Shown: positions 1 through 64,000 of the stretch, one piece after another | How the letters are laid out: each line of letters starts with the position of its first letter | How positions within the stretch are numbered: position 1 is the first letter of the stretch | Assembly: GCF_023023025.1 (NCBI RefSeq) | Contig: NZ_CP095481.1 | Span: 8,569,001-8,633,000 of the forward strand | DNA length: 64,000 nt | Reading direction: 5' to 3' | From: Amycolatopsis sp. WQ 127309 | GTDB taxonomy: Bacteria > Actinomycetota > Actinomycetes > Mycobacteriales > Pseudonocardiaceae | Made by a program: the position numbers and the translations under genes | Notes under the pieces: model-generated | What the model saw: only the letters and a program-made list of their open reading frames with translations | The model's database searches: none | What the model was told of the DNA's origin: nothing

Positions 1-1
1 C

Positions 2-886
2 GCGGAAGACCTCGGCGTCCCGCAGCACCTGATCGACGCGGTGTTCGCCGACCTCGGGCTGGAGCAGTCGTTCCACGCCGCGATCGGCCGGTCGGCCGAT
101 CCGGAGCGCACCCTGCGGCGGGTGCAGGCCGGCCTGAACGCCCCGGTGCCCGGCGGGCTGCTGCTCGGCGACGTCGTCGGCGGCTACGGCGTGGCGCAGG
201 CGTGCCTCGGCGTCGCGTCGGCGTGGGACTGGGACGTGCGCGAGACGACCGTCGCGATCCAGGGCATCGGCACCATGGGCGGCGGCGCGGCCTGGTACCT
301 GCACGAAGCGGGCATGAAGGTCGTCGCGGTCGCCGACGCCGCGGGCACGCTCTACGCACCCGACGGCCTCGACATCCCGGCGCTGCTCGACCTGCGCGAC
401 CGCTTCGGCGAGGTGGACCGCAAGCGGCTGCCCGCCGGGATCAAGCTGCTCCCCCGCGACGCCGTCGTCTCGACCGATTCGGACATCTTCGTGCCGGCGG
501 CGATCTCCTACGCGCTGCGACCGGACAACGAGAACCTGGTCAAGGCCAAGGTCGTCATCGAGGCGGCCAACGCGGCGACGACGCCGGAGGCCGAAGCGGC
601 GCTCTCGGCGCGCGGGGTGGCCGTCGTGCCGGACTTCGTGGCCAACGCCGGTGCCGCGGCGTGGGCGTGGTGGCTGCTGCTGGGCGAGGTCGGCGCGGAC
701 CCGGCCGACTCGTTCCTGCGGCTGCGCACCGAGATGCAGTCCAAGGTGGCGCTCCTGCTGGCCGAGTGGACCATGGACCGGCTGCCGCTGCGCGTCACCG
801 GGCTGAAGCTGGTGGAGGCCAACCGGGCCGCGCGCGCCGAAGCGGCGCTCACCCCCGAGGGCGAGCCGGCGCTGCTCATCCCGTGA
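2..886 (+). CDS. Glu/Leu/Phe/Val dehydrogenase, 3' part (5' end outside the window)
   Basis: NAD(P)-dependent oxidative deamination of an amino acid in the cytoplasm. The frame is open from base 2, so the N-terminal catalytic domain with its lysines lies upstream of the window. What remains is mainly the C-terminal Rossmann domain, with the dinucleotide-binding motif GIGTMGGGAAWYL followed by a beta strand (VVAVAD). A VPAA/ANAATTPEA stretch and FVANAGAAAW follow; both are typical of the Glu/Leu/Phe/Val dehydrogenase superfamily. The GTG at 41 is internal, not a start. The gene ends at 886, ahead of a strong hairpin shared with the convergent peptidase gene. Substrate (glutamate or a branched-chain amino acid) cannot be decided from this part. 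Confidence 0.85.
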   Translation, partial: AEDLGVPQHLIDAVFADLGLEQSFHAAIGRSADPERTLRRVQAGLNAPVPGGLLLGDVVGGYGVAQACLGVASAWDWDVRETTVAIQGIGTMGGGAAWYLHEAGMKVVAVADAAGTLYAPDGLDIPALLDLRDRFGEVDRKRLPAGIKLLPRDAVVSTDSDIFVPAAISYALRPDNENLVKAKVVIEAANAATTPEAEAALSARGVAVVPDFVANAGAAAWAWWLLLGEVGADPADSFLRLRTEMQSKVALLLAEWTMDRLPLRVTGLKLVEANRAARAEAALTPEGEPALLIP

Positions 887-895
887 GCCGGGGTC

Positions 896-926
896 CGCGC
901 GGCGCCCTTCTCGGTGGCGCCGCGCG
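896..926. terminator. Bidirectional hairpin terminator between convergent genes
   Basis: Perfect 11-bp inverted repeat: CGCGCGGCGCC at 896-906 and GGCGCCGCGCG at 916-926, with a 9-base loop. It fills the 46-bp gap between the convergent dehydrogenase and proline iminopeptidase genes. There is no T-tract, as is usual in actinomycetes. Confidence 0.75.
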
Positions 927-932
927 GGCACC

Positions 933-1880
933 TCAGCCCGCGAACCGGTCGGTCGCGCCGACCAGGACGTCCTGCATCGTCTCGGCCGACGTGGTGTGCC
1001 CGACGTTGTCGAGCATGACCAGCTCGCTGGCCGGCCAGCCGTGGTGCAGCAGCCACGGCGTGCCGGTGATGTTGCTCGTGTCGAGCACACCCTGGGCGAG
1101 CACGGCCGGGACGGCCGCGAGCTTGCCGAGTTGGTTCAGGATCTCGCCGTCCGGCAGGAACGCCCGGTTGCTGAAGTAGTGCGTGACGATCCGGGCGAAG
1201 CACAGCCGGTACGCCGGGTCCGCGAAGACGTCGTGCGGTGGGACGCCCGGCAGCATCGCGTCTTCCCAGGCACACCAGTCGGCGGCCGCCTGGTGGTGGA
1301 CCGCGGGGTCCGGGTCCAGCAGCAGGCGGTTGTAGGCCGCGGAGAGGTCGCCGTCGCGGTCGGCTTCCGGGACGCCGTCACGGAACTTCGCGAAGCCCTC
1401 CGGGAAGTAGGCGCCGAGGCCGCGGATGAGCATCTCGATCTCGAGGAAGCGGTCCGTCGCGAGGCCCATCAGGACCAGCTCGCTCACCCGGCCGGTGTGG
1501 CGCAGCGCGTAGGTCAGGCTCAGGACCGAGCCCCAGGAACCGCCGAACAGCAGCCACTTCCCGATGCCGAGCCGGGTGCGGAGCAGCTCGAAGTCCGCGA
1601 CCAGGTGGTCGGTGGTGTTGGCGGAGAGGTCGGCGACCGCGGCCCCGGCGTGCGGGGTGCTGCGGCCGCAGCCGCGCTGGTCGACGAGCACGACCCGGTA
1701 CTTCGCCGGGTCGAAGTACTGGCGCAGGTTCGTCGAACAGCCCGAGCCCGGCCCGCCGTGCACGACCAGCGCCGGCTTGCCGTCGGGGTTCCCGCAGGTC
1801 TCCCAGTAGATCTCGTGCCCGTCGCCGACGTCGAGCAGGCCGTGCTCGTACGGTTCGATCTCGGGGTACAGCCCAGCCAT
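933..1880 (-). CDS. pip: Proline iminopeptidase (peptidase family S33)
   Basis: Cytoplasmic alpha/beta-hydrolase that removes N-terminal proline from peptides. The 315-residue protein has the family length. Visible motifs are the oxyanion-hole motif HGGPG at residues 41-45, DQRGCGRS at 67-74, and the nucleophile elbow GGSWGS with Ser115. A C-terminal histidine lies in the DNVGHTT stretch. The ATG at 1880 has GGAAGGA eight bases upstream. It is convergent with the dehydrogenase gene across the terminator at 896-926. Its neighbour on the same strand upstream is the ESX cassette, separated by about 78 bp, so it probably has its own promoter. Confidence 0.93.
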   Translation of the reverse strand: MAGLYPEIEPYEHGLLDVGDGHEIYWETCGNPDGKPALVVHGGPGSGCSTNLRQYFDPAKYRVVLVDQRGCGRSTPHAGAAVADLSANTTDHLVADFELLRTRLGIGKWLLFGGSWGSVLSLTYALRHTGRVSELVLMGLATDRFLEIEMLIRGLGAYFPEGFAKFRDGVPEADRDGDLSAAYNRLLLDPDPAVHHQAAADWCAWEDAMLPGVPPHDVFADPAYRLCFARIVTHYFSNRAFLPDGEILNQLGKLAAVPAVLAQGVLDTSNITGTPWLLHHGWPASELVMLDNVGHTTSAETMQDVLVGATDRFAG

Positions 1881-1958
1881 CAGCGCGTCCTTCCACCGGA
1901 ATACAACAGCGCTGTCACATTAGCGGCGGAGACGGCTCGCACGCTCGGGGTTTTCGGC

Positions 1959-2708
1959 TCAGTTCAGGGAGCCGGCCAGCTCGGTGAGGGTGTCCGCCAG
2001 CTCGCGGGGGCCGGCGGGGCCGATGTGGATGACCTCGTCGTCACCGGCGCCGGAGGTGTAGCTGAGGTAGCGGCCCCAGTCCGTGTCGGCGTAGTGCAAC
2101 GGCTGCCGCAGGCAGGTGTGGCGGCCGACGTCGTCACGGCGTCCGACGTAGAGCTCACCACTGCCGGTGACCGGCCGCTGGACCAGGCTGACAACGTCGG
2201 CGATCGCCGGGGACAGCGGGTAGGCGTCCTGACCGCGGCGGGCGGCGTCGGCCAGGTCCGCAACCCGGACGGTGCGCGGGTTGCCGCCGCCGGGCCCGAC
2301 CGGCGGCAGCTGCTCGACGAGCGACTCGGCGAGCCGGTTCCGGTCGATCTCCTGGACGCCGACGTGCGCGCCGTCGGAGACCGCGAGAATCGCTTGCAGC
2401 CCCTTCGCGGCGGCGAGCACGCCGTAGGTCTGGCCGCCGGCGCCGACCCAGCCGTAGCACTCCCGCGCCGGCGTCACCAGCAGCGGCAGCCAGTCGAGGA
2501 AGTCGAACGAAGCCCGCCCGCGCGCGTCGACCAGCCCGGCCTCCGCGAGCGCGGCGTCGATCCGGTGGTCGGCCTCGTCACGCTCCTCGTCCGAGAGCCA
2601 CAGGGGCTCCGGACGCAGGGTGATGTGCAACTGACCGACCTGCTCACGCTCGGCCAGTGCGGCCAGCGCCTCGACCGGAACGTCCACCCGGCCTGTTGCC
2701 ACGTCCAC
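1959..2708 (-). CDS. EspG-family ESX secretion-associated protein
   Basis: Likely cytosolic chaperone for a type VII (ESX) secretion substrate. EspG proteins bind the PE/PPE-like partner and keep it soluble until export. The 249-residue sequence matches the family in length and layout: an N-terminal strand region with LHITLRPEPLW, a central ECYGWV block, and a C-terminal region with DWGRYLSYTSG. It is the last gene of a four-gene minus-strand operon, 6 bp after a PPE-like gene, which is its expected client. No ESX core components (EccB/C/D, MycP) lie in the window. Confidence 0.75.
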   Translation of the reverse strand: MDVATGRVDVPVEALAALAEREQVGQLHITLRPEPLWLSDEERDEADHRIDAALAEAGLVDARGRASFDFLDWLPLLVTPARECYGWVGAGGQTYGVLAAAKGLQAILAVSDGAHVGVQEIDRNRLAESLVEQLPPVGPGGGNPRTVRVADLADAARRGQDAYPLSPAIADVVSLVQRPVTGSGELYVGRRDDVGRHTCLRQPLHYADTDWGRYLSYTSGAGDDEVIHIGPAGPRELADTLTELAGSLN

Positions 2709-2714
2709 CTCGTT

Positions 2715-4109
2715 CTACTCGCCGATGACCGGCGGGCTGGTCCGCTGGTCGGTGCCGAAGATCGCGTCCGGGTCCGCTTCGATCAGGAAGTCCGGCCGCT
2801 GGTGCTCATCATCTTCCTCACCTTCGCCGCGCCGCCCACCGGCACCCATCGGCCCCATCTGCCCGGACCGCCCGCCGGCCGACCGAGCCGCGGCCGCCTC
2901 CGCGGCGGCCGCGTTGCCGAGACTGCCCATGCCGGAGCCCCGCCCGCTGCCGAGCCCGCGCTCCCCCGCCGCGCCGGAACCACTGCCGGTGCCTCCGCTG
3001 CCGCTGCCGGTCCCGCCGCTGCCGGTGCCGGAGCCGCCGATCGGGCGGCCGCTGGAGTCGAGGAGCCGTCCGCCCGCGGAACCGCTGCTGGGACCGCGCC
3101 CGCCAGGACCGGTTCCCGTGCCGGAGCCGCCGGGTTCACCGAAGGTGGTGGAGTAGTTCTGACCACCGCCGCCCCCACCGGTACCGGTCGGGTAGAAGTC
3201 GACCCCACCCGTCCCGGGCGGCGTCTTGCCGGGCCGGTCGCCGGTCTGCTGTCCGGTGGGCAGCCGGCCGGGCAGGTTGGTGCCGGGGGTGCCCGTCGTG
3301 CCGGTGCCGGTCGTGTGGGTGGTGTCGGTCCCACCGGTACCCCCGGTCCCGCCCGTGCCACCGGTTCCCCCAGTGCCGCCGGTGCCTCCGGTCCCGCCCG
3401 TACCACCAGTCCCACCTGTGCCGCCGGTCCCGCCAGGGCCACCGGAGTGCGTGGTGTCGACACTGGTGGTCGAGGTGTGGTCGTCACTCTCACCGGGATG
3501 ATCCGGCGTCCAGTTGTGCCCATCGATGATCGGCGGCTTGATCCGCCCGGGCGTCTGCGGCGTGTTCACGGCGATCGTGGCACCGTCGGACTCGAGCACG
3601 CCGTAGTCCGTCGGAAGAACGGCTTTGGTGCCACTGGTGGCACTGCTGTACTGGTCCATCACACGGACGTTGGTCTCGTTGGCGGCGTTGTACTTCGCGA
3701 TGCCGGTTTGGTAGTCGTTGACTTCGTCCTGAGCCATGAACGGCCCGGCGATCGGAATGGCGGCCTTGAGCCCCACGGACCACGGACTGGGCTTGTCCGG
3801 CTTGGGCGGAATCTCGACGACGGCGTTGTTCGAGTTTTCGAACACGTCCGCCTGCGTGTCGACCGAGGCCCTGGTCATGTCGAGCGGCATCGCGGTCTCG
3901 GCGAAGGCCTGCTCGAGCGGTCCGGCTCCGGCGTTGGCGGCGTCGGCGGCGCTCCCGGTCCACGCCTGCTTCATCCGCTCCTGCAGCGACTTGATGCCCT
4001 GCGCGCGGTCCATGTAGGCCGAAGAGAGCTTCTCCACCGACTCGGACATCTGCCGGAGTCCTTCGGTGTCCCCCTGTTTGAAGTTGTCGTAGATCTGCTT
4101 GCCGTCCAC
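2715..4109 (-). CDS. PPE/WXG-like putative ESX substrate with Gly-Thr-rich linker
   Basis: A 464-residue protein with three parts. Residues about 1-120 form a predicted helical hairpin (WTGSAADAAN near residue 51, in the position of the WXG turn), as in PPE and EspB-like proteins. A middle section contains PIAGPFMAQDEVNDYQ. A long low-complexity region from about residue 215 holds a GGT triplet repeat and then Gly/Ser/Arg-rich sequence. The C-terminal end (DFLIEADPDAIFGTDQRT) is again ordered-looking and could carry the export signal. The cassette order, lipoprotein - this gene - EspG, supports secretion by a type VII system encoded elsewhere. The function of the secreted protein is unknown. 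Confidence 0.65.
   Translation of the reverse strand: MDGKQIYDNFKQGDTEGLRQMSESVEKLSSAYMDRAQGIKSLQERMKQAWTGSAADAANAGAGPLEQAFAETAMPLDMTRASVDTQADVFENSNNAVVEIPPKPDKPSPWSVGLKAAIPIAGPFMAQDEVNDYQTGIAKYNAANETNVRVMDQYSSATSGTKAVLPTDYGVLESDGATIAVNTPQTPGRIKPPIIDGHNWTPDHPGESDDHTSTTSVDTTHSGGPGGTGGTGGTGGTGGTGGTGGTGGTGGTGGTGGTGGTDTTHTTGTGTTGTPGTNLPGRLPTGQQTGDRPGKTPPGTGGVDFYPTGTGGGGGGQNYSTTFGEPGGSGTGTGPGGRGPSSGSAGGRLLDSSGRPIGGSGTGSGGTGSGSGGTGSGSGAAGERGLGSGRGSGMGSLGNAAAAEAAAARSAGGRSGQMGPMGAGGRRGEGEEDDEHQRPDFLIEADPDAIFGTDQRTSPPVIGE
3331..3445 (-). repeat. GGT (Gly-Gly-Thr) codon-triplet repeat inside the PPE-like gene
   Basis: About a dozen tandem Gly-Gly-Thr units. Different glycine and threonine codons are used, so the DNA is less repetitive than the protein. 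It probably forms a flexible linker. Confidence 0.8.
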
Positions 4110-4112
4110 TCG

Positions 4113-4769
4113 TCAAGCCCCCTTGAGTGTTTTGACCGTTCCGGCCGCGACGCGTTGCGCTGCGTCGCAAGAATCCTGTTGTCCCTCGTAGCCTTCCGCG
4201 AAAACGGAGACCGCCAGGTCGTCTGCTATTCCGACCGCCATGGTGCAGTTTCCGGCCGCCCTGCGGTCGCGGGTGTCGAAGTACAGCGCGGGGTAACCGT
4301 CGACTTCCGGGGCCGGTTCGAGGAACTTGATCAAAGCTCCGGAACGGTCGTGGGCAGCCTGGATGCCGGCCAATCCGCCGGCCCCCTGGTCGCGGTTGCC
4401 CGTCCCGAGGATGACCAGCACGCTGAGTCCGTCGCCCCTGATCTTCCACCCACAGCTGGGGCCTGACTGCCCTTCGGGAGTGGCATCGCCCGGCCGCGGC
4501 TCGCCCGGTTCCGTATACCGCAGCTGCGTCAGGACGTCGGCCGGGACGAGGCCGCACGGGTTGCCCACGTACTTGGTCGCGTCCAGCGGAGTGGTGACTT
4601 TCGGGGCGTCCGCGGTCGGGCTCTGCTCCCCGGACGACGCCGGAGAGGACGACGTGTCCGCGGGGTTGGCGGTGCCACCGGTTGTCGACGTGCAAGCCGA
4701 AGCGAACGCGCACAAGCACAGGGCGACCACGCCGAGGACACTCACTTCGGCGAACTTCGGCAGCCTCAC
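4113..4769 (-). CDS. DUF3558-type lipoprotein
   Basis: A 218-residue predicted lipoprotein. It has a hydrophobic signal (VLGVVALCLCAFASAC) ending in a lipobox-like ASAC, then a Thr/Ser/Pro-rich linker to about residue 55. The folded domain has the DUF3558 layout: CGLVPADVLTQL, GPSCGWKI, NCTMAVGIADDLAVSVF and a final Cys (DSCDAAQRV). Its four domain cysteines probably form two disulfides outside the membrane. The start overlaps the stop of the preceding ESX gene by 4 bp (ATGA), and the PPE-like gene follows 3 bp later, so translation is coupled. Members are common beside ESX genes in Pseudonocardiaceae; the role is unknown. Confidence 0.8.
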   Translation of the reverse strand: MRLPKFAEVSVLGVVALCLCAFASACTSTTGGTANPADTSSSPASSGEQSPTADAPKVTTPLDATKYVGNPCGLVPADVLTQLRYTEPGEPRPGDATPEGQSGPSCGWKIRGDGLSVLVILGTGNRDQGAGGLAGIQAAHDRSGALIKFLEPAPEVDGYPALYFDTRDRRAAGNCTMAVGIADDLAVSVFAEGYEGQQDSCDAAQRVAAGTVKTLKGA

Positions 4770-5179
4770 GTCGCCTGCCCGAACGTTCCGGACATGCCCT
4801 GGTCCGTCGCGACGGTCTTCGTCTGCGCTTCCTTCAGCTTCTTGATGTACCCCTGCACGTACTTGCGCATGGAATCGTTCTGCGTCTGCAGCGAGGTGAC
4901 CGACTCGAAGGTGGTCGTCTCGTAGCTGCCGCTGGCGGGGTCCTGGCCGGGCGCCACCGAGGCGTTCACCAGCGTGTCGATCGTGCGACCGTCGTCGATG
5001 ATCTTGTCCAGCTCGTCTTCCCAGAGGCTGATCACCGAGGCGAGCTCTTCCGGTTCCATCTTGAACTGACCGCCACCGCCGCCCCCACCGCCGTAGACGC
5101 GACCGCCCTCGCCCAGGATGTCGCCACCCCAGACCGCCTGCGCCGCCTGTCCGGCTTCGCCGATGATCACGCCCCGCAC
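4766..5179 (-). CDS. Small ESX-associated helical protein (WXG100-like partner)
   Basis: First gene of the cassette, 137 residues. An N-terminal stretch with a run of glycines (residues about 28-37) is followed by two long amphipathic helices: MEPEELASVISLWEDELDKI and a second from TTTFESVTSLQTQNDSM to about residue 125. This is compatible with a WXG100/PE-like heterodimer partner, although no clear WxG turn is seen. The GTG at 5179 follows a strong GAGGGGAAG site. It overlaps the lipoprotein gene by 4 bp. Identification rests mainly on context. Confidence 0.6.
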   Translation of the reverse strand: MRGVIIGEAGQAAQAVWGGDILGEGGRVYGGGGGGGGQFKMEPEELASVISLWEDELDKIIDDGRTIDTLVNASVAPGQDPASGSYETTTFESVTSLQTQNDSMRKYVQGYIKKLKEAQTKTVATDQGMSGTFGQAT

Positions 5180-5356
5180 CTTCCCCTCAGCTCACCCACC
5201 GTGATGGTGCAAAGACTAGCCAACCGTCTCATTCCGTGTCAGCGAATCGCCGCAACCTTCCGACGTCGGGAGCCTTCGGGTGGTTCCCGGGCACTCCGGG
5301 TCACAAGACGTACGTACGGATTGCGAGATCCCGGTCCGCGGTGCCAGGATTCGAGG

Positions 5357-5941
5357 ATGCCACGCGTAAGCCAGGATCACCTCGACGCAAGACGGCGCCA
5401 GATCCTCGACGGCTCGCGGGTGTGCTTCGCGCGCTACGGCTACGAAGGTGCCACAGTCCGACGGCTCGAGGAAGCCACCGGACTGTCCCGCGGCGCCATC
5501 TTCCACCACTTCCGCGACAAGGAGTCGCTCTTCCTCGCCCTCGCCGAGGACGACGCCATCCGGATGGCCGACGTCGTCGCCGAGCAGGGGCTCGTCCAGG
5601 TCATGCGTGACCTGCTGGCCGGCGACGGCGAGCACCCCGCCGACTGGCTCGGCACCCGCCTGGAAGTGTCCCGGCGGCTGCGCACCGACCCGGAGTTCCG
5701 TGCCCGCTGGGCCGAGCGCTCCGAACAGCTCACCACCGCGACCCGGCTGCGGCTGCTGCGCCAGCGCGAGGCCGGGAACCTGCGTGACGACGTCGACGTC
5801 GACGTCCTCACCGCCTTCCTCGAGCTCGTCCTCGAAGGACTCGTCTCGCACCTGGCGATGGGCCTGCCCGGCGCCGGGCTCGGCCCGGTGCTCGACCTCG
5901 TCGAGGAGACGGTGCGGCGGCACCGGCCCGGCACCACCTGA
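5357..5941 (+). CDS. acnR: TetR-family regulator, AcnR-like
   Basis: A 194-residue DNA-binding repressor. The N-terminal helix-turn-helix reads GYEGATVRRLEEATGLSRG and continues into AIFHHFRDKESLFLAL. These residues closely resemble AcnR of corynebacteria as I remember it, which represses the aconitase gene. The C-terminal ligand and dimer region (VVAEQGLVQVMRDLL, LEVSRRLRTDPEFRA) also matches that family. The start was set at ATG 5357 because the protein then begins MPRVSQDHLD as in relatives; the reading frame itself is open for hundreds of bases upstream. Aconitase usually lies next to acnR, but none is seen here, so the aconitase link is an inference. A TIGR03086 gene follows after 14 bp. 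Confidence 0.75.
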   Translation: MPRVSQDHLDARRRQILDGSRVCFARYGYEGATVRRLEEATGLSRGAIFHHFRDKESLFLALAEDDAIRMADVVAEQGLVQVMRDLLAGDGEHPADWLGTRLEVSRRLRTDPEFRARWAERSEQLTTATRLRLLRQREAGNLRDDVDVDVLTAFLELVLEGLVSHLAMGLPGAGLGPVLDLVEETVRRHRPGTT

Positions 5942-5955
5942 GCAGCCGTGTTCCA

Positions 5956-6531
5956 ATGGCCCGCGTGGATCTCCTCGAGGCACACGGCCAGGCCATTCGG
6001 GCGTTCGGCGACGCCGTGCACGCCGCCGGCGACGACGCCTGGGGCCGCCGGACGCCGTGCACCGCGTGGACGGTCCGCGACCTCGTGAACCACCTCGTCG
6101 CCGAGCAGCTCTGGGCGCCGTCGCTGCTCGCGGGCGCCACGCTCGACGACGTCGGCGACCGCTTCGACGGCGACGTCCTCGGCGAAGACCCGGCCGGTGC
6201 CTGGGACGCGGCCGCCGACGGCGCGCGGGAGGCCTTCCTCGACGACGGCGTCCTCGAACGCACCGTCCACCTGTCCTACGGCCTGGTCCCCGCTCGCGAG
6301 TACGGCTGGCAGATGACGATCGACGCCGCCGTGCACAGCTGGGACCTCGCCACTGCGCTGGGCCTGCCCAGCCCGGTCACCGAGCCGCTGGCCGAGCGGC
6401 TGATCGACGTCGTGCGCCCGTGGGTGGACGAGTGGCAGGGGCTCGGCCTGTTCGACCCGCCCGTCGCGGTCCGCCGCAGCGCCGGCTCCACCGCCCGGCT
6501 CGTCGGTCTGCTGGGGCGCCGGCCGAGGTGA
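5956..6531 (+). CDS. TIGR03086-family DinB-fold (maleylpyruvate isomerase-like) protein
   Basis: A 191-residue cytoplasmic protein of the mycothiol-dependent maleylpyruvate isomerase N-terminal/DinB superfamily. The family signature TPCTAWTVRDLVNHLVAEQ is present at about residues 34-52, including a metal-ligand histidine. A second histidine lies in the WQMTIDAAVHSWDLATALG block. Members are probable metal-binding enzymes acting with mycothiol, but the specific reaction is unknown. The 14-bp spacing from the AcnR-like gene suggests co-transcription. Confidence 0.8.
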   Translation: MARVDLLEAHGQAIRAFGDAVHAAGDDAWGRRTPCTAWTVRDLVNHLVAEQLWAPSLLAGATLDDVGDRFDGDVLGEDPAGAWDAAADGAREAFLDDGVLERTVHLSYGLVPAREYGWQMTIDAAVHSWDLATALGLPSPVTEPLAERLIDVVRPWVDEWQGLGLFDPPVAVRRSAGSTARLVGLLGRRPR

Positions 6532-6729
6532 GCGCGCCGACACACCGATATGCCCGCGCCGCGCGGCAAGGACACGTTAAGATTGTCCAGATAATCGCAG
6601 TACACGCCGATTTCCCGCTAGGAGTGACCGTTTCGTGCGCGCAGCGCAGTCACCCGGTGACAGTACCGGGCCGGGTGACCGACCCGGCTGTCCGATAGGT
6701 TCGCCCACCGCCACCTCGGCGGGTGCGGA
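6532..6729. other. Intergenic leader region before the CorC-like pair
   Basis: A 198-bp gap. It contains a hairpin at about 6672-6690 (GCCGGGT, 5-base loop, ACCCGGC) and a possible -10 element TAGGTT at 6696-6701, 34 bases before the start codon at 6730. No coding sequence or recognised RNA motif is seen. Confidence 0.4.
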
Positions 6730-8085
6730 ATGATGCAGATCCTCTTCGCCGTCCTCGGCGTCCTCGTCTTCGTCCTGCTGACGGTCGGCACCGGACTCGC
6801 CGTCGCGGCCGAGTTCTCCCTGACCGCGCTGGAGCGCAGCACGGTCGACGCCAACGTCCGCCAGGTCGGCGACCGCCGCGCGCTGACCGTGCAGAAGGCC
6901 CACCGGACGCTGTCGTTCCAGCTGTCCGGCGCCCAGGTCGCGATCACCCTGACCACGCTCATCACCGGTTACCTGGCCGAGCCGCTGATCGGCGAGCTCG
7001 TCCGGCCGCTGCTGACCGGCGTCGGGCTGCCCACGGCGTTCGCCGCGGGCGCGTCGATCGTGCTCGCCCTGGTCATCGCCACCTCGCTGTCGATGATCCT
7101 CGGCGAGATGGTGCCGAAGAACCTGGCGATCGCCCGGCCGCTGCCGACCGCCCGCGCGGTCACCGGCTACCACTCGCGCTTCTCCGCGCTGTTCCGCTGG
7201 CTCATCACGCTGATGAACAACAGCGCGAACTTCCTGGTGCGCAAGTTCGGCGTCGAGCCGCAGGAGGAACTGCGGTCCGCGCGGTCACCCCAGGAGCTGG
7301 GCTCGATCGTGCGGTCGAGCGCCGAGAGCGGCACGCTCGACACGTCGACCGCGGAGCTGCTGGACCGGTCGCTGCGGTTCGGCGAGCGCACCGCGGAGGA
7401 GCTGATGACCCCGCGCGTGCAGCTGGAGGCGCTCACCGTGGACGACACCATCGAGGACCTCATCGCCATCTCCAGCCGCACCGGGTTCTCGCGGTTCCCG
7501 GTGCACGCCGAGGACCTCGACGACGTCCGCGGCGCGGTGCACGTGAAGCAGGCCTTCGCCGTGCCCGCCGCCGAGCGCAAGAAGGTGCCGATCGGCTCGG
7601 TCATGCGGCCGGTGCCGACCGTGCCGGAGTCCCTGCCGGGTGACGACCTGCTCGACCGCCTGCGCGACTCGCGGTTCCAGCTGGCGATCGTCGTCGACGA
7701 GTACGGCGGCACGGCCGGGCTCGTGACGCTGGAAGACGTCGTCGAGGAGATCATCGGCGACGTCCGCGACGAGCACGACGACCGCGAAGCCCCCGCGTCG
7801 CAGCAGGTCGGCACCGACAGCTGGCTGGTGTCCGGGCAGCTGCGGCCGGACGAGGTCACCGACGTCACCGGGTTCCGGATGCCGGACGGCGACTACGAGA
7901 CCATCGCCGGGCTGATCCTCGAACGGCTGGGCAAGATTCCCGCCGAAGGGGACGCCGCCGAGGTCGACGGCTGGCGGCTCACCGTGACCACGATGGACCG
8001 GCACCGCGTCGCCGAGGTCGAAGTGGCCCCGGTCCGCGAAGCCGAGCCGGCCGAAGAGGCCTCCGAAAGCGAGGTGGCCTCGTGA
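6730..8085 (+). CDS. CNNM/CorC/HlyC-type membrane transporter-like protein (DUF21-CBS-CorC)
   Basis: A 451-residue member of the family long called hemolysin-like and now linked to Mg2+ (or Co2+) transport and homeostasis. The N-terminal DUF21 domain (residues about 1-190) has four hydrophobic segments and the conserved SLSMILGEMVPKNLAIARP block. A CBS pair follows (about 215-345), with TGFSRFPVHAEDLDD and LAIVVDEYGGTAGLVTLED. A C-terminal CorC/HlyC domain (about 365-440) begins near SWLVSGQLRPDEV. The tail is acidic. The start at 6730 is followed by a second ATG at 6733; either is possible. It overlaps the next paralogue by 4 bp, so the two probably work together. Confidence 0.88.
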   Translation: MMQILFAVLGVLVFVLLTVGTGLAVAAEFSLTALERSTVDANVRQVGDRRALTVQKAHRTLSFQLSGAQVAITLTTLITGYLAEPLIGELVRPLLTGVGLPTAFAAGASIVLALVIATSLSMILGEMVPKNLAIARPLPTARAVTGYHSRFSALFRWLITLMNNSANFLVRKFGVEPQEELRSARSPQELGSIVRSSAESGTLDTSTAELLDRSLRFGERTAEELMTPRVQLEALTVDDTIEDLIAISSRTGFSRFPVHAEDLDDVRGAVHVKQAFAVPAAERKKVPIGSVMRPVPTVPESLPGDDLLDRLRDSRFQLAIVVDEYGGTAGLVTLEDVVEEIIGDVRDEHDDREAPASQQVGTDSWLVSGQLRPDEVTDVTGFRMPDGDYETIAGLILERLGKIPAEGDAAEVDGWRLTVTTMDRHRVAEVEVAPVREAEPAEEASESEVAS

Positions 8086-9125
8086 GCGACTGGCTGAACA
8101 TCGCCCTCGTGGTGTTCCTGCTGCTGCTCAACGCCTTCTTCGTGGGCGCGGAGTTCACGCTCATCTCCTCGCGGCGTGACCGGCTCGAAGCGCTGCTGGA
8201 GCAGGGCAAGACGCGCGCGAAGATCGTGATCAACGCGAGCAAGCACGTGTCGCTGATGCTGGCCGGCGCGCAGCTGGGCATCACCATCTGCTCGCTGCTG
8301 CTCGGCCGGCTCGGCGAACCCGCTGTCGCGCACCGGCTCTCGGCGTTCTTCGACCTGCTGGGCCTGCCCGAAGGCCTGCTGCACCCGATCTCGTTCGCGA
8401 TCGCGCTGGCCTTCATCACGGTGCTGCACGTGCTGATCGGCGAGATGGTGCCGAAGAACCTCGCCATCGCCGAACCGGAGAAGCTCGCGTTGTGGCTGGT
8501 GCCGGTGCACGTCGGCTGGGTCAAGATCGCGAACCCGTTCATCTGGCTGCTGAACTTCGTGGCGAACTCGCTGCTGCGCGCGGTGAAGGTCGAGCCGAAG
8601 GACGAGCTGGAGACGGCCTACACCTCCGACGAGCTGGCCGAGCTGCTCAGCGAGTCGCGCCGGGAGGGCCTGATCGACCAGTCCGAGCACCGGCGGCTCA
8701 CCCAGACGCTGTCCTCGGTGCAGAAGACGGTGTCCGACGTGCTGGTGCCGACGGCCGACCTGACGACCCTGCCGTGCGCGCCGACCCTCGGTGACGTCGA
8801 GCGGGTGGTGTCCTCGACCGGCTTCTCGCGCTTCCCGGTGTGCACCGACGACGGGCGGCTGACGGGCTACATCCACGTCAAGGACGTCCTGGACCTGGCC
8901 GGCGAAGACCCGGCGACGATGGTGCCGGCGTCGAAGACGCGGCCGCTGACCGAGCTGCGGGCCGACGCCCGGCTGGACGTCGCGCTCTCGGCGATGCGCA
9001 AGGAGGGCAGCCACCTGGCGCGGGCGCTCGACACCACCGGCAACGCGGTGGGCGTCGTCGCGCTCGAAGACCTCGTCGAGGAGTACGTGGGCACCGTGCG
9101 CGACGGCACCCACGTGGGCGCATGA
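8082..9125 (+). CDS. CNNM/CorC-type membrane protein, shorter paralogue (DUF21-CBS)
   Basis: A 347-residue paralogue of the preceding gene. It has the DUF21 transmembrane domain with LHVLIGEMVPKNLAIAEP at about residues 115-132. A CBS pair follows (STGFSRFPVCTDDGRLTGYIH and VGVVALEDLVEEYVG). It stops right after the second CBS domain, so it lacks the C-terminal CorC/HlyC domain of its partner. A long-plus-short pair like this is common in actinobacteria and may form a heteromer. It overlaps the genes on both sides by 4 bp (GTGA upstream, ATGA downstream), so the three genes are one transcription unit. Confidence 0.87.
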   Translation: MSDWLNIALVVFLLLLNAFFVGAEFTLISSRRDRLEALLEQGKTRAKIVINASKHVSLMLAGAQLGITICSLLLGRLGEPAVAHRLSAFFDLLGLPEGLLHPISFAIALAFITVLHVLIGEMVPKNLAIAEPEKLALWLVPVHVGWVKIANPFIWLLNFVANSLLRAVKVEPKDELETAYTSDELAELLSESRREGLIDQSEHRRLTQTLSSVQKTVSDVLVPTADLTTLPCAPTLGDVERVVSSTGFSRFPVCTDDGRLTGYIHVKDVLDLAGEDPATMVPASKTRPLTELRADARLDVALSAMRKEGSHLARALDTTGNAVGVVALEDLVEEYVGTVRDGTHVGA

Positions 9126-10018
9126 CCGCGGTCGACGTGCTCGCCGAACCGGACTGGCTGGCCCGGGAGGCGGCGCACGCCGACCGGGTGCGCCGGTGGA
9201 CGGTCCCGCACCAGGACCGCAAGTCCCGGGGCGAGAAGCACCCGGTGCTGGACTTCCTGTTCACCTACTACTCGCACCGGCCGGGCCACCTCGAACGCTG
9301 GCAGCCGGGCCCCGGCGTCGCGCTCGCCGGGCCCGCGGCGCGGCGCTTCCTCGACCGGAAGGGCTACGTCGAGACGAGCGACGGCGTCGTACTCGACCCG
9401 GCCGGGTTCACCGAGCGCAAGGCGCAGACGGCCGAGTTCGTGCTCGGCCTGCTCAGCGCGACGGCGTCGCGCGCGCCCCGGCTGAGCTGCTTCGGGCTGC
9501 ACGAGTGGGCGATGGTCTACCGCGAGCCGGCGGATTCCGTGCGCCACGACCAGGTCCCGCTGCGGCTCGGGTCGACGGGCACCGACGCGGTCGTCGAGTC
9601 GCTGGACATCCGCTGCGGGCACTTCGACGCGTTCCGGTTCTTCACCCCGCCGGCGCGGCCCCGCAACGAGCTGGAGCCGACGCGGGCGACGCAGGTCACC
9701 CTCGAGCAGCCGGGCTGCCTGCACGCGAACATGGACTTGTTCAAATGGGCGTACAAGCTCGACCCGTACGTGCCCGCGGAGCTCGTCGCCGACTGTTTCG
9801 AGCTCGCGGCCGAGATCCGGGAGCTGGACATGCGGGCGAGCCCGTACGACCTCGCGGCTCTCGGCTACCCGCCCGTGCGGATCGAGACCGCCGAGGGGCG
9901 GGCCGAGTACGCTCGCGCGCAGGCCGGGTTCGCCCGCCGCTCGGCACCCTTGCGTGCTCGCCTGATCGCGCACTGCCATAGCCTGGTCAGCCCAGCCGGG
10001 CGGCCTCCGCGAGCGTGA
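9122..10018 (+). CDS. Conserved actinobacterial protein, often labelled 3-methyladenine DNA glycosylase
   Basis: A 298-residue cytoplasmic protein. Recognisable blocks are GEKHPVLDFLFTYYSHRP (about residues 37-54), FGLHEWAMVY (about 122-131), VPLRLG, RCGHFDAFRFFT and LEQPGCLHANMDLFKWAYKL. These conserved His, Cys and Trp residues suggest an enzyme or metal site. The family is usually annotated in databases as a 3-methyladenine DNA glycosylase, but I see no helix-hairpin-helix motif or other proof of that activity. The ATG overlaps the stop of the CorC-like gene (ATGA). Treat the glycosylase name as a label only. Confidence 0.6.
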   Translation: MTAVDVLAEPDWLAREAAHADRVRRWTVPHQDRKSRGEKHPVLDFLFTYYSHRPGHLERWQPGPGVALAGPAARRFLDRKGYVETSDGVVLDPAGFTERKAQTAEFVLGLLSATASRAPRLSCFGLHEWAMVYREPADSVRHDQVPLRLGSTGTDAVVESLDIRCGHFDAFRFFTPPARPRNELEPTRATQVTLEQPGCLHANMDLFKWAYKLDPYVPAELVADCFELAAEIRELDMRASPYDLAALGYPPVRIETAEGRAEYARAQAGFARRSAPLRARLIAHCHSLVSPAGRPPRA

Positions 10019-10129
10019 CACAACTGTGAGTTAGATTATTCCCGGCCCGTTGCTCACCTGTTAGGGTGATAACGGTTTGATTGCATAGCAGCGCGTGCTT
10101 GACGTGCTCTTTAGGCCGAAAGGATGACG

Positions 10130-11941
10130 ATGGGGCGACACGCCCGGCCCGACGAGCCGGTGCCACACCCGCTGGACCGCGCCGGGGCGAAGCGTCCCCC
10201 CGCCGAGGGTCCGGGTGCCGTCCCGCAGCGTCCGAACCAGGCCGAGCCCCCCACGTCCCGACGGACCGGCCGCGGCGGGTCGGCCGGTACCGGCCGACGC
10301 GGCACGAGCGCTCCTCGAGCTGCCGGCCCCACCGAGACCACCACCGTCATCCCGGCCACCGGCGCCACCCCGGCCCCTTCCCCGGCCTCCGGCCAGAGCG
10401 AGGATTCCGGGTGGTTCCGCAAGCCGACCGAGGATTCCGGGGCGTTCCGGACCGCCGGGCGGACCGAGGCCCCCGGAGCCCCGCGCGCCCCCCGCCGCGG
10501 CGAGAACACCGGCACCTTCCGCAGTGAGACCCCCGAGCCGCCGCGTCCCCCCGGCCGCGGCGAGGATTCGGGCCGGTTCCGCGCTGCCGGCCGCCGTGGC
10601 AAGAACAACGCCCCCGCTCCCGATGGAACGGAAGCACCAGAGGCTCCCGGCGTCGCCCGCCGAGGCGAAGATTCAGGCATGTTTCGCGCCGCCCGCCGCG
10701 GCAGGAACGCCGACACCTTCCCGGACAACGACGAAACGAATGCGCCTGGGACTCCCGGCGCCACCCGTCGCGGCGAGGATTCGGGCCGGTTCCGCGCCGC
10801 CGGCCGCCGCGGCAAGAACAACGCCCCCGCTCCCGATGGAACGGAAGCACCCGAGACTCCCGGTGCCACGCGCCGAGGCGAAGACTCCGGCATGTTCCGC
10901 GCCGCCACTCGCGGTGGCAAGAACAGCGGCACCTTCCCGGCCCCCGACGGAACGGAAACGCCCGAGATCCACGGCGGCACCCGCCGAGGCGAAGACTCCG
11001 GCATGTTCCGCGCCGCCACCCGCCGCGGCCAGAACTCGGCCCCCGAAGCCGCGACGCCCGACCCCGTTGGCGACAGCCGCCACGGCGAGGACTCCGGGAC
11101 CTTTCGCGCGGCCCGTCGCGGTGAGAACACCGGGACCTTCCGCGCCGCCCGCCGTGGAGAGAACACCGGTTCCTTCCGCGCCGCCGGCCGGTCCGAGACC
11201 ACCGGCACCTCCCGCGTCCCCGGCCGGAGCGAGAGCACCGGGCCGCACCGGAGTGACGACACCGGCTCCCACCGGACCGCCGCCCGGAGCGAGGACACCG
11301 GCGCCCAGCGGACCCTCGGCAAGGTCGCCGAGGCGACCGGCTCGCACCGCATCGTCGGCAAGAAGGCCCCGCGTCGCAAGATCGCGGGCTGGCCGATCGC
11401 CTGTCTCGTGCTCGCCGCCCTCATCGGGCTCGGCATCGTCGGCTGGAACTGGGCCGACAGCGAGCTCAACAGCCGCGCCGAGGCCCAGGCCGCCAGCTGC
11501 TCCAGCGGCACGTCGCACATGCGCGTGATCGTCACCCCGAGCGTGCAGAAGCCGCTGGCCGCCGCGGCCGACCGCTGGAACCAGGCCGCCACCGTCGTCC
11601 ACGGCCAGTGCGTGAACGTGACGATCGAGGCCAAGCCGTCGGCGCAGGTGCTCGACGCGCTGGTCGGCCGGGCCAACCTGGACTCGATCGGCGGGCTGCC
11701 CACCGCGTGGCTGCCCGAGTCGACGTACTGGATCAGCGAGCTGACCACCAAGAAGCCCGAGATGATCGGCTCGCCCGCCCAGTCGGTCGCCACCGCGCGG
11801 TCAGCGGACTACCCGTTCGTCGGGCTGACCGGGCCGGGCATCGACGACACCCTGCTGCGCGCGGCCCAGACGTTCCGCGAGTACCTCGAGCAGCCCGCCC
11901 AGCAGGCCGACTTCACCGCCGCCGGGATCAAGACCGCCTGA
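10130..11941 (+). CDS. Membrane protein with repeat-rich N-terminal tail and extracytoplasmic solute-binding-like domain
   Basis: About 603 residues in three parts. Residues 1-415 are Arg/Gly/Pro/Glu-rich and probably disordered. They carry some 16 copies of a short motif E-[DN]-[ST]-G-x-[FH]-R, eleven of them with phenylalanine. A single membrane segment follows at about residues 420-440 (IACLVLAALIGLGIVGW). The C-terminal 150 residues (MRVIVTPSVQKPLAAAADRW, LPESTYWISEL) resemble the first lobe of a periplasmic solute-binding or VWA-linked binding protein, but the second lobe is missing. The ATG at 10130 was chosen over 10124 because AAAGG (10119-10123) sits six bases before it but directly abuts 10124. 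Function unknown; the tail would lie in the cytoplasm. Confidence 0.65.
   Translation: MGRHARPDEPVPHPLDRAGAKRPPAEGPGAVPQRPNQAEPPTSRRTGRGGSAGTGRRGTSAPRAAGPTETTTVIPATGATPAPSPASGQSEDSGWFRKPTEDSGAFRTAGRTEAPGAPRAPRRGENTGTFRSETPEPPRPPGRGEDSGRFRAAGRRGKNNAPAPDGTEAPEAPGVARRGEDSGMFRAARRGRNADTFPDNDETNAPGTPGATRRGEDSGRFRAAGRRGKNNAPAPDGTEAPETPGATRRGEDSGMFRAATRGGKNSGTFPAPDGTETPEIHGGTRRGEDSGMFRAATRRGQNSAPEAATPDPVGDSRHGEDSGTFRAARRGENTGTFRAARRGENTGSFRAAGRSETTGTSRVPGRSESTGPHRSDDTGSHRTAARSEDTGAQRTLGKVAEATGSHRIVGKKAPRRKIAGWPIACLVLAALIGLGIVGWNWADSELNSRAEAQAASCSSGTSHMRVIVTPSVQKPLAAAADRWNQAATVVHGQCVNVTIEAKPSAQVLDALVGRANLDSIGGLPTAWLPESTYWISELTTKKPEMIGSPAQSVATARSADYPFVGLTGPGIDDTLLRAAQTFREYLEQPAQQADFTAAGIKTA
10559..10851 (+). 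repeat. Near-identical 80-bp DNA repeat within the repeat-rich tail
   Basis: Bases 10559-10638 and 10772-10851 match at all but two positions, both silent-type C/T changes. Shorter related units lie between and after them. This shows recent duplication within the tail-coding region. Confidence 0.85.
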
Positions 11942-11944
11942 GCC

Positions 11945-12733
11945 TCAGGCCGGGCCGACGCGCGTGCCGTTGTCGAGCTCGGCCAGCACGGCCACGTCGT
12001 CGTCGGCCAGCTCGAAGTCGAACACCCCGAAGTGCTCCCGGGTCCGGGTCGTGGTGGCCGAAGCCGCCACGGCGACGGTGCCGCCCTGCAGGTGCCACCG
12101 CAGGACGATCTGGGCCGGGGTCTTGCCGTACTTCGCCGCCAGCGCGGTGACCGTCTCGTCGGACAGCAGCGCGCTGTTCGCGGCCGGGCTCGACGCGCCG
12201 GTCAGGATGCCGTGCGCGGCGTGGAACTCCCGCAGCGGCAGCTGCTGCAGCCACGGGTGCAGCTCGACCAGGTTGACCGCGGGGACGGTGCCGGTGGCGT
12301 CGATCAACCGGCGCAGCTCGGCCGCGCTGAACCCCGCCACGCCGATCGCGCGGGCCCGGCCGTCGGCGCGCACCCGCGTCAGCGCGCGCCAGGTGTCGGT
12401 GAACGCGCCGTTCGTGCCGGCCACCAGGATCAGGTCGACGCGGTCGGCCTGCAGGCCAGCGAGCACCTGGTCGGCCGCGCGGCGGGCGGCGTCGTACCCC
12501 TGCACGGGCACCTTGACGCTGACGAACACGTCCTCGCGCGGCACGTCCGACGCGGCGAGGACCGCGCCCACGGCCTCCTCGGTGCCCGGTGCGGTGTCGA
12601 TGCCGCGGTGGCCGGTGTCGAGGGCGATGCGGACGGCGCGGCCGGTCTCGGAGGCGCTCAGGCCGGTGACGCCGAACAGCAGCTGGGGGATGCGGACTCC
12701 GTCGGACAGGGCTAGCGAAGGCGGAACGGCCAT
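11945..12733 (-). CDS. Aldo/keto reductase-fold protein with degraded catalytic residues
   Basis: A 262-residue protein clearly of the aldo/keto reductase superfamily: HRGIDTA near the N-terminus, GRARAIGVAGFS, VELHPWLQQLPLREFHAAHG, KYGKTPAQIVLRWHLQGG and FGVFDFELADDD. The active site is abnormal. The catalytic Tyr normally found a few residues after IDTA is missing, and the segment is shortened to IDTAPGTEEAVG. The usual LIHWP histidine is replaced (LILVAGTNG). The cofactor-binding PKS motif reads VAVAAS. Asp and one Lys (FVSVKVP) remain. It may be a pseudoenzyme or have a changed reaction. The ATG at 12733 follows GAGGAT. It is convergent with the repeat-tail gene. Confidence 0.8.
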   Translation of the reverse strand: MAVPPSLALSDGVRIPQLLFGVTGLSASETGRAVRIALDTGHRGIDTAPGTEEAVGAVLAASDVPREDVFVSVKVPVQGYDAARRAADQVLAGLQADRVDLILVAGTNGAFTDTWRALTRVRADGRARAIGVAGFSAAELRRLIDATGTVPAVNLVELHPWLQQLPLREFHAAHGILTGASSPAANSALLSDETVTALAAKYGKTPAQIVLRWHLQGGTVAVAASATTTRTREHFGVFDFELADDDVAVLAELDNGTRVGPA

Positions 12734-12775
12734 CAACCGGTGATCCTCACTTCGGGTGCTGCGCGGGGATCTCCA

Positions 12776-13585
12776 TCATCCCACCCGGGCCGACCGCTCG
12801 CGCAGGTACGCGGCCGTCGCCGGGTCGGCCGGGAAGAACGACTCGATCACCAGCTCCGCCACGGTGACGTCCAGCGGGGTGCCGAACGTGGCGACCGTGC
12901 TGAAGAACGTCAGGTCGGTGCCCTCGTGGCGGAAGATCAGCGGCACGAAGATGTCACCCGGTCCGGGGACCTCCACCTCGGGCACCGGCTGGTCGCAGGG
13001 GTAGCCCAGCAGCTCGGCGAGCAGGTCGGCGAGGCCGGTGTCCGCGGTTTGGCCGACCTGGCGCCGCAGCCGGCCGAGCAGGTGTGCGCGCCACTCCCCC
13101 AGGTTCCGGATGTGCGGCGCCATGCCCTGCGGGTGCAGGGTCGCGCGCAGCACGTTGGCCGTCAGCTCGGGTGCCAGCCCGGCGACGAACAGGCCGGTGG
13201 CGGCGTTGGCGTCGACGAGGTTCCAGTTCCGGTCCACGACGGCGGCCGGGTACGGCTCGTGCCCGGTGAGCAGCTGCCGCACGGCTTGGCGGACGGCGGT
13301 CATCTCGGGATCCCCCAGCGCGCTCTCGGTGTAGGCGGGCGCGAACCCGGCGGCGAGCAGCAGCCGGTTGCGGTCCCGCAGCGGCACGTCGAGGTGCTCC
13401 CCGAGCCGCAGCACCATGTCCCGGCTCGGCCGCGACCGCCCGGTCTCCACGAAGCTGAGGTGGCGGGTGGAGATGTCGGCGGAGATCGCCAGGTCGAGCT
13501 GGCTGATCCGCCGCCGGTCGCGCCATTCCCGCAGAAGCTCACCCACCGGCCGCTGCCGCGCGGCCGCCTGCACCGAAGTCGTCAC
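12776..13585 (-). CDS. XRE-family regulator, MmyB type
   Basis: A 269-residue regulator. The N-terminal helix-turn-helix (RRISQLDLAISADISTRHLSFVETGRSRPS, given here in outline at about residues 24-53) is followed by the MmyB-like ligand-binding domain. That domain carries VVDRNWNLVDANAATG (about 121-136) and a hydrophobic PAS-like core through the DIFVPLIFRHEGTDL stretch. Members respond to small hydrophobic ligands such as fatty acids or antibiotics and often sit beside the oxidoreductase they regulate. Here the neighbour on the same strand is the degenerate aldo/keto reductase, 42 bp downstream, which may be its target. Confidence 0.85.
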   Translation of the reverse strand: MTTSVQAAARQRPVGELLREWRDRRRISQLDLAISADISTRHLSFVETGRSRPSRDMVLRLGEHLDVPLRDRNRLLLAAGFAPAYTESALGDPEMTAVRQAVRQLLTGHEPYPAAVVDRNWNLVDANAATGLFVAGLAPELTANVLRATLHPQGMAPHIRNLGEWRAHLLGRLRRQVGQTADTGLADLLAELLGYPCDQPVPEVEVPGPGDIFVPLIFRHEGTDLTFFSTVATFGTPLDVTVAELVIESFFPADPATAAYLRERSARVG

Positions 13586-13621
13586 GGAAGCGACGCTACG
13601 ACGATCACCGGGGCGCTGCCA

Positions 13622-13903
13622 TTACTTCGGGGGTAATGGCTCGATGTGCGCTCCGGGCGGACACCACCCTTCGAGCCGGTCCATGAGGTCGCGGATGGCG
13701 TCGTCGGCCGGGACATCGGTTCCTTCCGGCACGCCGGCGAGGACGATGTCCAGGGCGGAATCGCAGGCCGACAGCAGTGCTGCCTGCGTGACACCGGCCG
13801 CGTAGCCGGCGACGGCGACCGCTTCGAGCGCGGCCGACGGCTCGTCGGCGCGGGCCGCGACGACGATGTCCGCGACCAGCTCCGGCTCTTCTTCGGTTGG
13901 CAC
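13622..13903 (-). CDS. Small hypothetical protein
   Basis: 93 residues, acidic, with an alanine-rich predicted helical core (VAVAGYAAGVTQAALLSACD) and a C-terminal segment DAIRDLMDRLEGWCPPG. No membrane segment, signal peptide or known motif. Codon use fits the neighbourhood and the frame is well placed before the XRE regulator gene, 36 bp away, so it is probably real. The GTG at 13903 is assumed. Not recognised. Confidence 0.5.
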   Translation of the reverse strand: MPTEEEPELVADIVVAARADEPSAALEAVAVAGYAAGVTQAALLSACDSALDIVLAGVPEGTDVPADDAIRDLMDRLEGWCPPGAHIEPLPPK

Positions 13904-14064
13904 GTGTCGAGTGTGCCGAGCGCCGACGTGGATGCGCCAGCGGATTTCGTGGCCGTCGCGGCATTACCTCGCGCGTAATCGACGCGCCGCCGCCCGGGGC
14001 GCCACAGTGGATCTCAGCGACGGACGACGACAACCCGTTGTCCCCCAACGAAAGGGAGGATCCC

Positions 14065-14424
14065 ATGACCGACGTGCGGACCATTGTGGAGCAGTACATC
14101 GCCGTGTGGAACGAGACCGACTCCGGCAAGCGGCGGGCCCTCATCGCCGACGTCTTCACCGAGGGCGCCGGCTACACCGACCCGCTCGGCGCCGTCCGGG
14201 GGCACGACGGGATCGACCGGTTCGTGGCCGGGGCGCAGGCGCAGTTCGGCGGGCTCACCTTCAGCCTGCCCGCCGAGCCCGACGCCCACCACGACCTCGC
14301 GCGGTTCCAGTGGTACCTCGGCACCCCCGGCGCCGAGCCGGTCGCGATCGGGTTCGACGTCGTGGAACTCGAAGACGGCAAGATCACCGCCGTCCACGGC
14401 TTCCTCGACAAGCTGCCCGGCTGA
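14065..14424 (+). CDS. SnoaL/NTF2-like protein
   Basis: A 119-residue cytoplasmic protein of the SnoaL-like/NTF2 fold: an N-terminal helix TIVEQYIAVWNETD, the typical strand-turn RGHDGIDRFV, and later strands ending in VELEDGKITAVHGFLDKL. Such proteins form small alpha+beta barrels and can be polyketide cyclases, isomerases, or binding proteins; the substrate cannot be inferred. The start is fixed by AAAGGGAGGA just upstream of ATG 14065, although the frame is open further upstream. It ends 12 bases before a strong hairpin. Confidence 0.8.
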   Translation: MTDVRTIVEQYIAVWNETDSGKRRALIADVFTEGAGYTDPLGAVRGHDGIDRFVAGAQAQFGGLTFSLPAEPDAHHDLARFQWYLGTPGAEPVAIGFDVVELEDGKITAVHGFLDKLPG

Positions 14425-14436
14425 ACGCGCGCAAAA

Positions 14437-14466
14437 GGCGGGCTCCCCCGCGAGGAGGAGCCCGCC
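14437..14466. terminator. Bidirectional hairpin terminator
   Basis: Perfect 10-bp stem: GGCGGGCTCC at 14437-14446 and GGAGCCCGCC at 14457-14466, with a 10-base loop and an A4 run just before it. It lies between the convergent SnoaL-like gene and the SQD1-like gene. Confidence 0.8.
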
Positions 14467-14476
14467 CCGGCACGGC

Positions 14477-15631
14477 TCAGCTCTTGAGCGCGCCCCGCCA
14501 GCGGACGGTCGGGCGCAGCTTGTCCATGTTCACGCGGTGCTTGTTCGCCCCGACGATGTCGAACATCGACTCGATGAGCGTGTCCGACAGCAGGTGCGGC
14601 TCCAGGCCGAGGCCGACCAGGCCGGTGTGCTTCACGTTGTAGTAGTGCTCCGGGGCCTCGGTCCGCGGGTTCTCCAGCTGCTCGATCTGCACCGGGCCGG
14701 GGAAGCGCTCGGCGACCAGGTCGGCGATGGCGGCGACCGACATGCTCTCGGTCATCTGGTTGAAGACGCGGAACTCGCCCGCCTCGGCCGGGTTCTCCAC
14801 GGCGAGCCGGATGCACTCCACGGTGTCGCGGATGTCGATCAGGCCGCGGGTCTGGGCGCCCTTGCCGTACACCGTCAGCGGCTGCCCCAGCACCGCCTGG
14901 ATGACGAACCGGTTGAGCACCGTGCCGAACACGGCGTCGTAGTCGAAGCGGGTGGCCAGGCGCGGGTCCAGCGCGGTCTGCGGGGTCCGCTGGCCGTACA
15001 CGACGCCCTGGTTGAGGTCCGTGGCCCGCAGCCCCCAGGCGCGGCACGTGAACTCGATGTTGTGCGAGTCGTGGACCTTCGTCAGGTGGTAGAACGAACC
15101 GGGCCGTTTCGGGAACAGCACGCGGTCCTTGCGGCCGTTGTGCTCGAGGTCGAGCCAGCCTTCTTCGATGTCGACGTTCGGCGTGCCGTATTCACCCATC
15201 GTGCCCAGTTTGACCAAGTGGATCGAGGGGTCGATTTCGGCGATCGCGTACAGCAGGTTCAGGTTGCCGACCACATTGTTGTGCTGCGTGTACACCGCGT
15301 GTTCGCGGTCGATCATCGAATAGGGCGCGGACCGCTGCTCGGCGTAGTGGACGACGGCGTCGGGCGCGAAGTCGCGGACGGCGTCGAAGAGGAAGTCCGC
15401 GTCGAGCAGGTCACCTTCGTAGCTGGTGATGCGCCGTCCGGACACCTCCTCCCACGCGGCGATCCGGTCCGGGAGCGTCTCGATCGGGACCAGGCTTTCG
15501 ACACCGAGCTCGACGTCGTAGCCACGGCGGGCCATATTGTCGAGAACGGCCACCTCGTGGCCTTTGTCCGATAAGTGCAACGCGGTGGGCCAGCCCAGAT
15601 AACCGTCACCGCCGAGAACCAGCACTCGCAT
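14477..15631 (-). CDS. sqdB: UDP-sulfoquinovose synthase-like NAD-dependent epimerase (SQD1/SqdB family)
   Basis: A 384-residue short-chain dehydrogenase-type nucleotide-sugar enzyme. SQD1 makes UDP-sulfoquinovose from UDP-glucose and sulfite. N-terminal NAD site GGDGYLGWPTALHL (about 8-21). SQD1-specific signatures are strong: EQRSAPYSMIDR, YTQHNNVVGNLN, VKLGTMGEYGTPN with the active-site Thr, SFYHLTKVHDSHNIEFTCRA with the YxxxK pair, ATDLNQGVVYG, YDAVFGTVLNRFVIQA and VYGKGAQTRG. The length fits the family. Start ATG 15631 with GGAAAGG upstream. Nearby genes are a GtrA protein, a glycosyltransferase and another epimerase, suggesting that the sugar feeds a cell-surface glycan or lipid. The homology is clear; the exact product in this organism is inferred. 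Confidence 0.85.
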   Translation of the reverse strand: MRVLVLGGDGYLGWPTALHLSDKGHEVAVLDNMARRGYDVELGVESLVPIETLPDRIAAWEEVSGRRITSYEGDLLDADFLFDAVRDFAPDAVVHYAEQRSAPYSMIDREHAVYTQHNNVVGNLNLLYAIAEIDPSIHLVKLGTMGEYGTPNVDIEEGWLDLEHNGRKDRVLFPKRPGSFYHLTKVHDSHNIEFTCRAWGLRATDLNQGVVYGQRTPQTALDPRLATRFDYDAVFGTVLNRFVIQAVLGQPLTVYGKGAQTRGLIDIRDTVECIRLAVENPAEAGEFRVFNQMTESMSVAAIADLVAERFPGPVQIEQLENPRTEAPEHYYNVKHTGLVGLGLEPHLLSDTLIESMFDIVGANKHRVNMDKLRPTVRWRGALKS

Positions 15632-15754
15632 TGTGCCGCCTTTCCTGCTCGTTTACGCGGCAAGCGTGCTGATTCCACTCAGTAGCAGAGGCTTGCAAGA
15701 ACCCGACGTTATCTATCACGTGCTGATGAGCACCTGGCAATGAGCTGTGAATCT

Positions 15755-15766
15755 CCTATGCATAGG
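15755..15766. promoter_or_regulatory. 12-bp palindrome in the sqdB-gtrA divergent region
   Basis: CCTATGCATAGG is a perfect palindrome in the 179-bp gap between the divergent SQD1-like and GtrA genes, about 45 bases before the gtrA start. A small hairpin (GTGCT, 4 bases, AGCAC; 15720-15733) lies next to it. It could be an operator; nothing else supports this. Confidence 0.35.
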
Positions 15767-15810
15767 GGGGTCGGACGGCGGCGCGCGCGACCCGCGGGGA
15801 GGATGGGGGC

Positions 15811-16311
15811 ATGACGACCGTAACCGGCGATGTGCGCCGGCGCACAGCGGAGACCCCGACGCGACGCCGGGGCTGGGCCCGGCTGGGCCGCGCCGCGGTG
15901 ACGTCGGTCGCCGCCACGGTCCTCAGCCAGGTCGTCCTGCTCACCGTGCTCGCCGGTGGCGGCGTCCCGGTGCTGGCCAGCGCGCTCGCCTGGGCCGCCG
16001 GCGCGGTGCTGAACTTCGTCGTCACCCGCCGCTGGGTGTGGGGCCGTACCGGCCGCCCCCGCGTGCGCCGCGAGCTGCTGCCCTACCTCGGTGTGATCGG
16101 CCTGGGCGGCCTCGCCTCGGTCGGCCTGACGACCCTGGCCGGCTCGCTGCTGAGCCCGCTGAACCTGCCGCACGTGTGGTGGGTCGTGCTGGTCGACGGC
16201 GCGTACGTCGCCAGCTACGCGCTGGTGTTCGTCGTCAAGTTCACCCTGCTCGACCGCCTCGTGTTCGGCCGCGACGCAGGACGTAGCCCCGCCACCACGT
16301 CCCCGTCATGA
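15811..16311 (+). CDS. GtrA-family membrane protein
   Basis: A 166-residue integral membrane protein with four hydrophobic segments: about 28-50 (AAVTSVAATVLSQVVLLTVL), 55-75 (ASALAWAAGAVLNFVVTR), 90-112 and 125-150. The NFVVTRRWVW motif after the second segment is characteristic of GtrA. Family members are thought to help flip polyprenyl-phosphate-linked sugars across the membrane. The start ATG is preceded by GGGGAGGATGGGGG. Its 3' end overlaps the convergent glycosyltransferase gene by 71 bp, and the two probably act in the same glycosylation route. Confidence 0.85.
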   Translation: MTTVTGDVRRRTAETPTRRRGWARLGRAAVTSVAATVLSQVVLLTVLAGGGVPVLASALAWAAGAVLNFVVTRRWVWGRTGRPRVRRELLPYLGVIGLGGLASVGLTTLAGSLLSPLNLPHVWWVVLVDGAYVASYALVFVVKFTLLDRLVFGRDAGRSPATTSPS

Positions 16312-18427
16312 CCCTCGCGTAGTTGGCGCCGTAGACGACGCTGCCGCCCTTCTTGCTCTTGCCCGCCTTGCGCAGCCGCATGCTCATCGGCAGCTCCACG
16401 ACCCGTGAGCCGCGCGCGGTCACGCCCAGCAGCAGTTCCGACGACTGGTACTGCGGCTCGTTGAGCGGGACCGAACAGGCCAGGTCGGCGCGCATCGCCC
16501 GGAAGCCGAACGACGTGTCCGTGATCCGACGGCGGGTCAGCACCGACGCCAGCACCGCGAACACCCGGACGCCGAGCCAGCGGACGCGGCTGTCCGCCTC
16601 CTCGTGGCCCAGCCGGCGGGAGCCGGTGACGAAGTCCGCCGTGCCGTCGACCACCGGGCCGACCAGGGCTTCGAGCTCGCTGTTGTCGTACTGGCCGTCC
16701 GCGTCGGTGGTCACGATGTACTCGGCGCCGGACGCCGCCGCGAGGTGGTAGCCGAGGCGCAGCGCGGCGCCCTGGCCGCGGTTGCGCGGTGCGACGCAGA
16801 CGTACGCGCCGTGGTCCTCGGCGATGGCGGCCGTGTCATCCGTGCCGCCGTCGACGACGACGAGCACGTCCACCGGCCGGCCCAGGCACTCGCCCGGCAT
16901 CTTCTCCAGCACCCCGCCGATGCCGCCGGCCTCGTTGTAGGCGGCGATGACCACGACCAACGGCGACAGCCGCAGGTCGGGGTGGCGGCCGCGGAAGTCG
17001 GCGAGCGCACCGGTGTCGACGTCGTCGGGGAAGGCGGCCAGGCGCTTGCGGCTGGCCGAGGTCAACGTCGTGAAGCCGAGCGCGCCCGCGACGGGCAGCA
17101 GCACGAGCGCCGGGATCTGGTAGCGCCACGAGAACTGGAACACGGCCGAGGCGAACAGCAGGACCAGCCCGCTCGTCGACGCCAGCAGCGCGCCCGCCCG
17201 CGCCGCGTCCACCGGCCGTTTCCGCCGGACGACCGTCAGCAGCCCCAGCAACGCGCCGACGCCGAGCACCGCGCCCGGGACGTAGCCGCCGTTGAGCTGG
17301 TAGTCGCGCAGGAAGGCGGCCAGTGGCTCGTCGACGCTCGCGACGACGCCGTCGTTCTGCTGCGTGACCAGGTCGATCAGGGACTGGTCGGCCCACTGCG
17401 GATAGGTGAGCTGGAACTGCCAGCGGTCCAGCGGGACGTCGGTCGGGTCCTGCTCGCGGGCCCAGGCGAAGCTCTTGGCGAAGTCGTCCAGCACCGCGCC
17501 CGCGACGTCGCCGGGCTGGGCTTTCAGCACCTCGATCGCGAACTGGTGCGCGAGCGCCGCCTTGTCCGCGCCGGGCGGCAGCGGGCCGGGCCAGTTCGGG
17601 TCGAGGTCGGCATGCGCGTAGTTGTCCACGAGCCGCGTCTCGCGCGGTTCGGCCGGGCAGAACACCTGCAGTTCGGGCGCCAGGTGCAGGTTCGCGCAGT
17701 CGGCGACGGCGGCGGCACGGCCGTAGAGCATGTTCCCCGACGGCCCGGTCAGGCCCCACTTGCCGGTCTCGGAATGCACCCGCGCGGCGTACGGCAGGAT
17801 CACGACGAGGATGCCCAGCACGCCCACGCCGGCGCGGCGCCAGCCCGCCCAGTGCCGCCACGCGCCCCCGGCGGCGACCAGGTAGACCAGCAGCGGCAGG
17901 GCCAGCGAGATCCCGATCAGCCGCACCAGCACGGCGAACCCGACGAGCAGGCCCGCGATCCCGGCGCGCTTCCAGCCGGGGGCCCCGCGGCCGAGCAGCA
18001 CCCACAGCAGCCCGAGCAGCACCGCCTCGAAGACCACCTCGGACATGATGTTCTGCTCGATCTGCAGCTGGTAGGCGTCGAGCAGCACGGGAGCCGCGGC
18101 GAGCGCGGCGACCCACGGGCGGCCGCCGAGGCGCAGCACGAGCGCGTAGACGCCGATCGCGATCAGCAGGCCGCCGGCGTGCTGCACCGCCGCGACCCAC
18201 GCCAGGCCGCCGACCGCCAGCAGCGGCCGCAGCACCAGGTCGTAGCCGATCGGGTCGAGCTGGTCGGCGCGCAGCGCGTGCAGGTTGTCGATGTAGCGGA
18301 ACGAGTCGATGTAGAGCAGGGCCGGCCGGTAGGCGAGCCAGGTGAGCACCCGCAGGGCGATCGCGGGGAGCAGCAGCAGGAGCAGGAGCCAGTGGCGGCG
18401 GAGGAAACCGGACACGCCCGCGGTCAC
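16241..18427 (-). CDS. Fusion of a multi-pass membrane (GT-C-like) region and a GT2 glycosyltransferase
   Basis: About 728 residues. The first 460 or so form a membrane domain with roughly nine to ten hydrophobic segments and an acidic DSFRYID loop after the first segment, as in polyprenol-dependent GT-C enzymes. The last 240 residues are a GT2 domain of the dolichol-phosphate-mannose-synthase type: VVIAAYNEAGGIGGVL, VVVDGGTDDT, NRGQGAALRLGYH and the metal-binding DADGQY. It could make and use a polyprenyl-phosphate sugar in one polypeptide. The start was set at GTG 18427, which overlaps the stop of the epimerase gene (GTGA). The frame stays open upstream inside the epimerase, but that is a shadow. 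Acts at the cytoplasmic membrane. Confidence 0.75.
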   Translation of the reverse strand: MTAGVSGFLRRHWLLLLLLLPAIALRVLTWLAYRPALLYIDSFRYIDNLHALRADQLDPIGYDLVLRPLLAVGGLAWVAAVQHAGGLLIAIGVYALVLRLGGRPWVAALAAAPVLLDAYQLQIEQNIMSEVVFEAVLLGLLWVLLGRGAPGWKRAGIAGLLVGFAVLVRLIGISLALPLLVYLVAAGGAWRHWAGWRRAGVGVLGILVVILPYAARVHSETGKWGLTGPSGNMLYGRAAAVADCANLHLAPELQVFCPAEPRETRLVDNYAHADLDPNWPGPLPPGADKAALAHQFAIEVLKAQPGDVAGAVLDDFAKSFAWAREQDPTDVPLDRWQFQLTYPQWADQSLIDLVTQQNDGVVASVDEPLAAFLRDYQLNGGYVPGAVLGVGALLGLLTVVRRKRPVDAARAGALLASTSGLVLLFASAVFQFSWRYQIPALVLLPVAGALGFTTLTSASRKRLAAFPDDVDTGALADFRGRHPDLRLSPLVVVIAAYNEAGGIGGVLEKMPGECLGRPVDVLVVVDGGTDDTAAIAEDHGAYVCVAPRNRGQGAALRLGYHLAAASGAEYIVTTDADGQYDNSELEALVGPVVDGTADFVTGSRRLGHEEADSRVRWLGVRVFAVLASVLTRRRITDTSFGFRAMRADLACSVPLNEPQYQSSELLLGVTARGSRVVELPMSMRLRKAGKSKKGGSVVYGANYARVMTGTWWRGYVLRRGRTRGGRAG

Positions 18428-19371
18428 TCCGTCGCGTTCGGACGCTCGAGACCGGAGAAGTACTTCCACGCCGTGGCGAGCCCGTCGGTCAGCGACGTCG
18501 ACGGCCGGTAGCCGATCGTCTCCGCGCTCCCCGAGACGTCGACGACCACCGCGGGCATCTCCCCCGCCGGCGCCTCGACGTGCTCCACCGGCAGCTCGGC
18601 GCCGGTCACCTCGCGCACGGCTTCGACCATCTCCAGCACCGAAACCGACTGCCCGGCGCCGACGATCGCGGTGCCGGAGTAGCCGCTGCCGACGGCGAGG
18701 GTGATGGCGTTGACGACGTCGTCGACGTGCACGAGGTCGCGCCGCTGCTGCCCGTCGCCGTAGACGCGGACGCCGGTGCCGGTCAGCGCCGCGCGCATCA
18801 TCCGCGGCACGAAACTGTCCTTGTGGGACATTCCCGGTCCGTAGACGTTGGTGAACCGCAAGGCACACGTCTTCATCCCGTACGCGCCCGCGTAGCCGGA
18901 CAGCAGCATTTCGCACGCCGCCTTGGTGGCGCCGTAGGGCGTCAGCGGCCGCGGCGGCAGGTCCGGCGTGATGGTCGCGCCACCGACGTTGCCGATCACC
19001 GCGTTCGTCGACGCGAGCACGAAGCCCGGCACTTCGAGGCGGCGGGCCAGTTCCAGCAGTTCCTGCGTCACGAGGACGTTGTCGGCGAAGGTCTGCTCCG
19101 GCAGTTCGACCGAGCGCAGCACTGAAGTCAGTGCGGCGAGGTGCACGATGGCCGCGGTCTCCGGCGTGACGGCCTCTTCGCGGACGGCGGCGTCGAGCAG
19201 CTCACCGGTGACGACGCGGACGCCGGGCAGCTCGTCCGGGAACGGGACCCGGTCGACGACGGTCACCGGGACGCCCCGCTCGCGGAAGGCGCGCACGACG
19301 GCGCGGCCGATGAAGCCGCTGCCCCCGGTCACGACCACGGACGTCCGATCCGGACCACTGCCACTCGCCAT
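18424..19371 (-). CDS. NAD-dependent nucleotide-sugar epimerase/dehydratase
   Basis: A 315-residue extended short-chain dehydrogenase. NAD-binding VVTGGSGFIGRAVV lies at about residues 13-26. The catalytic YGATKAACE (YxxxK) is near residue 146, preceded by LASTNAVIG where the catalytic Ser/Thr is expected. RFTNVYGPGMSHKDSFVP and YGDGQQRRDLVHVDDV are typical of UDP-glucose 4-epimerase-like enzymes. It probably makes the sugar nucleotide used by the glycosyltransferase encoded immediately downstream, with which it overlaps by 4 bp. Exact substrate is not decidable. Confidence 0.85.
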   Translation of the reverse strand: MASGSGPDRTSVVVTGGSGFIGRAVVRAFRERGVPVTVVDRVPFPDELPGVRVVTGELLDAAVREEAVTPETAAIVHLAALTSVLRSVELPEQTFADNVLVTQELLELARRLEVPGFVLASTNAVIGNVGGATITPDLPPRPLTPYGATKAACEMLLSGYAGAYGMKTCALRFTNVYGPGMSHKDSFVPRMMRAALTGTGVRVYGDGQQRRDLVHVDDVVNAITLAVGSGYSGTAIVGAGQSVSVLEMVEAVREVTGAELPVEHVEAPAGEMPAVVVDVSGSAETIGYRPSTSLTDGLATAWKYFSGLERPNATE

Positions 19372-19418
19372 GGCGCCAACCTACCTCCCGCTCCTGTGAG
19401 GCCGGCGCAAGCCCGGAC

Positions 19419-22295
19419 CTAGGCGAACGCCTCCGGCGGCGGGCACGAGCAGACCAGGTTCCGGTCGCCCGCGGCGCCGTCGACGCGGCGGACCGGCGGC
19501 CAGATCTTCGCGCCGCCGGTGCCGGCGGGGAACACCGCCGTCTCACGACTGTAGGGCCGGTCCCACTCGCCCGTGACGCAGCGCGCGGTGTGCGGCGCGT
19601 GCCGCAGCGGCGAGTCCGCCAGGGCCCACTCCCCCGCCGTGACGCGGTCGATCTCGCCGCGGATCGCGATCATCGCCGCGCAGAAGCGGTCCAGCTCGGC
19701 CAGGTTCTCGCTCTCGGTCGGCTCCACCATGAGCGTGCCCGGGACGGGGAACGACATCGTCGGCGCGTGCAGCCCGTAGTCCGCCAGCCGCTTGGCGACG
19801 TCGTCGACCGTGACGCCGGTGGCCTTCGTCAGCGGCCGCAGGTCGAGGACGCACTCGTGGGCGACGAGGCCTTCGTGGCCGGCGTAGAGCACCGGGTAGT
19901 GCTCGCTCAGGCGGCGCGCGACGTAGTTGGCGTTCGCCACGGCCACCAGCGTCGCCCGGCGCAGGCCTTCGGCGCCCATCATCCGGACGTAGGCCCACGA
20001 GATCGGCAGGATCGACGCGCTGCCCCACGGCGCCGCGCTGACCGGGCCGACGCCGGTCGCCGGGCCGGCCGCGGGCTGCAGCGGGTGGTTCGGCAGGAAC
20101 GGCGCGAGGTGCGCGCGGACGCCGATCGGGCCGACCCCCGGCCCGCCGCCACCGTGCGGGACGCAGAACGTCTTGTGCAGGTTGAGGTGCGAGACGTCGG
20201 CGCCGAACCGGCCGTACTGCGCCACGCCGATCAGGGCGTTGAGGTTGGCGCCGTCGACGTACACCTGGCCGCCCGCGTCGTGCACCAGCGCGCAGACCTC
20301 GCCGACGGTGTCCTCGTAGACGCCGTGCGTCGACGGGTAGGTGATCATGATCGCCGCGAGGTCGGCCCGGTGCTCGTCCACTGTGGACCGCAGGTGCGCG
20401 AGGTCGATGTCGCCGCCGTCGTCGCACCGGACGACGACCACGCGCATGCCCGCCATCACGGCGCTGGCGGCGTTGGTGCCGTGCGCGCTGGCCGGGATCA
20501 GGCAGACGTCGCGCTCACCCTCGCCGCGCGAGCGGTGGTACGCGCGGATGGCCAGCAGCCCGGCGAACTCGCCCTGGCTGCCGGCGTTGGGCTGCAGGGA
20601 AACCTTGTCGTAGCCGGTGATCCGGGCCAGCCAGGCTTCGAGGTCCGCGATGACCGTGAGCAGGCCGGCCGCGTCCTCGGCCGGGGCGAACGGGTGCAGC
20701 CCGGCGAACTCCGGCCAGGTGACCGGCTCCATCTCCGCCGCGGCGTTGAGCTTCATCGTGCAGGAGCCGAGCGGGATCATGCTGCGGTCGAGCGCGACGT
20801 CCTTGTCGGACAGCTGCCGCAGGTAGCGCAGCAACGCGGTTTCGGAGCGGTGGGCGTGGAACACCGGGTGGGTGAGGAAGCCGCTCGTGCGCCGCAGCGG
20901 CGCCGGGAGCGCGTCGGCCGTGTCCTCGTCCAGGCCGTCCACATCGGACACCGAGACGCCGAAGGCCTTCCACACCAGGGAAAGCCGTTCGCGGGTGGTC
21001 GTCTCGTCGCAGGCGACGCCGACGTGGTCGTCGTCGATCCGCCGCAGGTTCACGCCGAGGTCGCGGGCCGCCGCGACGACCGCGGCCGCGCGGCCCGGTA
21101 CCGCCGCGGTGATGGTGTCGAAGAACTCGCCGTGCACGACCTCGACGCCACCTTCGCAGAGGCCGGCCGCGAGCACGGTCGCCATCCGGTGGGCGCGCAG
21201 CGCGATCGCGCGCAGGCCGTCGGGGCCGTGGTGGACCGCGTACATCGAGGCCATCACGGCGAGCAGGACCTGCGCGGTGCAGATATTCGACGTCGCCTTC
21301 TCGCGGCGGATGTGCTGTTCCCGGGTCTGCAGCGCCAGCCGGTACGCCGGGGCGCCGTCTTCGTCCTTCGAGACACCGACCAGCCGGCCGGGCAGCTGCC
21401 GCTCCAAGCCTTGGCGGACCGCCAGGTAGGCCGCGTGCGGACCGCCGAAGCCCAGCGGGACGCCGAACCGCTGGGTCGAGCCGATCGCGACGTCGGCGCC
21501 GAGCTCACCGGGCGGCCGCAGCAGCGTCAGGGACAGGGGGTCCGCGGCGACGATCACCGCCGCGCCGTGCTTCTTCGCGTCGGCGATGGTGAAGTCGAAC
21601 TCGCGGACGGCGCCGGACGCGCCCGGGCAGGACAGCAGGACGCCGAAGAAGTCGCCGCCGAGGCCGAGCCCGGTCAGCCCCTGGGACAGGTCTTCGACGA
21701 CCAGTTCGATGCCGAGCGGTCCGGCGCGGGTCCGGAGCACGGCCAGGGTCTGCGGCAGGGTGTCTTCGTCGACGACGAACCGGTTGGACGCCGACTTGCC
21801 GGCGCGACGCACGAGCGTCATCGCTTCGGCGGCCGCGGTGGCCTCGTCGAGCAGGGACGCGTTCGCGACGGGCAGGCCGGTCAGGTCGGCGACCATGGTC
21901 TGGAAGTTGAGGAGCGCTTCGAGCCGGCCTTGCGAGATCTCCGGCTGGTAGGGCGTGTACGCGGTGTACCAGGCCGGGTTCTCGAGGATGTTCCGGCGGA
22001 TCACCGGCGGGGTCACGGTGTCGTGGTAACCGAGGCCGATCATCTGGGCCATCGGCCGGTTCCGCGCGGCCAGCGCCCGCAGTTCGGCGAGCGCCTGGGC
22101 TTCGGTGGCGGGCGGCGGCAGGTCGAGGGGCGCGGCGGACGCGCGCAGCGACCCGGGCACCGCCCGTTCGGCGAGTTCGTCGAGCGAGGCGACGCCGATG
22201 ACGTCGAGAATCGTGCGGAGTTCCGCCGGGCCGGGCCCGATGTGCCGGTCGGCGAAGGGAAAGCCCTGTTCCAGGGAGGCGAGTGACGGCTGCAC
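19419..22295 (-). CDS. gcvP: Glycine dehydrogenase (decarboxylating), P-protein of the glycine cleavage system
   Basis: A PLP enzyme of about 958 residues that decarboxylates glycine and passes the aminomethyl group to lipoyl-GcvH. It is the single-chain form: an N-terminal half beginning [14 protein letters not shown] and a C-terminal half with the PLP lysine in [31 protein letters not shown] is also present. The start was moved to GTG 22295, because AGGAGG lies five bases upstream and the resulting N-terminus matches relatives. The longer frame to 22376 runs into the riboswitch. A tandem glycine riboswitch precedes it, so glycine should switch it on. The partner gcvH is at 26950-27336; gcvT is not in the window. 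Confidence 0.95.
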
Positions 22296-22349
22296 GATGG
22301 CCTCCTGCGAACGGCGGGCCTGGACAGCATCCGCGAAACGCTGTCGAGG

Positions 22350-22575
22350 AACCCTCCCCACTCTGTCCGTACCCATTTCTGGGCGCCTGAGAGTTTCGCC
22401 CGAGGTTGAGCCGGGCTTGCACCGTCGGCGGGGCCATCAGGTGGTGTCCTGACGACCCGCTTTCCAGAGGCGTCTAGACCGCGCGGTCCAGGGTGCCTGA
22501 GAGGTTCCGGGGAGGACTTGCTCCTTCGGCGCCGGACTCGAGGTTGTGGTCCGGACTCTCCCGCGCGGTTTCGTC
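22350..22575 (-). promoter_or_regulatory. Tandem glycine riboswitch upstream of gcvP
   Basis: Read on the minus strand. The first aptamer has the conserved GGGAGAG box near 22565, then GCGCCGAAGGAGCAA, and CTCTCAGGCACC near 22490-22505. The linker contains CCTCTGGAAAGCGG. The second aptamer has GACGGTGCAA, CTCTCAGGCGCC near 22380, and closes with GGACAGAG (22361-22368). This two-aptamer order is the known glycine riboswitch architecture. It ends about 55 bases before the gcvP start. In known cases glycine binding turns on glycine cleavage genes. Confidence 0.92.
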
Positions 22576-22615
22576 GACTGCGTGGATCACTTTACTCCGC
22601 CTGCCGCGGAGATGA

Positions 22616-23194
22616 TCACCCGGTACGGCGGGCGTTGCGGCGCTGGGTCAGCTCGTCCGGCTCGTGCGCTTCGACGATGCCGCCGTCGGCGCGTTCGGCC
22701 GGGAACTCGTGGATGGTGCCGCTGATTTCCTGCATCGCGCCGCTGACCGCGATGCCGAACACGCCCTGGCCGCCCTGGAGCAGATCGACGATCTCCTCCG
22801 GCGAGGTGCACTCGTAGACCGTGGTGCCGTCGGAGAACAGCGTGACCTTGGCGAGGTCACGGACCCCGCGGACGGACAGGTGGTCGACCGCGACCCGGAT
22901 GTTCTGCAGCGAGACCCCGGTGTCCAGCAGCCGCTTGACCACCTTCAGGACCAGGATGTCCTTGAACGAGTACAGCCGCTGGGAGCCGGAGCCGTGCGCG
23001 GTGCGAATGCTGGGCGCGATCAGTTTCGTGCGAGCCCAGTAGTCGAGCTGACGGTAGGTGATCCCGGCGATCTGGCACGCGGCCGGACCCCGGTAGCCGA
23101 CGAGCTCGTCGGGCAGCGAGTCGTCGGGGAACAGTTCACCCTGCTCGCCAGCCGCGAACCGAACAGGCTGCTTCTCGGAACCAGCCTCGACCAC
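22616..23194 (-). CDS. MerR-family regulator, Rv1830-like
   Basis: A 192-residue DNA-binding protein. GYRGPAACQIAGITYRQLDYWARTKLIAPSIR spans the MerR winged helix at about residues 30-61. It is followed by GSGSQRLYSFKDILVLKVVKRLLD and VYECTSPEEIVDLLQGGQGVFGIAVSGAM. This matches the mycobacterial Rv1830 family, which lies beside gcvB (gcvP) there as well. The start was chosen at GTG 23194, where GGGAGG sits five bases upstream; the frame itself opens earlier. Its own promoter is visible at 23329-23357. gcvP lies downstream on the same strand beyond the riboswitch. The target genes are unknown. Confidence 0.87.
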   Translation of the reverse strand: MVEAGSEKQPVRFAAGEQGELFPDDSLPDELVGYRGPAACQIAGITYRQLDYWARTKLIAPSIRTAHGSGSQRLYSFKDILVLKVVKRLLDTGVSLQNIRVAVDHLSVRGVRDLAKVTLFSDGTTVYECTSPEEIVDLLQGGQGVFGIAVSGAMQEISGTIHEFPAERADGGIVEAHEPDELTQRRNARRTG

Positions 23195-23328
23195 GCAAGC
23201 CTCCCCTCGCCCGACCAGGCGGCCGGCGAATGACAGCCGGACAGGACCCAGAGCGGGACCCACCGGAGATCAACCGCCACGATCCGGCCCCAGACCGTGA
23301 ATCACATCGTGGCGATTTACCTCCTCCG

Positions 23329-23357
23329 ACGGTAAGCGCCCAGGCAAGGCCGGTCAA
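23329..23357 (-). promoter_or_regulatory. Predicted promoter of the Rv1830-like MerR gene
   Basis: Minus strand: -35 TTGACC (23357-23352), 17-base spacer, -10 TACCGT (23334-23329). Both elements are close to the housekeeping sigma consensus for actinobacteria. An imperfect palindrome (GTGAATC, 10 bases, GATTTAC; 23297-23320) lies just downstream and could be an operator. Confidence 0.6.
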
Positions 23358-23437
23358 CGCGACGCGCGGCAAGCCTCAACGGTCGGATGAGCGTTTGAGC
23401 CGTTCGCCGTACCCCGGAGGCAGTGGTTCAAACCTCC

Positions 23438-23485
23438 TGGACACTTTTACTCAGTCGTGTTAATTTTTACTCATGCAAGTAAAAA
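23438..23485 (+). promoter_or_regulatory. Promoter and operator of the TetR gene, leaderless arrangement
   Basis: -35 TGGACA (23438-23443), 17-base spacer, -10 TAATTT (23461-23466), then ATG at 23473, six bases after the -10. No ribosome site precedes that ATG, so the mRNA is probably leaderless. A perfect 8-bp inverted repeat, TTTTTACT (23464-23471), 6 bases, AGTAAAAA (23478-23485), spans the start codon. A further TTTTACTCA half-site lies 20 bases upstream at 23445-23453. The A+T-rich block stands out in this GC-rich DNA and is a likely autoregulatory operator. Confidence 0.65.
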
Positions 23486-24105
23486 CCGAACTCATGGCCG
23501 AGATGGGCCTCAGCGTGACCGAGGCCGCCCGCCGCGCGCAGATCCTCGGCGCGACGATCGGCGTCATCAACGACCTCGGCTACCGCAAGGCCACGTTCGC
23601 CAAGATCCGCGAACGCGCCGGGCTGAGCAGCACCCGGATGATCTCCTACCACTTCACCAACAAGGCCGGGCTGATGCAGGCGGTGCTCAGCACGGTCGTC
23701 GAGACGAAGAACGAGTTCCTCAAGGAGCGCACCGGCGGCGACCTGGACCCGGCCGACCGCGCCGGCTACCTGCGGGCGCACATCGAGACGTCGATCGCGT
23801 TCCTGCGGGCCTACCCGGACTGCGTGCGGGTGCTGACGGAGATGGCCGCCAACACCGACGACGCCGAGGGCTGGGTGATGACGAAGGTCCTGGTCGACGA
23901 CCTGCGGGTGCACGGCCTGGCCCGTCAGCTCAAGCAGGGCCAGGCCGAGGGCACGTTCGGCGCGTTCACGCCCGAGGTGATGGCGATGTCGATCGCCCAG
24001 GCGATCGACGGCGTGGCGGCGGCCTACGCGGCCGACCCCGCGCTGGACCTGGAGCTCTACGGCCGCGAGGTCGCGGACACGTTCGTCAGGGCCACCGCAC
24101 CCTGA
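23473..24105 (+). CDS. TetR-family regulator
   Basis: A 210-residue repressor. The N-terminal helix-turn-helix is at about residues 20-62, with LGYRKATFAKIRERAGLSS and MISYHFTNKAGLMQAVL. The C-terminal region (VRVLTEMAANTDDAEGWVM and following helices) should bind the ligand. Start ATG 23473 is favoured by a promoter placed for leaderless translation and by the operator over the start codon; ATG 23494 is the alternative. Its 3' end overlaps the convergent thioredoxin gene by 49 bp. No obvious target gene is adjacent, so autoregulation is the only supported role. Confidence 0.85.
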   Translation: MQVKTELMAEMGLSVTEAARRAQILGATIGVINDLGYRKATFAKIRERAGLSSTRMISYHFTNKAGLMQAVLSTVVETKNEFLKERTGGDLDPADRAGYLRAHIETSIAFLRAYPDCVRVLTEMAANTDDAEGWVMTKVLVDDLRVHGLARQLKQGQAEGTFGAFTPEVMAMSIAQAIDGVAAAYAADPALDLELYGREVADTFVRATAP

Positions 24106-24431
24106 TCGGCGAGGGCCCGGTCGAGGCGCTCTTCGAGCCGGGCCTTCGGCTGCGCGCCCACGACGGTCAGGACGGGCTCCTCGGCGCGGAACAGGATCAT
24201 CGTCGGCAGCGACATGACCTGGTACGCCCGGGTCGTCTCCGGGTTCTCGTCGGAGTTGATCTTGCGCACCGACAGCGTGCCGACGCGCTCGCGGGCCAGC
24301 TCGGCCACGACCGGCGCGATCATCCGGCACGGCGGGCACCAGGTGGCCCAGAACTCGACCAGCACCGGGACGTCGCCGCCGAGCACCTCGGCGGCGAACG
24401 TCGTATCCGTGACTTCGGGGATTTCGGACAT
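24057..24431 (-). CDS. trx: Thioredoxin
   Basis: A 124-residue thioredoxin-fold protein that reduces disulfides in the cytoplasm. The active site is WCPPC at residues 31-35, with Pro at position 33 instead of the usual Gly of WCGPC. The cis-proline lies in VMSLPTMILF. N-terminal FAAEVLGGDVPVLVEFWAT is typical. No signal peptide. It sits 12 bp downstream of a MerR-family gene on the same strand, so the two are probably one operon and the regulator may sense redox state. The gene overlaps the convergent TetR gene by 49 bp. Confidence 0.9.
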   Translation of the reverse strand: MSEIPEVTDTTFAAEVLGGDVPVLVEFWATWCPPCRMIAPVVAELARERVGTLSVRKINSDENPETTRAYQVMSLPTMILFRAEEPVLTVVGAQPKARLEERLDRALADQGAVALTNVSATSRP

Positions 24432-24443
24432 GACTGAGCTCCT

Positions 24444-24845
24444 TCAGAGACGTTCGGGGACGACGCACGGATCGGGGGCGCAGGCGGGGTCCTGCCTGGC
24501 CAGCGCGTCGGCGAGCTTCCCGGCGAGGTCGGCGCGGATCGCGCCGAGGCGGGCGAGGACGGCGTCGGCCTCCGCGAGCTTGCGCCGGTACATCTCGATC
24601 GAGCTCGGGCAGGCGTCGCCGGTCTCGTGGCCGCTGCGCAGGCAGTCGACGAACGGCCGGGTCTCGTCGAGGGACAGCCCGACGGTCTGCAGCTTCAGGA
24701 TCTCCGTGACCAGCTGGAGGTCGTCCTCGTCGTACTCGCGGTAGCCGTTGGCCGCGCGACGGGCCGCGAGGAGGCCCTGGTCCTCGTAAAAGCGAAGCGC
24801 ACGGGTAGTGGTACCCGTGCGCTTGGCCAGCTCTCCGATCCGCAT
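24444..24845 (-). CDS. MerR-family regulator linked to thioredoxin
   Basis: A 133-residue regulator. The N-terminal MerR domain MRIGELAKRTGTTTRALRFY leads into EDQGLL and NGYREYDEDDL. A dimerisation helix follows. Four cysteines at about residues 68, 79, 122 and 127 (DPACAPDPC at the C-terminus) could sense oxidation or metal. The downstream thioredoxin gene favours a redox role, but this is inference. An inverted repeat 16 bases upstream of the start (24862-24877) is a candidate operator. Confidence 0.85.
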   Translation of the reverse strand: MRIGELAKRTGTTTRALRFYEDQGLLAARRAANGYREYDEDDLQLVTEILKLQTVGLSLDETRPFVDCLRSGHETGDACPSSIEMYRRKLAEADAVLARLGAIRADLAGKLADALARQDPACAPDPCVVPERL

Positions 24846-24861
24846 GCCCCGACGGTAGACG

Positions 24862-24877
24862 TTGACGTCGGCGTCAA
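24862..24877. promoter_or_regulatory. Candidate MerR operator
   Basis: TTGACG (24862-24867), 4 bases, CGTCAA (24872-24877): a perfect 6-bp inverted repeat, 16 bases before the MerR start codon. One arm could also act as a -35 element on either strand. Confidence 0.45.
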
Positions 24878-24895
24878 GGCAAGCCGTGGCACCCG

Positions 24896-25369
24896 TTACG
24901 TGTCGGCGCCGCGGAAGTCTTCCGGGGAGACCGAGTCGAGGAACTCGCGGAACTTCTCGACCTCGTCCTCCTGCTCGTCCGGGATGATCAGGCCGGCCTC
25001 TTCCAGCACCGCGTCCACGGCGTGGATGGGGACGCCGATCCGCAGGGCCAGCGCGACCGAGTCGCTCGGCCGGGCGGACACCCGGATGTCACCGTCGAAC
25101 ACGAGCTCGGCGAAGAACGTGCCTTCCTTGAGGTCGGTGATCACGACCTGCTCCAGCTCGCGGCCCAACGCCCCGATGACCTCTTTGAGCAGGTCATGGG
25201 TGAGCGGGCGGGCGGGGCGGACCCCTTGCTGCTCCAACGCGATGGCGGTCGCTTCGACCGAGCCGATCCAGATCGGCAGGTACCGTTCGCCCTCGGTCTC
25301 CCGCAGCAACAAGATCGGCTGATTCGCGGGCAGCTCGACCCGCACACCGACGACGCGCATTTCGCTCAT
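24896..25369 (-). CDS. Bifunctional nuclease domain protein (DUF151, Rv1829-like)
   Basis: A 157-residue cytoplasmic protein of the DUF151 (bifunctional nuclease) family. Family blocks are MRVVGVRVELPANQPILLLRE, YLPIWIGSVEATAIALEQQG, and the acidic/Ser-rich GDIRVSARPSDSVALALR. The C-terminus is acidic (EDEVEKFREFLD). The ATG at 25369 (GGGAGG nine bases upstream) was chosen over an upstream extension because the protein then begins MSEMRVVG, matching relatives. It lies between the two MerR genes exactly as Rv1829 does in mycobacteria. Its biological role is not settled. Confidence 0.87.
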   Translation of the reverse strand: MSEMRVVGVRVELPANQPILLLRETEGERYLPIWIGSVEATAIALEQQGVRPARPLTHDLLKEVIGALGRELEQVVITDLKEGTFFAELVFDGDIRVSARPSDSVALALRIGVPIHAVDAVLEEAGLIIPDEQEDEVEKFREFLDSVSPEDFRGADT

Positions 25370-25585
25370 CGGGCTTCGCCTCCCTCTCGTGCACACGGGC
25401 TTCAGCGCTGGAACCGCCTCGCGCCGTTCACCACCGACGCTACCCGTCATCTGTGCGCTGTGCTCGCTGTCGGACACTCTCGGCTCGCCTACCGCAAACC
25501 GTTGTTCTCACGGTACGGCATGAGGTGCCGAACATTCAGTCATTGACATGGGACCGCAAAGAGGATCTCACCGTCCCGTTACGCC

Positions 25586-26332
25586 TCAACAACCCGTGGC
25601 GCCACGGATTCCGGCCTTCACGAGGAGCGTGTGCAGGGTCACCGACAGTGCCGCGAGCTCTCGCACCACCTCGTCGGCCCGTGCTTTGGCCTCCGGGTCA
25701 CGATGCCGGTACACCGGGGTCACGATCTGCTCCAGCAGGCCGACCTCGCGGTCGGCCGCGGCGCGGAAGGCACGCAGGTGTCTCGGCTCGATACCGAATT
25801 CGGTCATCGCCTTCACCGTGCGCGCGACCAGCACCGCGTCGGGGTCGAAGAACCCCGCGGGACCGGACCGCACCAGGCCGTACTGCAGCAGCTCGGCCAG
25901 CTCCGCCGCGTCGATGCCGGCCTGTTCCAGGAGCTCCTCCTGGGTCAGGCGCAGCTCCCGGCCGGCGGCGAAGTCCTCCGCCACCGGCAGGCCCACGTTG
26001 TCGGCGACCCCGTCGATCGGCACCAGACGGCGCGGTGGTCGCGGCATGGCCGCGGCGGGCTCGGCACCCGAGTCCGCCGCGTCCAGCTGCTCCTTGATGA
26101 CCTTCAACGGGAGGTAGTGATCCCGCTGGGCGGCCAGGACGAACTTGAGCCGCTCCACGTCCGCCGCGGCGAACTGCCGGTAACCCGAGGGCGTCCGGCC
26201 CGGTTGGACCAGGCCTTCCGCCTCGAGGAACCGGATCTTGGAGATGGTGACGTCGGGGAAGTCGTGGCGCAGCTGCGCCAGAACCGCCCCGATGCTCAAC
26301 CCGTCCCGTTGTGGCCGCCCGGCCGCCGTCAC
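25586..26332 (-). CDS. ftsR: MerR-family regulator FtsR (Rv1828-like)
   Basis: A 248-residue DNA-binding protein. LSIGAVLAQLRHDFPDVTIS and KIRFLEAEGLVQPGRTPSGYRQF form the winged helix at about residues 12-54, and RDHYLPLKVIKEQLDA follows. The family includes FtsR of corynebacteria, a regulator of the cell-division gene ftsZ. The C-terminal half (ELRLTQEELLEQAGI onward) is a second helical domain that repeats a MerR-like helix-turn-helix. Its start overlaps the garA stop by 4 bp, so it is translated with the FHA protein. Upstream and downstream order matches M. tuberculosis. Confidence 0.87.
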   Translation of the reverse strand: MTAAGRPQRDGLSIGAVLAQLRHDFPDVTISKIRFLEAEGLVQPGRTPSGYRQFAAADVERLKFVLAAQRDHYLPLKVIKEQLDAADSGAEPAAAMPRPPRRLVPIDGVADNVGLPVAEDFAAGRELRLTQEELLEQAGIDAAELAELLQYGLVRSGPAGFFDPDAVLVARTVKAMTEFGIEPRHLRAFRAAADREVGLLEQIVTPVYRHRDPEAKARADEVVRELAALSVTLHTLLVKAGIRGATGC

Positions 26333-26799
26333 TGCGCCCCCTGGCCCCCGTGCCCCGGGCCGGTCAGGAAGACCAGGCGGAACTTCCCGATCTGGACCTC
26401 GTCGCCGCCGGCGAGAACGGCCTGGTCGACCGGCTCGCGGTTGACGTAGGTGCCGTTGAGGCTGCCGACGTCGATGACGACGAACTCCCCGCCCTCACGG
26501 CGGAACTCGGCGTGCCGCCGCGAGACCGTGACGTCGTCCAGGAAGATGTCGCTGTCCGGGTGACGCCCGGCGCTGGTGGTGTCGCGGTCGAGCAGGAAGC
26601 GCGAGCCCGCGTTCGGGCCCCGCTTCACGACCAGTAGCGCCGAACCCGCGGGCAGGGCGTCGACGCCCTGGACCGGGGCTTCGGCGGCCGGGGCGGGCTC
26701 GTGGCCTTCGGCTTCGGCCAGGAAGTCGGCCCGGAAGACAGAGGTCCGCTCCGGAGACTGCTCCGGGGGAACGCCGCCCGGCCCGTCGTTCGTGCTCAC
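26329..26799 (-). CDS. garA: FHA-domain protein GarA/OdhI
   Basis: A 156-residue phosphorylation-controlled inhibitor. In mycobacteria and corynebacteria it binds and inhibits 2-oxoglutarate dehydrogenase and controls glutamate metabolism. The FHA domain (about 60-140) shows SALLVVKRGPNAGSRFLLD, TSAGRHPDSDIFLDDVTVSR, and GSLNGTYVNREPVD, nearly identical to GarA. The N-terminal kinase motif reads ERTSVFRADFL, with a single Thr19, where the remembered mycobacterial form is ETTSVFRADFL. The GTG at 26799 with GGAGGAG upstream was preferred to the earlier M. It overlaps ftsR by 4 bp. Confidence 0.92.
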   Translation of the reverse strand: MSTNDGPGGVPPEQSPERTSVFRADFLAEAEGHEPAPAAEAPVQGVDALPAGSALLVVKRGPNAGSRFLLDRDTTSAGRHPDSDIFLDDVTVSRRHAEFRREGGEFVVIDVGSLNGTYVNREPVDQAVLAGGDEVQIGKFRLVFLTGPGHGGQGAQ

Positions 26800-26949
26800 C
26801 TGAGCTCTCCTCCACACATGCTGTGTTACCAGTACTTCAAGAACGTGTAGCTGCCAACGTACCGTGCCTGATCGCTTCTCCGGGCCCCGGTACCGGCGAA
26901 CCGTGAGCAGATCGCTCCCATCGGCCGGATTCCGAGGTCGGACGGGGTT

Positions 26950-27336
26950 TCAGCCCTTGATCAAAGCGCCGTACGCCTCGGCTTCGAGCAGCGCTTCGAG
27001 CGCCGAGGGGTCCTCGAGCCGGATCTCGATCAGCCAGCCCTCGCCGTAGGGGTCGCTGTTGATCAGCTCGGGCGAGTCGGCGACGGCGTTGTTGACGGCG
27101 ACGATCTCGCCGTCGACCGGCGCGAACAGCTCCGAGACGCTCTTGGTCGACTCGACCTCGCCGAAGACGTCGCCTGCGCCGACGTGGCGGCCGGCCTCGG
27201 GCAGGTCGACGAACACGACGTCGCCGAGCTGGTCCTGCGCGTACTCGGTGATGCCGATCCGGACGAGGGTGTCCTCGCCGCGGGTCGCGACCCACTCGTG
27301 TTCCTCGGTGTAGCGAAGCTCTTCAGGAACGGACAC
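26950..27336 (-). CDS. gcvH: Glycine cleavage system H protein
   Basis: A 128-residue lipoyl carrier that shuttles the aminomethyl group between P, T and L proteins. The lipoylated lysine is Lys65 in GEVESTKSVSEL. The N-terminus (ELRYTEEHEWVATRGED) and VGITEYAQDQLGDVVFVDLP-type core (here RIGITEYAQDQLG) are standard. Length is typical. It precedes garA with a 150-bp gap and gcvP lies further along, so the glycine cleavage genes are split across this neighbourhood. No glycine riboswitch is seen directly upstream of it. Confidence 0.95.
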   Translation of the reverse strand: MSVPEELRYTEEHEWVATRGEDTLVRIGITEYAQDQLGDVVFVDLPEAGRHVGAGDVFGEVESTKSVSELFAPVDGEIVAVNNAVADSPELINSDPYGEGWLIEIRLEDPSALEALLEAEAYGALIKG

Positions 27337-27436
27337 CGCCGGTCCCCTTTCATGCCCTCACTGGCGAAATGTGCTGGGCGAAGTCTTACACCCACACGGC
27401 GCAGCCGCCCGGAACGACCCGGCGGAACGGTCGCGC

Positions 27437-28060
27437 TCAGTCGTCGCCGGCCCCGCGCAGCGCGGTGCGCGCCTGCACGACGTAGAGGACGCCGGACCAG
27501 ACGTAGAGGACCCCGCCCCAGATCGTGAAGGCGTAGCCGATCGGCCGGGCGATCGCGGCGATGTCCGAGCCACCCTGGGTGAGCAGCAGGAACGGGAAGG
27601 CGTACATCAGGACGAAGGTCGCGCCCTTGCCGATGTAGGTGACCTCGGGCGGGGCGAAGCCGCGGCGGCGCAGCGTCAGGACGCACACGCCGAGCACGGC
27701 CTCGCGGACCAGCAGCGGCACCACGACCCACCACGGGATGATCTCGCGGAGCAGGAACGCGACGAGCGTCGCCAGGATGTAGAGCCGGTCGGCGGCCGGG
27801 TCGAGCAGCGAGCCGAGCCGCGACATCTGGTTGAGCCAGCGGGCCAGCTTGCCGTCGAGCCAGTCGGTGAGCGCGCCGAACATCAGCACCGCGAGCGCCC
27901 AGCCGTCCTCCTTCGGGCCGAGCAGCAGCCAGAGGAAGACCGGCACACCGGCCAGCCGCAGCAGCGACAGCATGTTGGGGACGTTGAAGGCCTGTCGCAG
28001 CAGCGACGGCTCGGCGCTCGGGGTGTTCGCTTGAGCTGGTTCGGGTGCGGCTGTGCTCAC
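27437..28060 (-). CDS. CDP-alcohol phosphatidyltransferase (phosphatidylglycerophosphate synthase-like)
   Basis: A 207-residue integral membrane enzyme that transfers a phosphatidyl group from CDP-diacylglycerol to an alcohol such as glycerol-3-phosphate. The catalytic motif DG(x)2AR(x)8G(x)3D(x)3D is complete: D66, D69-G70, A73-R74, G83, D87, D91. About five to six membrane segments. The N-terminal 25 residues are hydrophilic. Position near gcvH matches pgsA2 (Rv1822) in mycobacteria. Whether it makes phosphatidylglycerophosphate or a cardiolipin-type product cannot be told from sequence. Confidence 0.87.
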   Translation of the reverse strand: MSTAAPEPAQANTPSAEPSLLRQAFNVPNMLSLLRLAGVPVFLWLLLGPKEDGWALAVLMFGALTDWLDGKLARWLNQMSRLGSLLDPAADRLYILATLVAFLLREIIPWWVVVPLLVREAVLGVCVLTLRRRGFAPPEVTYIGKGATFVLMYAFPFLLLTQGGSDIAAIARPIGYAFTIWGGVLYVWSGVLYVVQARTALRGAGDD

Positions 28061-28083
28061 TCGCCCACCCTAGAGCTCACGGC

Positions 28084-28287
28084 TCAGCACGCGCGGCGGT
28101 GGCTCCAGCCGCGTCGCTGCAGTTCGGCGCTGCTCAGCGCCTCGGGACGGCCGCGGCCGTCGGTGCCCACCCAGCGGGCCCGGCCGGGCCGGGACTCGAG
28201 GACGTAGGGGCGGCCGCAGCACCAGATGACGGTGTTGGGGACGGTCGGCGGGCGGGACGGTTCTTCGGTGCTGGTGACGGCGTTCAT
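28084..28287 (-). CDS. Small hypothetical protein (67 residues)
   Basis: Begins MNAVTSTEEPSRPPTVPNTV, followed by a WCCGRPYVLE block and a basic C-terminus (RRGWSHRRAC). The paired Cys near residue 24 and the Trp/Arg-rich C-terminal half look like a small nucleic-acid- or metal-binding protein, but nothing proves this. Codon bias is as expected for coding DNA. A weak GAGAG lies before the ATG at 28287. It follows the phosphatidyltransferase gene's upstream end by 23 bp on the same strand. Confidence 0.5.
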   Translation of the reverse strand: MNAVTSTEEPSRPPTVPNTVIWCCGRPYVLESRPGRARWVGTDGRGRPEALSSAELQRRGWSHRRAC

Positions 28288-28604
28288 CGCTCTCACGGGG
28301 TCGGGGCGCGGTTGTCGGGGACGGGAAGCTCGCTGGCTTCCACCTCGATCGTCGGCAGTCCGGGCCGGGTTGTTAACGGCCGCGGCGGGAATTAGACCGA
28401 TCGATTCTTGATGGCAGCCTTGTGTATCGGAGCGTGAACAGGAGGTTAACCGTCCATTGTGGACACACAAACGGGAGCCACCGGACACGCCCGCCACCCG
28501 GCTGGAGTAATCTCCGGCACACCCCTGGGCGCATCGATCCACGGGGCCCCGGCCCGGATGGGCCAGAACGACCTGGCCGGCCCGACCGGGGAGGAAGGAT
28601 CGCG
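28288..28604. other. 317-bp intergenic region, divergent
   Basis: Separates the small minus-strand gene from the first lipoprotein gene. It holds two A+T-richer patches (TTGTTAAC near 28370 and TTGATGGCAGCCTTGTGTAT near 28408-28427) that could form promoters. It also has the palindromes GGTTAACC (28444-28451) and GTCCATTGTGGAC (28452-28464). No convincing -35/-10 pair at the right spacing was found and no RNA motif was recognised. Confidence 0.4.
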
Positions 28605-29114
28605 GTGCCCCACCCGACCACCACGAGGATGTGGCGGCCGTTGCTCGCGGCCTGCCTCGCCGTGCCCGCGCTCGCCGCCTGTTCCGGCGACCCGGCCCCG
28701 TCCGCCGCTCCCCCGCCGCAGGCTTCGACGTCCGCCGCGCCGGCGTCCACGACGGCCGGGACGCCGCCACCGCCGCCCGCCACGAGCGGCTCGTCCGCGC
28801 CCGGCCCGGCGTCGAAGCCGGCCGCCGTGCCGCCGACCGTTCCCGGCGCGTGCGGCACCATCACCGCGGCCAGCGGGCTGACCCTCTACGTGTTCGACAG
28901 CGGTTCGTCCGGCGTCAGCTGCGTCGCGGCGACCCAGCTGGTCACCGACTTCCACCGCAAGATCGCCGGGCGCCAGGGCGCCGGCTCGAACGACGCGGTG
29001 AACGAGACGGTCGACGGCTGGCTGTGCACCTCCGGGCCGCCCGCCGCGCAGGGCGGCACCACCTGCACCAAGGGCGAGCAGACGGTGTTCGCCGCCGTCG
29101 TCCCGGCCGAATGA
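28605..29114 (+). CDS. Predicted small lipoprotein
   Basis: A 169-residue protein. The signal peptide contains LLAACLAVPALAACSGD, with a lipobox LAAC at about residues 22-25. A long Pro/Ser/Ala linker to about residue 80 is followed by a small domain with CGTITAASGLTLYVFD, SCVAATQLVTDFHRKI and GWLCTSG...TCTKGEQ. Four cysteines probably pair outside the membrane. Start GTG 28605 has GAGGAAGG six bases upstream; ATG 28629 is an alternative. The next gene encodes a shorter paralogue, and the C-terminal region is shared. Function unknown. Confidence 0.75.
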   Translation: MPHPTTTRMWRPLLAACLAVPALAACSGDPAPSAAPPPQASTSAAPASTTAGTPPPPPATSGSSAPGPASKPAAVPPTVPGACGTITAASGLTLYVFDSGSSGVSCVAATQLVTDFHRKIAGRQGAGSNDAVNETVDGWLCTSGPPAAQGGTTCTKGEQTVFAAVVPAE

Positions 29115-29144
29115 GTTCCCGTCCCGTCCGCTTCTGAAGGGCCC

Positions 29145-29543
29145 ATGAAGACACTCGCCTACCCCCTGCTGCTCGTCGCCGCGACCGCCGCTCTGGCGGG
29201 GTGCGGCGGCGCCGACCCGGCGCCCGCGGCGCCGTCCGCCTCGAGCGCGATCCCGGCCGAGGCGGCCGCGGCGGCGTCCACGGCACCGGGCGTGCCGTGC
29301 GGCGACGTCACCGGATCGGGCGGCGCCAAGACGGCGGTCGTCGCGCACGGCAAGGTCGACTGCGCCGCGGCGACGACGCTGCTGAAGGACTACTTCACGA
29401 AGCTGACCCCGGCCGAGGCGGCCTCCGCCGACGGCCCGGACCCCGTCGTGCTCGACGAGTGGACGTGCGGCAGCGGCGCGAACGACCCGGTGACGGTGTG
29501 CTCGACCGAGGACGGCCGCCAGATCGAGGGCACCCGCAGCTGA
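29145..29543 (+). CDS. Predicted small lipoprotein, paralogue of the preceding gene
   Basis: A 132-residue protein. Signal MKTLAYPLLLVAATAALAGC has a lipobox LAGC. A short Ala/Pro linker is followed by the same domain as in its neighbour: PCGDVTG, VDCAAATTLLKDYFTKL, EWTCGSG and VCSTEDGRQIEG. The shared pattern is a C-x(n)-C, a helix, then W-x-C-x-S-G and C-[TS]-x-[EG] near the end. It lies 30 bp after the first copy on the same strand, so the two were duplicated in tandem and are co-transcribed. The likely location is the outer face of the membrane. Confidence 0.75.
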   Translation: MKTLAYPLLLVAATAALAGCGGADPAPAAPSASSAIPAEAAAAASTAPGVPCGDVTGSGGAKTAVVAHGKVDCAAATTLLKDYFTKLTPAEAASADGPDPVVLDEWTCGSGANDPVTVCSTEDGRQIEGTRS

Positions 29544-29565
29544 CGGCTCCCCCGAGCAACCGGGC

Positions 29566-31284
29566 TCAGCCCTTGAGGTCCGGGAAGTCCTCCTCGCGGA
29601 ACTCCGTGCCCGCGCCGCGCGCCGGGTCGCTCTCGCGGCCGCGCAGCTCGACGCGGCGGATCTTGCCCGAGATCGTCTTCGGCAGGTCGGCGAACTCGAG
29701 CCGCCGGATCCGCTTGTACGGCGCCAGGTGCTCGCGGCAGTACGCCAGGATCGCCTTCGCCGTGTCGGCCGTCGGCTCGTGGCCGGCGGCCAGCACGACG
29801 TAGGCCTTCGGCACGGCGAGCCGGATCGGGTCGGGGGCCGGGACGACCGCCGCTTCGGCGACCGCCTCGTGCTCGATGAGCACGCTCTCCAGCTCGAACG
29901 GCGAGATCCGGTAGTCCGACGCCTTGAAGACGTCGTCGGTGCGCCCGACGTAGGTGATGTAGCCGCGTTCGTCGATCGAACCGACGTCCCCGGTGTGGTA
30001 GAAGCCGTTCGAAAACGCCGTCGAGGTGCGCTCGTCGTCGCCGGCGTAGCCCGTCATCAGGCCCACCGGGCGGTGGTCGAGGTCGAGGCAGATCTCGCCC
30101 TCCTGCGCGCGTTCACCGCTGACCGGGTCGACCAGCGCCACGACGAACCCGGGCAGCGGGCGGCCCATCGAGCCCGGCACGACGTCCTGGCCCGGCGTGT
30201 TGGCGATCTGGACGCTGCTCTCGGTCTGGCCGAAGCCGTCCCGGATCGTGATGCCCCAGGCCTTCTCGACCTGGTCGATCACCTCGGGGTTCAGCGGCTC
30301 GCCCGCCCCGACGACCTTCTTCGGCGGCGTCTTCAGCGCCGTCAGGTCGGCCTGGATGAGCATCCGCCAGACCGTCGGCGGCGCGCAGAAGCTCGTGATG
30401 CCGCAGCGGTCCATCTGGGCCATCAGCGCGCCCGCGTCGAACCGGGTGTAGTTGTAGAGGAACACCGTCGCCTCGGCGTTCCACGGCGCGAAGACGTTGC
30501 TCCACGCGTGTTTCGCCCAGCCCGGCGAGGAGATGTTGAGGTGGACGTCGCCCGGTTCCAGGCCGATCCAGTACATCGTGGACAGGTGCCCGACCGGGTA
30601 CGACACCTGCGTGTGCTGCACCAGTTTCGGCTTCGCCGTGGTGCCGGAGGTGAAGTACAGCAGCAGCGGGTCGGCGGCCTTCGTCGGACCGTCCGGGGCG
30701 AACTCGGGCGACTCGGCGAACGCTGTCGCGTACGAGTGCCAGCCCTCGACCGGCTCCCCCACCGCGATCCGGGTGTAGTCGCCGGCGACGTCCGCGAACT
30801 TCTCCGTGTCGGCCGAGCGGATCACGACGTGCTTGGCGGCGCCGCGCTCGACGCGGTCGGTCAGGTCGGCCGGGCCGAGCAGGGTGGACGCCGGGATGAT
30901 CACCGCGCCGAGCTTGATCGCGGCGAGGATCGTCTCCCACAGCTCACCCTGGTTGCCCAGCATGAGGATCAGCCGGTCACCGCGGCGCACGCCGAGGCCG
31001 CGCAGCCAGTTCGCCACCTGGTTGGACCGGCCCGACATCTCCGGGTAGGTCCAGCGGTTCTCGGTGCCGTCCTCCTCGACGATCCACAACGCCAGCCGCT
31101 CGGCGTTGTCCGGATCGTGCGCGACGACGTCGAACCAGTCGATCGCCCAGTTGAAGTGGTCGAACTCCGGCCAGGCGAAGTCGCGGTACGCCGTGTCGTA
31201 GTCCTCGCGGTGCTGCTGCAGGTAGTCGCGCGCCACGCGGAACGCGTGGTGGACCCCGGAATCGCCTCGAGCGCCGTTGCTCAC
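29566..31284 (-). CDS. AMP-dependent acyl-CoA synthetase (medium-chain/ACSM-like)
   Basis: A 572-residue ATP-dependent ligase that activates a carboxylic acid to its CoA ester. Motifs: YFTSGTTAKPKLVQHTQVSY (P-loop-like A3), DGFGQTESS (A5), YHTGDVGSIDERGYITYVGR (A7/A8) and the catalytic lysine near PKTISGKIRRVELR (A10). The N-terminal DYDTAYRDFAWPEFDHFNWA block is typical of the ACSM-like subgroup, which uses medium-chain or aromatic acids. Start GTG 31284 has GAGGAGG just upstream. It is followed upstream by a crotonase-family gene only 10 bp away, so the pair probably acts in fatty-acid breakdown. Confidence 0.88.
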   Translation of the reverse strand: MSNGARGDSGVHHAFRVARDYLQQHREDYDTAYRDFAWPEFDHFNWAIDWFDVVAHDPDNAERLALWIVEEDGTENRWTYPEMSGRSNQVANWLRGLGVRRGDRLILMLGNQGELWETILAAIKLGAVIIPASTLLGPADLTDRVERGAAKHVVIRSADTEKFADVAGDYTRIAVGEPVEGWHSYATAFAESPEFAPDGPTKAADPLLLYFTSGTTAKPKLVQHTQVSYPVGHLSTMYWIGLEPGDVHLNISSPGWAKHAWSNVFAPWNAEATVFLYNYTRFDAGALMAQMDRCGITSFCAPPTVWRMLIQADLTALKTPPKKVVGAGEPLNPEVIDQVEKAWGITIRDGFGQTESSVQIANTPGQDVVPGSMGRPLPGFVVALVDPVSGERAQEGEICLDLDHRPVGLMTGYAGDDERTSTAFSNGFYHTGDVGSIDERGYITYVGRTDDVFKASDYRISPFELESVLIEHEAVAEAAVVPAPDPIRLAVPKAYVVLAAGHEPTADTAKAILAYCREHLAPYKRIRRLEFADLPKTISGKIRRVELRGRESDPARGAGTEFREEDFPDLKG

Positions 31285-31294
31285 CCTGCCTCCT

Positions 31295-32137
31295 CTACTC
31301 GCCCGTGAACTCCGGCTTGCGACGCTCCATGAAGGCCTGCACCGCCTCGCCGAGGTCCTTGCTGGGCAGGAACGCCGAGTTCCACGCCGCGACGTACCGG
31401 AGGCCGTCGGCGACCTGGCGCTCGGTGTTCGCCGCCAGTACCTGCTTCGTACCCTGCACCACGAGCGGCGGGTTCGCAGCTATCTCACCGGCCAGTTCGC
31501 GCGCGGCCTTCAGCAGCGCGTCCTGGTCCGGGTAGACGTCGTTCACGAGGCCGATCTTCTCGGCGCGGGCGGCGTCGATGTCCTTGCCGGTCAGCGCCAG
31601 CTCGCGGACGTGGCCCTCGCCGATGATCGGGGCGAGCCGCTGGAGGCTGCCGATGTCGGCGACGATCGCGACGCGCACCTCGCGGACGCTGAACTTCGCG
31701 TCCGCACTGGCCAGGCGGATGTCGGCCGCCGTGACGACGTCGACGCCGCCGCCGATGCACCAGCCGGAGACGGCCGCGATGACCGGTTTGCGGCATTCGG
31801 CGATCGAGCTGACGGCGGCCTGCAGCCGCCGGACCTCGGTGTGGAACTCGCTGCGCGGGCCGGCCAGCGCGTCGCCGGCCAGCAGCGGCGCCCAGCCGCC
31901 CATCATCGCGGGCAGGTCGAGGCCGTAGGAGAAGTGCGCGCCGCTGCCGGTCAGCACCACGGCCCTGACCTGCGGGTCCGCGTCGAGGGCCCCCATCACC
32001 AGCGGCAGCTCGCGCCAGAAGTCCGGGCCCATCGCGTTGCCCTTCGAAGGGCCGAGGAGCGTCACTTCGGCGACGTGGCCTTCGATGTCGACCTCGAGGG
32101 AGACGAGGTCGGGCAGACTGTCAGCAGTAGCGGTCAT
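31295..32137 (-). CDS. Crotonase-family protein, delta3,5-delta2,4-dienoyl-CoA isomerase-like
   Basis: About 280 residues. The oxyanion-hole regions are HFSYGLDL and CIGGGVDVVTAADIR. Unlike simple enoyl-CoA hydratases, it has the ECH1-type acidic set: Asp in TAADIRLAS, Glu in FSVREVRVA and Asp in IVADIGSLQRLAPIIG. This suggests isomerisation of dienoyl-CoA from odd-position double bonds. Start ATG 32137 was chosen by family length; an upstream in-frame ATG at 32152 is possible, and no clear ribosome site favours either. It is the first gene of a two-gene unit with the acyl-CoA synthetase. Confidence 0.8.
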   Translation of the reverse strand: MTATADSLPDLVSLEVDIEGHVAEVTLLGPSKGNAMGPDFWRELPLVMGALDADPQVRAVVLTGSGAHFSYGLDLPAMMGGWAPLLAGDALAGPRSEFHTEVRRLQAAVSSIAECRKPVIAAVSGWCIGGGVDVVTAADIRLASADAKFSVREVRVAIVADIGSLQRLAPIIGEGHVRELALTGKDIDAARAEKIGLVNDVYPDQDALLKAARELAGEIAANPPLVVQGTKQVLAANTERQVADGLRYVAAWNSAFLPSKDLGEAVQAFMERRKPEFTGE

Positions 32138-32176
32138 GAGGTCATCTTGACCCATCCCCGCGACCACCCGCCATTG

Positions 32177-32197
32177 GCACGTTGTCAACTGACGTGC
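32177..32197. promoter_or_regulatory. Inverted repeat between divergent crotonase and hydrolase genes
   Basis: GCACGT (32177-32182), 9 bases, ACGTGC (32192-32197), in the 135-bp divergent gap. A TTGACA on the minus strand lies inside the loop region, but no good -10 follows at normal spacing. A possible operator. Confidence 0.35.
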
Positions 32198-32272
32198 GAG
32201 TCACTGTGCTGATGTGACCCGGGGATGCTTTCCTGAACAGAGATGACCACGACGCGGGGAGGACGGTGGGAC

Positions 32273-33151
32273 ATGAGCCCGGCCAGCAGCGCGACCCTGA
32301 TCGAGCCGGAGCCCCCGGCCCCGCCCGCCCGGCGTTCGTCGCGCCCGATCGAGCTGACCGGCTCGTTCGACCACGAGGGGCACCGGCTCTGGTACACCGA
32401 GTTCGGCAGCGGCGACAAGGTCGTCGTGCTGACCCACGGCATCATGCTCACCCGCCGGATGCACGCGCCCCTCGCGCGGCGGCTGGCCCGCGCCGGGTTC
32501 CGGGTGGTCACGCTCGACCTGCTCGGCCACGGCGACTCGGACCGCCCGACCGAGTCGTGGCTGTACTCGATGCCGTCGTTCGCCGAGCAGACCCTGGCGC
32601 TGCTGGACCACCTCGAGGTCTCCGCCGCCGTGATCGGCGGGACGTCGCTGGGCGCGAACGTCTCCCTGGAGGTCGCGGTGTCGGCCCCCGAGCGGGCGCG
32701 TGGGCTGATCGTCGAGATGCCGGTGCTGGACAACGCGATCGTGGCGGGTCTGTTCACGTTCGCGCCGCTGCTGATGGCGGCCCGGTTCCTGCCGGTGACG
32801 GTGCAGGCAGTGGCCTTCGGGGCCTCGCTGGTCCCGCACGGCAACCAGTGGGTCGACGTCATCACCGACACGCTCTCGCAGCGCCCGGCCCCGATGGCGG
32901 CCCTGCTGCACGGGGTCCTGTTCGGCCGGATCGCCCCGCCGAAGTCGGTGCGCCGCAAGATCACGACCCGCGCCCTCGTGATCGGCCACCAGGGCGACCC
33001 GATCCACCCGTTCGGTGACGCGGACAGCCTGGCCGTCGACATGCCGGACGCGGAGTTCGTCCAGGCCCGCAGCCCGGTCGAGCTGAGGTTCGACCCGACC
33101 CGGCTCTCGGACGCGATCCGCGACTTCGCCGCGAGCTGCTACGAGGACTGA
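32273..33151 (+). CDS. Alpha/beta-fold hydrolase
   Basis: About 292 residues. HGIMLTRRMHAPLARRLARAG follows the first strand. DLLGHGDSDRP precedes the nucleophile elbow GGTSLGAN (Ser in GTSLG). A cap region of about 90 residues contains hydrophobic helices. The acid and histidine are expected around VIGHQGDPIHPFGD. The substrate cannot be inferred, although the divergent fatty-acid genes hint at an ester or lipid. Start ATG 32273 is favoured because GGGGAGG lies upstream; ATG 32243 lacks such a site. Its 3' end overlaps the convergent siroheme synthase gene by 13 bp. Confidence 0.8.
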   Translation: MSPASSATLIEPEPPAPPARRSSRPIELTGSFDHEGHRLWYTEFGSGDKVVVLTHGIMLTRRMHAPLARRLARAGFRVVTLDLLGHGDSDRPTESWLYSMPSFAEQTLALLDHLEVSAAVIGGTSLGANVSLEVAVSAPERARGLIVEMPVLDNAIVAGLFTFAPLLMAARFLPVTVQAVAFGASLVPHGNQWVDVITDTLSQRPAPMAALLHGVLFGRIAPPKSVRRKITTRALVIGHQGDPIHPFGDADSLAVDMPDAEFVQARSPVELRFDPTRLSDAIRDFAASCYED

Positions 33152-34365
33152 GGCTGGGCCAGGCCCGCCACCGGGCCGATCACGATCACCGCGGGAGGGC
33201 GGACTCCCGACGCCGCCGCGTCGGTGACCACCGTGTCCAATGTGGACCGCAGGGCGCGCTGGGTGCGCATCGTGCCGTCTTCGACGATCGCCACCGGGGT
33301 GTCGGCCGGGCGGCCGCCGTCGAGCAGGGCCTTGGCGAACTGCGGGAGCCGCTCGACGCCCATCATCAGGACGATCGTGCCGCGCATGCGGGCCAGCAGG
33401 TCCCAGTCGACCAGCGAGCGGTCGTCGCCCGGGGCGACGTGGCCCGAGACGACCACCACCTCGTGGGCGACGCCGCGGTGGGTCACCGGGACGTCGGCGA
33501 CCGCCGGGACCGCGAACGCGCTGGTGATGCCCGGGACCATCGTCACCGGGACGCCGGCCTCGGCGCAGGCCAGCACCTCCTCGAAGCCGCGGCCGAACAG
33601 GTACGGGTCGCCGCCCTTGAGGCGGACGACGAACTTGCCCTCCTTCGCGCGGTCGATGAGCGTGCTGTTGATGACGTCCTGGCTGGCCGCGCGGCCGTAC
33701 GGGATCTTCGCCGCGTCGACGATCTCCACCTCGGGCGCGAGTTCGTCGAGCAGCTCGCGGGGCGCCAGCCGGTCGACGACCACGACGTCGGCGCGCGCGA
33801 GCAGCCGGCGGCCGCGGACCGTGATCAGCTCCGGGTCGCCCGGGCCGCCGCCGACCAGCGCGACGCCGGGCAGGGTGCCGTCCGGGTGCGGGCGGCGGCC
33901 GTCTTCGACCGTGCCCGCGTGCAGGCCGTCCAGGATCGAGTCGCGGACCGCGGCCGAGCGCAAGGGCTCACCGCCGGAGAGGACGCCGACCAGCAGCCCG
34001 CCGTGGCGCCCGGACGCCGGGGTCACGGCGCTGCCGGACTCGCCCTCGTCGGCGCGGACGCAGAACACGCGCTCGCGCTCGGCTTCGGCGCAGATCGCCG
34101 CGTTGACCTCGGCGTCGTCCGTGCAGGCCAGGGCGTACCAGGCGTCTTTCAGGTCGCCTTCGGAGTAGCGGCGTTCGTGCCAGACCAGCTCGCCCGCGTC
34201 CACCATGCCCTGCACCGACGGCGTCGTGTGCGGGGACACCAGTTCCACGCGCGCGCCCGCGCGGATGAGCCGGGGCAGCCGGCGCTGGGCCACGGAACCG
34301 CCGCCGAACATCACGACGCGGCGGCCGGTCAGCTGGAGGCCGGAAAGGTAGTGCGGGTCGTCCAT
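33139..34365 (-). CDS. cysG: Siroheme synthase CysG (precorrin-2 dehydrogenase + uroporphyrinogen-III C-methyltransferase)
   Basis: A 408-residue bifunctional enzyme making siroheme, the cofactor of sulfite and nitrite reductases. The N-terminal dehydrogenase/chelatase (about 1-150) has VVMFGGGSVAQRRLPRL as its NAD site. The C-terminal methyltransferase has LVGGGPGDPELITVRGRRLL, VVRLKGGDPYLFGRG, VPGITSAFAVPAVADVPVTHRG and LMMGVERLP. Start ATG 34365 fits the family length; a TAAACT -10 (34378-34373) ends seven bases before it, so translation may be leaderless. The stop overlaps the convergent hydrolase gene by 13 bp. It may serve the sulfur genes elsewhere. Confidence 0.92.
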   Translation of the reverse strand: MDDPHYLSGLQLTGRRVVMFGGGSVAQRRLPRLIRAGARVELVSPHTTPSVQGMVDAGELVWHERRYSEGDLKDAWYALACTDDAEVNAAICAEAERERVFCVRADEGESGSAVTPASGRHGGLLVGVLSGGEPLRSAAVRDSILDGLHAGTVEDGRRPHPDGTLPGVALVGGGPGDPELITVRGRRLLARADVVVVDRLAPRELLDELAPEVEIVDAAKIPYGRAASQDVINSTLIDRAKEGKFVVRLKGGDPYLFGRGFEEVLACAEAGVPVTMVPGITSAFAVPAVADVPVTHRGVAHEVVVVSGHVAPGDDRSLVDWDLLARMRGTIVLMMGVERLPQFAKALLDGGRPADTPVAIVEDGTMRTQRALRSTLDTVVTDAAASGVRPPAVIVIGPVAGLAQPQSS

Positions 34366-34417
34366 TCGCGGGAGTTTATTGACGGTGTGGGTCAGCACCA
34401 GCCGGGCGTGCGAAGAG

Positions 34418-34810
34418 TCACCGTTCGAGCAGGCCCAGCAGGTCGGTGTTGCCGAACATCTTCGCCGTGTCGAGTGCGGACGGCTGCCCGGCGCGCGGGT
34501 CGGCACCGCCGTCGAGCAGGGCGCGCACGACGGCCGGCTCGTTCTTGAAGACGGCGCCCGCCAGGGGGCTCTGGCCGCGGTCGTTCTCGCGGTTCGGGTC
34601 GGCGCCGCGCTCGATCAGCGCGGCGACCGTCTCGGCGTGGCCGTGGTAGGCGGCCAGCATGACCAGCGAGTCGCCGCTGTCGTTGCTGAGGTTGGCCGGG
34701 ATTCCCCGGTCGACGTACGCGGCCAGCTCCGCGGTCCGGCCCTCGCGTGCGAACCTGAAGATCTTGGCCCACAGCGCCAGCATCTCCGGGGTGATCTCGT
34801 CGTCACTCAT
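34418..34810 (-). CDS. Ankyrin-repeat protein
   Basis: A 130-residue cytoplasmic protein built of about three ankyrin repeats: NLSNDSGDSLVMLAAYHGHA at about residues 40-59, then NRENDRGQSPLAGAVFKNEP, then the shorter PRAGQPSALDTAKMFGNTDL. A helical N-terminal cap starts MSDDEITPEMLALWAKIF. It probably mediates protein binding; the partner is unknown. It lies between cysG and the VWA gene on the same strand, 12 bp from the latter, so it may be the tail of the MoxR-VWA operon. Confidence 0.87.
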   Translation of the reverse strand: MSDDEITPEMLALWAKIFRFAREGRTAELAAYVDRGIPANLSNDSGDSLVMLAAYHGHAETVAALIERGADPNRENDRGQSPLAGAVFKNEPAVVRALLDGGADPRAGQPSALDTAKMFGNTDLLGLLER

Positions 34811-34822
34811 GCTTCGAGGTTC

Positions 34823-36709
34823 TCACGAAACCCGGAACACCGGCCCGCGCGCGACGAACGGGAGCCGGGCGCCCCGGGGCACCAGGTACGCGTGCTCGCG
34901 CCGCGGCCGGACGTGGTCGCACAGCGCGTCGGTGATGATCAGGATCGGCCCGTCCGGCGGGAAGTCCGGCGCGCGCTGCAGCAGGTCGACGCCGGGCTGC
35001 AGGATCGTGCCGCCGCGCCCGCGCACCTTCACGCGGCCCGCGATGTCCTCGACGGCGAGGTAGCCGGCGTCGTAGGCGACGGCGTCGCAGAACACCACCC
35101 GCGCCGCCGGGACGTCGCGCGCGGCGGCGTACGACGCGATCGCGCCCAGCGCCTTGCCGAGCAGCTCGACGTCCATCGAGCCGGACGTGTCGAGGACGAC
35201 GCCGAAGGTCACGCGCCGGTCGAGCCGCTCGGGCCGCACCTTGCCCGGACGCGGGATGTCCGGCGTCGACGACTGACGGCGCGACGCCCGCGCGTAGCTG
35301 CGCACCGGCAGCTCGACACGGACGTGCTCGTCGAACCAGCGGGCGAGCTGCGCGTCCCAGGGCAGCGGCGGGTGCTCCAGGGCCCGGATCTCCTGCTCCA
35401 GCCCGGCCGGCAGCAGGCCGCGGCCCTGGTTGTGGTGGTAGGTCAGGCCCTGGGTGAGCGCGCGGCGGTAGAACTCGTCGAGGTCGACGCCCTGCACGCG
35501 GTCCGTCCACGGCATCGGCCGCGGCTCGGCCCGGCGCGACGACCGGCGCTGCGTCGCTTCGGGCTGCGTGAGCCAGTCGCCCAGGACGTCACCGGCCTCG
35601 CGGCTGCCGAGGGTCTGCAGCTTGCGGGCGCGCCGGAGGTCCGTGGTGAGCGTGTCGTACACCGACTCGGCGGACAGGCCGGTCAGCTGCGGGTCGTGCA
35701 GGGCGTCCTCGGGCAGTTCGCCGACGGCCATCGCGACGAGCCAGCCGTTGATCACGTAGTCGCAGGCGACGTTCCACAGGTACGGGTCGCGGCCGAGCGC
35801 GCGGCGGTCGTGGCGCAGCGCGGCGTGCAGCATCTCGTGCGCCAGCACGAACCGCCATTCCCCGGCGGTCAACGGCGCGTGCGGGTTGACGTAGATCTCG
35901 CCGTGCTCGGCGTCGACCGCGGCCACGGCGATACCCCAGGCGCGGACGACCTCGGCGTCGGCGATCAGGGTGAAGCCCGCGGCCATCGCGCCGAGCAGCG
36001 GGAACGACGAGGTGAACCAGGCGAGCGCACGGTCCCACTCCCCCAGCGCCCGCCGGTGGCGGGTCTGGCCACGCGCGTCCGCGGCGCGTTCCATGGCGCC
36101 GGTGGCCGCCGCGATCAGCCCGCGGGCGAACCGCTCGGTCCACGGCTCCGGCTTGCCGTTGTGCTGGAGGTGCCAGCGGCTCTGGGGCGGGCCGAGCCGC
36201 AGGCACGGCCGCGCGCCGCCGGTGCCAAGCCTCGTGAACGCGCCGGGGACGCCGGTTTCGTGCCACGCGCGGGTCAACGAGAGCTCGTCGCCGCCCGGGA
36301 GTTCCGGGAGCAGCACGGTGGGTTCGCCGACGTGGACCGCCTCGGCGAACCGGTGGACGGCCACGCAGCAGGCGGCGCCGTAGGACGCGTCGATCTCCCG
36401 GCCGGGCGTGACGGCCTCGGCGTCGGTCAGCGTCTCGTCGTCGAGGTGGCCGAGGCCGAGGTGCAGCAGCAGGTGCGCGAAGACCCACGCCCACTCCGCG
36501 GGCTCGGCGTCGCGGGCGCGGTTGGCCGTGATCACCCCGCGCTCGCTGACGACGGCCCAGCTGCCGACGCCGGTCAGGCTCTGCGCGTCGAGGCTCGCGC
36601 CGCGCGTCAGGTGGTCGAGCACGGCGTGCTCGCGGGCCAGCGCCCAGCCGGCGTCGATCGCCTTGGCCCGGCGTTCACGGCGCTTGGCCTCGGCCTGCGC
36701 GGTGCTCAC
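34823..36709 (-). CDS. VWA-like putative metallopeptidase (DUF2201 type)
   Basis: About 628 residues. The central region has a zinc-protease-like motif HEMLHAALRHDRRALGRD (about residues 310-327), followed by WNVACDYVINGWL, as in the DUF2201 N-terminal family. An earlier, similar segment FAHLLLHLGLGHLDDE (about 80-95) keeps two histidines but has Leu in place of the catalytic Glu. The C-terminal 130 residues form a VWA-like domain with the metal site DTSGSM and VVFCDAVAYDAG. Start GTG 36709 overlaps the MoxR-like gene stop by 4 bp. MoxR/VWA pairs act as chaperone or assembly modules; the client here is unknown. Confidence 0.82.
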   Translation of the reverse strand: MSTAQAEAKRRERRAKAIDAGWALAREHAVLDHLTRGASLDAQSLTGVGSWAVVSERGVITANRARDAEPAEWAWVFAHLLLHLGLGHLDDETLTDAEAVTPGREIDASYGAACCVAVHRFAEAVHVGEPTVLLPELPGGDELSLTRAWHETGVPGAFTRLGTGGARPCLRLGPPQSRWHLQHNGKPEPWTERFARGLIAAATGAMERAADARGQTRHRRALGEWDRALAWFTSSFPLLGAMAAGFTLIADAEVVRAWGIAVAAVDAEHGEIYVNPHAPLTAGEWRFVLAHEMLHAALRHDRRALGRDPYLWNVACDYVINGWLVAMAVGELPEDALHDPQLTGLSAESVYDTLTTDLRRARKLQTLGSREAGDVLGDWLTQPEATQRRSSRRAEPRPMPWTDRVQGVDLDEFYRRALTQGLTYHHNQGRGLLPAGLEQEIRALEHPPLPWDAQLARWFDEHVRVELPVRSYARASRRQSSTPDIPRPGKVRPERLDRRVTFGVVLDTSGSMDVELLGKALGAIASYAAARDVPAARVVFCDAVAYDAGYLAVEDIAGRVKVRGRGGTILQPGVDLLQRAPDFPPDGPILIITDALCDHVRPRREHAYLVPRGARLPFVARGPVFRVS

Positions 36710-37767
36710 GCGCGCGCGTCCACGAGCCGCGGCAGGTCGCGGGCGGCCTCGACCAGGAACCACGACGGCAGCCGCGGGTGGCCCGCCTCGTCGTCGGCGA
36801 TGACCAGCTGGGCCATCTCCAGGGAGATCTCGGCCAGCTCGACGAGCAGGCTCTTCGCGCGGAACGCGAACTGGCGCACCGCGGCCGACGCGTGCCGCTT
36901 GTCGGCGGGCAGGTCCTTGACCAGCCGGGCGCGGAACGTCTCGGCCAGGAAGTACAGCAGGTCACGATCGCCCGGCTCGGCGGGCCAGCGGGCGTCGCCC
37001 TTGAGGATGGCTTCGAGGTCGAAGGCGTGCCGGGCCACCTTGAGGTACGCGCGGAACGAGCCGGCGTGCTGCGGCGTGAGCGTCGCGTAGGCCAGCAGCG
37101 CGATCGTCTCGTCGCCGACGGCGTCGCCGTAGGAGTGCAGCAGGTCCGACAGCATGTGCCACGAGCGCGGCGTCGAGAACGGCTCTTCGGTCTTCGGCGG
37201 CGGGCTCCACAGGTGGTCCGGGCGCTGGGTCAGGTAGTCGACGACCGACGGGTGGATGTCGTGGCCCGTCGCCCAGGTCAGCCAGTCGGCGGGCGAGGCG
37301 CGCAGGTGCACGTGGACGAGCCGGTTGACGAGCGCGGACGCCATCGGGCGTGCGAGGGCCTGGTCGGTGGCGCGGTTGCCGGCGCCGATCACGACCGAGC
37401 CCGCCGGCAGCTCGTACGAGCCGATGCGGCGGTCGAGGATGAGCGAGTAGAACGCCTTCTGGACGTCGGGCGCGGCGGCGTTCAGCTCGTCGAGGAACAG
37501 GCAGTACGGCTCGTCGCGGGCGATCTGCTCGGGCGGGCAGAAGCGGCTGCGGCCGTCGACGATCTGCGGGACGCCGATCAGGTCCTCCGGCGCGAGCTGG
37601 GTGCCGAGCAGCGAGACGCAGTCGAGGCCCAGCGACGCCGCGAATTCCCAGACCAGGGAAGACTTCCCGATGCCCGGCGCGCCCCACAGGAACACCGGCC
37701 GCACGACGGCGGCGGCGAGCAGGACTTCGGGCAGCTGGGCGGGCGTGACCGTGAGCTGGGCGTGCAC
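36706..37767 (-). CDS. MoxR-type AAA+ ATPase
   Basis: A 353-residue AAA+ protein. Walker A GAPGIGKSS lies at about residues 30-38, Walker B is CLFLDELNAAAPDVQKAFYS, and sensor-like GAGNRATD is followed by an arginine-finger region (LVNRLVHVHL). It would drive remodelling with its VWA partner, encoded immediately downstream with a 4-bp overlap. Start GTG 37767 has AGGAGG eight bases upstream. A palindrome at 37782-37795 lies next to the ribosome site. Confidence 0.88.
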   Translation of the reverse strand: MHAQLTVTPAQLPEVLLAAAVVRPVFLWGAPGIGKSSLVWEFAASLGLDCVSLLGTQLAPEDLIGVPQIVDGRSRFCPPEQIARDEPYCLFLDELNAAAPDVQKAFYSLILDRRIGSYELPAGSVVIGAGNRATDQALARPMASALVNRLVHVHLRASPADWLTWATGHDIHPSVVDYLTQRPDHLWSPPPKTEEPFSTPRSWHMLSDLLHSYGDAVGDETIALLAYATLTPQHAGSFRAYLKVARHAFDLEAILKGDARWPAEPGDRDLLYFLAETFRARLVKDLPADKRHASAAVRQFAFRAKSLLVELAEISLEMAQLVIADDEAGHPRLPSWFLVEAARDLPRLVDARA

Positions 37768-37781
37768 TACGTGGACCTCCT

Positions 37782-37795
37782 GATGTCAGGACATC
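37782..37795. promoter_or_regulatory. Palindrome before the MoxR-VWA operon
   Basis: GATGTC (37782-37787), 2 bases, GACATC (37790-37795). It is a perfect 6-bp inverted repeat directly upstream of the moxR ribosome site and may be an operator. Confidence 0.35.
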
Positions 37796-37856
37796 CCGGG
37801 TGACGCCCCCTTTCGCGGGCTCATGATCGCGCGCCCGCCCAGCGGCCGCACCTGAA

Positions 37857-38114
37857 TTATCCGCCCGCGCGGCCCGAGCCCGGGTAGGGCAACAGGGCCA
37901 TCTCCCGCGCGTTCTTGATCGCCGTGGCGACCTGTTTCTGTTGCTGCGGCGTCAACCCCGTCACCCGGCGGGCCCGGATCTTGCCGCGGTCGGAGATGAA
38001 CTTCCGCAGCAGGTCGACGTCCTTCCAGTCGACGTGGGTGATCCGGTGCGCGTGCAGCAGGTTCACCTTGCGCTTGCCCGGGCGGTCCCGGGTCGGCTTC
38101 GGCATCCGGCTCAC
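37857..38114 (-). CDS. rpsR: 30S ribosomal protein S18, zinc-free paralogue
   Basis: 85 residues (82 if the internal ATG at 38105 is used; GGTGAG lies before that ATG). The S18 core is clear: [22 protein letters not shown] and [22 protein letters not shown]. It lacks the cysteines of zinc-binding S18. The gene ends the minus-strand C-minus ribosomal operon. In mycobacteria and streptomycetes such paralogues replace the zinc-containing forms when Zur senses zinc shortage. The GTG at 38114 overlaps the rpsN stop. Confidence 0.92.
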
Positions 38115-38416
38115 CAGCTCGACTTCGTGACGCCGGGCAGCTCGCCGTGGTGGGCGGCCTGGCGCATCTTCACCCGGGACAGCCCGAACTTGCGCAGGTA
38201 CCCGCGCGGGCGGCCGTCGGCCGCGTCCCGGTTGCGGATCCGCGTCGGGCTCGCGTCACGCGGCAGCTTCTGCAGCGCGACGACCGCCGCTCCCTTGTCC
38301 TCGGCGGACGACGACGGCGACGCGATGACGGCCTTGAGCGCGCGACGGCGTTCGACGTACCGGGCCGCGATCACCTTCCGCTGCTCGTTCTTCGCGATCT
38401 TCGACTTCTTCGCCAT
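38111..38416 (-). CDS. rpsN: 30S ribosomal protein S14, zinc-free form
   Basis: 101 residues, the long zinc-independent S14 type: [20 protein letters not shown], then [17 protein letters not shown] and [19 protein letters not shown]. There is no CxxC pair. It would take the place of the shorter zinc-binding S14 in the small subunit. The ATG overlaps the rpmG stop by one base, so the operon is translationally coupled. Confidence 0.95.
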
Positions 38417-38583
38417 CAGCGCTCTTCCTTGAACTCGACGTGCTTGCGCGCGACCGGGTCGTACTTGCGCAGGACCATCCGGTCCGGGTTGTTGCGGCGG
38501 TTCTTCTTCGTGACGTACGTGTAGCCGGTCCCCGCGGTCGACCGCAGCTTGATGACCGGCCGGATGTCGGTGCTCTTCGCCAT
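38416..38583 (-). CDS. rpmG: 50S ribosomal protein L33, zinc-free form
   Basis: 55 residues: [20 protein letters not shown], then [20 protein letters not shown] and [15 protein letters not shown]. It lacks the CxxC pair of zinc-binding L33, so it is the C-minus paralogue. Start ATG 38583 overlaps the rpmB stop by one base, and its own stop overlaps the rpsN start. Confidence 0.95.
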
Positions 38584-38819
38584 CAGAACTTCATCCCCTT
38601 CGCCTTCAGTTCGGCCACGACGGCCTCGATCCCGCGCTTGTCGATCGTCTTCATCCCCTTGACGGAGACGCGCAGCCGCACCCAGCGGCGCTCGCTGGGC
38701 ACGAAGTAGCGGCGGTTCTGCAGGTTCGGCTCCCACCGCCGGGACGTACGGCGGTGCGAGTGCGAGACCTGCTTGCCGTACCCCGGCTTGCGGCCGGTGA
38801 CCTGGCACACGGCGGACAC
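38583..38819 (-). CDS. rpmB: 50S ribosomal protein L28, zinc-free form
   Basis: 78 residues, the family length: [40 protein letters not shown] and [19 protein letters not shown]. Only one Cys is present, so it cannot form the L28 zinc site. The start is GTG 38819 because GGGAGGG lies four bases upstream and the size then fits; a longer frame to 38855 would run into the promoter. First gene of the minus-strand zinc-starvation operon. Confidence 0.93.
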
Positions 38820-38832
38820 GGACCCTCCCGAG

Positions 38833-38862
38833 TTGATAGTGGTTGTCGTTTTCATCTACTCT
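38833..38862. promoter_or_regulatory. Divergent promoters with a candidate Zur box
   Basis: Between rpmB (minus) and mrf (plus). Plus strand: -35 TTGATA (38833-38838), 18 bases, -10 TACTCT (38857-38862). The minus strand has a -10 TAGAGT (38863-38858). The 21-bp segment 38834-38854 (TGATAGTGGT...GTCGTTTTCA) is a degenerate inverted repeat resembling actinobacterial Zur sites, whose outer arms read TGAAAA and TTTTCA. Placement over both promoters and the gene set support zinc repression; the match itself is imperfect. Confidence 0.55.
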
Positions 38863-38897
38863 ACGCACCGTACCCCGCCCGTATTCCTGGAGCCCAT

Positions 38898-40148
38898 GTG
38901 ACCCACCCACCCCGCGTCCCGCTCGTGCTCGTCAGCGGCCTCGCCCCGGGCGCGAACGCCACGCTCGCCGAGTTGCTGCGCGTCGCCGAGCCCGGCACCG
39001 CCGTCGTCCACCACGACCTGCGCGACATCCACTCCGGCGTCGTCCGCCGCCGCTTGCGCCTGGAGCAGCGCGACCAGCTGACCGTCCTCGAACTGGCGCA
39101 CGGCTGCGTGTCCTGCACCCTGCGCGAGGACCTGCTCCCGCTGCTGCGGCGGCTGGCCCGGATGCCGCAGGTGCGCCGGATCGTCGTCCGGCTCGACGAG
39201 GCGATGGAGCCCGAGCCGGTGAGCTGGGCGATCCGCAACGTCCTGGTCGGCGACCACCCGGTGCACGACGACGTCGACCTGCGCGCGGTGCTCACGGTCG
39301 TCGACTGCGCGACCTGGCTCGCCGACGCGACCGAGGACGACGCCCTGGCCGAGCGGAACCTGCAGGCCAGCCCGGAGGACGACCGGACCGTCGCCCAGGT
39401 GGCGCTCTCCCAGGTCGAGTTCGCCGACGTCCTCGTGCTGGCCGGCGCGGCCACCGACGCGTGGGGCGCGGCCAAGGCGTCCGCCGTGCTCGACCGCGTC
39501 GCACCGTCGACCCCGCGGGTCGAGCTGAGCCGGGTGGACGGGCACAGCGTGCTCGACGCCGTCCCGGCCGACGCCCGCCGCGGCGAGGTCACCGACATGC
39601 ACGGCGCCCTGCTGCGCGGCCAGCCGCCGCTGCACGCCGACTGCGGCATCGGGCTGGTCACCTTCACCGCCGAGCGGCCGTTCCACCCGCAGCGGCTGCA
39701 CGACGCGCTCGACGTCCTGCTCGACGGCGTCGTCCGCACCCGCGGCCGGGCCTGGGTGGCCAGCCAGCCGGACGTCGCGTTCTGGATCGAGTCGGCCGGC
39801 GGCGGGCTGGGCATCGGGCACGCCGGGCCTTGGCTCGCCTCGCCGGACGGTCCGGAGTGGACGGACGTCTCCCCCGAGCGCCGCACCCTGGCGTCCCTGC
39901 GCTGGCACCCGGTGCACGGCGACCGCGCGCAGGAGCTCGTCGTGGTGACGGACCAGACAACGCCCGACGAGATCGACGCGGCCCTGCGCGGCGCTCTACT
40001 GACCGACGAGGAACTGAGAGCCGGCCCGGAGGTGTGGGAACGCTATCCCGACCCGTTCGGGGACTGGCACGAAGAACCTTGCGAGGACACCGAACCCGAC
40101 CCGGCGCGGCACGACGCGACCGCGGCGAACCGAAAGGAAGACCAGTGA
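38898..40148 (+). CDS. mrf: Mrf-like CobW-domain protein (Rv0106 type), P-loop degenerate
   Basis: About 416 residues. It closely follows mycobacterial Rv0106 as I remember it: [20 protein letters not shown], then [20 protein letters not shown], then [19 protein letters not shown], and a C-terminal [13 protein letters not shown]. Mrf recruits a hibernation factor to zinc-free ribosomes in zinc-starved mycobacteria. The CobW P-loop, normally GxxGxGK[ST]T, reads GLAPGANAT here, without the lysine, so GTP binding is doubtful. The metal motif is CVSC rather than CxCC. Start GTG 38898 (TGGAG seven bases upstream). It overlaps rpmE by 4 bp. It is divergent from the rpmB operon and probably Zur-controlled. 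Confidence 0.83.
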
Positions 40149-40399
40149 AACCAGGCATCCACCCCGACTACCACCCCGTGGTCTTCAAGGACTCGTCCAC
40201 CGGCGACGCGTTCCTGACCCGCTCCACCGCCACGTCGGACAAGACGATCGAGTGGTCCGACGGGCAGACCTACCCCCTGGTGACGGTCGACATCAGCGCG
40301 TGGTCGCACCCGTTCTGGACCGGCACCCAGCGGATCATGGACAGCGCCGGCCAGGTCGAGAAGTTCCACCGCCGCTACGGGAAGCGGGGTACGCGCTGA
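40145..40399 (+). CDS. rpmE2: 50S ribosomal protein L31, type B (zinc-free)
   Basis: 84 residues of the type B L31 family: [50 protein letters not shown] and EKFHRRYG. It has no CxxC zinc motif. The GTG at 40145 overlaps the mrf stop (GTGA), and its stop overlaps the rpmF start, so all four plus-strand genes are coupled. It would replace zinc-binding L31 under zinc shortage. Confidence 0.95.
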
Positions 40400-40548
40400 T
40401 GGCCGTCCCCAAGCGCAAGAAGTCCCGCAGCAACACCCGCACCCGGCGGTCCCAGTGGAAGGCCGCCGCGGTGGACCTGGTCCCGATCAAGGTCGACGGC
40501 GAGACGAAGCTCGTCCCCCGCCGGCTGATCCGCCACTTCCACGCGTGA
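40399..40548 (+). CDS. rpmF: 50S ribosomal protein L32, short zinc-free form
   Basis: 49 residues: [20 protein letters not shown], then [20 protein letters not shown] and RRLIRHFHA. No cysteines. Shorter than the usual 56-60 residues at the C-terminus. Start ATG 40399 overlaps the rpmE stop by one base, and its own stop overlaps the cobW start. Too short for many gene finders but clearly real. Confidence 0.92.
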
Positions 40549-41603
40549 GCGTCCCGGTCACCGTGCTGTCGGGCTTCCTCGGCGCGGGCAAGACGACACT
40601 GCTCAACCACATCCTCGCCAACCGCGACGGCCTGCGGGTGGCGGTGATCGTCAACGACATGAGCGAGGTCAACATCGACGCCGCGCTCGTGCGCTCCCAG
40701 GAACGCCTCGTCGAGCTGACCAACGGGTGCATCTGCTGCACCCTGCGGGAGGACCTCCTGGAGGAGGTGGCGGCGCTCTGCGCGGACGACCGGTTCGACC
40801 ACGTGCTCATCGAGTCGAGCGGGATCTCCGAGCCGATGCCGGTGGCCGCGACGTTCACCTTCCTGGACGAGGTGGCCCGCCTCGACACCATGGTGACGGT
40901 GGTCGACGCGGCCAACTTCGCCCGGGAACTGGCCGCCGGCGACTCCCTCGTGGAGCGCCGGCTGGACCAGTACGCCGGCGACGAGCGGACCGTCAGTGAC
41001 CTGCTGATGGACCAGGTCGAGTTCGCGGATGTGTTGCTGCTGAACAAAACCGACCTCGTGTCACCGGACGAGGCCGCACTGCTGGTGGCGGTGCTCCGGC
41101 GGCTCAACCCGGCGGCCGACGTCGTGACCAGCAGCTTCGGGAAGGTGCCGCTGGACCGCGTCTTCGGCACCGGCCGCTACGACGTCCTGCGCGCACAGGA
41201 GGCGCCGGGCTGGGTCGCCGAGCTGAACGGCGACCACGTGCCGGAGACCGAGGAGTACGGCATCTCGAGCGTGGTGTTCCGCGCGTCCGGGGCCTTCGAC
41301 CCGGCGGCGCTGTGGGACTTCGTCGCCCGGCGGCTCGACTCCGGCGAGTTCGGGACGGTGTTGCGCTCCAAGGGGTTCTTCGCGCTGGCGTCCCGGCCTG
41401 GGGTGACCGGGCTCTGGTCCCAGGCCGGGACGGTGGCGCGGTTCGAACCCCAAGGCGTCGCGGCGGAGCCACGGCAGGAGCTGGTGTTCATCGGCGTCGA
41501 CCTGGCGGGCGACGCGCTGCTGGGCGCGCTGCGGGAGTGCCTGGGTGACGTCGCGAGCGGCCCGGACCCGTTCCCGGAGTGGGAACCGGTCCACGTCCAC
41601 TGA
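40545..41603 (+). CDS. CobW-family GTPase, zinc metallochaperone candidate
   Basis: A 352-residue G3E GTPase. An intact P-loop [17 protein letters not shown] lies at about residues 8-24. The metal-binding [16 protein letters not shown] contains the CxCC motif, Walker B is [15 protein letters not shown], and the guanine motif is LLNKTDLV. The C-terminal CobW_C domain includes [19 protein letters not shown]. In this Zur-type operon it probably delivers zinc to essential enzymes during shortage, like COG0523/YciC proteins. It is the catalytically intact counterpart of the neighbouring Mrf. Start GTG 40545 overlaps the rpmF stop. A hairpin follows at 41622. Confidence 0.88.
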
Positions 41604-41621
41604 GCCCTCTGCCGCGGCTTG

Positions 41622-41665
41622 TCGTGAGTGGCAGGCAGGGTTCCAACCCTCCTGAACACCCACGA
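41622..41665. terminator. Hairpin terminator after the plus-strand zinc operon
   Basis: Nested inverted repeat: outer arms TCGTGAGTG (41622-41630) and CACCCACGA (41657-41665), inner AGGGTT / AACCCT around a 2-base loop. It lies between the convergent cobW and histidine-rich genes and probably serves both. Confidence 0.65.
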
Positions 41666-41694
41666 CGAGGCGGGCGAGACGGCGGCCGGGGCGT

Positions 41695-41991
41695 TCAGTG
41701 GTCGTCGTAGTGGTCTTCATGTGGGGCGTGGCGGTGGCCGTCGTGGAGGTAGTCGACGTGCTCGCCGTGCGGGACCGCCACGTGGCCGCAGCCTTCGCCG
41801 TGGGTGTGGTCGTGGCCGGTGTGCGGCACGTGGCCGGCGATCTCGCACTCGTCGAAGTGCCCGTCGTGCGCGCGGTGCAGGTGCCCCTCGTGCGCGTAGT
41901 CGACGTGGTCGCCGTGCGGGACCGCGGCGTGCCCGCAGCCTTCGGCGTGGACGTGGTCGTGGCCTGCGTGCTCGACGTGCGGGATCGTCAT
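41695..41991 (-). CDS. Histidine-rich metal-binding protein
   Basis: 98 residues, 27 of them histidine. Two tandem copies of one unit: HAGHDHVHAEGCGHAAVPHG then DHVDYAHEGHLHRAHDGH, repeated as HTGHDHTHGEGCGHVAVPHG then EHVDYLHDGHRHAPHEDH. Each unit has a GCGH site. No signal peptide or membrane segment, so it is probably a cytoplasmic zinc (or nickel) store or chaperone. Its position at the end of the zinc-starvation locus supports this. Start ATG 41991 has GGAGGA eight bases upstream; the longer frame to 42024 lacks such a site. Confidence 0.75.
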   Translation of the reverse strand: MTIPHVEHAGHDHVHAEGCGHAAVPHGDHVDYAHEGHLHRAHDGHFDECEIAGHVPHTGHDHTHGEGCGHVAVPHGEHVDYLHDGHRHAPHEDHYDDH

Positions 41992-42100
41992 CGGCGGTTC
42001 CTCCGGGAATGCGTTCGGCTGCATATGTCCACTTCGGACGCTAACACCGGGTGACGACGACTACCGGGCGAAAGCTCCCGGCTCACCCGATAGGTCCGAG

Positions 42101-42130
42101 TTGATCAACCCAGGTTTATCAGTCTAGGTT
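42101..42130 (+). promoter_or_regulatory. MarR gene promoter with overlapping operator
   Basis: -35 TTGATC (42101-42106), 18 bases, -10 TAGGTT (42125-42130), then GTG at 42138, seven bases on, which suggests a leaderless mRNA. The inverted repeat TGATCAACC (42102-42110), 2 bases, GGTTTATCA (42113-42121) matches at 8 of 9 positions and fills the spacer. It is a likely site for the encoded MarR repressor. Confidence 0.65.
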
Positions 42131-42137
42131 GACGAAT

Positions 42138-42572
42138 GTGACGGACGAGGAGCTGCTCCAGGCGAGCACCGACCTGCGCGTCGCCCTGGGCCGGCTGGTC
42201 CGGCGGCTGCGTCAGGGCTACGTCGTCGGCGAACTGACCCTGCCCGAACGCTCGGTGCTCTCGCGGCTCGACCGGGAAGGCCCGGCCACGCCGGGGTGCC
42301 TCGCCGACCTCGAACGGGTCAAGCCGCAAGCCATGGGCGTCACGCTCGCCGGGCTCGTCGACCGCGGGCTCGTCGCGCGCCGCAAGGACGACAGCGACGG
42401 CCGCAAGGTCCTCATGTCGGTGACCGACGCCGGGGTCCAGCTGCTCACCGACCGGCGGTCGGTGACCACCGAGCGGATGGCCACCGCGCTGGCCGAGCGG
42501 TTCACCGCGGCCGAGCAGCGCGAGCTGATCGCCGCGATCCCGCTGGTCGAGCGGCTGGCGGACGCCCTGTGA
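42138..42572 (+). CDS. MarR-family regulator
   Basis: 144 residues. The winged helix-turn-helix spans about residues 28-95: LPERSVLSRLDREGPATPGCLADLERV, given in outline, then GLVDRGLVARRKDDSDGRKVL with the typical Asp-x-Arg wing (DSDGRK). It forms the first gene of a three-gene unit with an MFS exporter and a dienelactone hydrolase-type protein, with a 4-bp overlap to the exporter. It should repress this unit through the operator at 42102-42121 and release it on binding a small aromatic or toxic compound. GTG 42138 is preferred over TTG 42129 because of promoter spacing. Confidence 0.85.
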   Translation: MTDEELLQASTDLRVALGRLVRRLRQGYVVGELTLPERSVLSRLDREGPATPGCLADLERVKPQAMGVTLAGLVDRGLVARRKDDSDGRKVLMSVTDAGVQLLTDRRSVTTERMATALAERFTAAEQRELIAAIPLVERLADAL

Positions 42573-44266
42573 CCGGCACCGGAACCCAGGCGGACCGCTA
42601 CAAGTGGGTCGCGCTGTCGAACACGACGCTCGGCGTGCTGATGTCGGCGCTCGACGGCTCGATCGTGATCATCTCGCTGCCCGCGATCTTCCGCGGCATC
42701 GGCCTCGATCCCCTCGCCCCGGGCAACATCGGCTACCTGCTCTGGATGATCCTCGGTTACCTGCTCGTGCAGGCCGTGCTGGTGGTGACGCTCGGCCGGC
42801 TCGGCGACATGTTCGGCCGGGTCAAGATGTACAACCTCGGCTTCGTCGTCTTCAGCGTCGCCTCGGTGGCGTTGTCGTTCGACCCGTTCCACGCCGGCGG
42901 CGGCGCGTTGTGGCTGATCGGCTGGCGGGTGGTGCAGGCCGTCGGCGGGTCGATGCTGACGGCCAACTCCGCGGCCATCCTCACCGACGCCTTCCCTGCC
43001 GAACAACGCGGCATGGCGCTGGGCGTCAACCAGATCACCGCGCTGGCCGGGCAGTTCCTCGGCCTGGTCGTCGGCGGGCTGCTGGCCGAGATCGACTGGC
43101 GCGCGGTGTTCTGGGTGAGCGTGCCGTTCGGGCTGCTCGGCACGATCTGGTCGATCCGCAGCCTCCGCGAGGTCGGCACGCCGAAGCGCGCGAAGGTCGA
43201 CTGGGGCGGCAACATCACCTTCGCCGCCGGCACCGCGATCCTGCTCGCCGCGATCACCTACGGCATCCAGCCCTACGGCGGCGCCGCGACCGGCTGGGGC
43301 AACCCGCTGGTGCTGGGCGGCATCGGCGCCGGGGTGCTGCTGCTCGTGGCGTTCGGCCTCATCGAGACCCGCGTCGCCGCGCCGATGTTCCACCTCGGGC
43401 TGTTCCGGATCCGCGCGTTCGCCGCGGGCAACATCGCCGCGTTGCTGACGTCGGTGGCGCGTGGTGGCATGCAGTTCATGCTCATCATCTGGCTGCAGGG
43501 CATCTGGTTGCCGCTGCACGGCTACGACTACGAGCGGACGCCGTTGTGGGCGGGGATCTACATGCTGCCGCTGACGGTCGGGTTCCTCCTCGCCGGCCCG
43601 GTGTCCGGGTACCTGTCCGACCGGTTCGGCGCCCGGCTGTTCTCCACCGGCGGGCTGTTGCTGGTCGCGGCGGCGTTCCTGGGCCTGCTGGCGCTGCCGG
43701 TGAACTTCCCGTACCCGGCGTTCGCCGCGCTGCTCGTGGTCAGCGGAATCGGCCAGGGCATGTTCTCCGCGCCCAACACCTCGGCGATCATGAGCAGCGT
43801 CCCCACCGAGCAACGCGGCGTCGCCTCCGGCATGCGGGCGACGTTCCAGAACTCCGGGACGTCGCTCTCGATCGGCGTGTTCTTCTCACTGATGATCGCC
43901 GGGCTCGCCGGGTCGCTGCCGCAGACGCTGACCAGCGGCCTGCAGGCCCACGGCGTCGCGGCCAACGTCGCCGACGGCGTCGCCCAGCTGCCGCCGGTGA
44001 GCACGCTCTTCGCGGCGTTCCTCGGCAGCAACCCGGTGGGGCACCTGCTCGGCCCGGACGTCCTCGCCGGACTGGCGCCGGCCGACCGCGCGACGCTGAC
44101 CGGCGGGGACTTCTTCCCGCAGCTGATCTCCGGGCCGTTCCACCACGGCCTCGTGATCGTGTTCACCGCCGCCGCGGTGATGGCCGTCGTCGCCGCGATC
44201 GCGTCCGCCTCGCGCGGCGCCCGCTACTTCCACCAGATCCCCGAGGGAACGAAGGAGAACCGATGA
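42569..44266 (+). CDS. MFS multidrug efflux transporter (DHA2-like, 14-TM)
   Basis: A 565-residue exporter. About 14 hydrophobic segments, with LMSALDGSIVIISLPAIFR in TM1, GRLGDMFGRVKMYN between TM2 and TM3, and GWRVVQAVGGSMLTANSAAI in the motif C region. The length and motifs fit the DHA2 drug:proton antiporter group. It overlaps both the MarR gene (GTGA) and the hydrolase gene (ATGA). The substrate is probably the inducer of MarR. Confidence 0.87.
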   Translation: MTGTGTQADRYKWVALSNTTLGVLMSALDGSIVIISLPAIFRGIGLDPLAPGNIGYLLWMILGYLLVQAVLVVTLGRLGDMFGRVKMYNLGFVVFSVASVALSFDPFHAGGGALWLIGWRVVQAVGGSMLTANSAAILTDAFPAEQRGMALGVNQITALAGQFLGLVVGGLLAEIDWRAVFWVSVPFGLLGTIWSIRSLREVGTPKRAKVDWGGNITFAAGTAILLAAITYGIQPYGGAATGWGNPLVLGGIGAGVLLLVAFGLIETRVAAPMFHLGLFRIRAFAAGNIAALLTSVARGGMQFMLIIWLQGIWLPLHGYDYERTPLWAGIYMLPLTVGFLLAGPVSGYLSDRFGARLFSTGGLLLVAAAFLGLLALPVNFPYPAFAALLVVSGIGQGMFSAPNTSAIMSSVPTEQRGVASGMRATFQNSGTSLSIGVFFSLMIAGLAGSLPQTLTSGLQAHGVAANVADGVAQLPPVSTLFAAFLGSNPVGHLLGPDVLAGLAPADRATLTGGDFFPQLISGPFHHGLVIVFTAAAVMAVVAAIASASRGARYFHQIPEGTKENR

Positions 44267-45003
44267 CCGACGAACTCATCGCCGGAACCGTCACCATCAC
44301 CGGGAACGGCGGCGACGAGATCGAGGCCTACGCGGCCAGGCCCACCGACGCCGCGACGCGCGGCGGGGTCGTGGTGATCCACCACATGCCCGGCTACGAC
44401 GCGTCGACGAAGGAGATGGTGCGCCGCTTCGCCGCCGAGGGCTACAACGCGATCTGCCCCAACCTCTACACCCGCGAGGCCCCGGGCGCGGACCCCGACG
44501 ACGCGGCCGCCACCGTCCGCGCGGCCGGCGGCGTCCCGGACGACCGCCTGGTCGGCGACGTCTCCGGCGCGGCCGACTACCTGAAGGCCCTGGAGAACGC
44601 GAACGGCCGGGTCGGAGTCATCGGGCACTGCTCGGGCGGCCGTCAGGCGTTCCTCGTCGGCTGCTCGATCGACGTCGACGCGGCGGTGGACTGCTACGGC
44701 GCGTTCGTCGTCAACGATCCGCCGGAGGCCATGAAGTTCATGAAGCCGTTGCTGGGCAAGGCATCGGAGCTGTCCTGCCCGCTGCTGGGCATCTTCGGCG
44801 CCGACGACAAGTTCCCGAGCCCGGACGAGGTCGCCGTGCTGGCGGCGGAGCTGGAGAAGCTCGGCAAAGAGCACGAGTTCCACACGTACGCCGACGCCGG
44901 CCACGCGTTCTTCGCCGTCGACCGGCCGAGCTACCGGCCGGAAGCCGCGAAGGACGGCTGGGAACGCATCCTCGACTTCTACGCCCGCACGCTCAGCGCC
45001 TGA
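44263..45003 (+). CDS. Dienelactone hydrolase family protein
   Basis: 246 residues, alpha/beta-hydrolase fold. The Cys nucleophile lies in VIGHCSGGRQAF, the Asp in FGADDKFPSPDE and the His in YADAGHAFFAVD, the dienelactone hydrolase triad. The N-terminal GDEIEAYAARPTD and VVVIHHMPGYD blocks are typical. It could hydrolyse a lactone or detoxify the compound exported by its neighbour. Start overlaps the MFS stop by 4 bp. Confidence 0.85.
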   Translation: MTDELIAGTVTITGNGGDEIEAYAARPTDAATRGGVVVIHHMPGYDASTKEMVRRFAAEGYNAICPNLYTREAPGADPDDAAATVRAAGGVPDDRLVGDVSGAADYLKALENANGRVGVIGHCSGGRQAFLVGCSIDVDAAVDCYGAFVVNDPPEAMKFMKPLLGKASELSCPLLGIFGADDKFPSPDEVAVLAAELEKLGKEHEFHTYADAGHAFFAVDRPSYRPEAAKDGWERILDFYARTLSA

Positions 45004-45014
45004 GAGGACCCGCC

Positions 45015-45287
45015 ATGTGCACCTACCTCACCGAGAAGTTCGCCCTCGAAGGCAGCGGCAAGGGCGCCCGCGGCTGGTTCCGCCTGAACGAGGGCACGGT
45101 CTACGTCGACCACCCGGTCCACGCGCCGTACGCGCACACGGTCAACATCGACTTCCGCAACCCGGACCTGGGCGCCTCGGCCCGCGTCGCCCTGGAGCTG
45201 ACGGAAGAAGACGCCCTGGCCCTGGCCGACGCGATCATCGCCGCGGTCAAATCCGCCCCCGCAGGCCTGGCCTCCCGCAACCAGTAG
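45015..45287 (+). CDS. DUF6295-type small protein
   Basis: 90 residues beginning MCTYLTEKFALEGSGKGARG, followed by WFRLNEGTVYVDHPVHAPYA and HTVNIDFRNPD, then a helical C-terminal region. It has two histidine-bearing strands and an N-terminal Cys at position 2. I recall this sequence as the actinobacterial DUF6295 family; no function is known. It follows the hydrolase gene after 11 bp, so it may belong to the same operon. A large hairpin follows immediately. Confidence 0.72.
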   Translation: MCTYLTEKFALEGSGKGARGWFRLNEGTVYVDHPVHAPYAHTVNIDFRNPDLGASARVALELTEEDALALADAIIAAVKSAPAGLASRNQ

Positions 45288-45290
45288 CCC

Positions 45291-45349
45291 AAAGCCGTGA
45301 AGGCCTCCTTACCGGCTCTTATGGCCGGTAAGGAGGCCTTCACGGCTTT
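45291..45349. repeat. Large hairpin repeat, copy A (26-bp perfect arms)
   Basis: Arms 45291-45316 and 45324-45349 are perfectly complementary with a 7-base loop. The core is GTGAAGGCCTCCTT and its complement. It starts at the stop codon of the S1P-lyase-like gene on the minus strand and separates two convergent genes, so it probably terminates both. A near-identical element is at 51189-51241. Confidence 0.85.
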
Positions 45350-46764
45350 CACGGCGTGTAGAGGGCGCCCAGGAACTCCAGGAGGAGGCGCTCGCGCAGC
45401 GGTGCGGGCGCGGTGGCGAGGAGCGCGTTGATCGGGGCCATGCGGTCCGGGAGGCCGGACGCGCCCCCGAGTCCGGCCGCGGCTAGCAGGCCGGCGAACT
45501 GTTCCGACGTCAGGGTTGCCGGGTCGAGGGCGGCGACGAACTCCGCCACCGCCGGGTCGATCAGCACCGGGCCCGACTCGCGGGCCGCGTCGACGGAGGC
45601 CGCGAGGTCCGTGAGGACTTCCTTCTCGCTGCCGTTGTTGGCCGCCGTGACCGTGAGGTGCAGGTTCGCCGGGGACGACAGATGCGCGAACTGCGGCTGG
45701 ACGTACCAGCCGCGCGTCTTCATCTCGTCCGCCACCGTGAACAGGTCGAAACCGTCGTCGCCGGTGAACGCGATCAGCGTCGACACCGGGTCACCGAGGA
45801 TCCGCAGGCCCGCGATTTCCGCGACGCCCGCCCGGATCCGCGACACCGCTTCGCGCGTCGAGGAAGCCAGCTGAAGGTAGCCGTCGTCGCCGAGGTGGCG
45901 GACCACCGCCCACGCCGCCGCCAGGGGGCCGCCCGAGCGGGTGCTCTGGATCGTCGTGTTCAGCATCGTGTAGCCCGGCCAGCCCGCGCTCGCGAAGTAG
46001 TGCGTCCGCCGCAGCTCCGCCGACGCGTGCAGCAGCACCGACGTCCCCTTCGGGCAGTACGCGTACTTGTGCAGGTCCACCGAAATGCTCGTGACGCCCG
46101 GGACGCGGAAGTCGAACGGCGCGACGTCGGCGCCGAGGCGGGCGAAGTACGGCAGGACCCAGCCGCCGATGCAGGCGTCGACGTGCATCCGGACGCCCCG
46201 GGCAGCAGCCGCGGCCGCGATCTCGGGAACCGGGTCGAGGACGCCGTGCGCGTACGACGGCGCACTCGCCACCACCAGTACCGTCGAGTCCTCGATCGCC
46301 GCGGCCATCGCGGCCGGATCGGCGCGGAACGTCACCGGGTCGACCGGGACGTCGATCCGGCGCAGCCCGAACAGGTGCGCGGCCTTGTGGAACGCCGCGT
46401 GCGCGGTGGTCGGCAGCACGATCGACGGCGCGGCGATCTCCGGGTGCGCGTCGCGCGCGGCGAGCACCGAGAGCAGGCACGACTCCGTGCCCCCGGACGT
46501 CACCGAACCGACGACGCCCGGGACGTCGCCGAGCAGCCGGGACGCCGCGCCGACGAGGTCGTTCTCCATGCGCAGCAGGCTGGGGAACGCCGTCGGGTCG
46601 AGGCCGTTGGCCGACGACGCCAGCGCGTGCGCGGCGGCCCCCAGGGAATCCACTTCGGACAGTCCGCTGTCGTAGACGTAGGCCAGCGTGCGGCCGCCGT
46701 GCGTCGGCAGGTCACCGGCGCGCAGCTCCCGCAGCGCCGCGAGGACGTCCTCAGGCGGGTTCAT
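45349..46764 (-). CDS. Sphingosine-1-phosphate lyase-like PLP enzyme
   Basis: A 471-residue group II PLP decarboxylase-fold enzyme with the pattern of S1P lyase. Blocks are VTSGGTESCLLSVLAARDAH, TAHAAFHKAAHLFGLRRIDV, SAPSYAHGVLDPVPEIA, HVDACIGGWVLPYFARLG and DFRVPGVTSISVDLHKYAYC, with the PLP Lys in LHKY; PKGTSVLL follows. Human S1P lyase, as I remember it, shares each of these. It lacks an N-terminal membrane anchor, as bacterial forms do. The predicted reaction splits sphingosine-1-phosphate into phosphoethanolamine and a long-chain aldehyde. Last gene of the sphingolipid operon; the start overlaps the MFS stop by 14 bp. No sphingosine kinase is in the window. Confidence 0.8.
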   Translation of the reverse strand: MNPPEDVLAALRELRAGDLPTHGGRTLAYVYDSGLSEVDSLGAAAHALASSANGLDPTAFPSLLRMENDLVGAASRLLGDVPGVVGSVTSGGTESCLLSVLAARDAHPEIAAPSIVLPTTAHAAFHKAAHLFGLRRIDVPVDPVTFRADPAAMAAAIEDSTVLVVASAPSYAHGVLDPVPEIAAAAAARGVRMHVDACIGGWVLPYFARLGADVAPFDFRVPGVTSISVDLHKYAYCPKGTSVLLHASAELRRTHYFASAGWPGYTMLNTTIQSTRSGGPLAAAWAVVRHLGDDGYLQLASSTREAVSRIRAGVAEIAGLRILGDPVSTLIAFTGDDGFDLFTVADEMKTRGWYVQPQFAHLSSPANLHLTVTAANNGSEKEVLTDLAASVDAARESGPVLIDPAVAEFVAALDPATLTSEQFAGLLAAAGLGGASGLPDRMAPINALLATAPAPLRERLLLEFLGALYTP

Positions 46765-48082
46765 GACGCGGCTCCAGCGGTTCCCGCGGCTCCAGCACCG
46801 AGCGCCGCAGCAGCGGCAGGGCCAGCGCGATCAGCACGCCGGGGATGATCGACGAGCCGAGCAGGATCGCGACGATCGCGCTGTGCGGCTGGTCGGTCGT
46901 CGCGTCGGTGCTCGAGACGTACCCGCCGAACGCCAGGATCGCGCTCCACAGCCCGGCGCCCAGCGCGAGGCCGAGCGTCTCCCCCGCGGTCCACACGCCG
47001 GCCGCGATCCCCGCGCGGGTCTCGCCGGTGCGCTCCTCCTCGGCCGTGATCAGGTCCGGCAGGATGGCGAGCGGGAACACCGAGATCCCCGCGTAGCCGA
47101 CGCCGCAGAGCGCGACGAACACCAGGATGACCACGAGCGGCAGCGACTGGGCCAGGATCAGGCCCAGCAGGCCGATCGCGAACGCCGCCGTGGCGATGCG
47201 GAAGCCGTTGAGCTTGCCGACGCGGGCGCCGAGACGCGGCCACAGCGGCATCGTCAGCAGCGCCGGGCCGACGAAGATCACGAAGATCACCGTGCCGTAG
47301 CCCTCGCTGCCGAGGATGCGCTGGGCGAAGAACGGGATGGCCGCCAGCACCGTGCCGATGCCGAGCGCCTGGATGAAGTACGTGCCCAGCAGCCAGCGGA
47401 ACGGCCGCCACCGCGCGATGGTCCGCGAGAGATCCTTGAAGCTCACCGTGTTCGGCCGCAGCGACCCGACCGGCGCGCCCTTGAGCCCGAAGTACACCAG
47501 CAGCGTCGCGGCCAGCACGATCAGCCCGATCACGATGGCCATCACGCGGTACCCGGCGACCCCGCCGATGCCGGAGGTGATCGCCGGGGCGCCACCGCCG
47601 CAGATCAGGATCGTCACGGCCAGGACGCCGATGCGCACGCTGGTGAGCTTCGTCCGCTCGTCGGCGGACTCGGTCAGCTCGGCCGGCAGCGCGTTGAACG
47701 GCACCTGGAACACCGCGTACGCGGTCGCGCAGGCGGTGAACAGGATCGCCACGTACAGCGCGTCCGGCAACGGCGCCCCGAAGCCCGGGTGGGCGAACAT
47801 CAGCGCGAAGAGGATCGCGACGCCGATGCCGCCGATCAGCAGGAACCGGCGCCGGCTGCCGGTCTTCAGCAGGTTCGCGTCGGACATCCGCCCGGCGATC
47901 GGGTTGAACAGCACGTCCCAGGCCTTCGGGACGAACACGATGACACCCGCCGCGGCGGCGGGCACGGCCATCGTGTCGGTGAGGTACTTGACCAGGATCA
48001 GGCCGGGGACCGTGCCGAAGGACCCGGTGACGAACGAGCCGAGCGAATACCTGAACCGCGTCCGGCCGGACAGCGTCGTCAT
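46751..48082 (-). CDS. MFS transporter (GPH-like) in the sphingolipid operon
   Basis: 443 residues with about 12 hydrophobic segments. It has the glycoside-pentoside-hexuronide-like layout: RYSLGSFVTGSFGTVPGLIL at the N-terminus, FVPKAWDVLFNPIAGRMSDA after TM2, and VPFNALPAELTESADERTKL between TM4 and TM5. The cytoplasmic tail is short and charged. Position between secreted lipid hydrolases and an intracellular lyase suggests uptake of a sphingoid base or head-group product; this is inference. ATG 48082 has AGGAGG upstream; the longer frame is an artefact. Confidence 0.8.
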   Translation of the reverse strand: MTTLSGRTRFRYSLGSFVTGSFGTVPGLILVKYLTDTMAVPAAAAGVIVFVPKAWDVLFNPIAGRMSDANLLKTGSRRRFLLIGGIGVAILFALMFAHPGFGAPLPDALYVAILFTACATAYAVFQVPFNALPAELTESADERTKLTSVRIGVLAVTILICGGGAPAITSGIGGVAGYRVMAIVIGLIVLAATLLVYFGLKGAPVGSLRPNTVSFKDLSRTIARWRPFRWLLGTYFIQALGIGTVLAAIPFFAQRILGSEGYGTVIFVIFVGPALLTMPLWPRLGARVGKLNGFRIATAAFAIGLLGLILAQSLPLVVILVFVALCGVGYAGISVFPLAILPDLITAEEERTGETRAGIAAGVWTAGETLGLALGAGLWSAILAFGGYVSSTDATTDQPHSAIVAILLGSSIIPGVLIALALPLLRRSVLEPREPLEPRHEPA

Positions 48083-48116
48083 GGTCCTCCTCGAAAAGCG
48101 GATTCCGATGAGGCGA

Positions 48117-49067
48117 TCAGTAGTGGATCTCGGCCAGCACCGGGTAGTGGTCGGAGGGAATCGTGCCACCGTCGTAATGCACCAGCTGTACCGGCCCGAC
48201 CTCGGCGCGTCGCAGCGAGCCGACGTAGTCCAGCGAATCGCGGTAGGTGGCCGGGACGGACTTCGCCGCGTCCGGGTTGGTGACGGCGTCGAAGCTGTAC
48301 TCCCCCGCTCCCGCGGTGCGCAGTGTCCCGCCGAGCACCGCCTCGCCCTGCTCGGACTGGGAGCGGCCCAGGGTGTCACGGCGGCCCTGCCCGGCCCAGT
48401 ACTCGATGTTGAGGTCACCGGCGATCGCGACCGGGTCGGCCGCCGGGACGTGCGCGGCGGCGAGGTCGCGCAGCTCGCCGAGCTGCGCCAGCCGGATCTG
48501 GTGCGCCTTCGGCAGGGTGTCGGGGGCTTCGTCGGCCTGCAGGTGCGTGCCGGCCACCCAGAGCGCCTTGCCGTGGGCGAAGATCCGGACCAGCGCCGCG
48601 CCCTTGTTGGACAGGTAGTCGGCGGTGCCGGAGTAGGAGTTGCGGTAGACGAGCTGGTGCTTCTCGGTGATCGGGTACCTGCTCAGCACCGTGACGCCGC
48701 CGTTGACGACGATCGGCGAGTTCGAGCAGTTGCCGCTCACGGACGTCCAGCCCGGCGACGTCGAGCAGGACTGCCCGACCAGCGGCGTCTGGAACGGGTA
48801 GGCGTCGACGAGCCGGTCGCGCAGCGCCTCGGCCTGGGAGCTGAAGGCTTCTTCGAGCACGACGACGTCGGCGGCCTTGGCCCGGATGACGCGTTCGGCG
48901 GCCTGGGCCCTGGCTTCTTTGTCCGACGTGTTCGGGTTGGCGATCCACGGCAGCTGCCACAGGTTGAAGCTCAGGACGGACACGCTCGCGGGCGCGGCCT
49001 GAGCGGGCGCGGTCAGCAGAGCGAGAGCAGTGCAGACGACGGCGGCGAGAATGGCGGTTCTCCGCAC
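48117..49067 (-). CDS. Secreted sphingomyelinase C-type phosphodiesterase
   Basis: 316 residues. A Sec signal peptide (MRRTAILAAVVCTALALLTA, cleaved after about residue 25, APAQAA) precedes an endonuclease/exonuclease/phosphatase domain. Catalytic blocks: VLSFNLWQLPW, ADVVVLEEAF, GTHLQADEA, AIAGDLNIEYW and the C-terminal SDHYPVLAEI. This set matches bacterial neutral sphingomyelinases, which release phosphocholine and ceramide. A disulfide is likely at SCSTSPGWTSVSGNC. It lies 22 bp downstream of the ceramidase gene, giving the next enzyme in sphingomyelin breakdown. Confidence 0.82.
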   Translation of the reverse strand: MRRTAILAAVVCTALALLTAPAQAAPASVSVLSFNLWQLPWIANPNTSDKEARAQAAERVIRAKAADVVVLEEAFSSQAEALRDRLVDAYPFQTPLVGQSCSTSPGWTSVSGNCSNSPIVVNGGVTVLSRYPITEKHQLVYRNSYSGTADYLSNKGAALVRIFAHGKALWVAGTHLQADEAPDTLPKAHQIRLAQLGELRDLAAAHVPAADPVAIAGDLNIEYWAGQGRRDTLGRSQSEQGEAVLGGTLRTAGAGEYSFDAVTNPDAAKSVPATYRDSLDYVGSLRRAEVGPVQLVHYDGGTIPSDHYPVLAEIHY

Positions 49068-49089
49068 GACAGCGGTCCTTTCAGGAGGT

Positions 49090-51090
49090 TCAGGAGACGA
49101 CGAAGGCGCGGGAGGTCCCGCTGAGCTGGGCGATGGCGCCGGTCAGGCCGTGCTTCCAGGCTCCGAAGTGGACGACGCGAAACTTGCCGACCGGCGCGTT
49201 CGCCGGGATGTCCCAGGTGACCTCGGCACGCGACTCGGACACGAACGTCCGGGTCCAGCGGAACTTCGTCGCCCAGTCGCCGTCGTCGGCGTAGCGGACC
49301 CAGCGGCCGTCCACGTACTGCTGGATCTCCAGGAACGTGCCGTCGCGACGCAGATCGTTCTTCGGGTGGCCGGTCACGAACGCGACCGCTACCTGGTCGC
49401 CGCGCCGGTAGCTGCTCTTGGCGTCGGTGACGACGTCGCCGAAGCTCTTCAGCAGCGGCGCGCTGTCGAAGACGACGCCCGGCTGGAAGTTGACGAGCTT
49501 GCCGCGCAGGTCGCGCGGGACCGGCCCGTGCGGGACCGAAGCGCCCGCCTTCATCGCCGCGGCGAGCCTCCCGAACTCCTGCTGGTACGCGGGTAGCGTG
49601 TAGCGGCCGAAGAGCGTCGACGCGCCTTCGTACTGCTGCGAGTCGTACTCCTCCGGCGTCGTCACGTACTGGCTGTAGGCGTTGGAGTAGCCCTGCATGA
49701 GGACGTTCTCCAGCGGGACGCCGAGTTCCGCGGCGACCGTCTGCCGGATCCGCAGCCCGGCCACGATCGTGTACTCGGCGGGCCCGGCGACCAGGTGCAG
49801 CTGCCCGATCCGGACGATCTGCAGCGGCAGCACCTCGGGCGCCCACGGGTACGGCTTCATCGCACCGAACGGCACGGCGACGACCTTCGGTGCCTGCGCG
49901 TCGGCCAGGGCCTGCGGGATCGGCGCGTCGATGCCGCCGAGCCAGTCGATGAACGGGTTCTTGACGCCCTCGGGCAGCGGCAGTCCCGGGCCGTCTTCGG
50001 TGCTGCCGGCCAGCATCGAGACGCCGATGGCCGCGGTGCACGTCCGGTGCGGACGGCCGTCCGGGGTGAACCTCGGGTCGACGTCGACGGCGGACATGTC
50101 CACGTAGGTCATCCGGTGGTCGACGCCGCCGGTCACGGCCTCGCTCGCCGCGTCGAACGCGCGTTTCGCCGCCTGGAACTGGAGTTCGCCGATGCGCTGG
50201 GTGTTCTGGAACTCCGTCTCGGGCGTGCCCGGCTGGAGGTTGAGGTTCGGCGTCATGTCGCCGGAGTTGGTCTGGGCGAACGCGGCGACGAACCCGGGCG
50301 GGCCGTCGAGGTAGCGGACGCCGGCGTGGTCGTGCTCCCACGTGTAGGCCGCGTAACCCTTGTTGTCGCTGCTGATCAGGTGGTTGCCGTTGCTCATCGA
50401 CGTGCCGTGCGTGGCGAACCAGGTGATCGCGCCAACGTCCTTGCCGCCTTGGCGGAACCGCAGCACGGTGACGGCCGGGTCGATCGAGAGCGGGAAGTGG
50501 TCCTTGTCCGGGTTCAGCTCGAAGGCGACCCTCGATCGGTTGGCACTCGCCTCGGTCAGCTCGGTCCGGCCGAGTGTCAGTTCGCCGGGCGCGAGGGTGT
50601 CGTGCGCGTGGCCGATCGCTTCGACGATCCCGGCGACGACGGCGTCGTAGGTCTGCTGCTGGAACCCGAGGATCGACAGGTCGTAGGCCGCGTAGTGCGA
50701 GTCGCCGCCGCACGCCGAATGCGTGTGGGTGGCGTTGAGCAGCACGTTCTGCTCGGTGTAGGTGCTCCCGTACTTCCGCGCCAGCTCACGCAGGACGCCC
50801 TGGTGGACGGACTGGAACAGTGCACCCAGCTCGGCGGTGACGAAGACGATCCGGTTCGTCCCGTCGTCGACGACGTACGCGCGGGCCCGGGTCCGCAGGT
50901 GGATACCGGCCGTCTGCTGCTGCGGCATCGAGTAGCCCATCATGCCGTTCTCGGCGGCGGGCCCGGTGACGTCGCCGAGCCCGACGCCGACCCGGAGCGT
51001 GGCCCCTGCGGCTGCGGCCGGTCTGGCCGCGGCGGCGGCGAAGGGCAGCGCGGCGGCTCCGGCCAGGACGTGACGACGACTCACCCGCAT
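49090..51090 (-). CDS. Secreted neutral/alkaline ceramidase
   Basis: A 666-residue amidase that cuts ceramide to sphingosine and a fatty acid. The N-terminus has a twin-arginine signal (VSRRHVLAGAAALPFAAAAA), so export is probably folded, by the Tat system. The catalytic domain begins GVGLGDVTGPAAENGMMGYS. It includes NATHTHSACGGDSHYAAYDL (zinc ligands) and the nucleophile Ser in TNSGDMTPNLN, and ends in a C-terminal beta domain from about residue 530. Length and order fit the neutral ceramidase family. First gene of the sphingolipid operon. Start ATG 51090 has GGGAG five bases upstream; promoter and operator at 51103-51162. Confidence 0.88.
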   Translation of the reverse strand: MRVSRRHVLAGAAALPFAAAAARPAAAAGATLRVGVGLGDVTGPAAENGMMGYSMPQQQTAGIHLRTRARAYVVDDGTNRIVFVTAELGALFQSVHQGVLRELARKYGSTYTEQNVLLNATHTHSACGGDSHYAAYDLSILGFQQQTYDAVVAGIVEAIGHAHDTLAPGELTLGRTELTEASANRSRVAFELNPDKDHFPLSIDPAVTVLRFRQGGKDVGAITWFATHGTSMSNGNHLISSDNKGYAAYTWEHDHAGVRYLDGPPGFVAAFAQTNSGDMTPNLNLQPGTPETEFQNTQRIGELQFQAAKRAFDAASEAVTGGVDHRMTYVDMSAVDVDPRFTPDGRPHRTCTAAIGVSMLAGSTEDGPGLPLPEGVKNPFIDWLGGIDAPIPQALADAQAPKVVAVPFGAMKPYPWAPEVLPLQIVRIGQLHLVAGPAEYTIVAGLRIRQTVAAELGVPLENVLMQGYSNAYSQYVTTPEEYDSQQYEGASTLFGRYTLPAYQQEFGRLAAAMKAGASVPHGPVPRDLRGKLVNFQPGVVFDSAPLLKSFGDVVTDAKSSYRRGDQVAVAFVTGHPKNDLRRDGTFLEIQQYVDGRWVRYADDGDWATKFRWTRTFVSESRAEVTWDIPANAPVGKFRVVHFGAWKHGLTGAIAQLSGTSRAFVVS

Positions 51091-51102
51091 ACGATCTCCC
51101 GA

Positions 51103-51162
51103 CTAACGTGAACGTGATTCGCGTTAGTTCGGGACCGTACGTGACCCCCGCCACCTCGGCAA
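51103..51162 (-). promoter_or_regulatory. Promoter and candidate operator of the sphingolipid operon
   Basis: Minus strand: -35 TTGCCG (51162-51157), 17 bases, -10 TACGGT (51139-51134). Just downstream is a 25-bp palindrome at 51103-51127 of the form CTAACG-n-GAA-n5-TTC-n-CGTTAG, covering the expected transcription start. Its outer arms are perfect. It lies 12 bases before the ceramidase start codon. Confidence 0.6.
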
Positions 51163-51188
51163 CCCGGCAGAAGTGCCGCCACGGAAAT

Positions 51189-51241
51189 GCCGTGAAGGCC
51201 TCCTTCCCGGCCGTAAGAGCCGGGAAGGAGGCCTTCACGGC
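51189..51241. repeat. Large hairpin repeat, copy B (23-bp perfect arms)
   Basis: Arms 51189-51211 and 51219-51241, perfectly complementary, 7-base loop. It differs from copy A (45291-45349) at one position per arm of the core (CCTTCCCGG here, CCTTACCGG in A) and in the loop. It begins 3 bases after the stop of the oxidoreductase gene on the minus strand and is likely its terminator. Confidence 0.85.
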
Positions 51242-51243
51242 TT

Positions 51244-52269
51244 TCAGCCCAGGGCGTCGGCGATCTTCTCCAGGGTCGCCGCGTCGCCGCGCAGCAGCAG
51301 CTGCGTGACGACGGTGTCTTCCCACGCCTTCAGCTCTTCGCGGATCTTCGCCGCCGGCCCGATGAGCGACGTGTCCTCGACGAGCGACGTCGGGATCGCC
51401 GCGACGGCCTCCTCCTTGCGCCCGGCGAGGTACAGCTCCTGGACCTTGTCCGCGACGTCCTCGTAGCCCAGCCGCGCGAAGACGTCGTGGTGGAAGTTCA
51501 CGCTCTTCGCGCCCATGCCGCCGATGTAGAGCGCCAGCGACGGCTTGATCCAGCTCGCCGCTTCCTCGACGTCGTCGTGCACGATCACCGGGACCGACGC
51601 GGGCACCTCGAACGTCTCCAGCGTGTGCCGGGCGCCCGGGCGCGCGAAGCCCTCTTCGAGCGCGGCCTTGTAGAAGTCGTTGCTCTTGGGCGAAAAGAAC
51701 AGCGGGAGCCAGCCGTCGCAGATCTCGGCGGAGAGCGCGACGTTCTTCGGGCCCTCCGCGGCCAGGTGGATCGGGACGTCGGCACGCAGCGGGTGCACGG
51801 TCGGCTTGAGCGCCTTGCCGAGCCCGGCGCCGCCCTTCAGCGGGAGCTGGAAGTGCTGCCCGTCCAGGGTCACCGGCGCCTCGCGGGCCAGCACCTGCCG
51901 CACGATGTCGATGTACTCGCGCGTGCGCGCCAGGGGTTTCGGGTACGGCTGGCCGTACCAGCCCTCGACGACCTGCGGGCCGGACGCGCCGAGCCCGAGC
52001 ACGAACCGGCCGCCCGACAGGTGGTCCAGGGTCAGCGCGCTCATCGCCGTCGCCGTCGGGGTGCGCGCGGCCATCTGGACGATGTTGGTGCCGAGCCGGA
52101 TCCGGCTGGTCGAGGAGCCCCACCAGGCCAGCGGCGTGAACGCGTCCGAGCCGTAGGCCTCCGCCGTCCACACCGAGTCGAAGCCGAGCTCCTCGGCTTT
52201 GAGGACCGCCTCCAGCGCACCCGGGGTCGGCCCGCTGCCCCAGTACCCGACGTGGAATCCCAGCTTCAC
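51244..52269 (-). CDS. LLM-class F420-dependent oxidoreductase
   Basis: A 341-residue luciferase-like TIM-barrel enzyme: MKLGFHVGYWG at the N-terminus, EELGFDSVWTAEAYGSDAFT, TSRIRLGTNIVQMAARTPTA, LDHLSGGRFVLGLGASGPQV and HPLRADVPIHLAAEGPKNVA. The pattern is typical of F420-dependent rather than FMN-dependent members, as in mycobacterial homologues. It would oxidise or reduce a small substrate; the identity is unknown. It follows the DUF2236 gene after 8 bp, so the two are one operon. Confidence 0.85.
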   Translation of the reverse strand: MKLGFHVGYWGSGPTPGALEAVLKAEELGFDSVWTAEAYGSDAFTPLAWWGSSTSRIRLGTNIVQMAARTPTATAMSALTLDHLSGGRFVLGLGASGPQVVEGWYGQPYPKPLARTREYIDIVRQVLAREAPVTLDGQHFQLPLKGGAGLGKALKPTVHPLRADVPIHLAAEGPKNVALSAEICDGWLPLFFSPKSNDFYKAALEEGFARPGARHTLETFEVPASVPVIVHDDVEEAASWIKPSLALYIGGMGAKSVNFHHDVFARLGYEDVADKVQELYLAGRKEEAVAAIPTSLVEDTSLIGPAAKIREELKAWEDTVVTQLLLRGDAATLEKIADALG

Positions 52270-52277
52270 GAATCCTC

Positions 52278-53195
52278 CTAGATGTTCGGCGCGTAGTGCT
52301 CGGGTTTGCCGCGCTCGGACAGCGGCGGCAGGTTCCTGGGTGGAGTCTCGACCACGGCGGCGTCCGGAGCCACCTCGCCGCGGACGCGGCGCCAGCCGGC
52401 CCGGGCCCGCGGGTGGTAACGGCGGTCGTGCGGGACGAGCTTGAACACGGCGTTGATCAGCTTCCCCACCCGGCGGTGGCGGCGCGCGTCACGCTCGGAC
52501 CAGCGCAGGCCGAGCCGGTCGCGGATCTCGCGGTCGTACAGCCCGGTCGTCAGCCAGACGAAGTTCCGCGCGACCAGCACGCTCACCGGCCGCCAGAGCG
52601 CGTCCGGCAGCCACGGCAGGAACGGCGGCTTCGCGATCCCGGCGAGGTCGAGCACGTCCCGGGTGGCCTTGTTGTCCTCCAGGACGTCGGCGCACATGTG
52701 CTTCCAGTAGCGCTGGAAGTCCGCCCAGCTCTCCGGCACCGGCCGCATCGTCATGTCGTACATCCGCCACCACGTGACGTGCTCGTCGAACAACCGCCGC
52801 TTTTCGGCCTCACCGATCCCGCCCATGAAGTGGTCGGCGATGAGGATCGTGCTGACGAAGAACGTCGAGTGCGCCCAGTAGTAGGTGTCCGGGTCGAGCG
52901 CGTGGTAACGACGGCCCAGCGCGTCGATCCCCTTGATCCGGTCGTGGTAACCACGGACTTCCAGGGCGGTCCGGTGCGCGCGCGGGCCGTCGTAGACGAC
53001 CCCGCCGATCGGGTAGAGCGAGCGGAAGAGGCGCTGCCAGCGCTCCTCGAAGAACCGCGAGTGCTGCTCGACGCCGGCGCCGAGGCCCGGGTGCATGTTC
53101 TGCATCGACCCGGCCCACAGCGCGATCAGCAGGCCACGCCAGTCGCCGAAGTACTTCCAGGTCAGCGACTCGGGCCCGAGCGGTTGCGGGGTCAT
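52278..53195 (-). CDS. DUF2236 (MpaB-type oxygenase) family protein
   Basis: 305 residues. Family signatures: SLTWKYFGDWRGLLIALWAG at the N-terminus, HPGLGAGVEQHSRFFEERWQ, GVVYDGPRAHRTALEVRGYH, WAHSTFFVSTILIAD and DEHVTWWRMYDM. The conserved histidines probably bind haem; family members include a fungal oxygenase and a latex-cleaving haem enzyme. The start was moved to ATG 53195 (GAGGAG six bases upstream). Divergent from a TetR gene, with a shared operator at 53222-53267. The paired downstream gene is an F420-type oxidoreductase. Confidence 0.83.
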   Translation of the reverse strand: MTPQPLGPESLTWKYFGDWRGLLIALWAGSMQNMHPGLGAGVEQHSRFFEERWQRLFRSLYPIGGVVYDGPRAHRTALEVRGYHDRIKGIDALGRRYHALDPDTYYWAHSTFFVSTILIADHFMGGIGEAEKRRLFDEHVTWWRMYDMTMRPVPESWADFQRYWKHMCADVLEDNKATRDVLDLAGIAKPPFLPWLPDALWRPVSVLVARNFVWLTTGLYDREIRDRLGLRWSERDARRHRRVGKLINAVFKLVPHDRRYHPRARAGWRRVRGEVAPDAAVVETPPRNLPPLSERGKPEHYAPNI

Positions 53196-53221
53196 CGGCG
53201 GCTCCTCGTCGAGTCCAGAAC

Positions 53222-53267
53222 TGACTACGGCTGTTGTCAGGCTAGGATCTGACAACACACGTAGTCA
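53222..53267. promoter_or_regulatory. Long inverted repeat over divergent promoters
   Basis: Left arm 53222-53240 (TGACTACGGCTGTTGTCAG) and right arm 53249-53267 match at 17 of 19 positions around an 8-base spacer. Minus-strand promoter: -35 TTGACT (53268-53263), 18 bases, -10 TAGCCT (53244-53239). On the plus strand TAGGAT (53243-53248) can serve as -10. A strong candidate for TetR binding. Confidence 0.7.
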
Positions 53268-53281
53268 ACCGAGGAGCGGAT

Positions 53282-53878
53282 ATGCCGGGCCGGACCTGGG
53301 CGGGCACGACGCTGGACGACCGGAAGGCGCTCCGGCGCGAGCAGCTCGTCGCCGCGGCCCTCGCGCTGCTGGGCACCGAGGGCTCGGCCGCCACCAGCGT
53401 CCGCGCGGTCTGCCGGCACGCGAAGCTCACCGAGCGTTACTTCTACGAGAGCTTCGCCGACCGCGAGGAGCTCGTCGCCGCGGTCTACGAGCACGTCGGG
53501 GAGCAGGCGCGCCAAGCTCTGGTCGACGCGGTGCGGGACGCGCCGAGCCCGACCTCGCGCGCCGAGAACGCCGTGCGCGCGTTCGTCGAGCTGATCGTCG
53601 ACGACCCCCGCAAGGGCCGGGTCCTGCTGCTGGCCCCGCTGACCGACCCCGCGCTCACCCGGCGCGGCCTGCACCTGCTGCCGGTGTTCACCGCCGTCGT
53701 CGGCGAGCAGCTCTCCCGCGGCGACGAGACCGAACGGCAGCTGGTCGCCGTCGGGCTGGTGGGCGCGCTGAGCAACGTCTTCATCGCCTACCTCGACGGC
53801 TCGCTGAAGGTCTCGCGCGAGCGGCTGGTCGCGCACTGCGTGAAACTCGTGCTCGGCGCCGACGACCTGGCCCGCTGA
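53282..53878 (+). CDS. TetR-family regulator of the divergent DUF2236 operon
   Basis: A 198-residue repressor. Helix-turn-helix at about residues 18-60: LRREQLVAAALALLGTEGSA, then VRAVCRHAKLTERYFYESFA and DREELVAAVYEHV. The C-terminal region has few conserved features. It is divergent from the DUF2236 gene and shares a 46-bp inverted-repeat region with it, the classical layout for local repression. Start ATG 53282 follows GAGGAGCGG. An IclR gene follows 59 bp later. Confidence 0.87.
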   Translation: MPGRTWAGTTLDDRKALRREQLVAAALALLGTEGSAATSVRAVCRHAKLTERYFYESFADREELVAAVYEHVGEQARQALVDAVRDAPSPTSRAENAVRAFVELIVDDPRKGRVLLLAPLTDPALTRRGLHLLPVFTAVVGEQLSRGDETERQLVAVGLVGALSNVFIAYLDGSLKVSRERLVAHCVKLVLGADDLAR

Positions 53879-53937
53879 CGCCACCGGCCTCACCTCCGCC
53901 CGCTGACAGTCCCGCGAAGATCGGGCACACTCAACCC

Positions 53938-54723
53938 ATGCGTACCGCTGGGCGGAACGACGGCGCGAGCGGCGACGGCCTCGTCGCCGCCCGGCTCGCC
54001 GCGCTCCTCGAAGCTTTCCGGCCGGGCGACGAGTCACTCGGCGTGTCCGAACTGGCCCGGCGGACCGGGCTGGCGAAGACGACCGTCCACCGCCTCGTCG
54101 GTCACCTCGCCGACACCGGCCTGCTGACGCGCGAGGACGGCGCCGTGCGGCTCGGGCTGCGGCTGTTCGAAATCGGCCAACTGGCCTCGCCCCGGAGAGG
54201 ACTCGTCGAAGCCGCCCGGCCGTACCTCGCCGATCTCCGGGAGGCGACGCGCAACACCGTCCACCTCGCGATCCTGGAGGGCACCGAAGTCGTCTACCTC
54301 GACGTCCTGCGCGGGCCGGACGCGCCGACGCTGCCCTCGCGCATCGGCGGCCGGTTCCCCGCGCACGCCACCGGCGTCGGCAAGGCGATCCTCGCGTTTT
54401 CCGCGGAATCCGTCGTGAACAAGGTCATCGACGCCGGATTGCCCCGGATGAGCCCGAAGACGATCACCGCGCCCGGGCTGCTGCGCCGTCAGCTCACCCG
54501 GATCCGCGAAGACGGGATCGCGTTGGAACGCGAGGAATCGGGTGTCGGCGTGGTGTGCGCGGCCAGCCCGCTGCTCGACGCGCGCGGCGTCGCGGTCGCG
54601 GCCGTGTCGATTTCGGGCTGGGCCAACCGGATGCGGACCGAACGGGTTGCTCCCGCCGTCCGCACGGTCGCACTGGCGTTGACCCGGACGCTGTCGGCCG
54701 CCACCGCGGACAGTCGGAAATAA
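53938..54723 (+). CDS. IclR-family regulator
   Basis: 261 residues. N-terminal winged helix: RLAALLEAFRPGDESLGVSE, LARRTGLAKTTVHRLVGHLA and TGLLTREDGAVRLGLRLFEI (about residues 19-80). The effector domain follows, with ATRNTVHLAILEGTEVVYLD and HATGVGKAILAF, both family signatures. Regulators of this group control catabolic genes for aromatic, lipid or sugar substrates. No target is obvious: the next gene downstream is a membrane protein 106 bp away. The start ATG 53938 gives the family length. Confidence 0.87.
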   Translation: MRTAGRNDGASGDGLVAARLAALLEAFRPGDESLGVSELARRTGLAKTTVHRLVGHLADTGLLTREDGAVRLGLRLFEIGQLASPRRGLVEAARPYLADLREATRNTVHLAILEGTEVVYLDVLRGPDAPTLPSRIGGRFPAHATGVGKAILAFSAESVVNKVIDAGLPRMSPKTITAPGLLRRQLTRIREDGIALEREESGVGVVCAASPLLDARGVAVAAVSISGWANRMRTERVAPAVRTVALALTRTLSAATADSRK

Positions 54724-54829
54724 TCTTGCAGGACAAGGCTTTTTGATCTCCGCGAAGATCTCTAGGCCGTCCGGATGACGTGACCTCCCCGAGCTGTACG
54801 GGCCATCCGCGGCGACTACGATCCGTCCA

Positions 54830-56653
54830 ATGGCCCAGCACAGCTGGGGGACGACGTTCTCGGGCCGCTCCCCCGCGACCCTTTCCGAGCAGCCCGGCAC
54901 GCGTGCCTCGGCCGCGCACCGCCTGCTGTCCCTCGACATCGTGCTGGCGCTGCTGGCCCTGGCCGGCGGCCTCCGCGTGCTCTACCTGGCCGCCACCGCA
55001 CCGGCCCTGCCGTCCGAGGCCGCGACCGTTGCCCACGCGTACGCGCTCGGCCACCTCACGCCGTTCACCGACGCGGGCGGCGCCGGGCTCAGCCGGTTCG
55101 GCTGGCTGCAGCTGTCCGCCTACACGATGGTCTCCGACGCGTTCGGCCGCTCGGCCACGGCGCTGGCGGCGGTCCGCGAGACGATGCTCGTGGCGGCCGT
55201 CATCGGCACGGTCCTGCTCTGGTTCCTCGCGCGCCGTCTCGGCCTGACGCGCTGGGCGGCCACCGCCGCGGTGCTGCTGGTCGCCGTGTCGCCGCTGGCC
55301 CTGGGCCTGCAGCGGCTGGTCGTCGTCGAGCACCTGGCGGCCGTGTGGGCGCTGGGTGCGCTGGTGCTGATCACCACCCCCGAGGCCAAGGTCCGCCACG
55401 ACGTGATGGCCGCGGTGTGCCTGCTCGCGGCCGTGCTCACCTCACCGCTGGCCCTGTTCCTGCTGCCCGCCGCCGGCTGGCTGCTCATCCGCCGGTCGCC
55501 GGTCCGGGCGGCGCTGGTGGGCGTGCTGCTCAACCTCGGGCTGGGTGTCGCGTTCGGCCCGGCCGCCGCCGTGCTGCGGCCCCACCTCGCCGCCGCCAGC
55601 CGCCCGTCCGTCGCCGACTGGGTCGCGCTGGACCCGGCGTGGGCGGTGCTGTCGGCCTTCGCGCTCGTCGCCGCGCTGGCGGTCGCCGCGCTGCGGCCGT
55701 TCGCCGTGTCCGGCCTGCTGCTCGTCGCGATGCTGCTCGTCCCGGGCGTGCCCGACACGGCGGTGCTCGCGTTGCTGCTGCCGGTGACCCCGCTGCTGGT
55801 GGCCGGGATCGCCCAGGCCGTCACCCGGCAGCGCCGGGCCGCGCACCACGCCTCGGGCGGCAGCCGGACCGGGCTCGTGGTGGCCGCGACCGCCTTCGTC
55901 CTGGTGGTCGGCGTCGGCTGGGCGTACGGGTTCACCGAGCTGAAGCCGGCCCCCGACCGCAGCGGACCACTGACCGACGCGCAGGGATGGTTGCGGGACA
56001 ACGCTTCCGGCGCCCGGCTGCTCGTCGACGACGCGGCCTGGGCCGAGCTCGCGAACGCGGGCTGGCCTACCGGGATGATGGCCGCGCCCGCCGCGTGCGC
56101 GGCCGTCTGCCCGACCGCCGAGTGGGCGGTCTTCGCCGGGGACGGCGCCGAGCTCCGGCAGCGCTACCCCGCCCTCGACGGCGCACTGACCGACGCCGGG
56201 ACGGTGGCCGTGTTCGGCTCCGGCGACCAGCGCGTCACGGTGTCCCGCCTCGACCTGCCCCCGGCCGACCCCGGCGCGTCGTCGGAGGACTCGGCCCGGG
56301 CCCACGCCGGGGCCGCGCTGGCCGCGTCCACCCGGCTCGCCGTCAGCCCGGACGCCGCCGCCGTGCTGCGCGCGGGCCGCGTCGACCCCCGGCTCATCGC
56401 CACGATCGCCGCGCTGGCCGCCCTGCAGCCGGTGCGGATCACGGCGTTCCCCGAAGTCCCCGGCGAAGAACCCGCCGGACAGCCCCGCCGCCGCGTGCAG
56501 TTCGCCGGCGGCGAGGACGGCGTGGCCGCTTTCTACACCGGCCAGCGCGACCTGTTCCGCCCCTCGTCCGTCGCCCGGACCCGCGACGGCGTGCTCGTCA
56601 CCTACCCGTTGTTCGCGCCCTCGGGACTGCTCGTCCCGTTCTCCTCTCCCTGA
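54830..56653 (+). CDS. Multi-pass membrane protein (glycosyltransferase GT-C-like)
   Basis: 607 residues. About ten hydrophobic segments between residues 35 and 370, then an extracytoplasmic region of about 230 residues. The early loop after TM1 contains PSEAATVAHAYALG, and the ALGLQRLVVVEHLAAVWALG helix is typical of the GT-C or mannosyltransferase-like fold, but the acidic loop motif is weak. The soluble region carries a likely disulfide (ACAAVCPT). A -10 TACGAT (54817-54822) ends seven bases before the ATG at 54830, so the mRNA may be leaderless. Followed by DUF4397 and sortase genes, it probably belongs to a surface-protein unit. Confidence 0.65.
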   Translation: MAQHSWGTTFSGRSPATLSEQPGTRASAAHRLLSLDIVLALLALAGGLRVLYLAATAPALPSEAATVAHAYALGHLTPFTDAGGAGLSRFGWLQLSAYTMVSDAFGRSATALAAVRETMLVAAVIGTVLLWFLARRLGLTRWAATAAVLLVAVSPLALGLQRLVVVEHLAAVWALGALVLITTPEAKVRHDVMAAVCLLAAVLTSPLALFLLPAAGWLLIRRSPVRAALVGVLLNLGLGVAFGPAAAVLRPHLAAASRPSVADWVALDPAWAVLSAFALVAALAVAALRPFAVSGLLLVAMLLVPGVPDTAVLALLLPVTPLLVAGIAQAVTRQRRAAHHASGGSRTGLVVAATAFVLVVGVGWAYGFTELKPAPDRSGPLTDAQGWLRDNASGARLLVDDAAWAELANAGWPTGMMAAPAACAAVCPTAEWAVFAGDGAELRQRYPALDGALTDAGTVAVFGSGDQRVTVSRLDLPPADPGASSEDSARAHAGAALAASTRLAVSPDAAAVLRAGRVDPRLIATIAALAALQPVRITAFPEVPGEEPAGQPRRRVQFAGGEDGVAAFYTGQRDLFRPSSVARTRDGVLVTYPLFAPSGLLVPFSSP

Positions 56654-56674
56654 ATCCCCTCGAAAGGTCCTGTC

Positions 56675-57538
56675 ATGCGCACCAGGCTCCTGCTCAGACC
56701 CGCCGGGCTGATCGCCGCGGCCCTGCTGATCGGCGCGCTGACGCCCCTGCCCGCGTCGGCCGCCGCCACCACGCCCGGTCCGGGCGTCGGCTGGATCCGG
56801 GTCGGGCACCTGTCCCCGAAGGTGCCGCCCGTCGACATCTACTTCGCGCCGTTCGGGCAGGCCGAGAAGGTCGTCATCCGCAAGGCCGGCTACGGCGCGG
56901 TCACCCCGTACTCCTCGCTCACCCCCGGCAAGTACACCCTCTCGATGCGCGCGGCCGACGCCGCCTCGACCACCCCGCCCGCGCTGACGGCCACCATCGA
57001 CGTCGCCGAGCGCAACGCCTACTCCCTGCTGGTCTTCGCGAACGGCCCGGACGGCACGCTGCACGGCCAGCTCGTCACCGACGACCTGACCCCGCCCGGG
57101 CCGGGCCAGGGCCGGGTCCGCGTCGTCGAGGGGTCGGCGGCCATCGCGCCGGTCACCGTCGACGGCCCGCAGGGCATGGCGATCGCCAAGGACGCGGCCT
57201 ACGGCATGACGTCCAACTACGTCGACGTCCCGCAGGGGCGCTGGCCGCTGCAGCTGAGCGGCGGCTCGGTGAAGTCGACCGCCGACGTCGACGTCAAGGC
57301 CGGGACGTCCACGACGCTGCTGGTCACCGAGGACGCCGGGGCGCTCAAGGCGAACCCGATCTCCGACGGCGCGTCGCTGCCCGACCCGCCGAAGTTCGGC
57401 GTCGAGACCGGCGGTGGCGGCACGGCGCCGATGTCCACCGGCTCGCCGTTCTGGCCGGCGGCGTCGGTGGTCGCGCTCCTGGCCGCGCTCGCGGCGTGGC
57501 CGGTGCTGCGGCGGCGCCGGGCGGCTCGTGCGCGCTGA
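56675..57538 (+). CDS. DUF4397-domain secreted membrane-anchored protein
   Basis: 287 residues. Signal peptide to about residue 32 (AALLIGALTPLPASAAA). The DUF4397 domain shows VGWIRVGHLSPKVPPVDIYF, YGAVTPYSSLTPGKYTLSMR and GRVRVVEGSAAIAPVTV. The C-terminus has a membrane segment (WPAASVVALLAALAAWPVL) and a basic tail (RRRRAARAR), like a sortase-type anchor but without an LPxTG motif. The stop overlaps the sortase start by 11 bp, so the DUF4397 protein is a probable sortase substrate or partner. 21 bp after the membrane-protein gene. Confidence 0.83.
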   Translation: MRTRLLLRPAGLIAAALLIGALTPLPASAAATTPGPGVGWIRVGHLSPKVPPVDIYFAPFGQAEKVVIRKAGYGAVTPYSSLTPGKYTLSMRAADAASTTPPALTATIDVAERNAYSLLVFANGPDGTLHGQLVTDDLTPPGPGQGRVRVVEGSAAIAPVTVDGPQGMAIAKDAAYGMTSNYVDVPQGRWPLQLSGGSVKSTADVDVKAGTSTTLLVTEDAGALKANPISDGASLPDPPKFGVETGGGGTAPMSTGSPFWPAASVVALLAALAAWPVLRRRRAARAR

Positions 57539-58124
57539 GCTCGGCGCGCTGCTCGTCGCGGCGCTGGTGGTCGCGGGCTGCTCCACGGCGGCCCCGGCCA
57601 CCCCGCCGCCGACGGTGACGTCGTCCGCCACCCCGGCGGCCGCGGCCGGCCCGCAGCCGCTGCCGACGGCCCCCGAAGTCCGCCCGGTGCACCTGCGGAT
57701 CCCGGCGATCGCCGTCGACGCGCCCGCGCTCGTCCCGCTCGGGCTCGGCCCCGACCACCAGCTCGAGGCGCCCGCGAAGTTCGAGGACGTCGGCTGGTAC
57801 GCCGCCGGCCCGGTGCCGGGCGACCCCGGTCCCGCGGTGATCGCCGCGCACGTCGACTCGCGGGCCGGCCCGGCACCGTTCTTCCGGCTGCGTGACCTCA
57901 AGGGCGGCGACGAAGTGTTCGTCACCCGCTCCGACGGCCAGGAGACGCGGTTCGTCGTGGACCGCGTCCAGCGCTACCCGAAGAACGCCTTCCCCACCGA
58001 CGCCGTCTACGGGCCGGCGCCGGGCAGCGCGTTGCGGCTCATCACCTGCGGCGGCAGCTTCGACGCGGCCAAACGCTCCTACCGCGACAACATCGTCGTT
58101 TACGCCTCCACCAGCTGGAGCTAA
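57528..58124 (+). CDS. Class F sortase
   Basis: 198 residues. The N-terminus is a lipoprotein-like signal (LLVAALVVAGCST, Cys18), then a Pro/Ala linker. The catalytic domain begins near residue 52 (VHLRIPAIAVDAPALVPLG). The active-site residues are visible: His108 in AAHVDS, Cys174 in LITCGGSF and Arg186 in YRDNIVVY. This HVDS...LITCGG pattern is class F. It would join a protein to a surface acceptor, or act on the DUF4397 neighbour. The GTG at 57528 overlaps the DUF4397 stop by 11 bp. Its stop overlaps the convergent ssuD gene by 4 bp. Confidence 0.87.
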   Translation: MRAELGALLVAALVVAGCSTAAPATPPPTVTSSATPAAAAGPQPLPTAPEVRPVHLRIPAIAVDAPALVPLGLGPDHQLEAPAKFEDVGWYAAGPVPGDPGPAVIAAHVDSRAGPAPFFRLRDLKGGDEVFVTRSDGQETRFVVDRVQRYPKNAFPTDAVYGPAPGSALRLITCGGSFDAAKRSYRDNIVVYASTSWS

Positions 58125-59272
58125 AGGGCGGCCACGTTGCGTTCGGGGTGGGACGGCCGGTGCAACGCCGGGACGCCGGCCAGCAGGCCGCGCCGGGCCA
58201 GTTCCGGCCGGACGCCGTCGCCGAACCAGTACGCCTCCTCCAGGTGCGGGTAGCCGGACAGCACGAACTCGGTGACGCCGACCGAGTGGTACTCCTCGAT
58301 CAGGTCGGCGACCTCGCTGTGGCTGCCCACCAGCGCCGTGCCCGCGCCGCCGCGGACCAGGCCGACGCCGGCCCACAGGTTCGGGTGGATCTCCAGGCCG
58401 CGGACACCGCCGTCGGTGCGGCCGCCGTGCAGCGCGACCATCCGCTGCTGCCCGACGGACTCGCTGGCGGCCAGCTGCGCCTGCGCCTTCGCGACCTGCT
58501 CCGGGCTCAGCGCGTCCAGCAGCTTCTGCGCCTCCGCCCACGCCTCGGCCGACGTGTCGCGCGAGATCGTGTGCAGCCGGACGCCGAACCGGATGTCCCG
58601 GTCCCCCGCCAGCGCCTTGACCTTGGCGATCTTCTCGGCCACCTGCGCGGGCGGCTCGCCCCAGGTCAGGTAGACGTCGGCGTGCTTCGCGGCGACCGGC
58701 AGCGCGGCCGGGGACGAGCCGCCGAAGTAGATCGGCGGCGCCGGGTCCGGCGCGGCCAGCGTCGTCGCGCCTTCGACCCTCAGGTGCTCGCCTTCGAAGG
58801 TGAACGGCTTCCCCGACCACACGCCGCGGACGATCGTCAGGAACTCGTCGGTGCGCGCGTACCGGGCGTCGTGGTCGTGCCAGTCGCCGAACCGGCGCTG
58901 CTCGACCGCGTCGCCGCCGGTGACGATGTTCAGCAGCACGCGGCCTTCCGACAGCCGCTGGAACGTCCCCGCCATCTGCGCGACCAGCGTCGGCGAGATG
59001 ACACCGGGCCGGAAGGCGACCAGGAACTTCAGCTTGGTCGTCTCGCGGATCAGCGCGGCCGTGGTCAGCCAGGCGTCCTCGCACCACGTGCCGGTCGGCG
59101 TCAGCACACCCTCGAAGCCCTGCCGCTCGGCCGCGCGGGCCACCTGGGCGAGGTAGTCGAGATCGGGGTCGCGCTGCGCCGCCGGACCGGCGGACCGGTT
59201 GGCGTGGAAGCGTTCCACGATCGTGCGGCCGTCGCCGCTGGTGGGCAGGAACCAGTGCAGCCTGATGCTCAT
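58121..59272 (-). CDS. ssuD: FMNH2-dependent alkanesulfonate monooxygenase
   Basis: 383 residues of the luciferase-like family. Signatures of SsuD: IRLHWFLPTSGDGRTIVERF (N-terminus), LVAFRPGVISPTLVAQMAGT, LLNIVTGGDAVEQRRFGDWH, DHDARYARTDEF and IYFGGSSPAALPVAAKHADV. It cleaves the C-S bond of alkanesulfonates to release sulfite, with FMNH2 from a separate reductase. It is the last gene of the ssuCBAD unit, overlapping ssuA by 4 bp. No flavin reductase is in the window. Confidence 0.92.
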   Translation of the reverse strand: MSIRLHWFLPTSGDGRTIVERFHANRSAGPAAQRDPDLDYLAQVARAAERQGFEGVLTPTGTWCEDAWLTTAALIRETTKLKFLVAFRPGVISPTLVAQMAGTFQRLSEGRVLLNIVTGGDAVEQRRFGDWHDHDARYARTDEFLTIVRGVWSGKPFTFEGEHLRVEGATTLAAPDPAPPIYFGGSSPAALPVAAKHADVYLTWGEPPAQVAEKIAKVKALAGDRDIRFGVRLHTISRDTSAEAWAEAQKLLDALSPEQVAKAQAQLAASESVGQQRMVALHGGRTDGGVRGLEIHPNLWAGVGLVRGGAGTALVGSHSEVADLIEEYHSVGVTEFVLSGYPHLEEAYWFGDGVRPELARRGLLAGVPALHRPSHPERNVAAL

Positions 59273-60285
59273 CCGTTGCTCCTAGCCGTTTCGAGGTCGG
59301 GACCGAACCGCCGGTCGGCGTACGCGGCGAAGTCCACCTTCCCCGGCAGAGTCTTGTCGTCGGTGAACGCGTCCGCGAGCTGTTGCTCCGATTTCACGAT
59401 CGAGTCGTCCAGCGGAGCCGGCAGGTCCCGGCCGGCGTCGACGGCCTTCTGCGCCACCTCGAGCTTCAGCCCGGTCTCCTTCGCCCACGCCGCCGCCCAC
59501 TCCGGACGGTGCGCGTCGGCCCACTTCTGCGCCTTGACCACGCGGACCACGAAGTCGCGGATGGCCGAGTTCTTGCCGGGGTCGGCCAGCGCCGCGGTGC
59601 TCGCGGTCTGGAAGCTCAGGCCGTTGGACGCACCCCGGCCGTCGGCGAGCACCCGCGCCTTGGCCTCGATCTGGGCCTGCGCGGTGTACGGGTCCCAGAT
59701 CGCCCACGCGTCGATCGTGTGCTGGGTGAAGGCGGCGTAGGCCTCGGCCGGCTGCAGGAAGCTCACCTTGATGTCCTTGGTGGTCAACCCGGCGTTGTGC
59801 AGCGTGTTCAGCAGCTGGCCGTGGGCGGAACTGCCTTTCGCGACGCCGACCGTCTTGCCCTTCAGCGACGCGACGTCCTTCAGCGGCGAGTCGTCCGGGA
59901 CGAGGATCGCCTCGCGTTCGACGTTGCTCTTCGAGACGCTCACGACGGCAATCTTCGCCTTCGCGGCGGCGGCGAAGATCGGCGGCGTGTTGCCGACGCG
60001 GCCGATGTCGATCGCGCCCGCCGACGCCGCCTCGAGCAGCGGCGGCCCGGAGGTGAACGTCGACCACTCGATCTTGTACGGCAGGTTGTCGAGCCCCTTC
60101 GCCGCGGTGAGCAGCGACTTCACGCCGCCCTTCTGGTCGCCCACCTTGAGCGTCACCTTGGCCAGGTCGGCCGCGCTCACCGCCTGCGGCACCGCGGCCG
60201 GCCCGGGGTTCGTGCCGGTGGCCGAGCCGCACCCGGCCAGGACCAGCGCCGCCGCGACGACGGCAATTCCCTTATACAGGCGCAT
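59269..60285 (-). CDS. ssuA: Aliphatic sulfonate ABC transporter substrate-binding lipoprotein
   Basis: 338 residues. Lipoprotein signal MRLYKGIAVVAAALVLAGCG (lipobox LAGC, Cys19). The periplasmic-type binding domain has VTLKVGDQKGGVKSLLTAAK, AIDIGRVGNTPPIFAAAAKA, LKGKTVGVAKGSSAHGQLLN and DAWAIWDPYTAQAQIEAKA, all typical of SsuA/TauA/NitT-type proteins. The downstream monooxygenase supports sulfonate as substrate. It overlaps ssuB by 14 bp and ssuD by 4 bp. Confidence 0.9.
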   Translation of the reverse strand: MRLYKGIAVVAAALVLAGCGSATGTNPGPAAVPQAVSAADLAKVTLKVGDQKGGVKSLLTAAKGLDNLPYKIEWSTFTSGPPLLEAASAGAIDIGRVGNTPPIFAAAAKAKIAVVSVSKSNVEREAILVPDDSPLKDVASLKGKTVGVAKGSSAHGQLLNTLHNAGLTTKDIKVSFLQPAEAYAAFTQHTIDAWAIWDPYTAQAQIEAKARVLADGRGASNGLSFQTASTAALADPGKNSAIRDFVVRVVKAQKWADAHRPEWAAAWAKETGLKLEVAQKAVDAGRDLPAPLDDSIVKSEQQLADAFTDDKTLPGKVDFAAYADRRFGPDLETARSNG

Positions 60286-60991
60286 CTTCGGTCACTCCCA
60301 GGTCCGCCAGCACGCGGCGGCGGACGTCGATGTGGTCGGCGGGGTTGCGCGGCCGGGAGCCGCCCGGCCGGTGTTCGGCGATGATGCGGCCACCGTCGAG
60401 GACGAGCACCCGGTCGGCGAGCAGCAGGGCTTCGTCGACGTCGTGGGTCACCAGCAGCACACCCGGCAGGTGCCGGCGCCAGAGGTCCTCGACCAGCCGG
60501 TGCATGGCGATCCGGGTGAGCGCGTCGAGGGCGCCGAACGGCTCGTCGAGCAGCAGCAGGTCCGGCTCGCGCACCAGCGCGCGGGCCAGCGACACGCGCT
60601 GGGCCTCGCCACCGGAGAGCGTCAGCGGCCAGTCGTCGGCGTGCTCGGCGAGGTGGACCTCGGCCAGCGCTTTGTCGGCCAGCGCCCGGTTGCGGGACTT
60701 CGAGACGCCGTCCTGGCGCAGGCCGAGGACGACGTTGCGCCAGACCTTCCGCCACGGCAGCAGCCGCGGTTGCTGGAAGGCGACCGAGACAGTGCCGTGG
60801 ACGTCGGCCTGTCCTTCGACGGCGCCGTCGAGGCCGGCCAGCACCCGCAGGAGCGTCGACTTGCCAGAGCCGCTGCGGCCCAGCAGCGCGACGAACTCGC
60901 CGCGGCCGATGGTCAGGTCGAGTCCACTGAGGACGGTCCGGTCGCCGAACCGCTTGGTCAGGTTCGCGACGTCCGCTACCGGGTTCGCCAC
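60272..60991 (-). CDS. ssuB: Sulfonate ABC transporter ATP-binding protein
   Basis: About 239 residues. Walker A LLGRSGSGKSTLLRVLAGLD, Q-loop FQQPRLLPWRKVWRNV, signature TLSGGEAQRVSLARALVREP, Walker B LLLLDEPFGALD and H-loop LVTHDVDEALLLADR. Start GTG 60991 is inferred from family length; it overlaps the permease gene by 16 bp. The frame is open far upstream inside the permease, but that is a shadow. Energises sulfonate import at the cytoplasmic face. Confidence 0.9.
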   Translation of the reverse strand: MANPVADVANLTKRFGDRTVLSGLDLTIGRGEFVALLGRSGSGKSTLLRVLAGLDGAVEGQADVHGTVSVAFQQPRLLPWRKVWRNVVLGLRQDGVSKSRNRALADKALAEVHLAEHADDWPLTLSGGEAQRVSLARALVREPDLLLLDEPFGALDALTRIAMHRLVEDLWRRHLPGVLLVTHDVDEALLLADRVLVLDGGRIIAEHRPGGSRPRNPADHIDVRRRVLADLGVTEDAPV

Positions 60992-61800
60992 CGCAGCACC
61001 TTCCGTTCCAGCAGCCGGACCAGCGCGTCGGTGACCAGGCCGAGCAGGGCGTAGAGGATCAGGCCGACGACCACGACGTCGGTGCGCAGGAATTCCCGCG
61101 CGTTGTTGATGAGGTAGCCGACGCCGGCGTCGGCGTTGACCGTCTCGCCGACGATCAGCGCGAGCCACGCCAGGCCGAGCGACTGCCGCAGCCCGACGAG
61201 CGCCTGCGGCAGCGCGCCGGGCAGCACGACGTGCCAGAGCCGTTCCGCGCGGCTGAACCCGAGCGCCCGTGAGGCTTCGACGAGGTTCGGGTCGGCGCCG
61301 CGGATTCCCGAGTGGACGTTCAGGTAGAGCGGGAAGGCCACGCCGAGCGCGACCAGCACGATCTTCGTCTCCTCGCCGATCCCGAACCACAGGATGAACA
61401 GCGGGATCAGGCCGAGGAACGGCAACGTGCGCAGCATCTGCACCGGCGGGTCGACCAGCGCTTCGCCCCACCGCGACAGCCCGGAGACGATGCCGAGGAC
61501 GACCCCGACGATCGCGCCGATCGCGAACCCGGCCCCGACGCGGCCGAGCGACACGACGAACGCGTCGCCGAGTTCGCCGCTGCGCGCCACTTCCACGCCG
61601 GCCTGCAGGACCGTCCACGGTGAACTGAGCTTGTCGGGCGGCAGCAGGCCGGTGCCGCTGGCGATCTGCCAGACGGCGACCAGCACCACCGGGCTGATCC
61701 AGCGCCGCAGGTCGGGGCGGCGCCGGGTGGGCGTCTTGCGGGGCGGCCCTTCGGCGGCCGGTTCGGCGCGCGCCAGCACGCCCGTGGTGGAAATCGACAC
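60976..61800 (-). CDS. ssuC: Sulfonate ABC transporter permease
   Basis: About 274 residues with six hydrophobic segments. WISPVVLVAVWQIASGTGLL is the first, and the EAA-type loop is RALGFSRAERLWHVVLPGAL with PQALVGLRQSLGLAW following. Start GTG 61800 has GGGAGA five bases upstream and fits the family size; the frame is open to 61944 but that stretch overlaps the leader peptide. First structural gene of the operon, 43 bases downstream of the leader peptide's stop. Confidence 0.9.
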   Translation of the reverse strand: MSISTTGVLARAEPAAEGPPRKTPTRRRPDLRRWISPVVLVAVWQIASGTGLLPPDKLSSPWTVLQAGVEVARSGELGDAFVVSLGRVGAGFAIGAIVGVVLGIVSGLSRWGEALVDPPVQMLRTLPFLGLIPLFILWFGIGEETKIVLVALGVAFPLYLNVHSGIRGADPNLVEASRALGFSRAERLWHVVLPGALPQALVGLRQSLGLAWLALIVGETVNADAGVGYLINNAREFLRTDVVVVGLILYALLGLVTDALVRLLERKVLRWRTR

Positions 61801-61843
61801 GGATTTCTCCCGGGAACTTCGGTATTCGGGCTTCAGCGCGGAA

Positions 61844-61924
61844 TCAGGCGAACGGACACGCCGCGCTCGCCTGCCGCCGGAGATCGACGTGCCGGCGGCG
61901 CACGAGAAGCGCGTCCTGTTGCAT
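61844..61924 (-). CDS. Sulfur-gene leader peptide (RRHVDLxRxxSAxC type)
   Basis: A 26-residue ORF upstream of ssuC, read from ATG 61924 to TGA at 61844-61846. It contains RRRHVDLRRQASAACPF, which matches the actinobacterial putative leader peptide class LxxRRHVDLxRxxSAxCP. Such peptides are found before sulfate, cysteine and sulfonate uptake operons. The Cys codon lies four codons from the end, so ribosome stalling under cysteine or sulfur shortage could control the operon by attenuation. The mechanism is inferred; the sequence match is strong. Confidence 0.8.
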   Translation of the reverse strand: MQQDALLVRRRHVDLRRQASAACPFA

Positions 61925-62021
61925 GGTCCCGAGCTTCGAGCCACGAACGGGTGAAGTCAATCCGTGGACGCCCGGTCTCAGTGAGTGAAATCCGGGCGTT
62001 CCAGTGCGTGGAACGACGGCG

Positions 62022-62732
62022 TCAGCCGCCGAACATGACCTTCCACTCGTCGAGCGAGCGCGGCCGGTAGACGAAGTTGGTGCGCTTCACTTCCGACAGC
62101 GCGGCCGACGGTTCGGCCGAATACTGGTGGCCCGGGTAGACGACGGGGTCGCCCGCCAGCCCGGCAAGGGCCTGCAGGCTGCGGTAGATCTCCTCGGCGT
62201 CCCCGCCCGGGAAGTCGGTGCGGCCGCAGCCTTCGAGGAACAGCGTGTCGCCGGAGACGAGCTTGTCCTCGACGAGGAAGCACTGGCTGCCCGGCGTGTG
62301 CCCGGGGGTGTGCAGCAGCCGGATCGGGATGGACCCGACCTCGAGGACGTCGTCGTGGTCGTGCGCGCGCAGATCGGTCGCCGACACGCCGGTGACCCGC
62401 CGCACCCACTCGGTCTCGGCGCCGTTGACGTGGATCGGCACCGGCTCGACGGCGAGCAGCTCGGCGATCCCGGGCAGTGAGAACCCCATCATCTCGCCAC
62501 CGACGTGGTCCGGGTGGTGGTGCGTCGCGAGCACGCCGGTGAGCCGCATCCCGTCGGCGGCGAGCACATCCAGCAGATCCCGCACGGCGTAGGCCGGGTC
62601 GACGATCACCGCGTCACCGGTCTCGCGGTCGCCGATCAGGTAGGCGAAGTTCACCATCTGCGTGGCCACCGGGTCCCCGACCGCGAAGTCGCGGCCGGCC
62701 AGGAGCTGCCGGAAGTAGAGCCGATCCGTCAT
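62022..62732 (-). CDS. MBL-fold metallohydrolase, persulfide dioxygenase-like
   Basis: 236 residues of the metallo-beta-lactamase fold. Metal ligands: THHHPDHVGG at about residues 70-79, HTPGHTPGSQCF, SGDTLFLEGCGRTDFPGGD and the last His in YPGHQYSAE. GCGRTDF with a following YPGHQY is characteristic of ETHE1-type persulfide dioxygenases and the glyoxalase II group. It would oxidise glutathione- or mycothiol-linked persulfide to sulfite, fitting its place beside the sulfonate operon. Glyoxalase II or another thioester hydrolase remains possible. Confidence 0.8.
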   Translation of the reverse strand: MTDRLYFRQLLAGRDFAVGDPVATQMVNFAYLIGDRETGDAVIVDPAYAVRDLLDVLAADGMRLTGVLATHHHPDHVGGEMMGFSLPGIAELLAVEPVPIHVNGAETEWVRRVTGVSATDLRAHDHDDVLEVGSIPIRLLHTPGHTPGSQCFLVEDKLVSGDTLFLEGCGRTDFPGGDAEEIYRSLQALAGLAGDPVVYPGHQYSAEPSAALSEVKRTNFVYRPRSLDEWKVMFGG

Positions 62733-62904
62733 GCGCCCACCCTACGGGGTCGGTCCGCGGCCCTGCCGAAGCCGATCAAGCGAACATCAAGACGCAGCTC
62801 AGCCGACCAAGGCGGGCGCCGGAACCCACTGGCATCGGCGAAAGGCCACGGCACTCCGCGACAAACGGCAACACCCCGGCACCAACCCGCGTGTCACCCT
62901 GCCT

Positions 62905-63417
62905 TCATTCGCCCACCTCCCCGTCGGCCAGCTCGCGCAGGACGTCCAGGTGCCCGACGTGCCGCGCCGTCTCCTGCACGACGTGCGCCACCACCCACCG
63001 CACGGTGAACTCCGAGCGACGCCGGGTGCGGTCGTCCGGGCCGAGGCCGCTCAGCGCCTTCTCCACCCGTGCCCACTCCGCCTTGTACGCCGCGACCACC
63101 GACGCCGGCGTGTCGTCCTCGGTCAGGTCCCAGCTCGGGTCCGGGGAGCCCGCCCACAACGACGGCAGGTCCGCGCCGCCCGCCTCGATGGCCAGCCACC
63201 AGCGTTCGACCGCGGTCAGGTGCTTCACCACGCCCAGCACGCTCAGCCGGGGTGACGTCGGCAGCGGCGTCGCGGCGGCGGTCGCGCGGCTCAGCCCGGC
63301 GACCTTGTTCACCGCCGTGGCGCGCAGGAACTGCAGGAAGTCCAGCTGCAGGCGCAGCTCCTCCCAAGCCAGGCGAGCGGGCCAGGACCGGCGGGTCTTC
63401 GAACTCGTGTTCGACAT
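62905..63417 (-). CDS. DinB-superfamily protein (DUF664)
   Basis: 170 residues, four-helix-bundle DinB fold. The histidine triad for metal binding is visible: VVKHLTAVERWW (His about residue 66), then WVVAHVVQETARHVGHLDVL with further His residues. Family members are thiol-dependent metalloenzymes, often with mycothiol in actinobacteria; the reaction is unknown. Start GTG/ATG at 63417 gives the family length. Neighbours are not functionally connected in an obvious way. Confidence 0.82.
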   Translation of the reverse strand: MSNTSSKTRRSWPARLAWEELRLQLDFLQFLRATAVNKVAGLSRATAAATPLPTSPRLSVLGVVKHLTAVERWWLAIEAGGADLPSLWAGSPDPSWDLTEDDTPASVVAAYKAEWARVEKALSGLGPDDRTRRRSEFTVRWVVAHVVQETARHVGHLDVLRELADGEVGE

Positions 63418-63536
63418 GAACGCAACCTAGCGCGAGGGTCCGACAATTTCCGGGGACCGTGCCAGACTCGTGATCATGAGCCCCGACGCACCGCACGCAC
63501 AGCGCTTCCGCCCGCGGCGGTCATAGGGTGGGCGAC

Positions 63537-64000
63537 ATGTGGTGGGGACTCCTGTGCGCCTTGGGCGCGGCGTGCGCGTACGGCGTCGCTTCGGTGATGC
63601 AGTCGGTCGCCGCGCGCGCGACCGACACCGGGGCCGACGGCCTCGACCCGAAACTGCTCGTGCGCGTCCTCGGCCAGTGGAAGTTCGTGCTCGGCCTCTC
63701 GCTGGACGTCCTGGGGTTCGTCGCGCAGATCGTCGCGCTGCACGTGCTGCCGCTGTTCGTCGTGCAGGCCGCGCTCGCGGCCAGCCTCGCCGTGACCGCC
63801 GTCGCCGCGCGGTTCCTCGGCGTCCGGCTGGGCAAACGGGAGTGGGGCGCGATCGTCGTCGTGTGCGCCGGCCTGGGCCTGCTCGGCGCGGCCGCCGAAA
63901 GCGAGGGCTCCGATCCGGTCGGGCTCGGGTTCCGGCTGGTGCTGATCGGCGCGGTCGTCGTGCTGGCCGGCGCCGGGATCGTCGCCGGGAAGGCGAACCG
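63537..64000 (+). CDS. Multi-pass membrane transporter (DMT/EamA-like), 5' part
   Basis: The first 154 residues; the gene continues beyond the right edge. About five hydrophobic segments in the visible part. The start MWWGLLCALGAACAYGVASV and the pattern of a first pair of helices followed by VLGFVAQIVALHVLPLFVVQ and ALAASLAVTAVAARFLG resemble DMT/EamA-type carriers. A -10 TAGGGT (63524-63529) lies seven bases before ATG 63537, so translation may be leaderless. Substrate unknown. Confidence 0.7.
   Translation, partial: MWWGLLCALGAACAYGVASVMQSVAARATDTGADGLDPKLLVRVLGQWKFVLGLSLDVLGFVAQIVALHVLPLFVVQAALAASLAVTAVAARFLGVRLGKREWGAIVVVCAGLGLLGAAAESEGSDPVGLGFRLVLIGAVVVLAGAGIVAGKAN

Follow-up and report, generated by a model that had tools for sequence, protein, structure and literature searches.

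The proteins closest to those described below belong to known groups: S1P lyases (StSPL, human SGPL1, yeast Dpl1), the lysolipid and S1P transporters MFSD2A and MFSD2B together with MelB, neutral ceramidases and bacterial sphingomyelinases C. S1P lyases split S1P into hexadecenal and phosphoethanolamine. Table 3 of PMC6148460 gives for them a small residue (A or T) at position 103 and H or Q at position 129 (StSPL numbering) as binding the substrate phosphate. In that table, a Burkholderia enzyme described as active has T and Q at these positions, so H129 is not essential. In MelB, the D59C mutant is an uncoupled uniporter, according to the available text of PMC8329300. For sphBCD, an operon of sphingosine metabolism in Pseudomonas, the available part of PMC11893366 reports that SphD is dispensable.

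The window analysed here, a stretch of 64,000 nucleotides from Amycolatopsis sp. WQ 127309, carries a four-gene unit on the minus strand (45349-51090) that is flanked by two long hairpins (Table 1). A preliminary description had read the ORFs as a ceramidase, a sphingomyelinase C, a carrier and a PLP enzyme, with intergenic spacings of 22 and 34 bp plus one 14-bp overlap. Place and strand were correct, the spacings were re-measured with the same values, and layout and Pfam matches support a single compact unit. The hairpins have folding energies of -55.5 kcal/mol (z -12, 3' of the last gene) and -56.7 kcal/mol (z -11, before the ceramidase gene). Their arms, GTGAAGGCCTCCTT, gave four matches in the whole 64-kb window where 0.01 were expected, all confined to the two hairpins. 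A simple terminator scan that requires a T run detected none, so we only infer that the hairpins may be transcript ends. A sigma-70 scan gave no promoter match.

Table 1. Features of the four-gene unit and its flanks (positions in the window).
Feature	Positions	Strand	Remarks
Hairpin 3' of last gene	45289-45352	minus	27 pairs; may end transcripts arriving from both sides
PLP enzyme ORF	45349-46764	minus	S1P-lyase-like, in a 'YD' subfamily of its own; K233 as Schiff-base lysine; pocket changed at Y29, D56 and T275
Carrier ORF	46751-48082	minus	MFS_2; start ATG at 48082; first cation-site Asp kept (D56), N60 in place of the second
Sphingomyelinase-C-like phosphodiesterase ORF	48117-49067	minus	Sec-type leader (by eye)
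Neutral ceramidase ORF	49090-51090	minus	N- and C-terminal domains; RR-type leader (by eye)
Hairpin between upstream LLM oxidoreductase gene and ceramidase gene	51184-51246	minus	28 pairs; putative transcript end

Both hydrolases carry apparent export signals, an RR motif and a Sec-type leader, which were judged by eye. The ceramidase matched Ceramidase_alk (580 bits) and its C-terminal domain in Pfam, and the solved structure 2zws with 627 bits. The His, Glu and Tyr residues of the metal site are present in all 20 operon ceramidases compared (the window, 18 loci and L168; the remnant in L026 was excluded). The position of Ser274 in the Pseudomonas enzyme, presumably a functional residue, is Thr in the window and four close relatives and Ser in 15 of the 20 operon copies; among 23 solitary ceramidases, three have Thr. 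The sphingomyelinase-like protein matched Exo_endo_phos (63 bits, Pfam), and its best solved relatives are the sphingomyelinases 7cne, 1zwx and 2ddr (scores of 106 to 85 bits, with most of its length covered). Its GDLN and SDH motifs, which we assume to belong to the metal site, are invariant in 15 sequences, as are E73, H175, D218, N220, D306 and H307. Pfam and solved structures thus agree with the earlier suggestion that the hydrolases suit a path from sphingomyelin to ceramide to sphingosine. None of the four proteins reaches its NCBIfam cut-off: the ceramidase scored 664.8 against 1200 bits for the equivalog NF041649, the sphingomyelinase-like protein 119.4 against 248.2 bits for the equivalog TIGR03395, the carrier 184 against 231 for the gph symporter model and the PLP enzyme 192 against 299 for MfnA.

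The carrier is a clear MFS_2 match (PF13347, 262 bits at a cut-off of 27), a family that also contains sugar symporters. Its closest solved relatives by sequence and fold are MFSD2A and then MelB; their separation in the profile search is modest, and the carrier appears to resemble MFSD2A somewhat more than MelB. The first cation-site Asp is retained (D56). The second, MelB D59, is Asn (N60) in 77 of 77 sequences (the window and 76 loci), while 24 distant partner carriers have N (16), L (3), S (1) or D (4) at this position.

The PLP enzyme matched Pyridoxal_deC (62 bits, Pfam), and PLP fold-type I, the catalytic lysine and an S1P-lyase-like sequence are all present. It scored 277 bits against StSPL, 79 against MfnA and also 61 in the comparison with solved decarboxylases; by fold, the listed S1P lyases except 4w8i outrank the decarboxylases. 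Since sequence and fold point to the lyase side, an amino-acid decarboxylase working with an antiporter was set aside. The counterparts of StSPL C276 and H201 are conserved, and three other substrate-phosphate residues, Y105, N126 and K317, correspond to Y31, N53 and K239, invariant in all 81 members of what we call the YD family. The name refers to two replacements, Y29 at StSPL position 103 and D56 at position 129, found in 81/81 members and in 120/120 near homologues; in a further set of 31, Y occupies position 103 in 30 and D position 129 in all. In 120 StSPL-like proteins, neither Y at position 103 nor D at position 129 occurs. All 81 members also have T275 in place of S353, and the substrate-entry Tyr482 aligns to N446 in all 81, in a C-terminal extension whose alignment is unsure. 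In a tree that left out MfnA sequences, the YD family was separated, with 100/99 support, from the group holding the human and Symbiobacterium S1P lyases; a direct sister relation between it and the proven lyases was not rejected in an AU test (p 0.07).

Judged from its sequence, the enzyme is therefore of S1P-lyase stock, yet outside the group of the human and Symbiobacterium enzymes. The S1P-lyase-like character given in the preliminary description holds insofar as the enzyme is nearer to S1P lyases than to solved glutamate or tyrosine decarboxylases. The refuting outcome that it had named was borne out by half: the tree places the enzyme outside the proven lyases, but sequence and fold are nearer to these than to the solved decarboxylases. 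With two substrate-phosphate residues replaced throughout a separate group, an ordinary S1P lyase does not describe it.

How the four genes travel was surveyed in relatives, with genes called by codon usage and the distant loci re-examined on six-frame ORFs. Immediately upstream of the PLP gene, a carrier sequence is present in 80/80 named loci and in 24 of 31 more distant ones. Within Amycolatopsis, a full-length ceramidase is present in 18 of 36 genomes, and all 18 have one next to the carrier. Given these two counts, the arrangement is not a matter of chance. Hydrolases beside the core pair were found only in Amycolatopsis. Among 296 sampled Actinomycetes genomes, a ceramidase occurs in 26; 25 of these lie outside the genus, and in none of them do the coordinates place the ceramidase at the PLP locus. 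Of 20 contexts fetched outside the genus, the 19 readable ones showed no carrier or PLP gene near the ceramidase (L182 has no called ceramidase). A four-gene module across the class was set aside, as the ceramidases of other genera in this sample are not located with the pair. The module proposed earlier stands as a link of ceramidase and carrier within Amycolatopsis, but its co-occurrence beyond the genus was not seen in the sampled Actinomycetes, and the conserved core is the pair of predicted carrier and PLP enzyme. EutB was not found. We found no description of the four-gene set or of a carrier-lyase pair in the openly licensed papers searched; the available portions of PMC12134224 and PMC9430895 are not about the four-gene unit.

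That most carrier-PLP pairs have no linked ceramidase could also mean that the PLP enzyme is a decarboxylase or lyase of another amine, that the carrier imports this compound, and that the hydrolases came to the locus in a single genus for reasons with little or no connection to it. The glutamate decarboxylase paralogue likewise has Asp at 129, the source annotation of several YD members reads glutamate or tyrosine decarboxylase (that of others, sphinganine-1-phosphate aldolase), and the sugar symporters of MFS_2 would be in keeping with such a role. However, this paralogue lacks the counterparts of K317, C276 and Y105 that the PLP enzyme keeps, the scores of 277 against 79 and 61 bits favour a lyase, among solved structures the carrier matches a lysolipid transporter best, and the ceramidase adjoins the carrier wherever the genus has one. 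We consider this explanation improbable.

In part of the genus, the hydrolases have been lost while the core pair remains, and in 10 loci only the tail of the sphingomyelinase gene is left. Because of these tails and the mostly in-step identities, we favour loss over repeated independent gain. Such partial loss, and the lack of any further gene in the unit pointing to host contact, also speak against an attack on eukaryotic membranes in which the core pair would dispose of freed sphingoid bases. Amycolatopsis is typically soil-living. A beta-hemolysin is found among the solved relatives of the sphingomyelinase-like protein, and free sphingosine inhibits bacteria (available part of PMC11893366), but a host-directed role seems very unlikely to us.

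The sphingosine kinase that the preliminary description had noted as missing is indeed absent in and near the operon, and a kinase hidden close by was set aside; the genome does encode four DAGK_cat proteins, none adjoining the operon. It is possible that imported sphingosine is phosphorylated by one of these and then cleaved by the PLP enzyme, which would be a genuine S1P lyase whose pocket differs somewhat. The overall sequence and fold, the kept counterparts of Y105, N126 and K317, the dispensable H129 and the AU test would all fit, and one DAGK_cat protein weakly matches human sphingosine kinase 1 (28.7 bits). However, two of the four were set against solved structures, and their best matches are bacterial diacylglycerol or lipid kinases (50.6 and 73 bits); neither the combination of Y and D nor the placement of the YD family is that of known S1P lyases. 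We regard this canonical route as rather unlikely. Since the residues at 103 and 129 are changed, a sphingosine kinase may be unneeded, and the enzyme may act on a long-chain base that bears no phosphate, although three other phosphate residues are kept.

Our preferred reading, held tentatively and at somewhat under even confidence, is that the unit serves to scavenge (or detoxify) sphingolipids and arose around an older core of two genes. The core genes, for an MFS_2 carrier and a PLP enzyme related to S1P lyases, form a conserved adjacent pair in actinomycetes, with the putatively exported ceramidase and sphingomyelinase-like enzyme directly upstream in part of Amycolatopsis. In this scheme, the two hydrolases would free a sphingoid base extracellularly; a lipid-like product would then be brought across the membrane by the carrier and split between C2 and C3 by the PLP enzyme, giving a long-chain aldehyde plus an ethanolamine-type product. 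With Y and D in place of A/T and H/Q in the rebuilt substrate-phosphate pocket, S1P seems a less likely substrate than a long-chain base that is unphosphorylated or carries a different head group. A more specific version, to which we give as little credence as to the canonical route, is that YD enzymes cleave unphosphorylated sphingosine-type bases with no need of a kinase and are supplied by a dedicated bacterial MFSD2-like lipid importer, that phosphate binding by A/T103 and H/Q129 came later, in the proven S1P lyase group, and that Amycolatopsis added the secreted hydrolases, completing the pathway in one operon.

If the preferred reading is true, soil actinomycetes would gain a compact means to use eukaryotic sphingolipids, MFSD2-type carriers would have a named bacterial partner family, and the origin of phosphate recognition in S1P lyases could be studied on a natural comparison set. 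The label sphinganine-1-phosphate aldolase, which some sources attach to YD members, is putative and warrants caution.

Compared with known systems, the four genes belong to known families, and the last enzyme is a cousin of S1P lyases with a changed substrate pocket. In the sphBCD operon, too, a predicted PLP aldolase is linked to sphingosine metabolism, but this operon uses a periplasmic oxidase and a cytochrome c, without carrier or hydrolase (available part of PMC11893366). The ceramidase matches the Pseudomonas aeruginosa enzyme (2zws) and has Thr at the Ser274 position, and the sphingomyelinase-like protein keeps the motifs of bacterial sphingomyelinases C while missing their equivalog cut-off. 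The carrier belongs to the MFS_2 family like MFSD2A, MFSD2B and MelB and keeps the first cation-site Asp, and it differs from MelB in the Asn replacing D59. With S1P lyases, the PLP enzyme shares the PLP fold, the Schiff-base lysine and the counterparts of C276, H201, K317, Y105 and N126; it differs in Y for A/T103, D for H129 and T for S353, in its separate grouping and in being joined to an MFS_2 carrier.

The strongest new point of this locus is the pairing of the carrier with the lyase-like PLP enzyme, together with an invariant pocket change, and not the four-gene set. Of 331 confirmed PLP-enzyme loci the best 80 were retrieved, and every one of them has carrier sequence directly upstream of the PLP gene, including L037, where it is partial at a contig end. 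The commonest junction is a 4-bp overlap. Of the 296 genomes that make up the class sample, 78 carry the enzyme or a short relative (E up to 1e-50). A distant set was composed of 40 of these matches, picked over the identity range, and five from a relatives search. Here the carrier adjoins 24 of 31 loci of the YD subfamily (Y at 103 and D at 129 in the numbering of StSPL, the Symbiobacterium S1P lyase) and none of 14 short-relative loci. The seven YD loci without it are L130, L131, L136, L139, L142, L143 and L146. L131, L136 and L139 share a recurrent different context, adjoining LysR and dihydropteroate-synthase-like genes (names assigned by eye).

S1P-lyase residues binding the substrate phosphate and the cofactor are tabulated in section 5.1 (Table 3) of a review (PMC6148460). 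Aligned to StSPL and human S1P lyase, the window protein retains the catalytic lysine and, with one exception, the other cofactor residues; Y105, N126 and K317 have their counterparts in Y31, N53 and K239. A103 is replaced by Y29, H129 by D56 and the cofactor residue S353 by T275. All 81 sequences of the family (the window and the 80 loci) share this pattern, as do all 120 near homologues; in the 120 StSPL-like proteins, by contrast, position 129 is always H and position 103 is A in 119 and G in one. Both 120-sequence sets are close kin of their queries, since they are the top matches of searches finding about 8000 each. Among the 31 more distant full-length members, D is found in 31 and Y in 30; the exception, L130, has H at 103 and a changed C276 position, and L143 has F at the Y105 position. 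The 14 shorter relatives vary at 103 (L, S, T or Y) and 129 (S, G, N or Q). The K317 counterpart is present in all 45.

In a 39-sequence tree, the YD family forms one group (support 90/85). A 13-member group (100/100) includes the human and Symbiobacterium S1P lyases and three short relatives in which residue 103 is S or T and residue 129 is Q; the remaining short relatives fall between the two groups. Without an outgroup, a 24-sequence tree gave 100/99 support for both the YD and the S1P-lyase groups, and forcing them to be direct neighbours cost 5.7 log units (p 0.07). The S1P-lyase likeness proposed in the preliminary description thus stands in part: on these sequences the enzyme is placed outside the proven S1P lyases sampled, but a direct sister relation to them is possible at p 0.07.

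We infer that an enzyme with its phosphate pocket rebuilt in this way would accommodate an unphosphorylated base, in which case a kinase would no longer be needed; however, K239, Y31 and N53 remain. In agreement with the reported lack of a sphingosine kinase in the unit, none of the genome's four DAGK_cat genes is near the operon. Two of the four proteins were compared and have bacterial lipid kinases as best matches; one of the two also scored 28.7 bits against human sphingosine kinase 1.

The operon itself is real and well bounded. A check of translations, junctions and families confirmed the four genes, and a codon-usage gene caller recovered the same four, which are likely one transcription unit. 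The arm common to the two flanking hairpins has no further copy within the 64-kb window. The genome measures 11.13 Mb; the nearest named relatives are Amycolatopsis (PLP-enzyme identity up to 93 %). For 47 of the 80 best loci (331 were confirmed), the retrieved stretch held a match to the LLM gene, which in the window is separated from the ceramidase gene by a hairpin.

Features of the operon, its borders and related loci (window positions unless a locus is named)
Feature	Position	Strand	Remark
Small DUF6295 gene	45015-45287		convergent with operon; shares 45.3-kb hairpin
Hairpin after PLP gene			27 pairs
PLP enzyme gene	45349-46764	minus	
Carrier gene	46751-48082	minus	MFS_2
Sphingomyelinase-like gene	48117-49067	minus	
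Ceramidase gene	49090-51090	minus	Thr where Pseudomonas enzyme has Ser274
Hairpin before ceramidase gene			28 pairs
F420-type LLM oxidoreductase and MPAB_Lcp oxygenase-domain genes	51244-53195	minus	just upstream of operon
Second ceramidase gene	L167:6928-8844		window's genome; solitary
Histidine-phosphatase gene	L168:3016-3672		genome G021; overlaps carrier gene, in PLP gene's place
Carrier of Kibdelosporangium aridum	L044:7511-7998		two short ORFs; adjoining PLP gene full-length

In the sample of 296 genomes of the class, conserved co-occurrence of the four genes was not found beyond the genus. Ceramidase was found in 26 of the 296 class-sample genomes; in the 25 outside Amycolatopsis it was never at the PLP locus by coordinates. 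Nine of these hold both genes, eight of them on different contigs, and neither carrier nor PLP gene occurred in the fetched stretch of 19 of 19 readable ceramidase contexts. Within the genus, 33 of 36 genomes (the window's included) have the PLP enzyme and 18 a full-length ceramidase (over 500 bits); in 17 of the latter the carrier stands between the ceramidase and PLP genes, which are 1.8 to 2.8 kb apart. In the 18th, G021, ceramidase precedes sphingomyelinase and carrier genes, and the PLP gene is absent. Among 20 operon copies, Thr at the Ser274 position is common to the window and four close relatives only.

Ceramidase was matched in 19 (L026 by a remnant only) and sphingomyelinase in 14 of the same best 80 of 331 loci, a pattern that is patchy across the PLP tree. 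Ceramidase identities fall mostly in step with those of the PLP enzyme. Ten loci hold sphingomyelinase tails of 26-34 residues (the weakest with E near 1e-4), and L020 retains ceramidase beside such a tail. The patchiness, in-step identities, tails and L026 remnant point to putative loss of the hydrolases from an older four-gene unit.

Order, linkage, families and residue changes of the unit are direct observations. In the pathway we propose, sphingomyelin would be converted outside the cell to ceramide and then sphingosine, the carrier would take up the product, and retro-aldol cleavage would follow inside. The carrier's second cation-site Asp (MelB D59) is replaced by Asn in 77 of 77 sequences (the window and 76 loci); the 24 distant partner carriers have N (16), D (4), L (3) or S (1). 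MelB with Cys at this site is described as an uncoupled uniporter (PMC8329300), and S1P export by MFSD2B as not sodium-driven (PMC5862976). By analogy with these accounts, it is conceivable that the carrier is a facilitator driven by product removal inside. The kind of pathway is known and its arrangement is new; the final enzyme of the operon is probably a different one.
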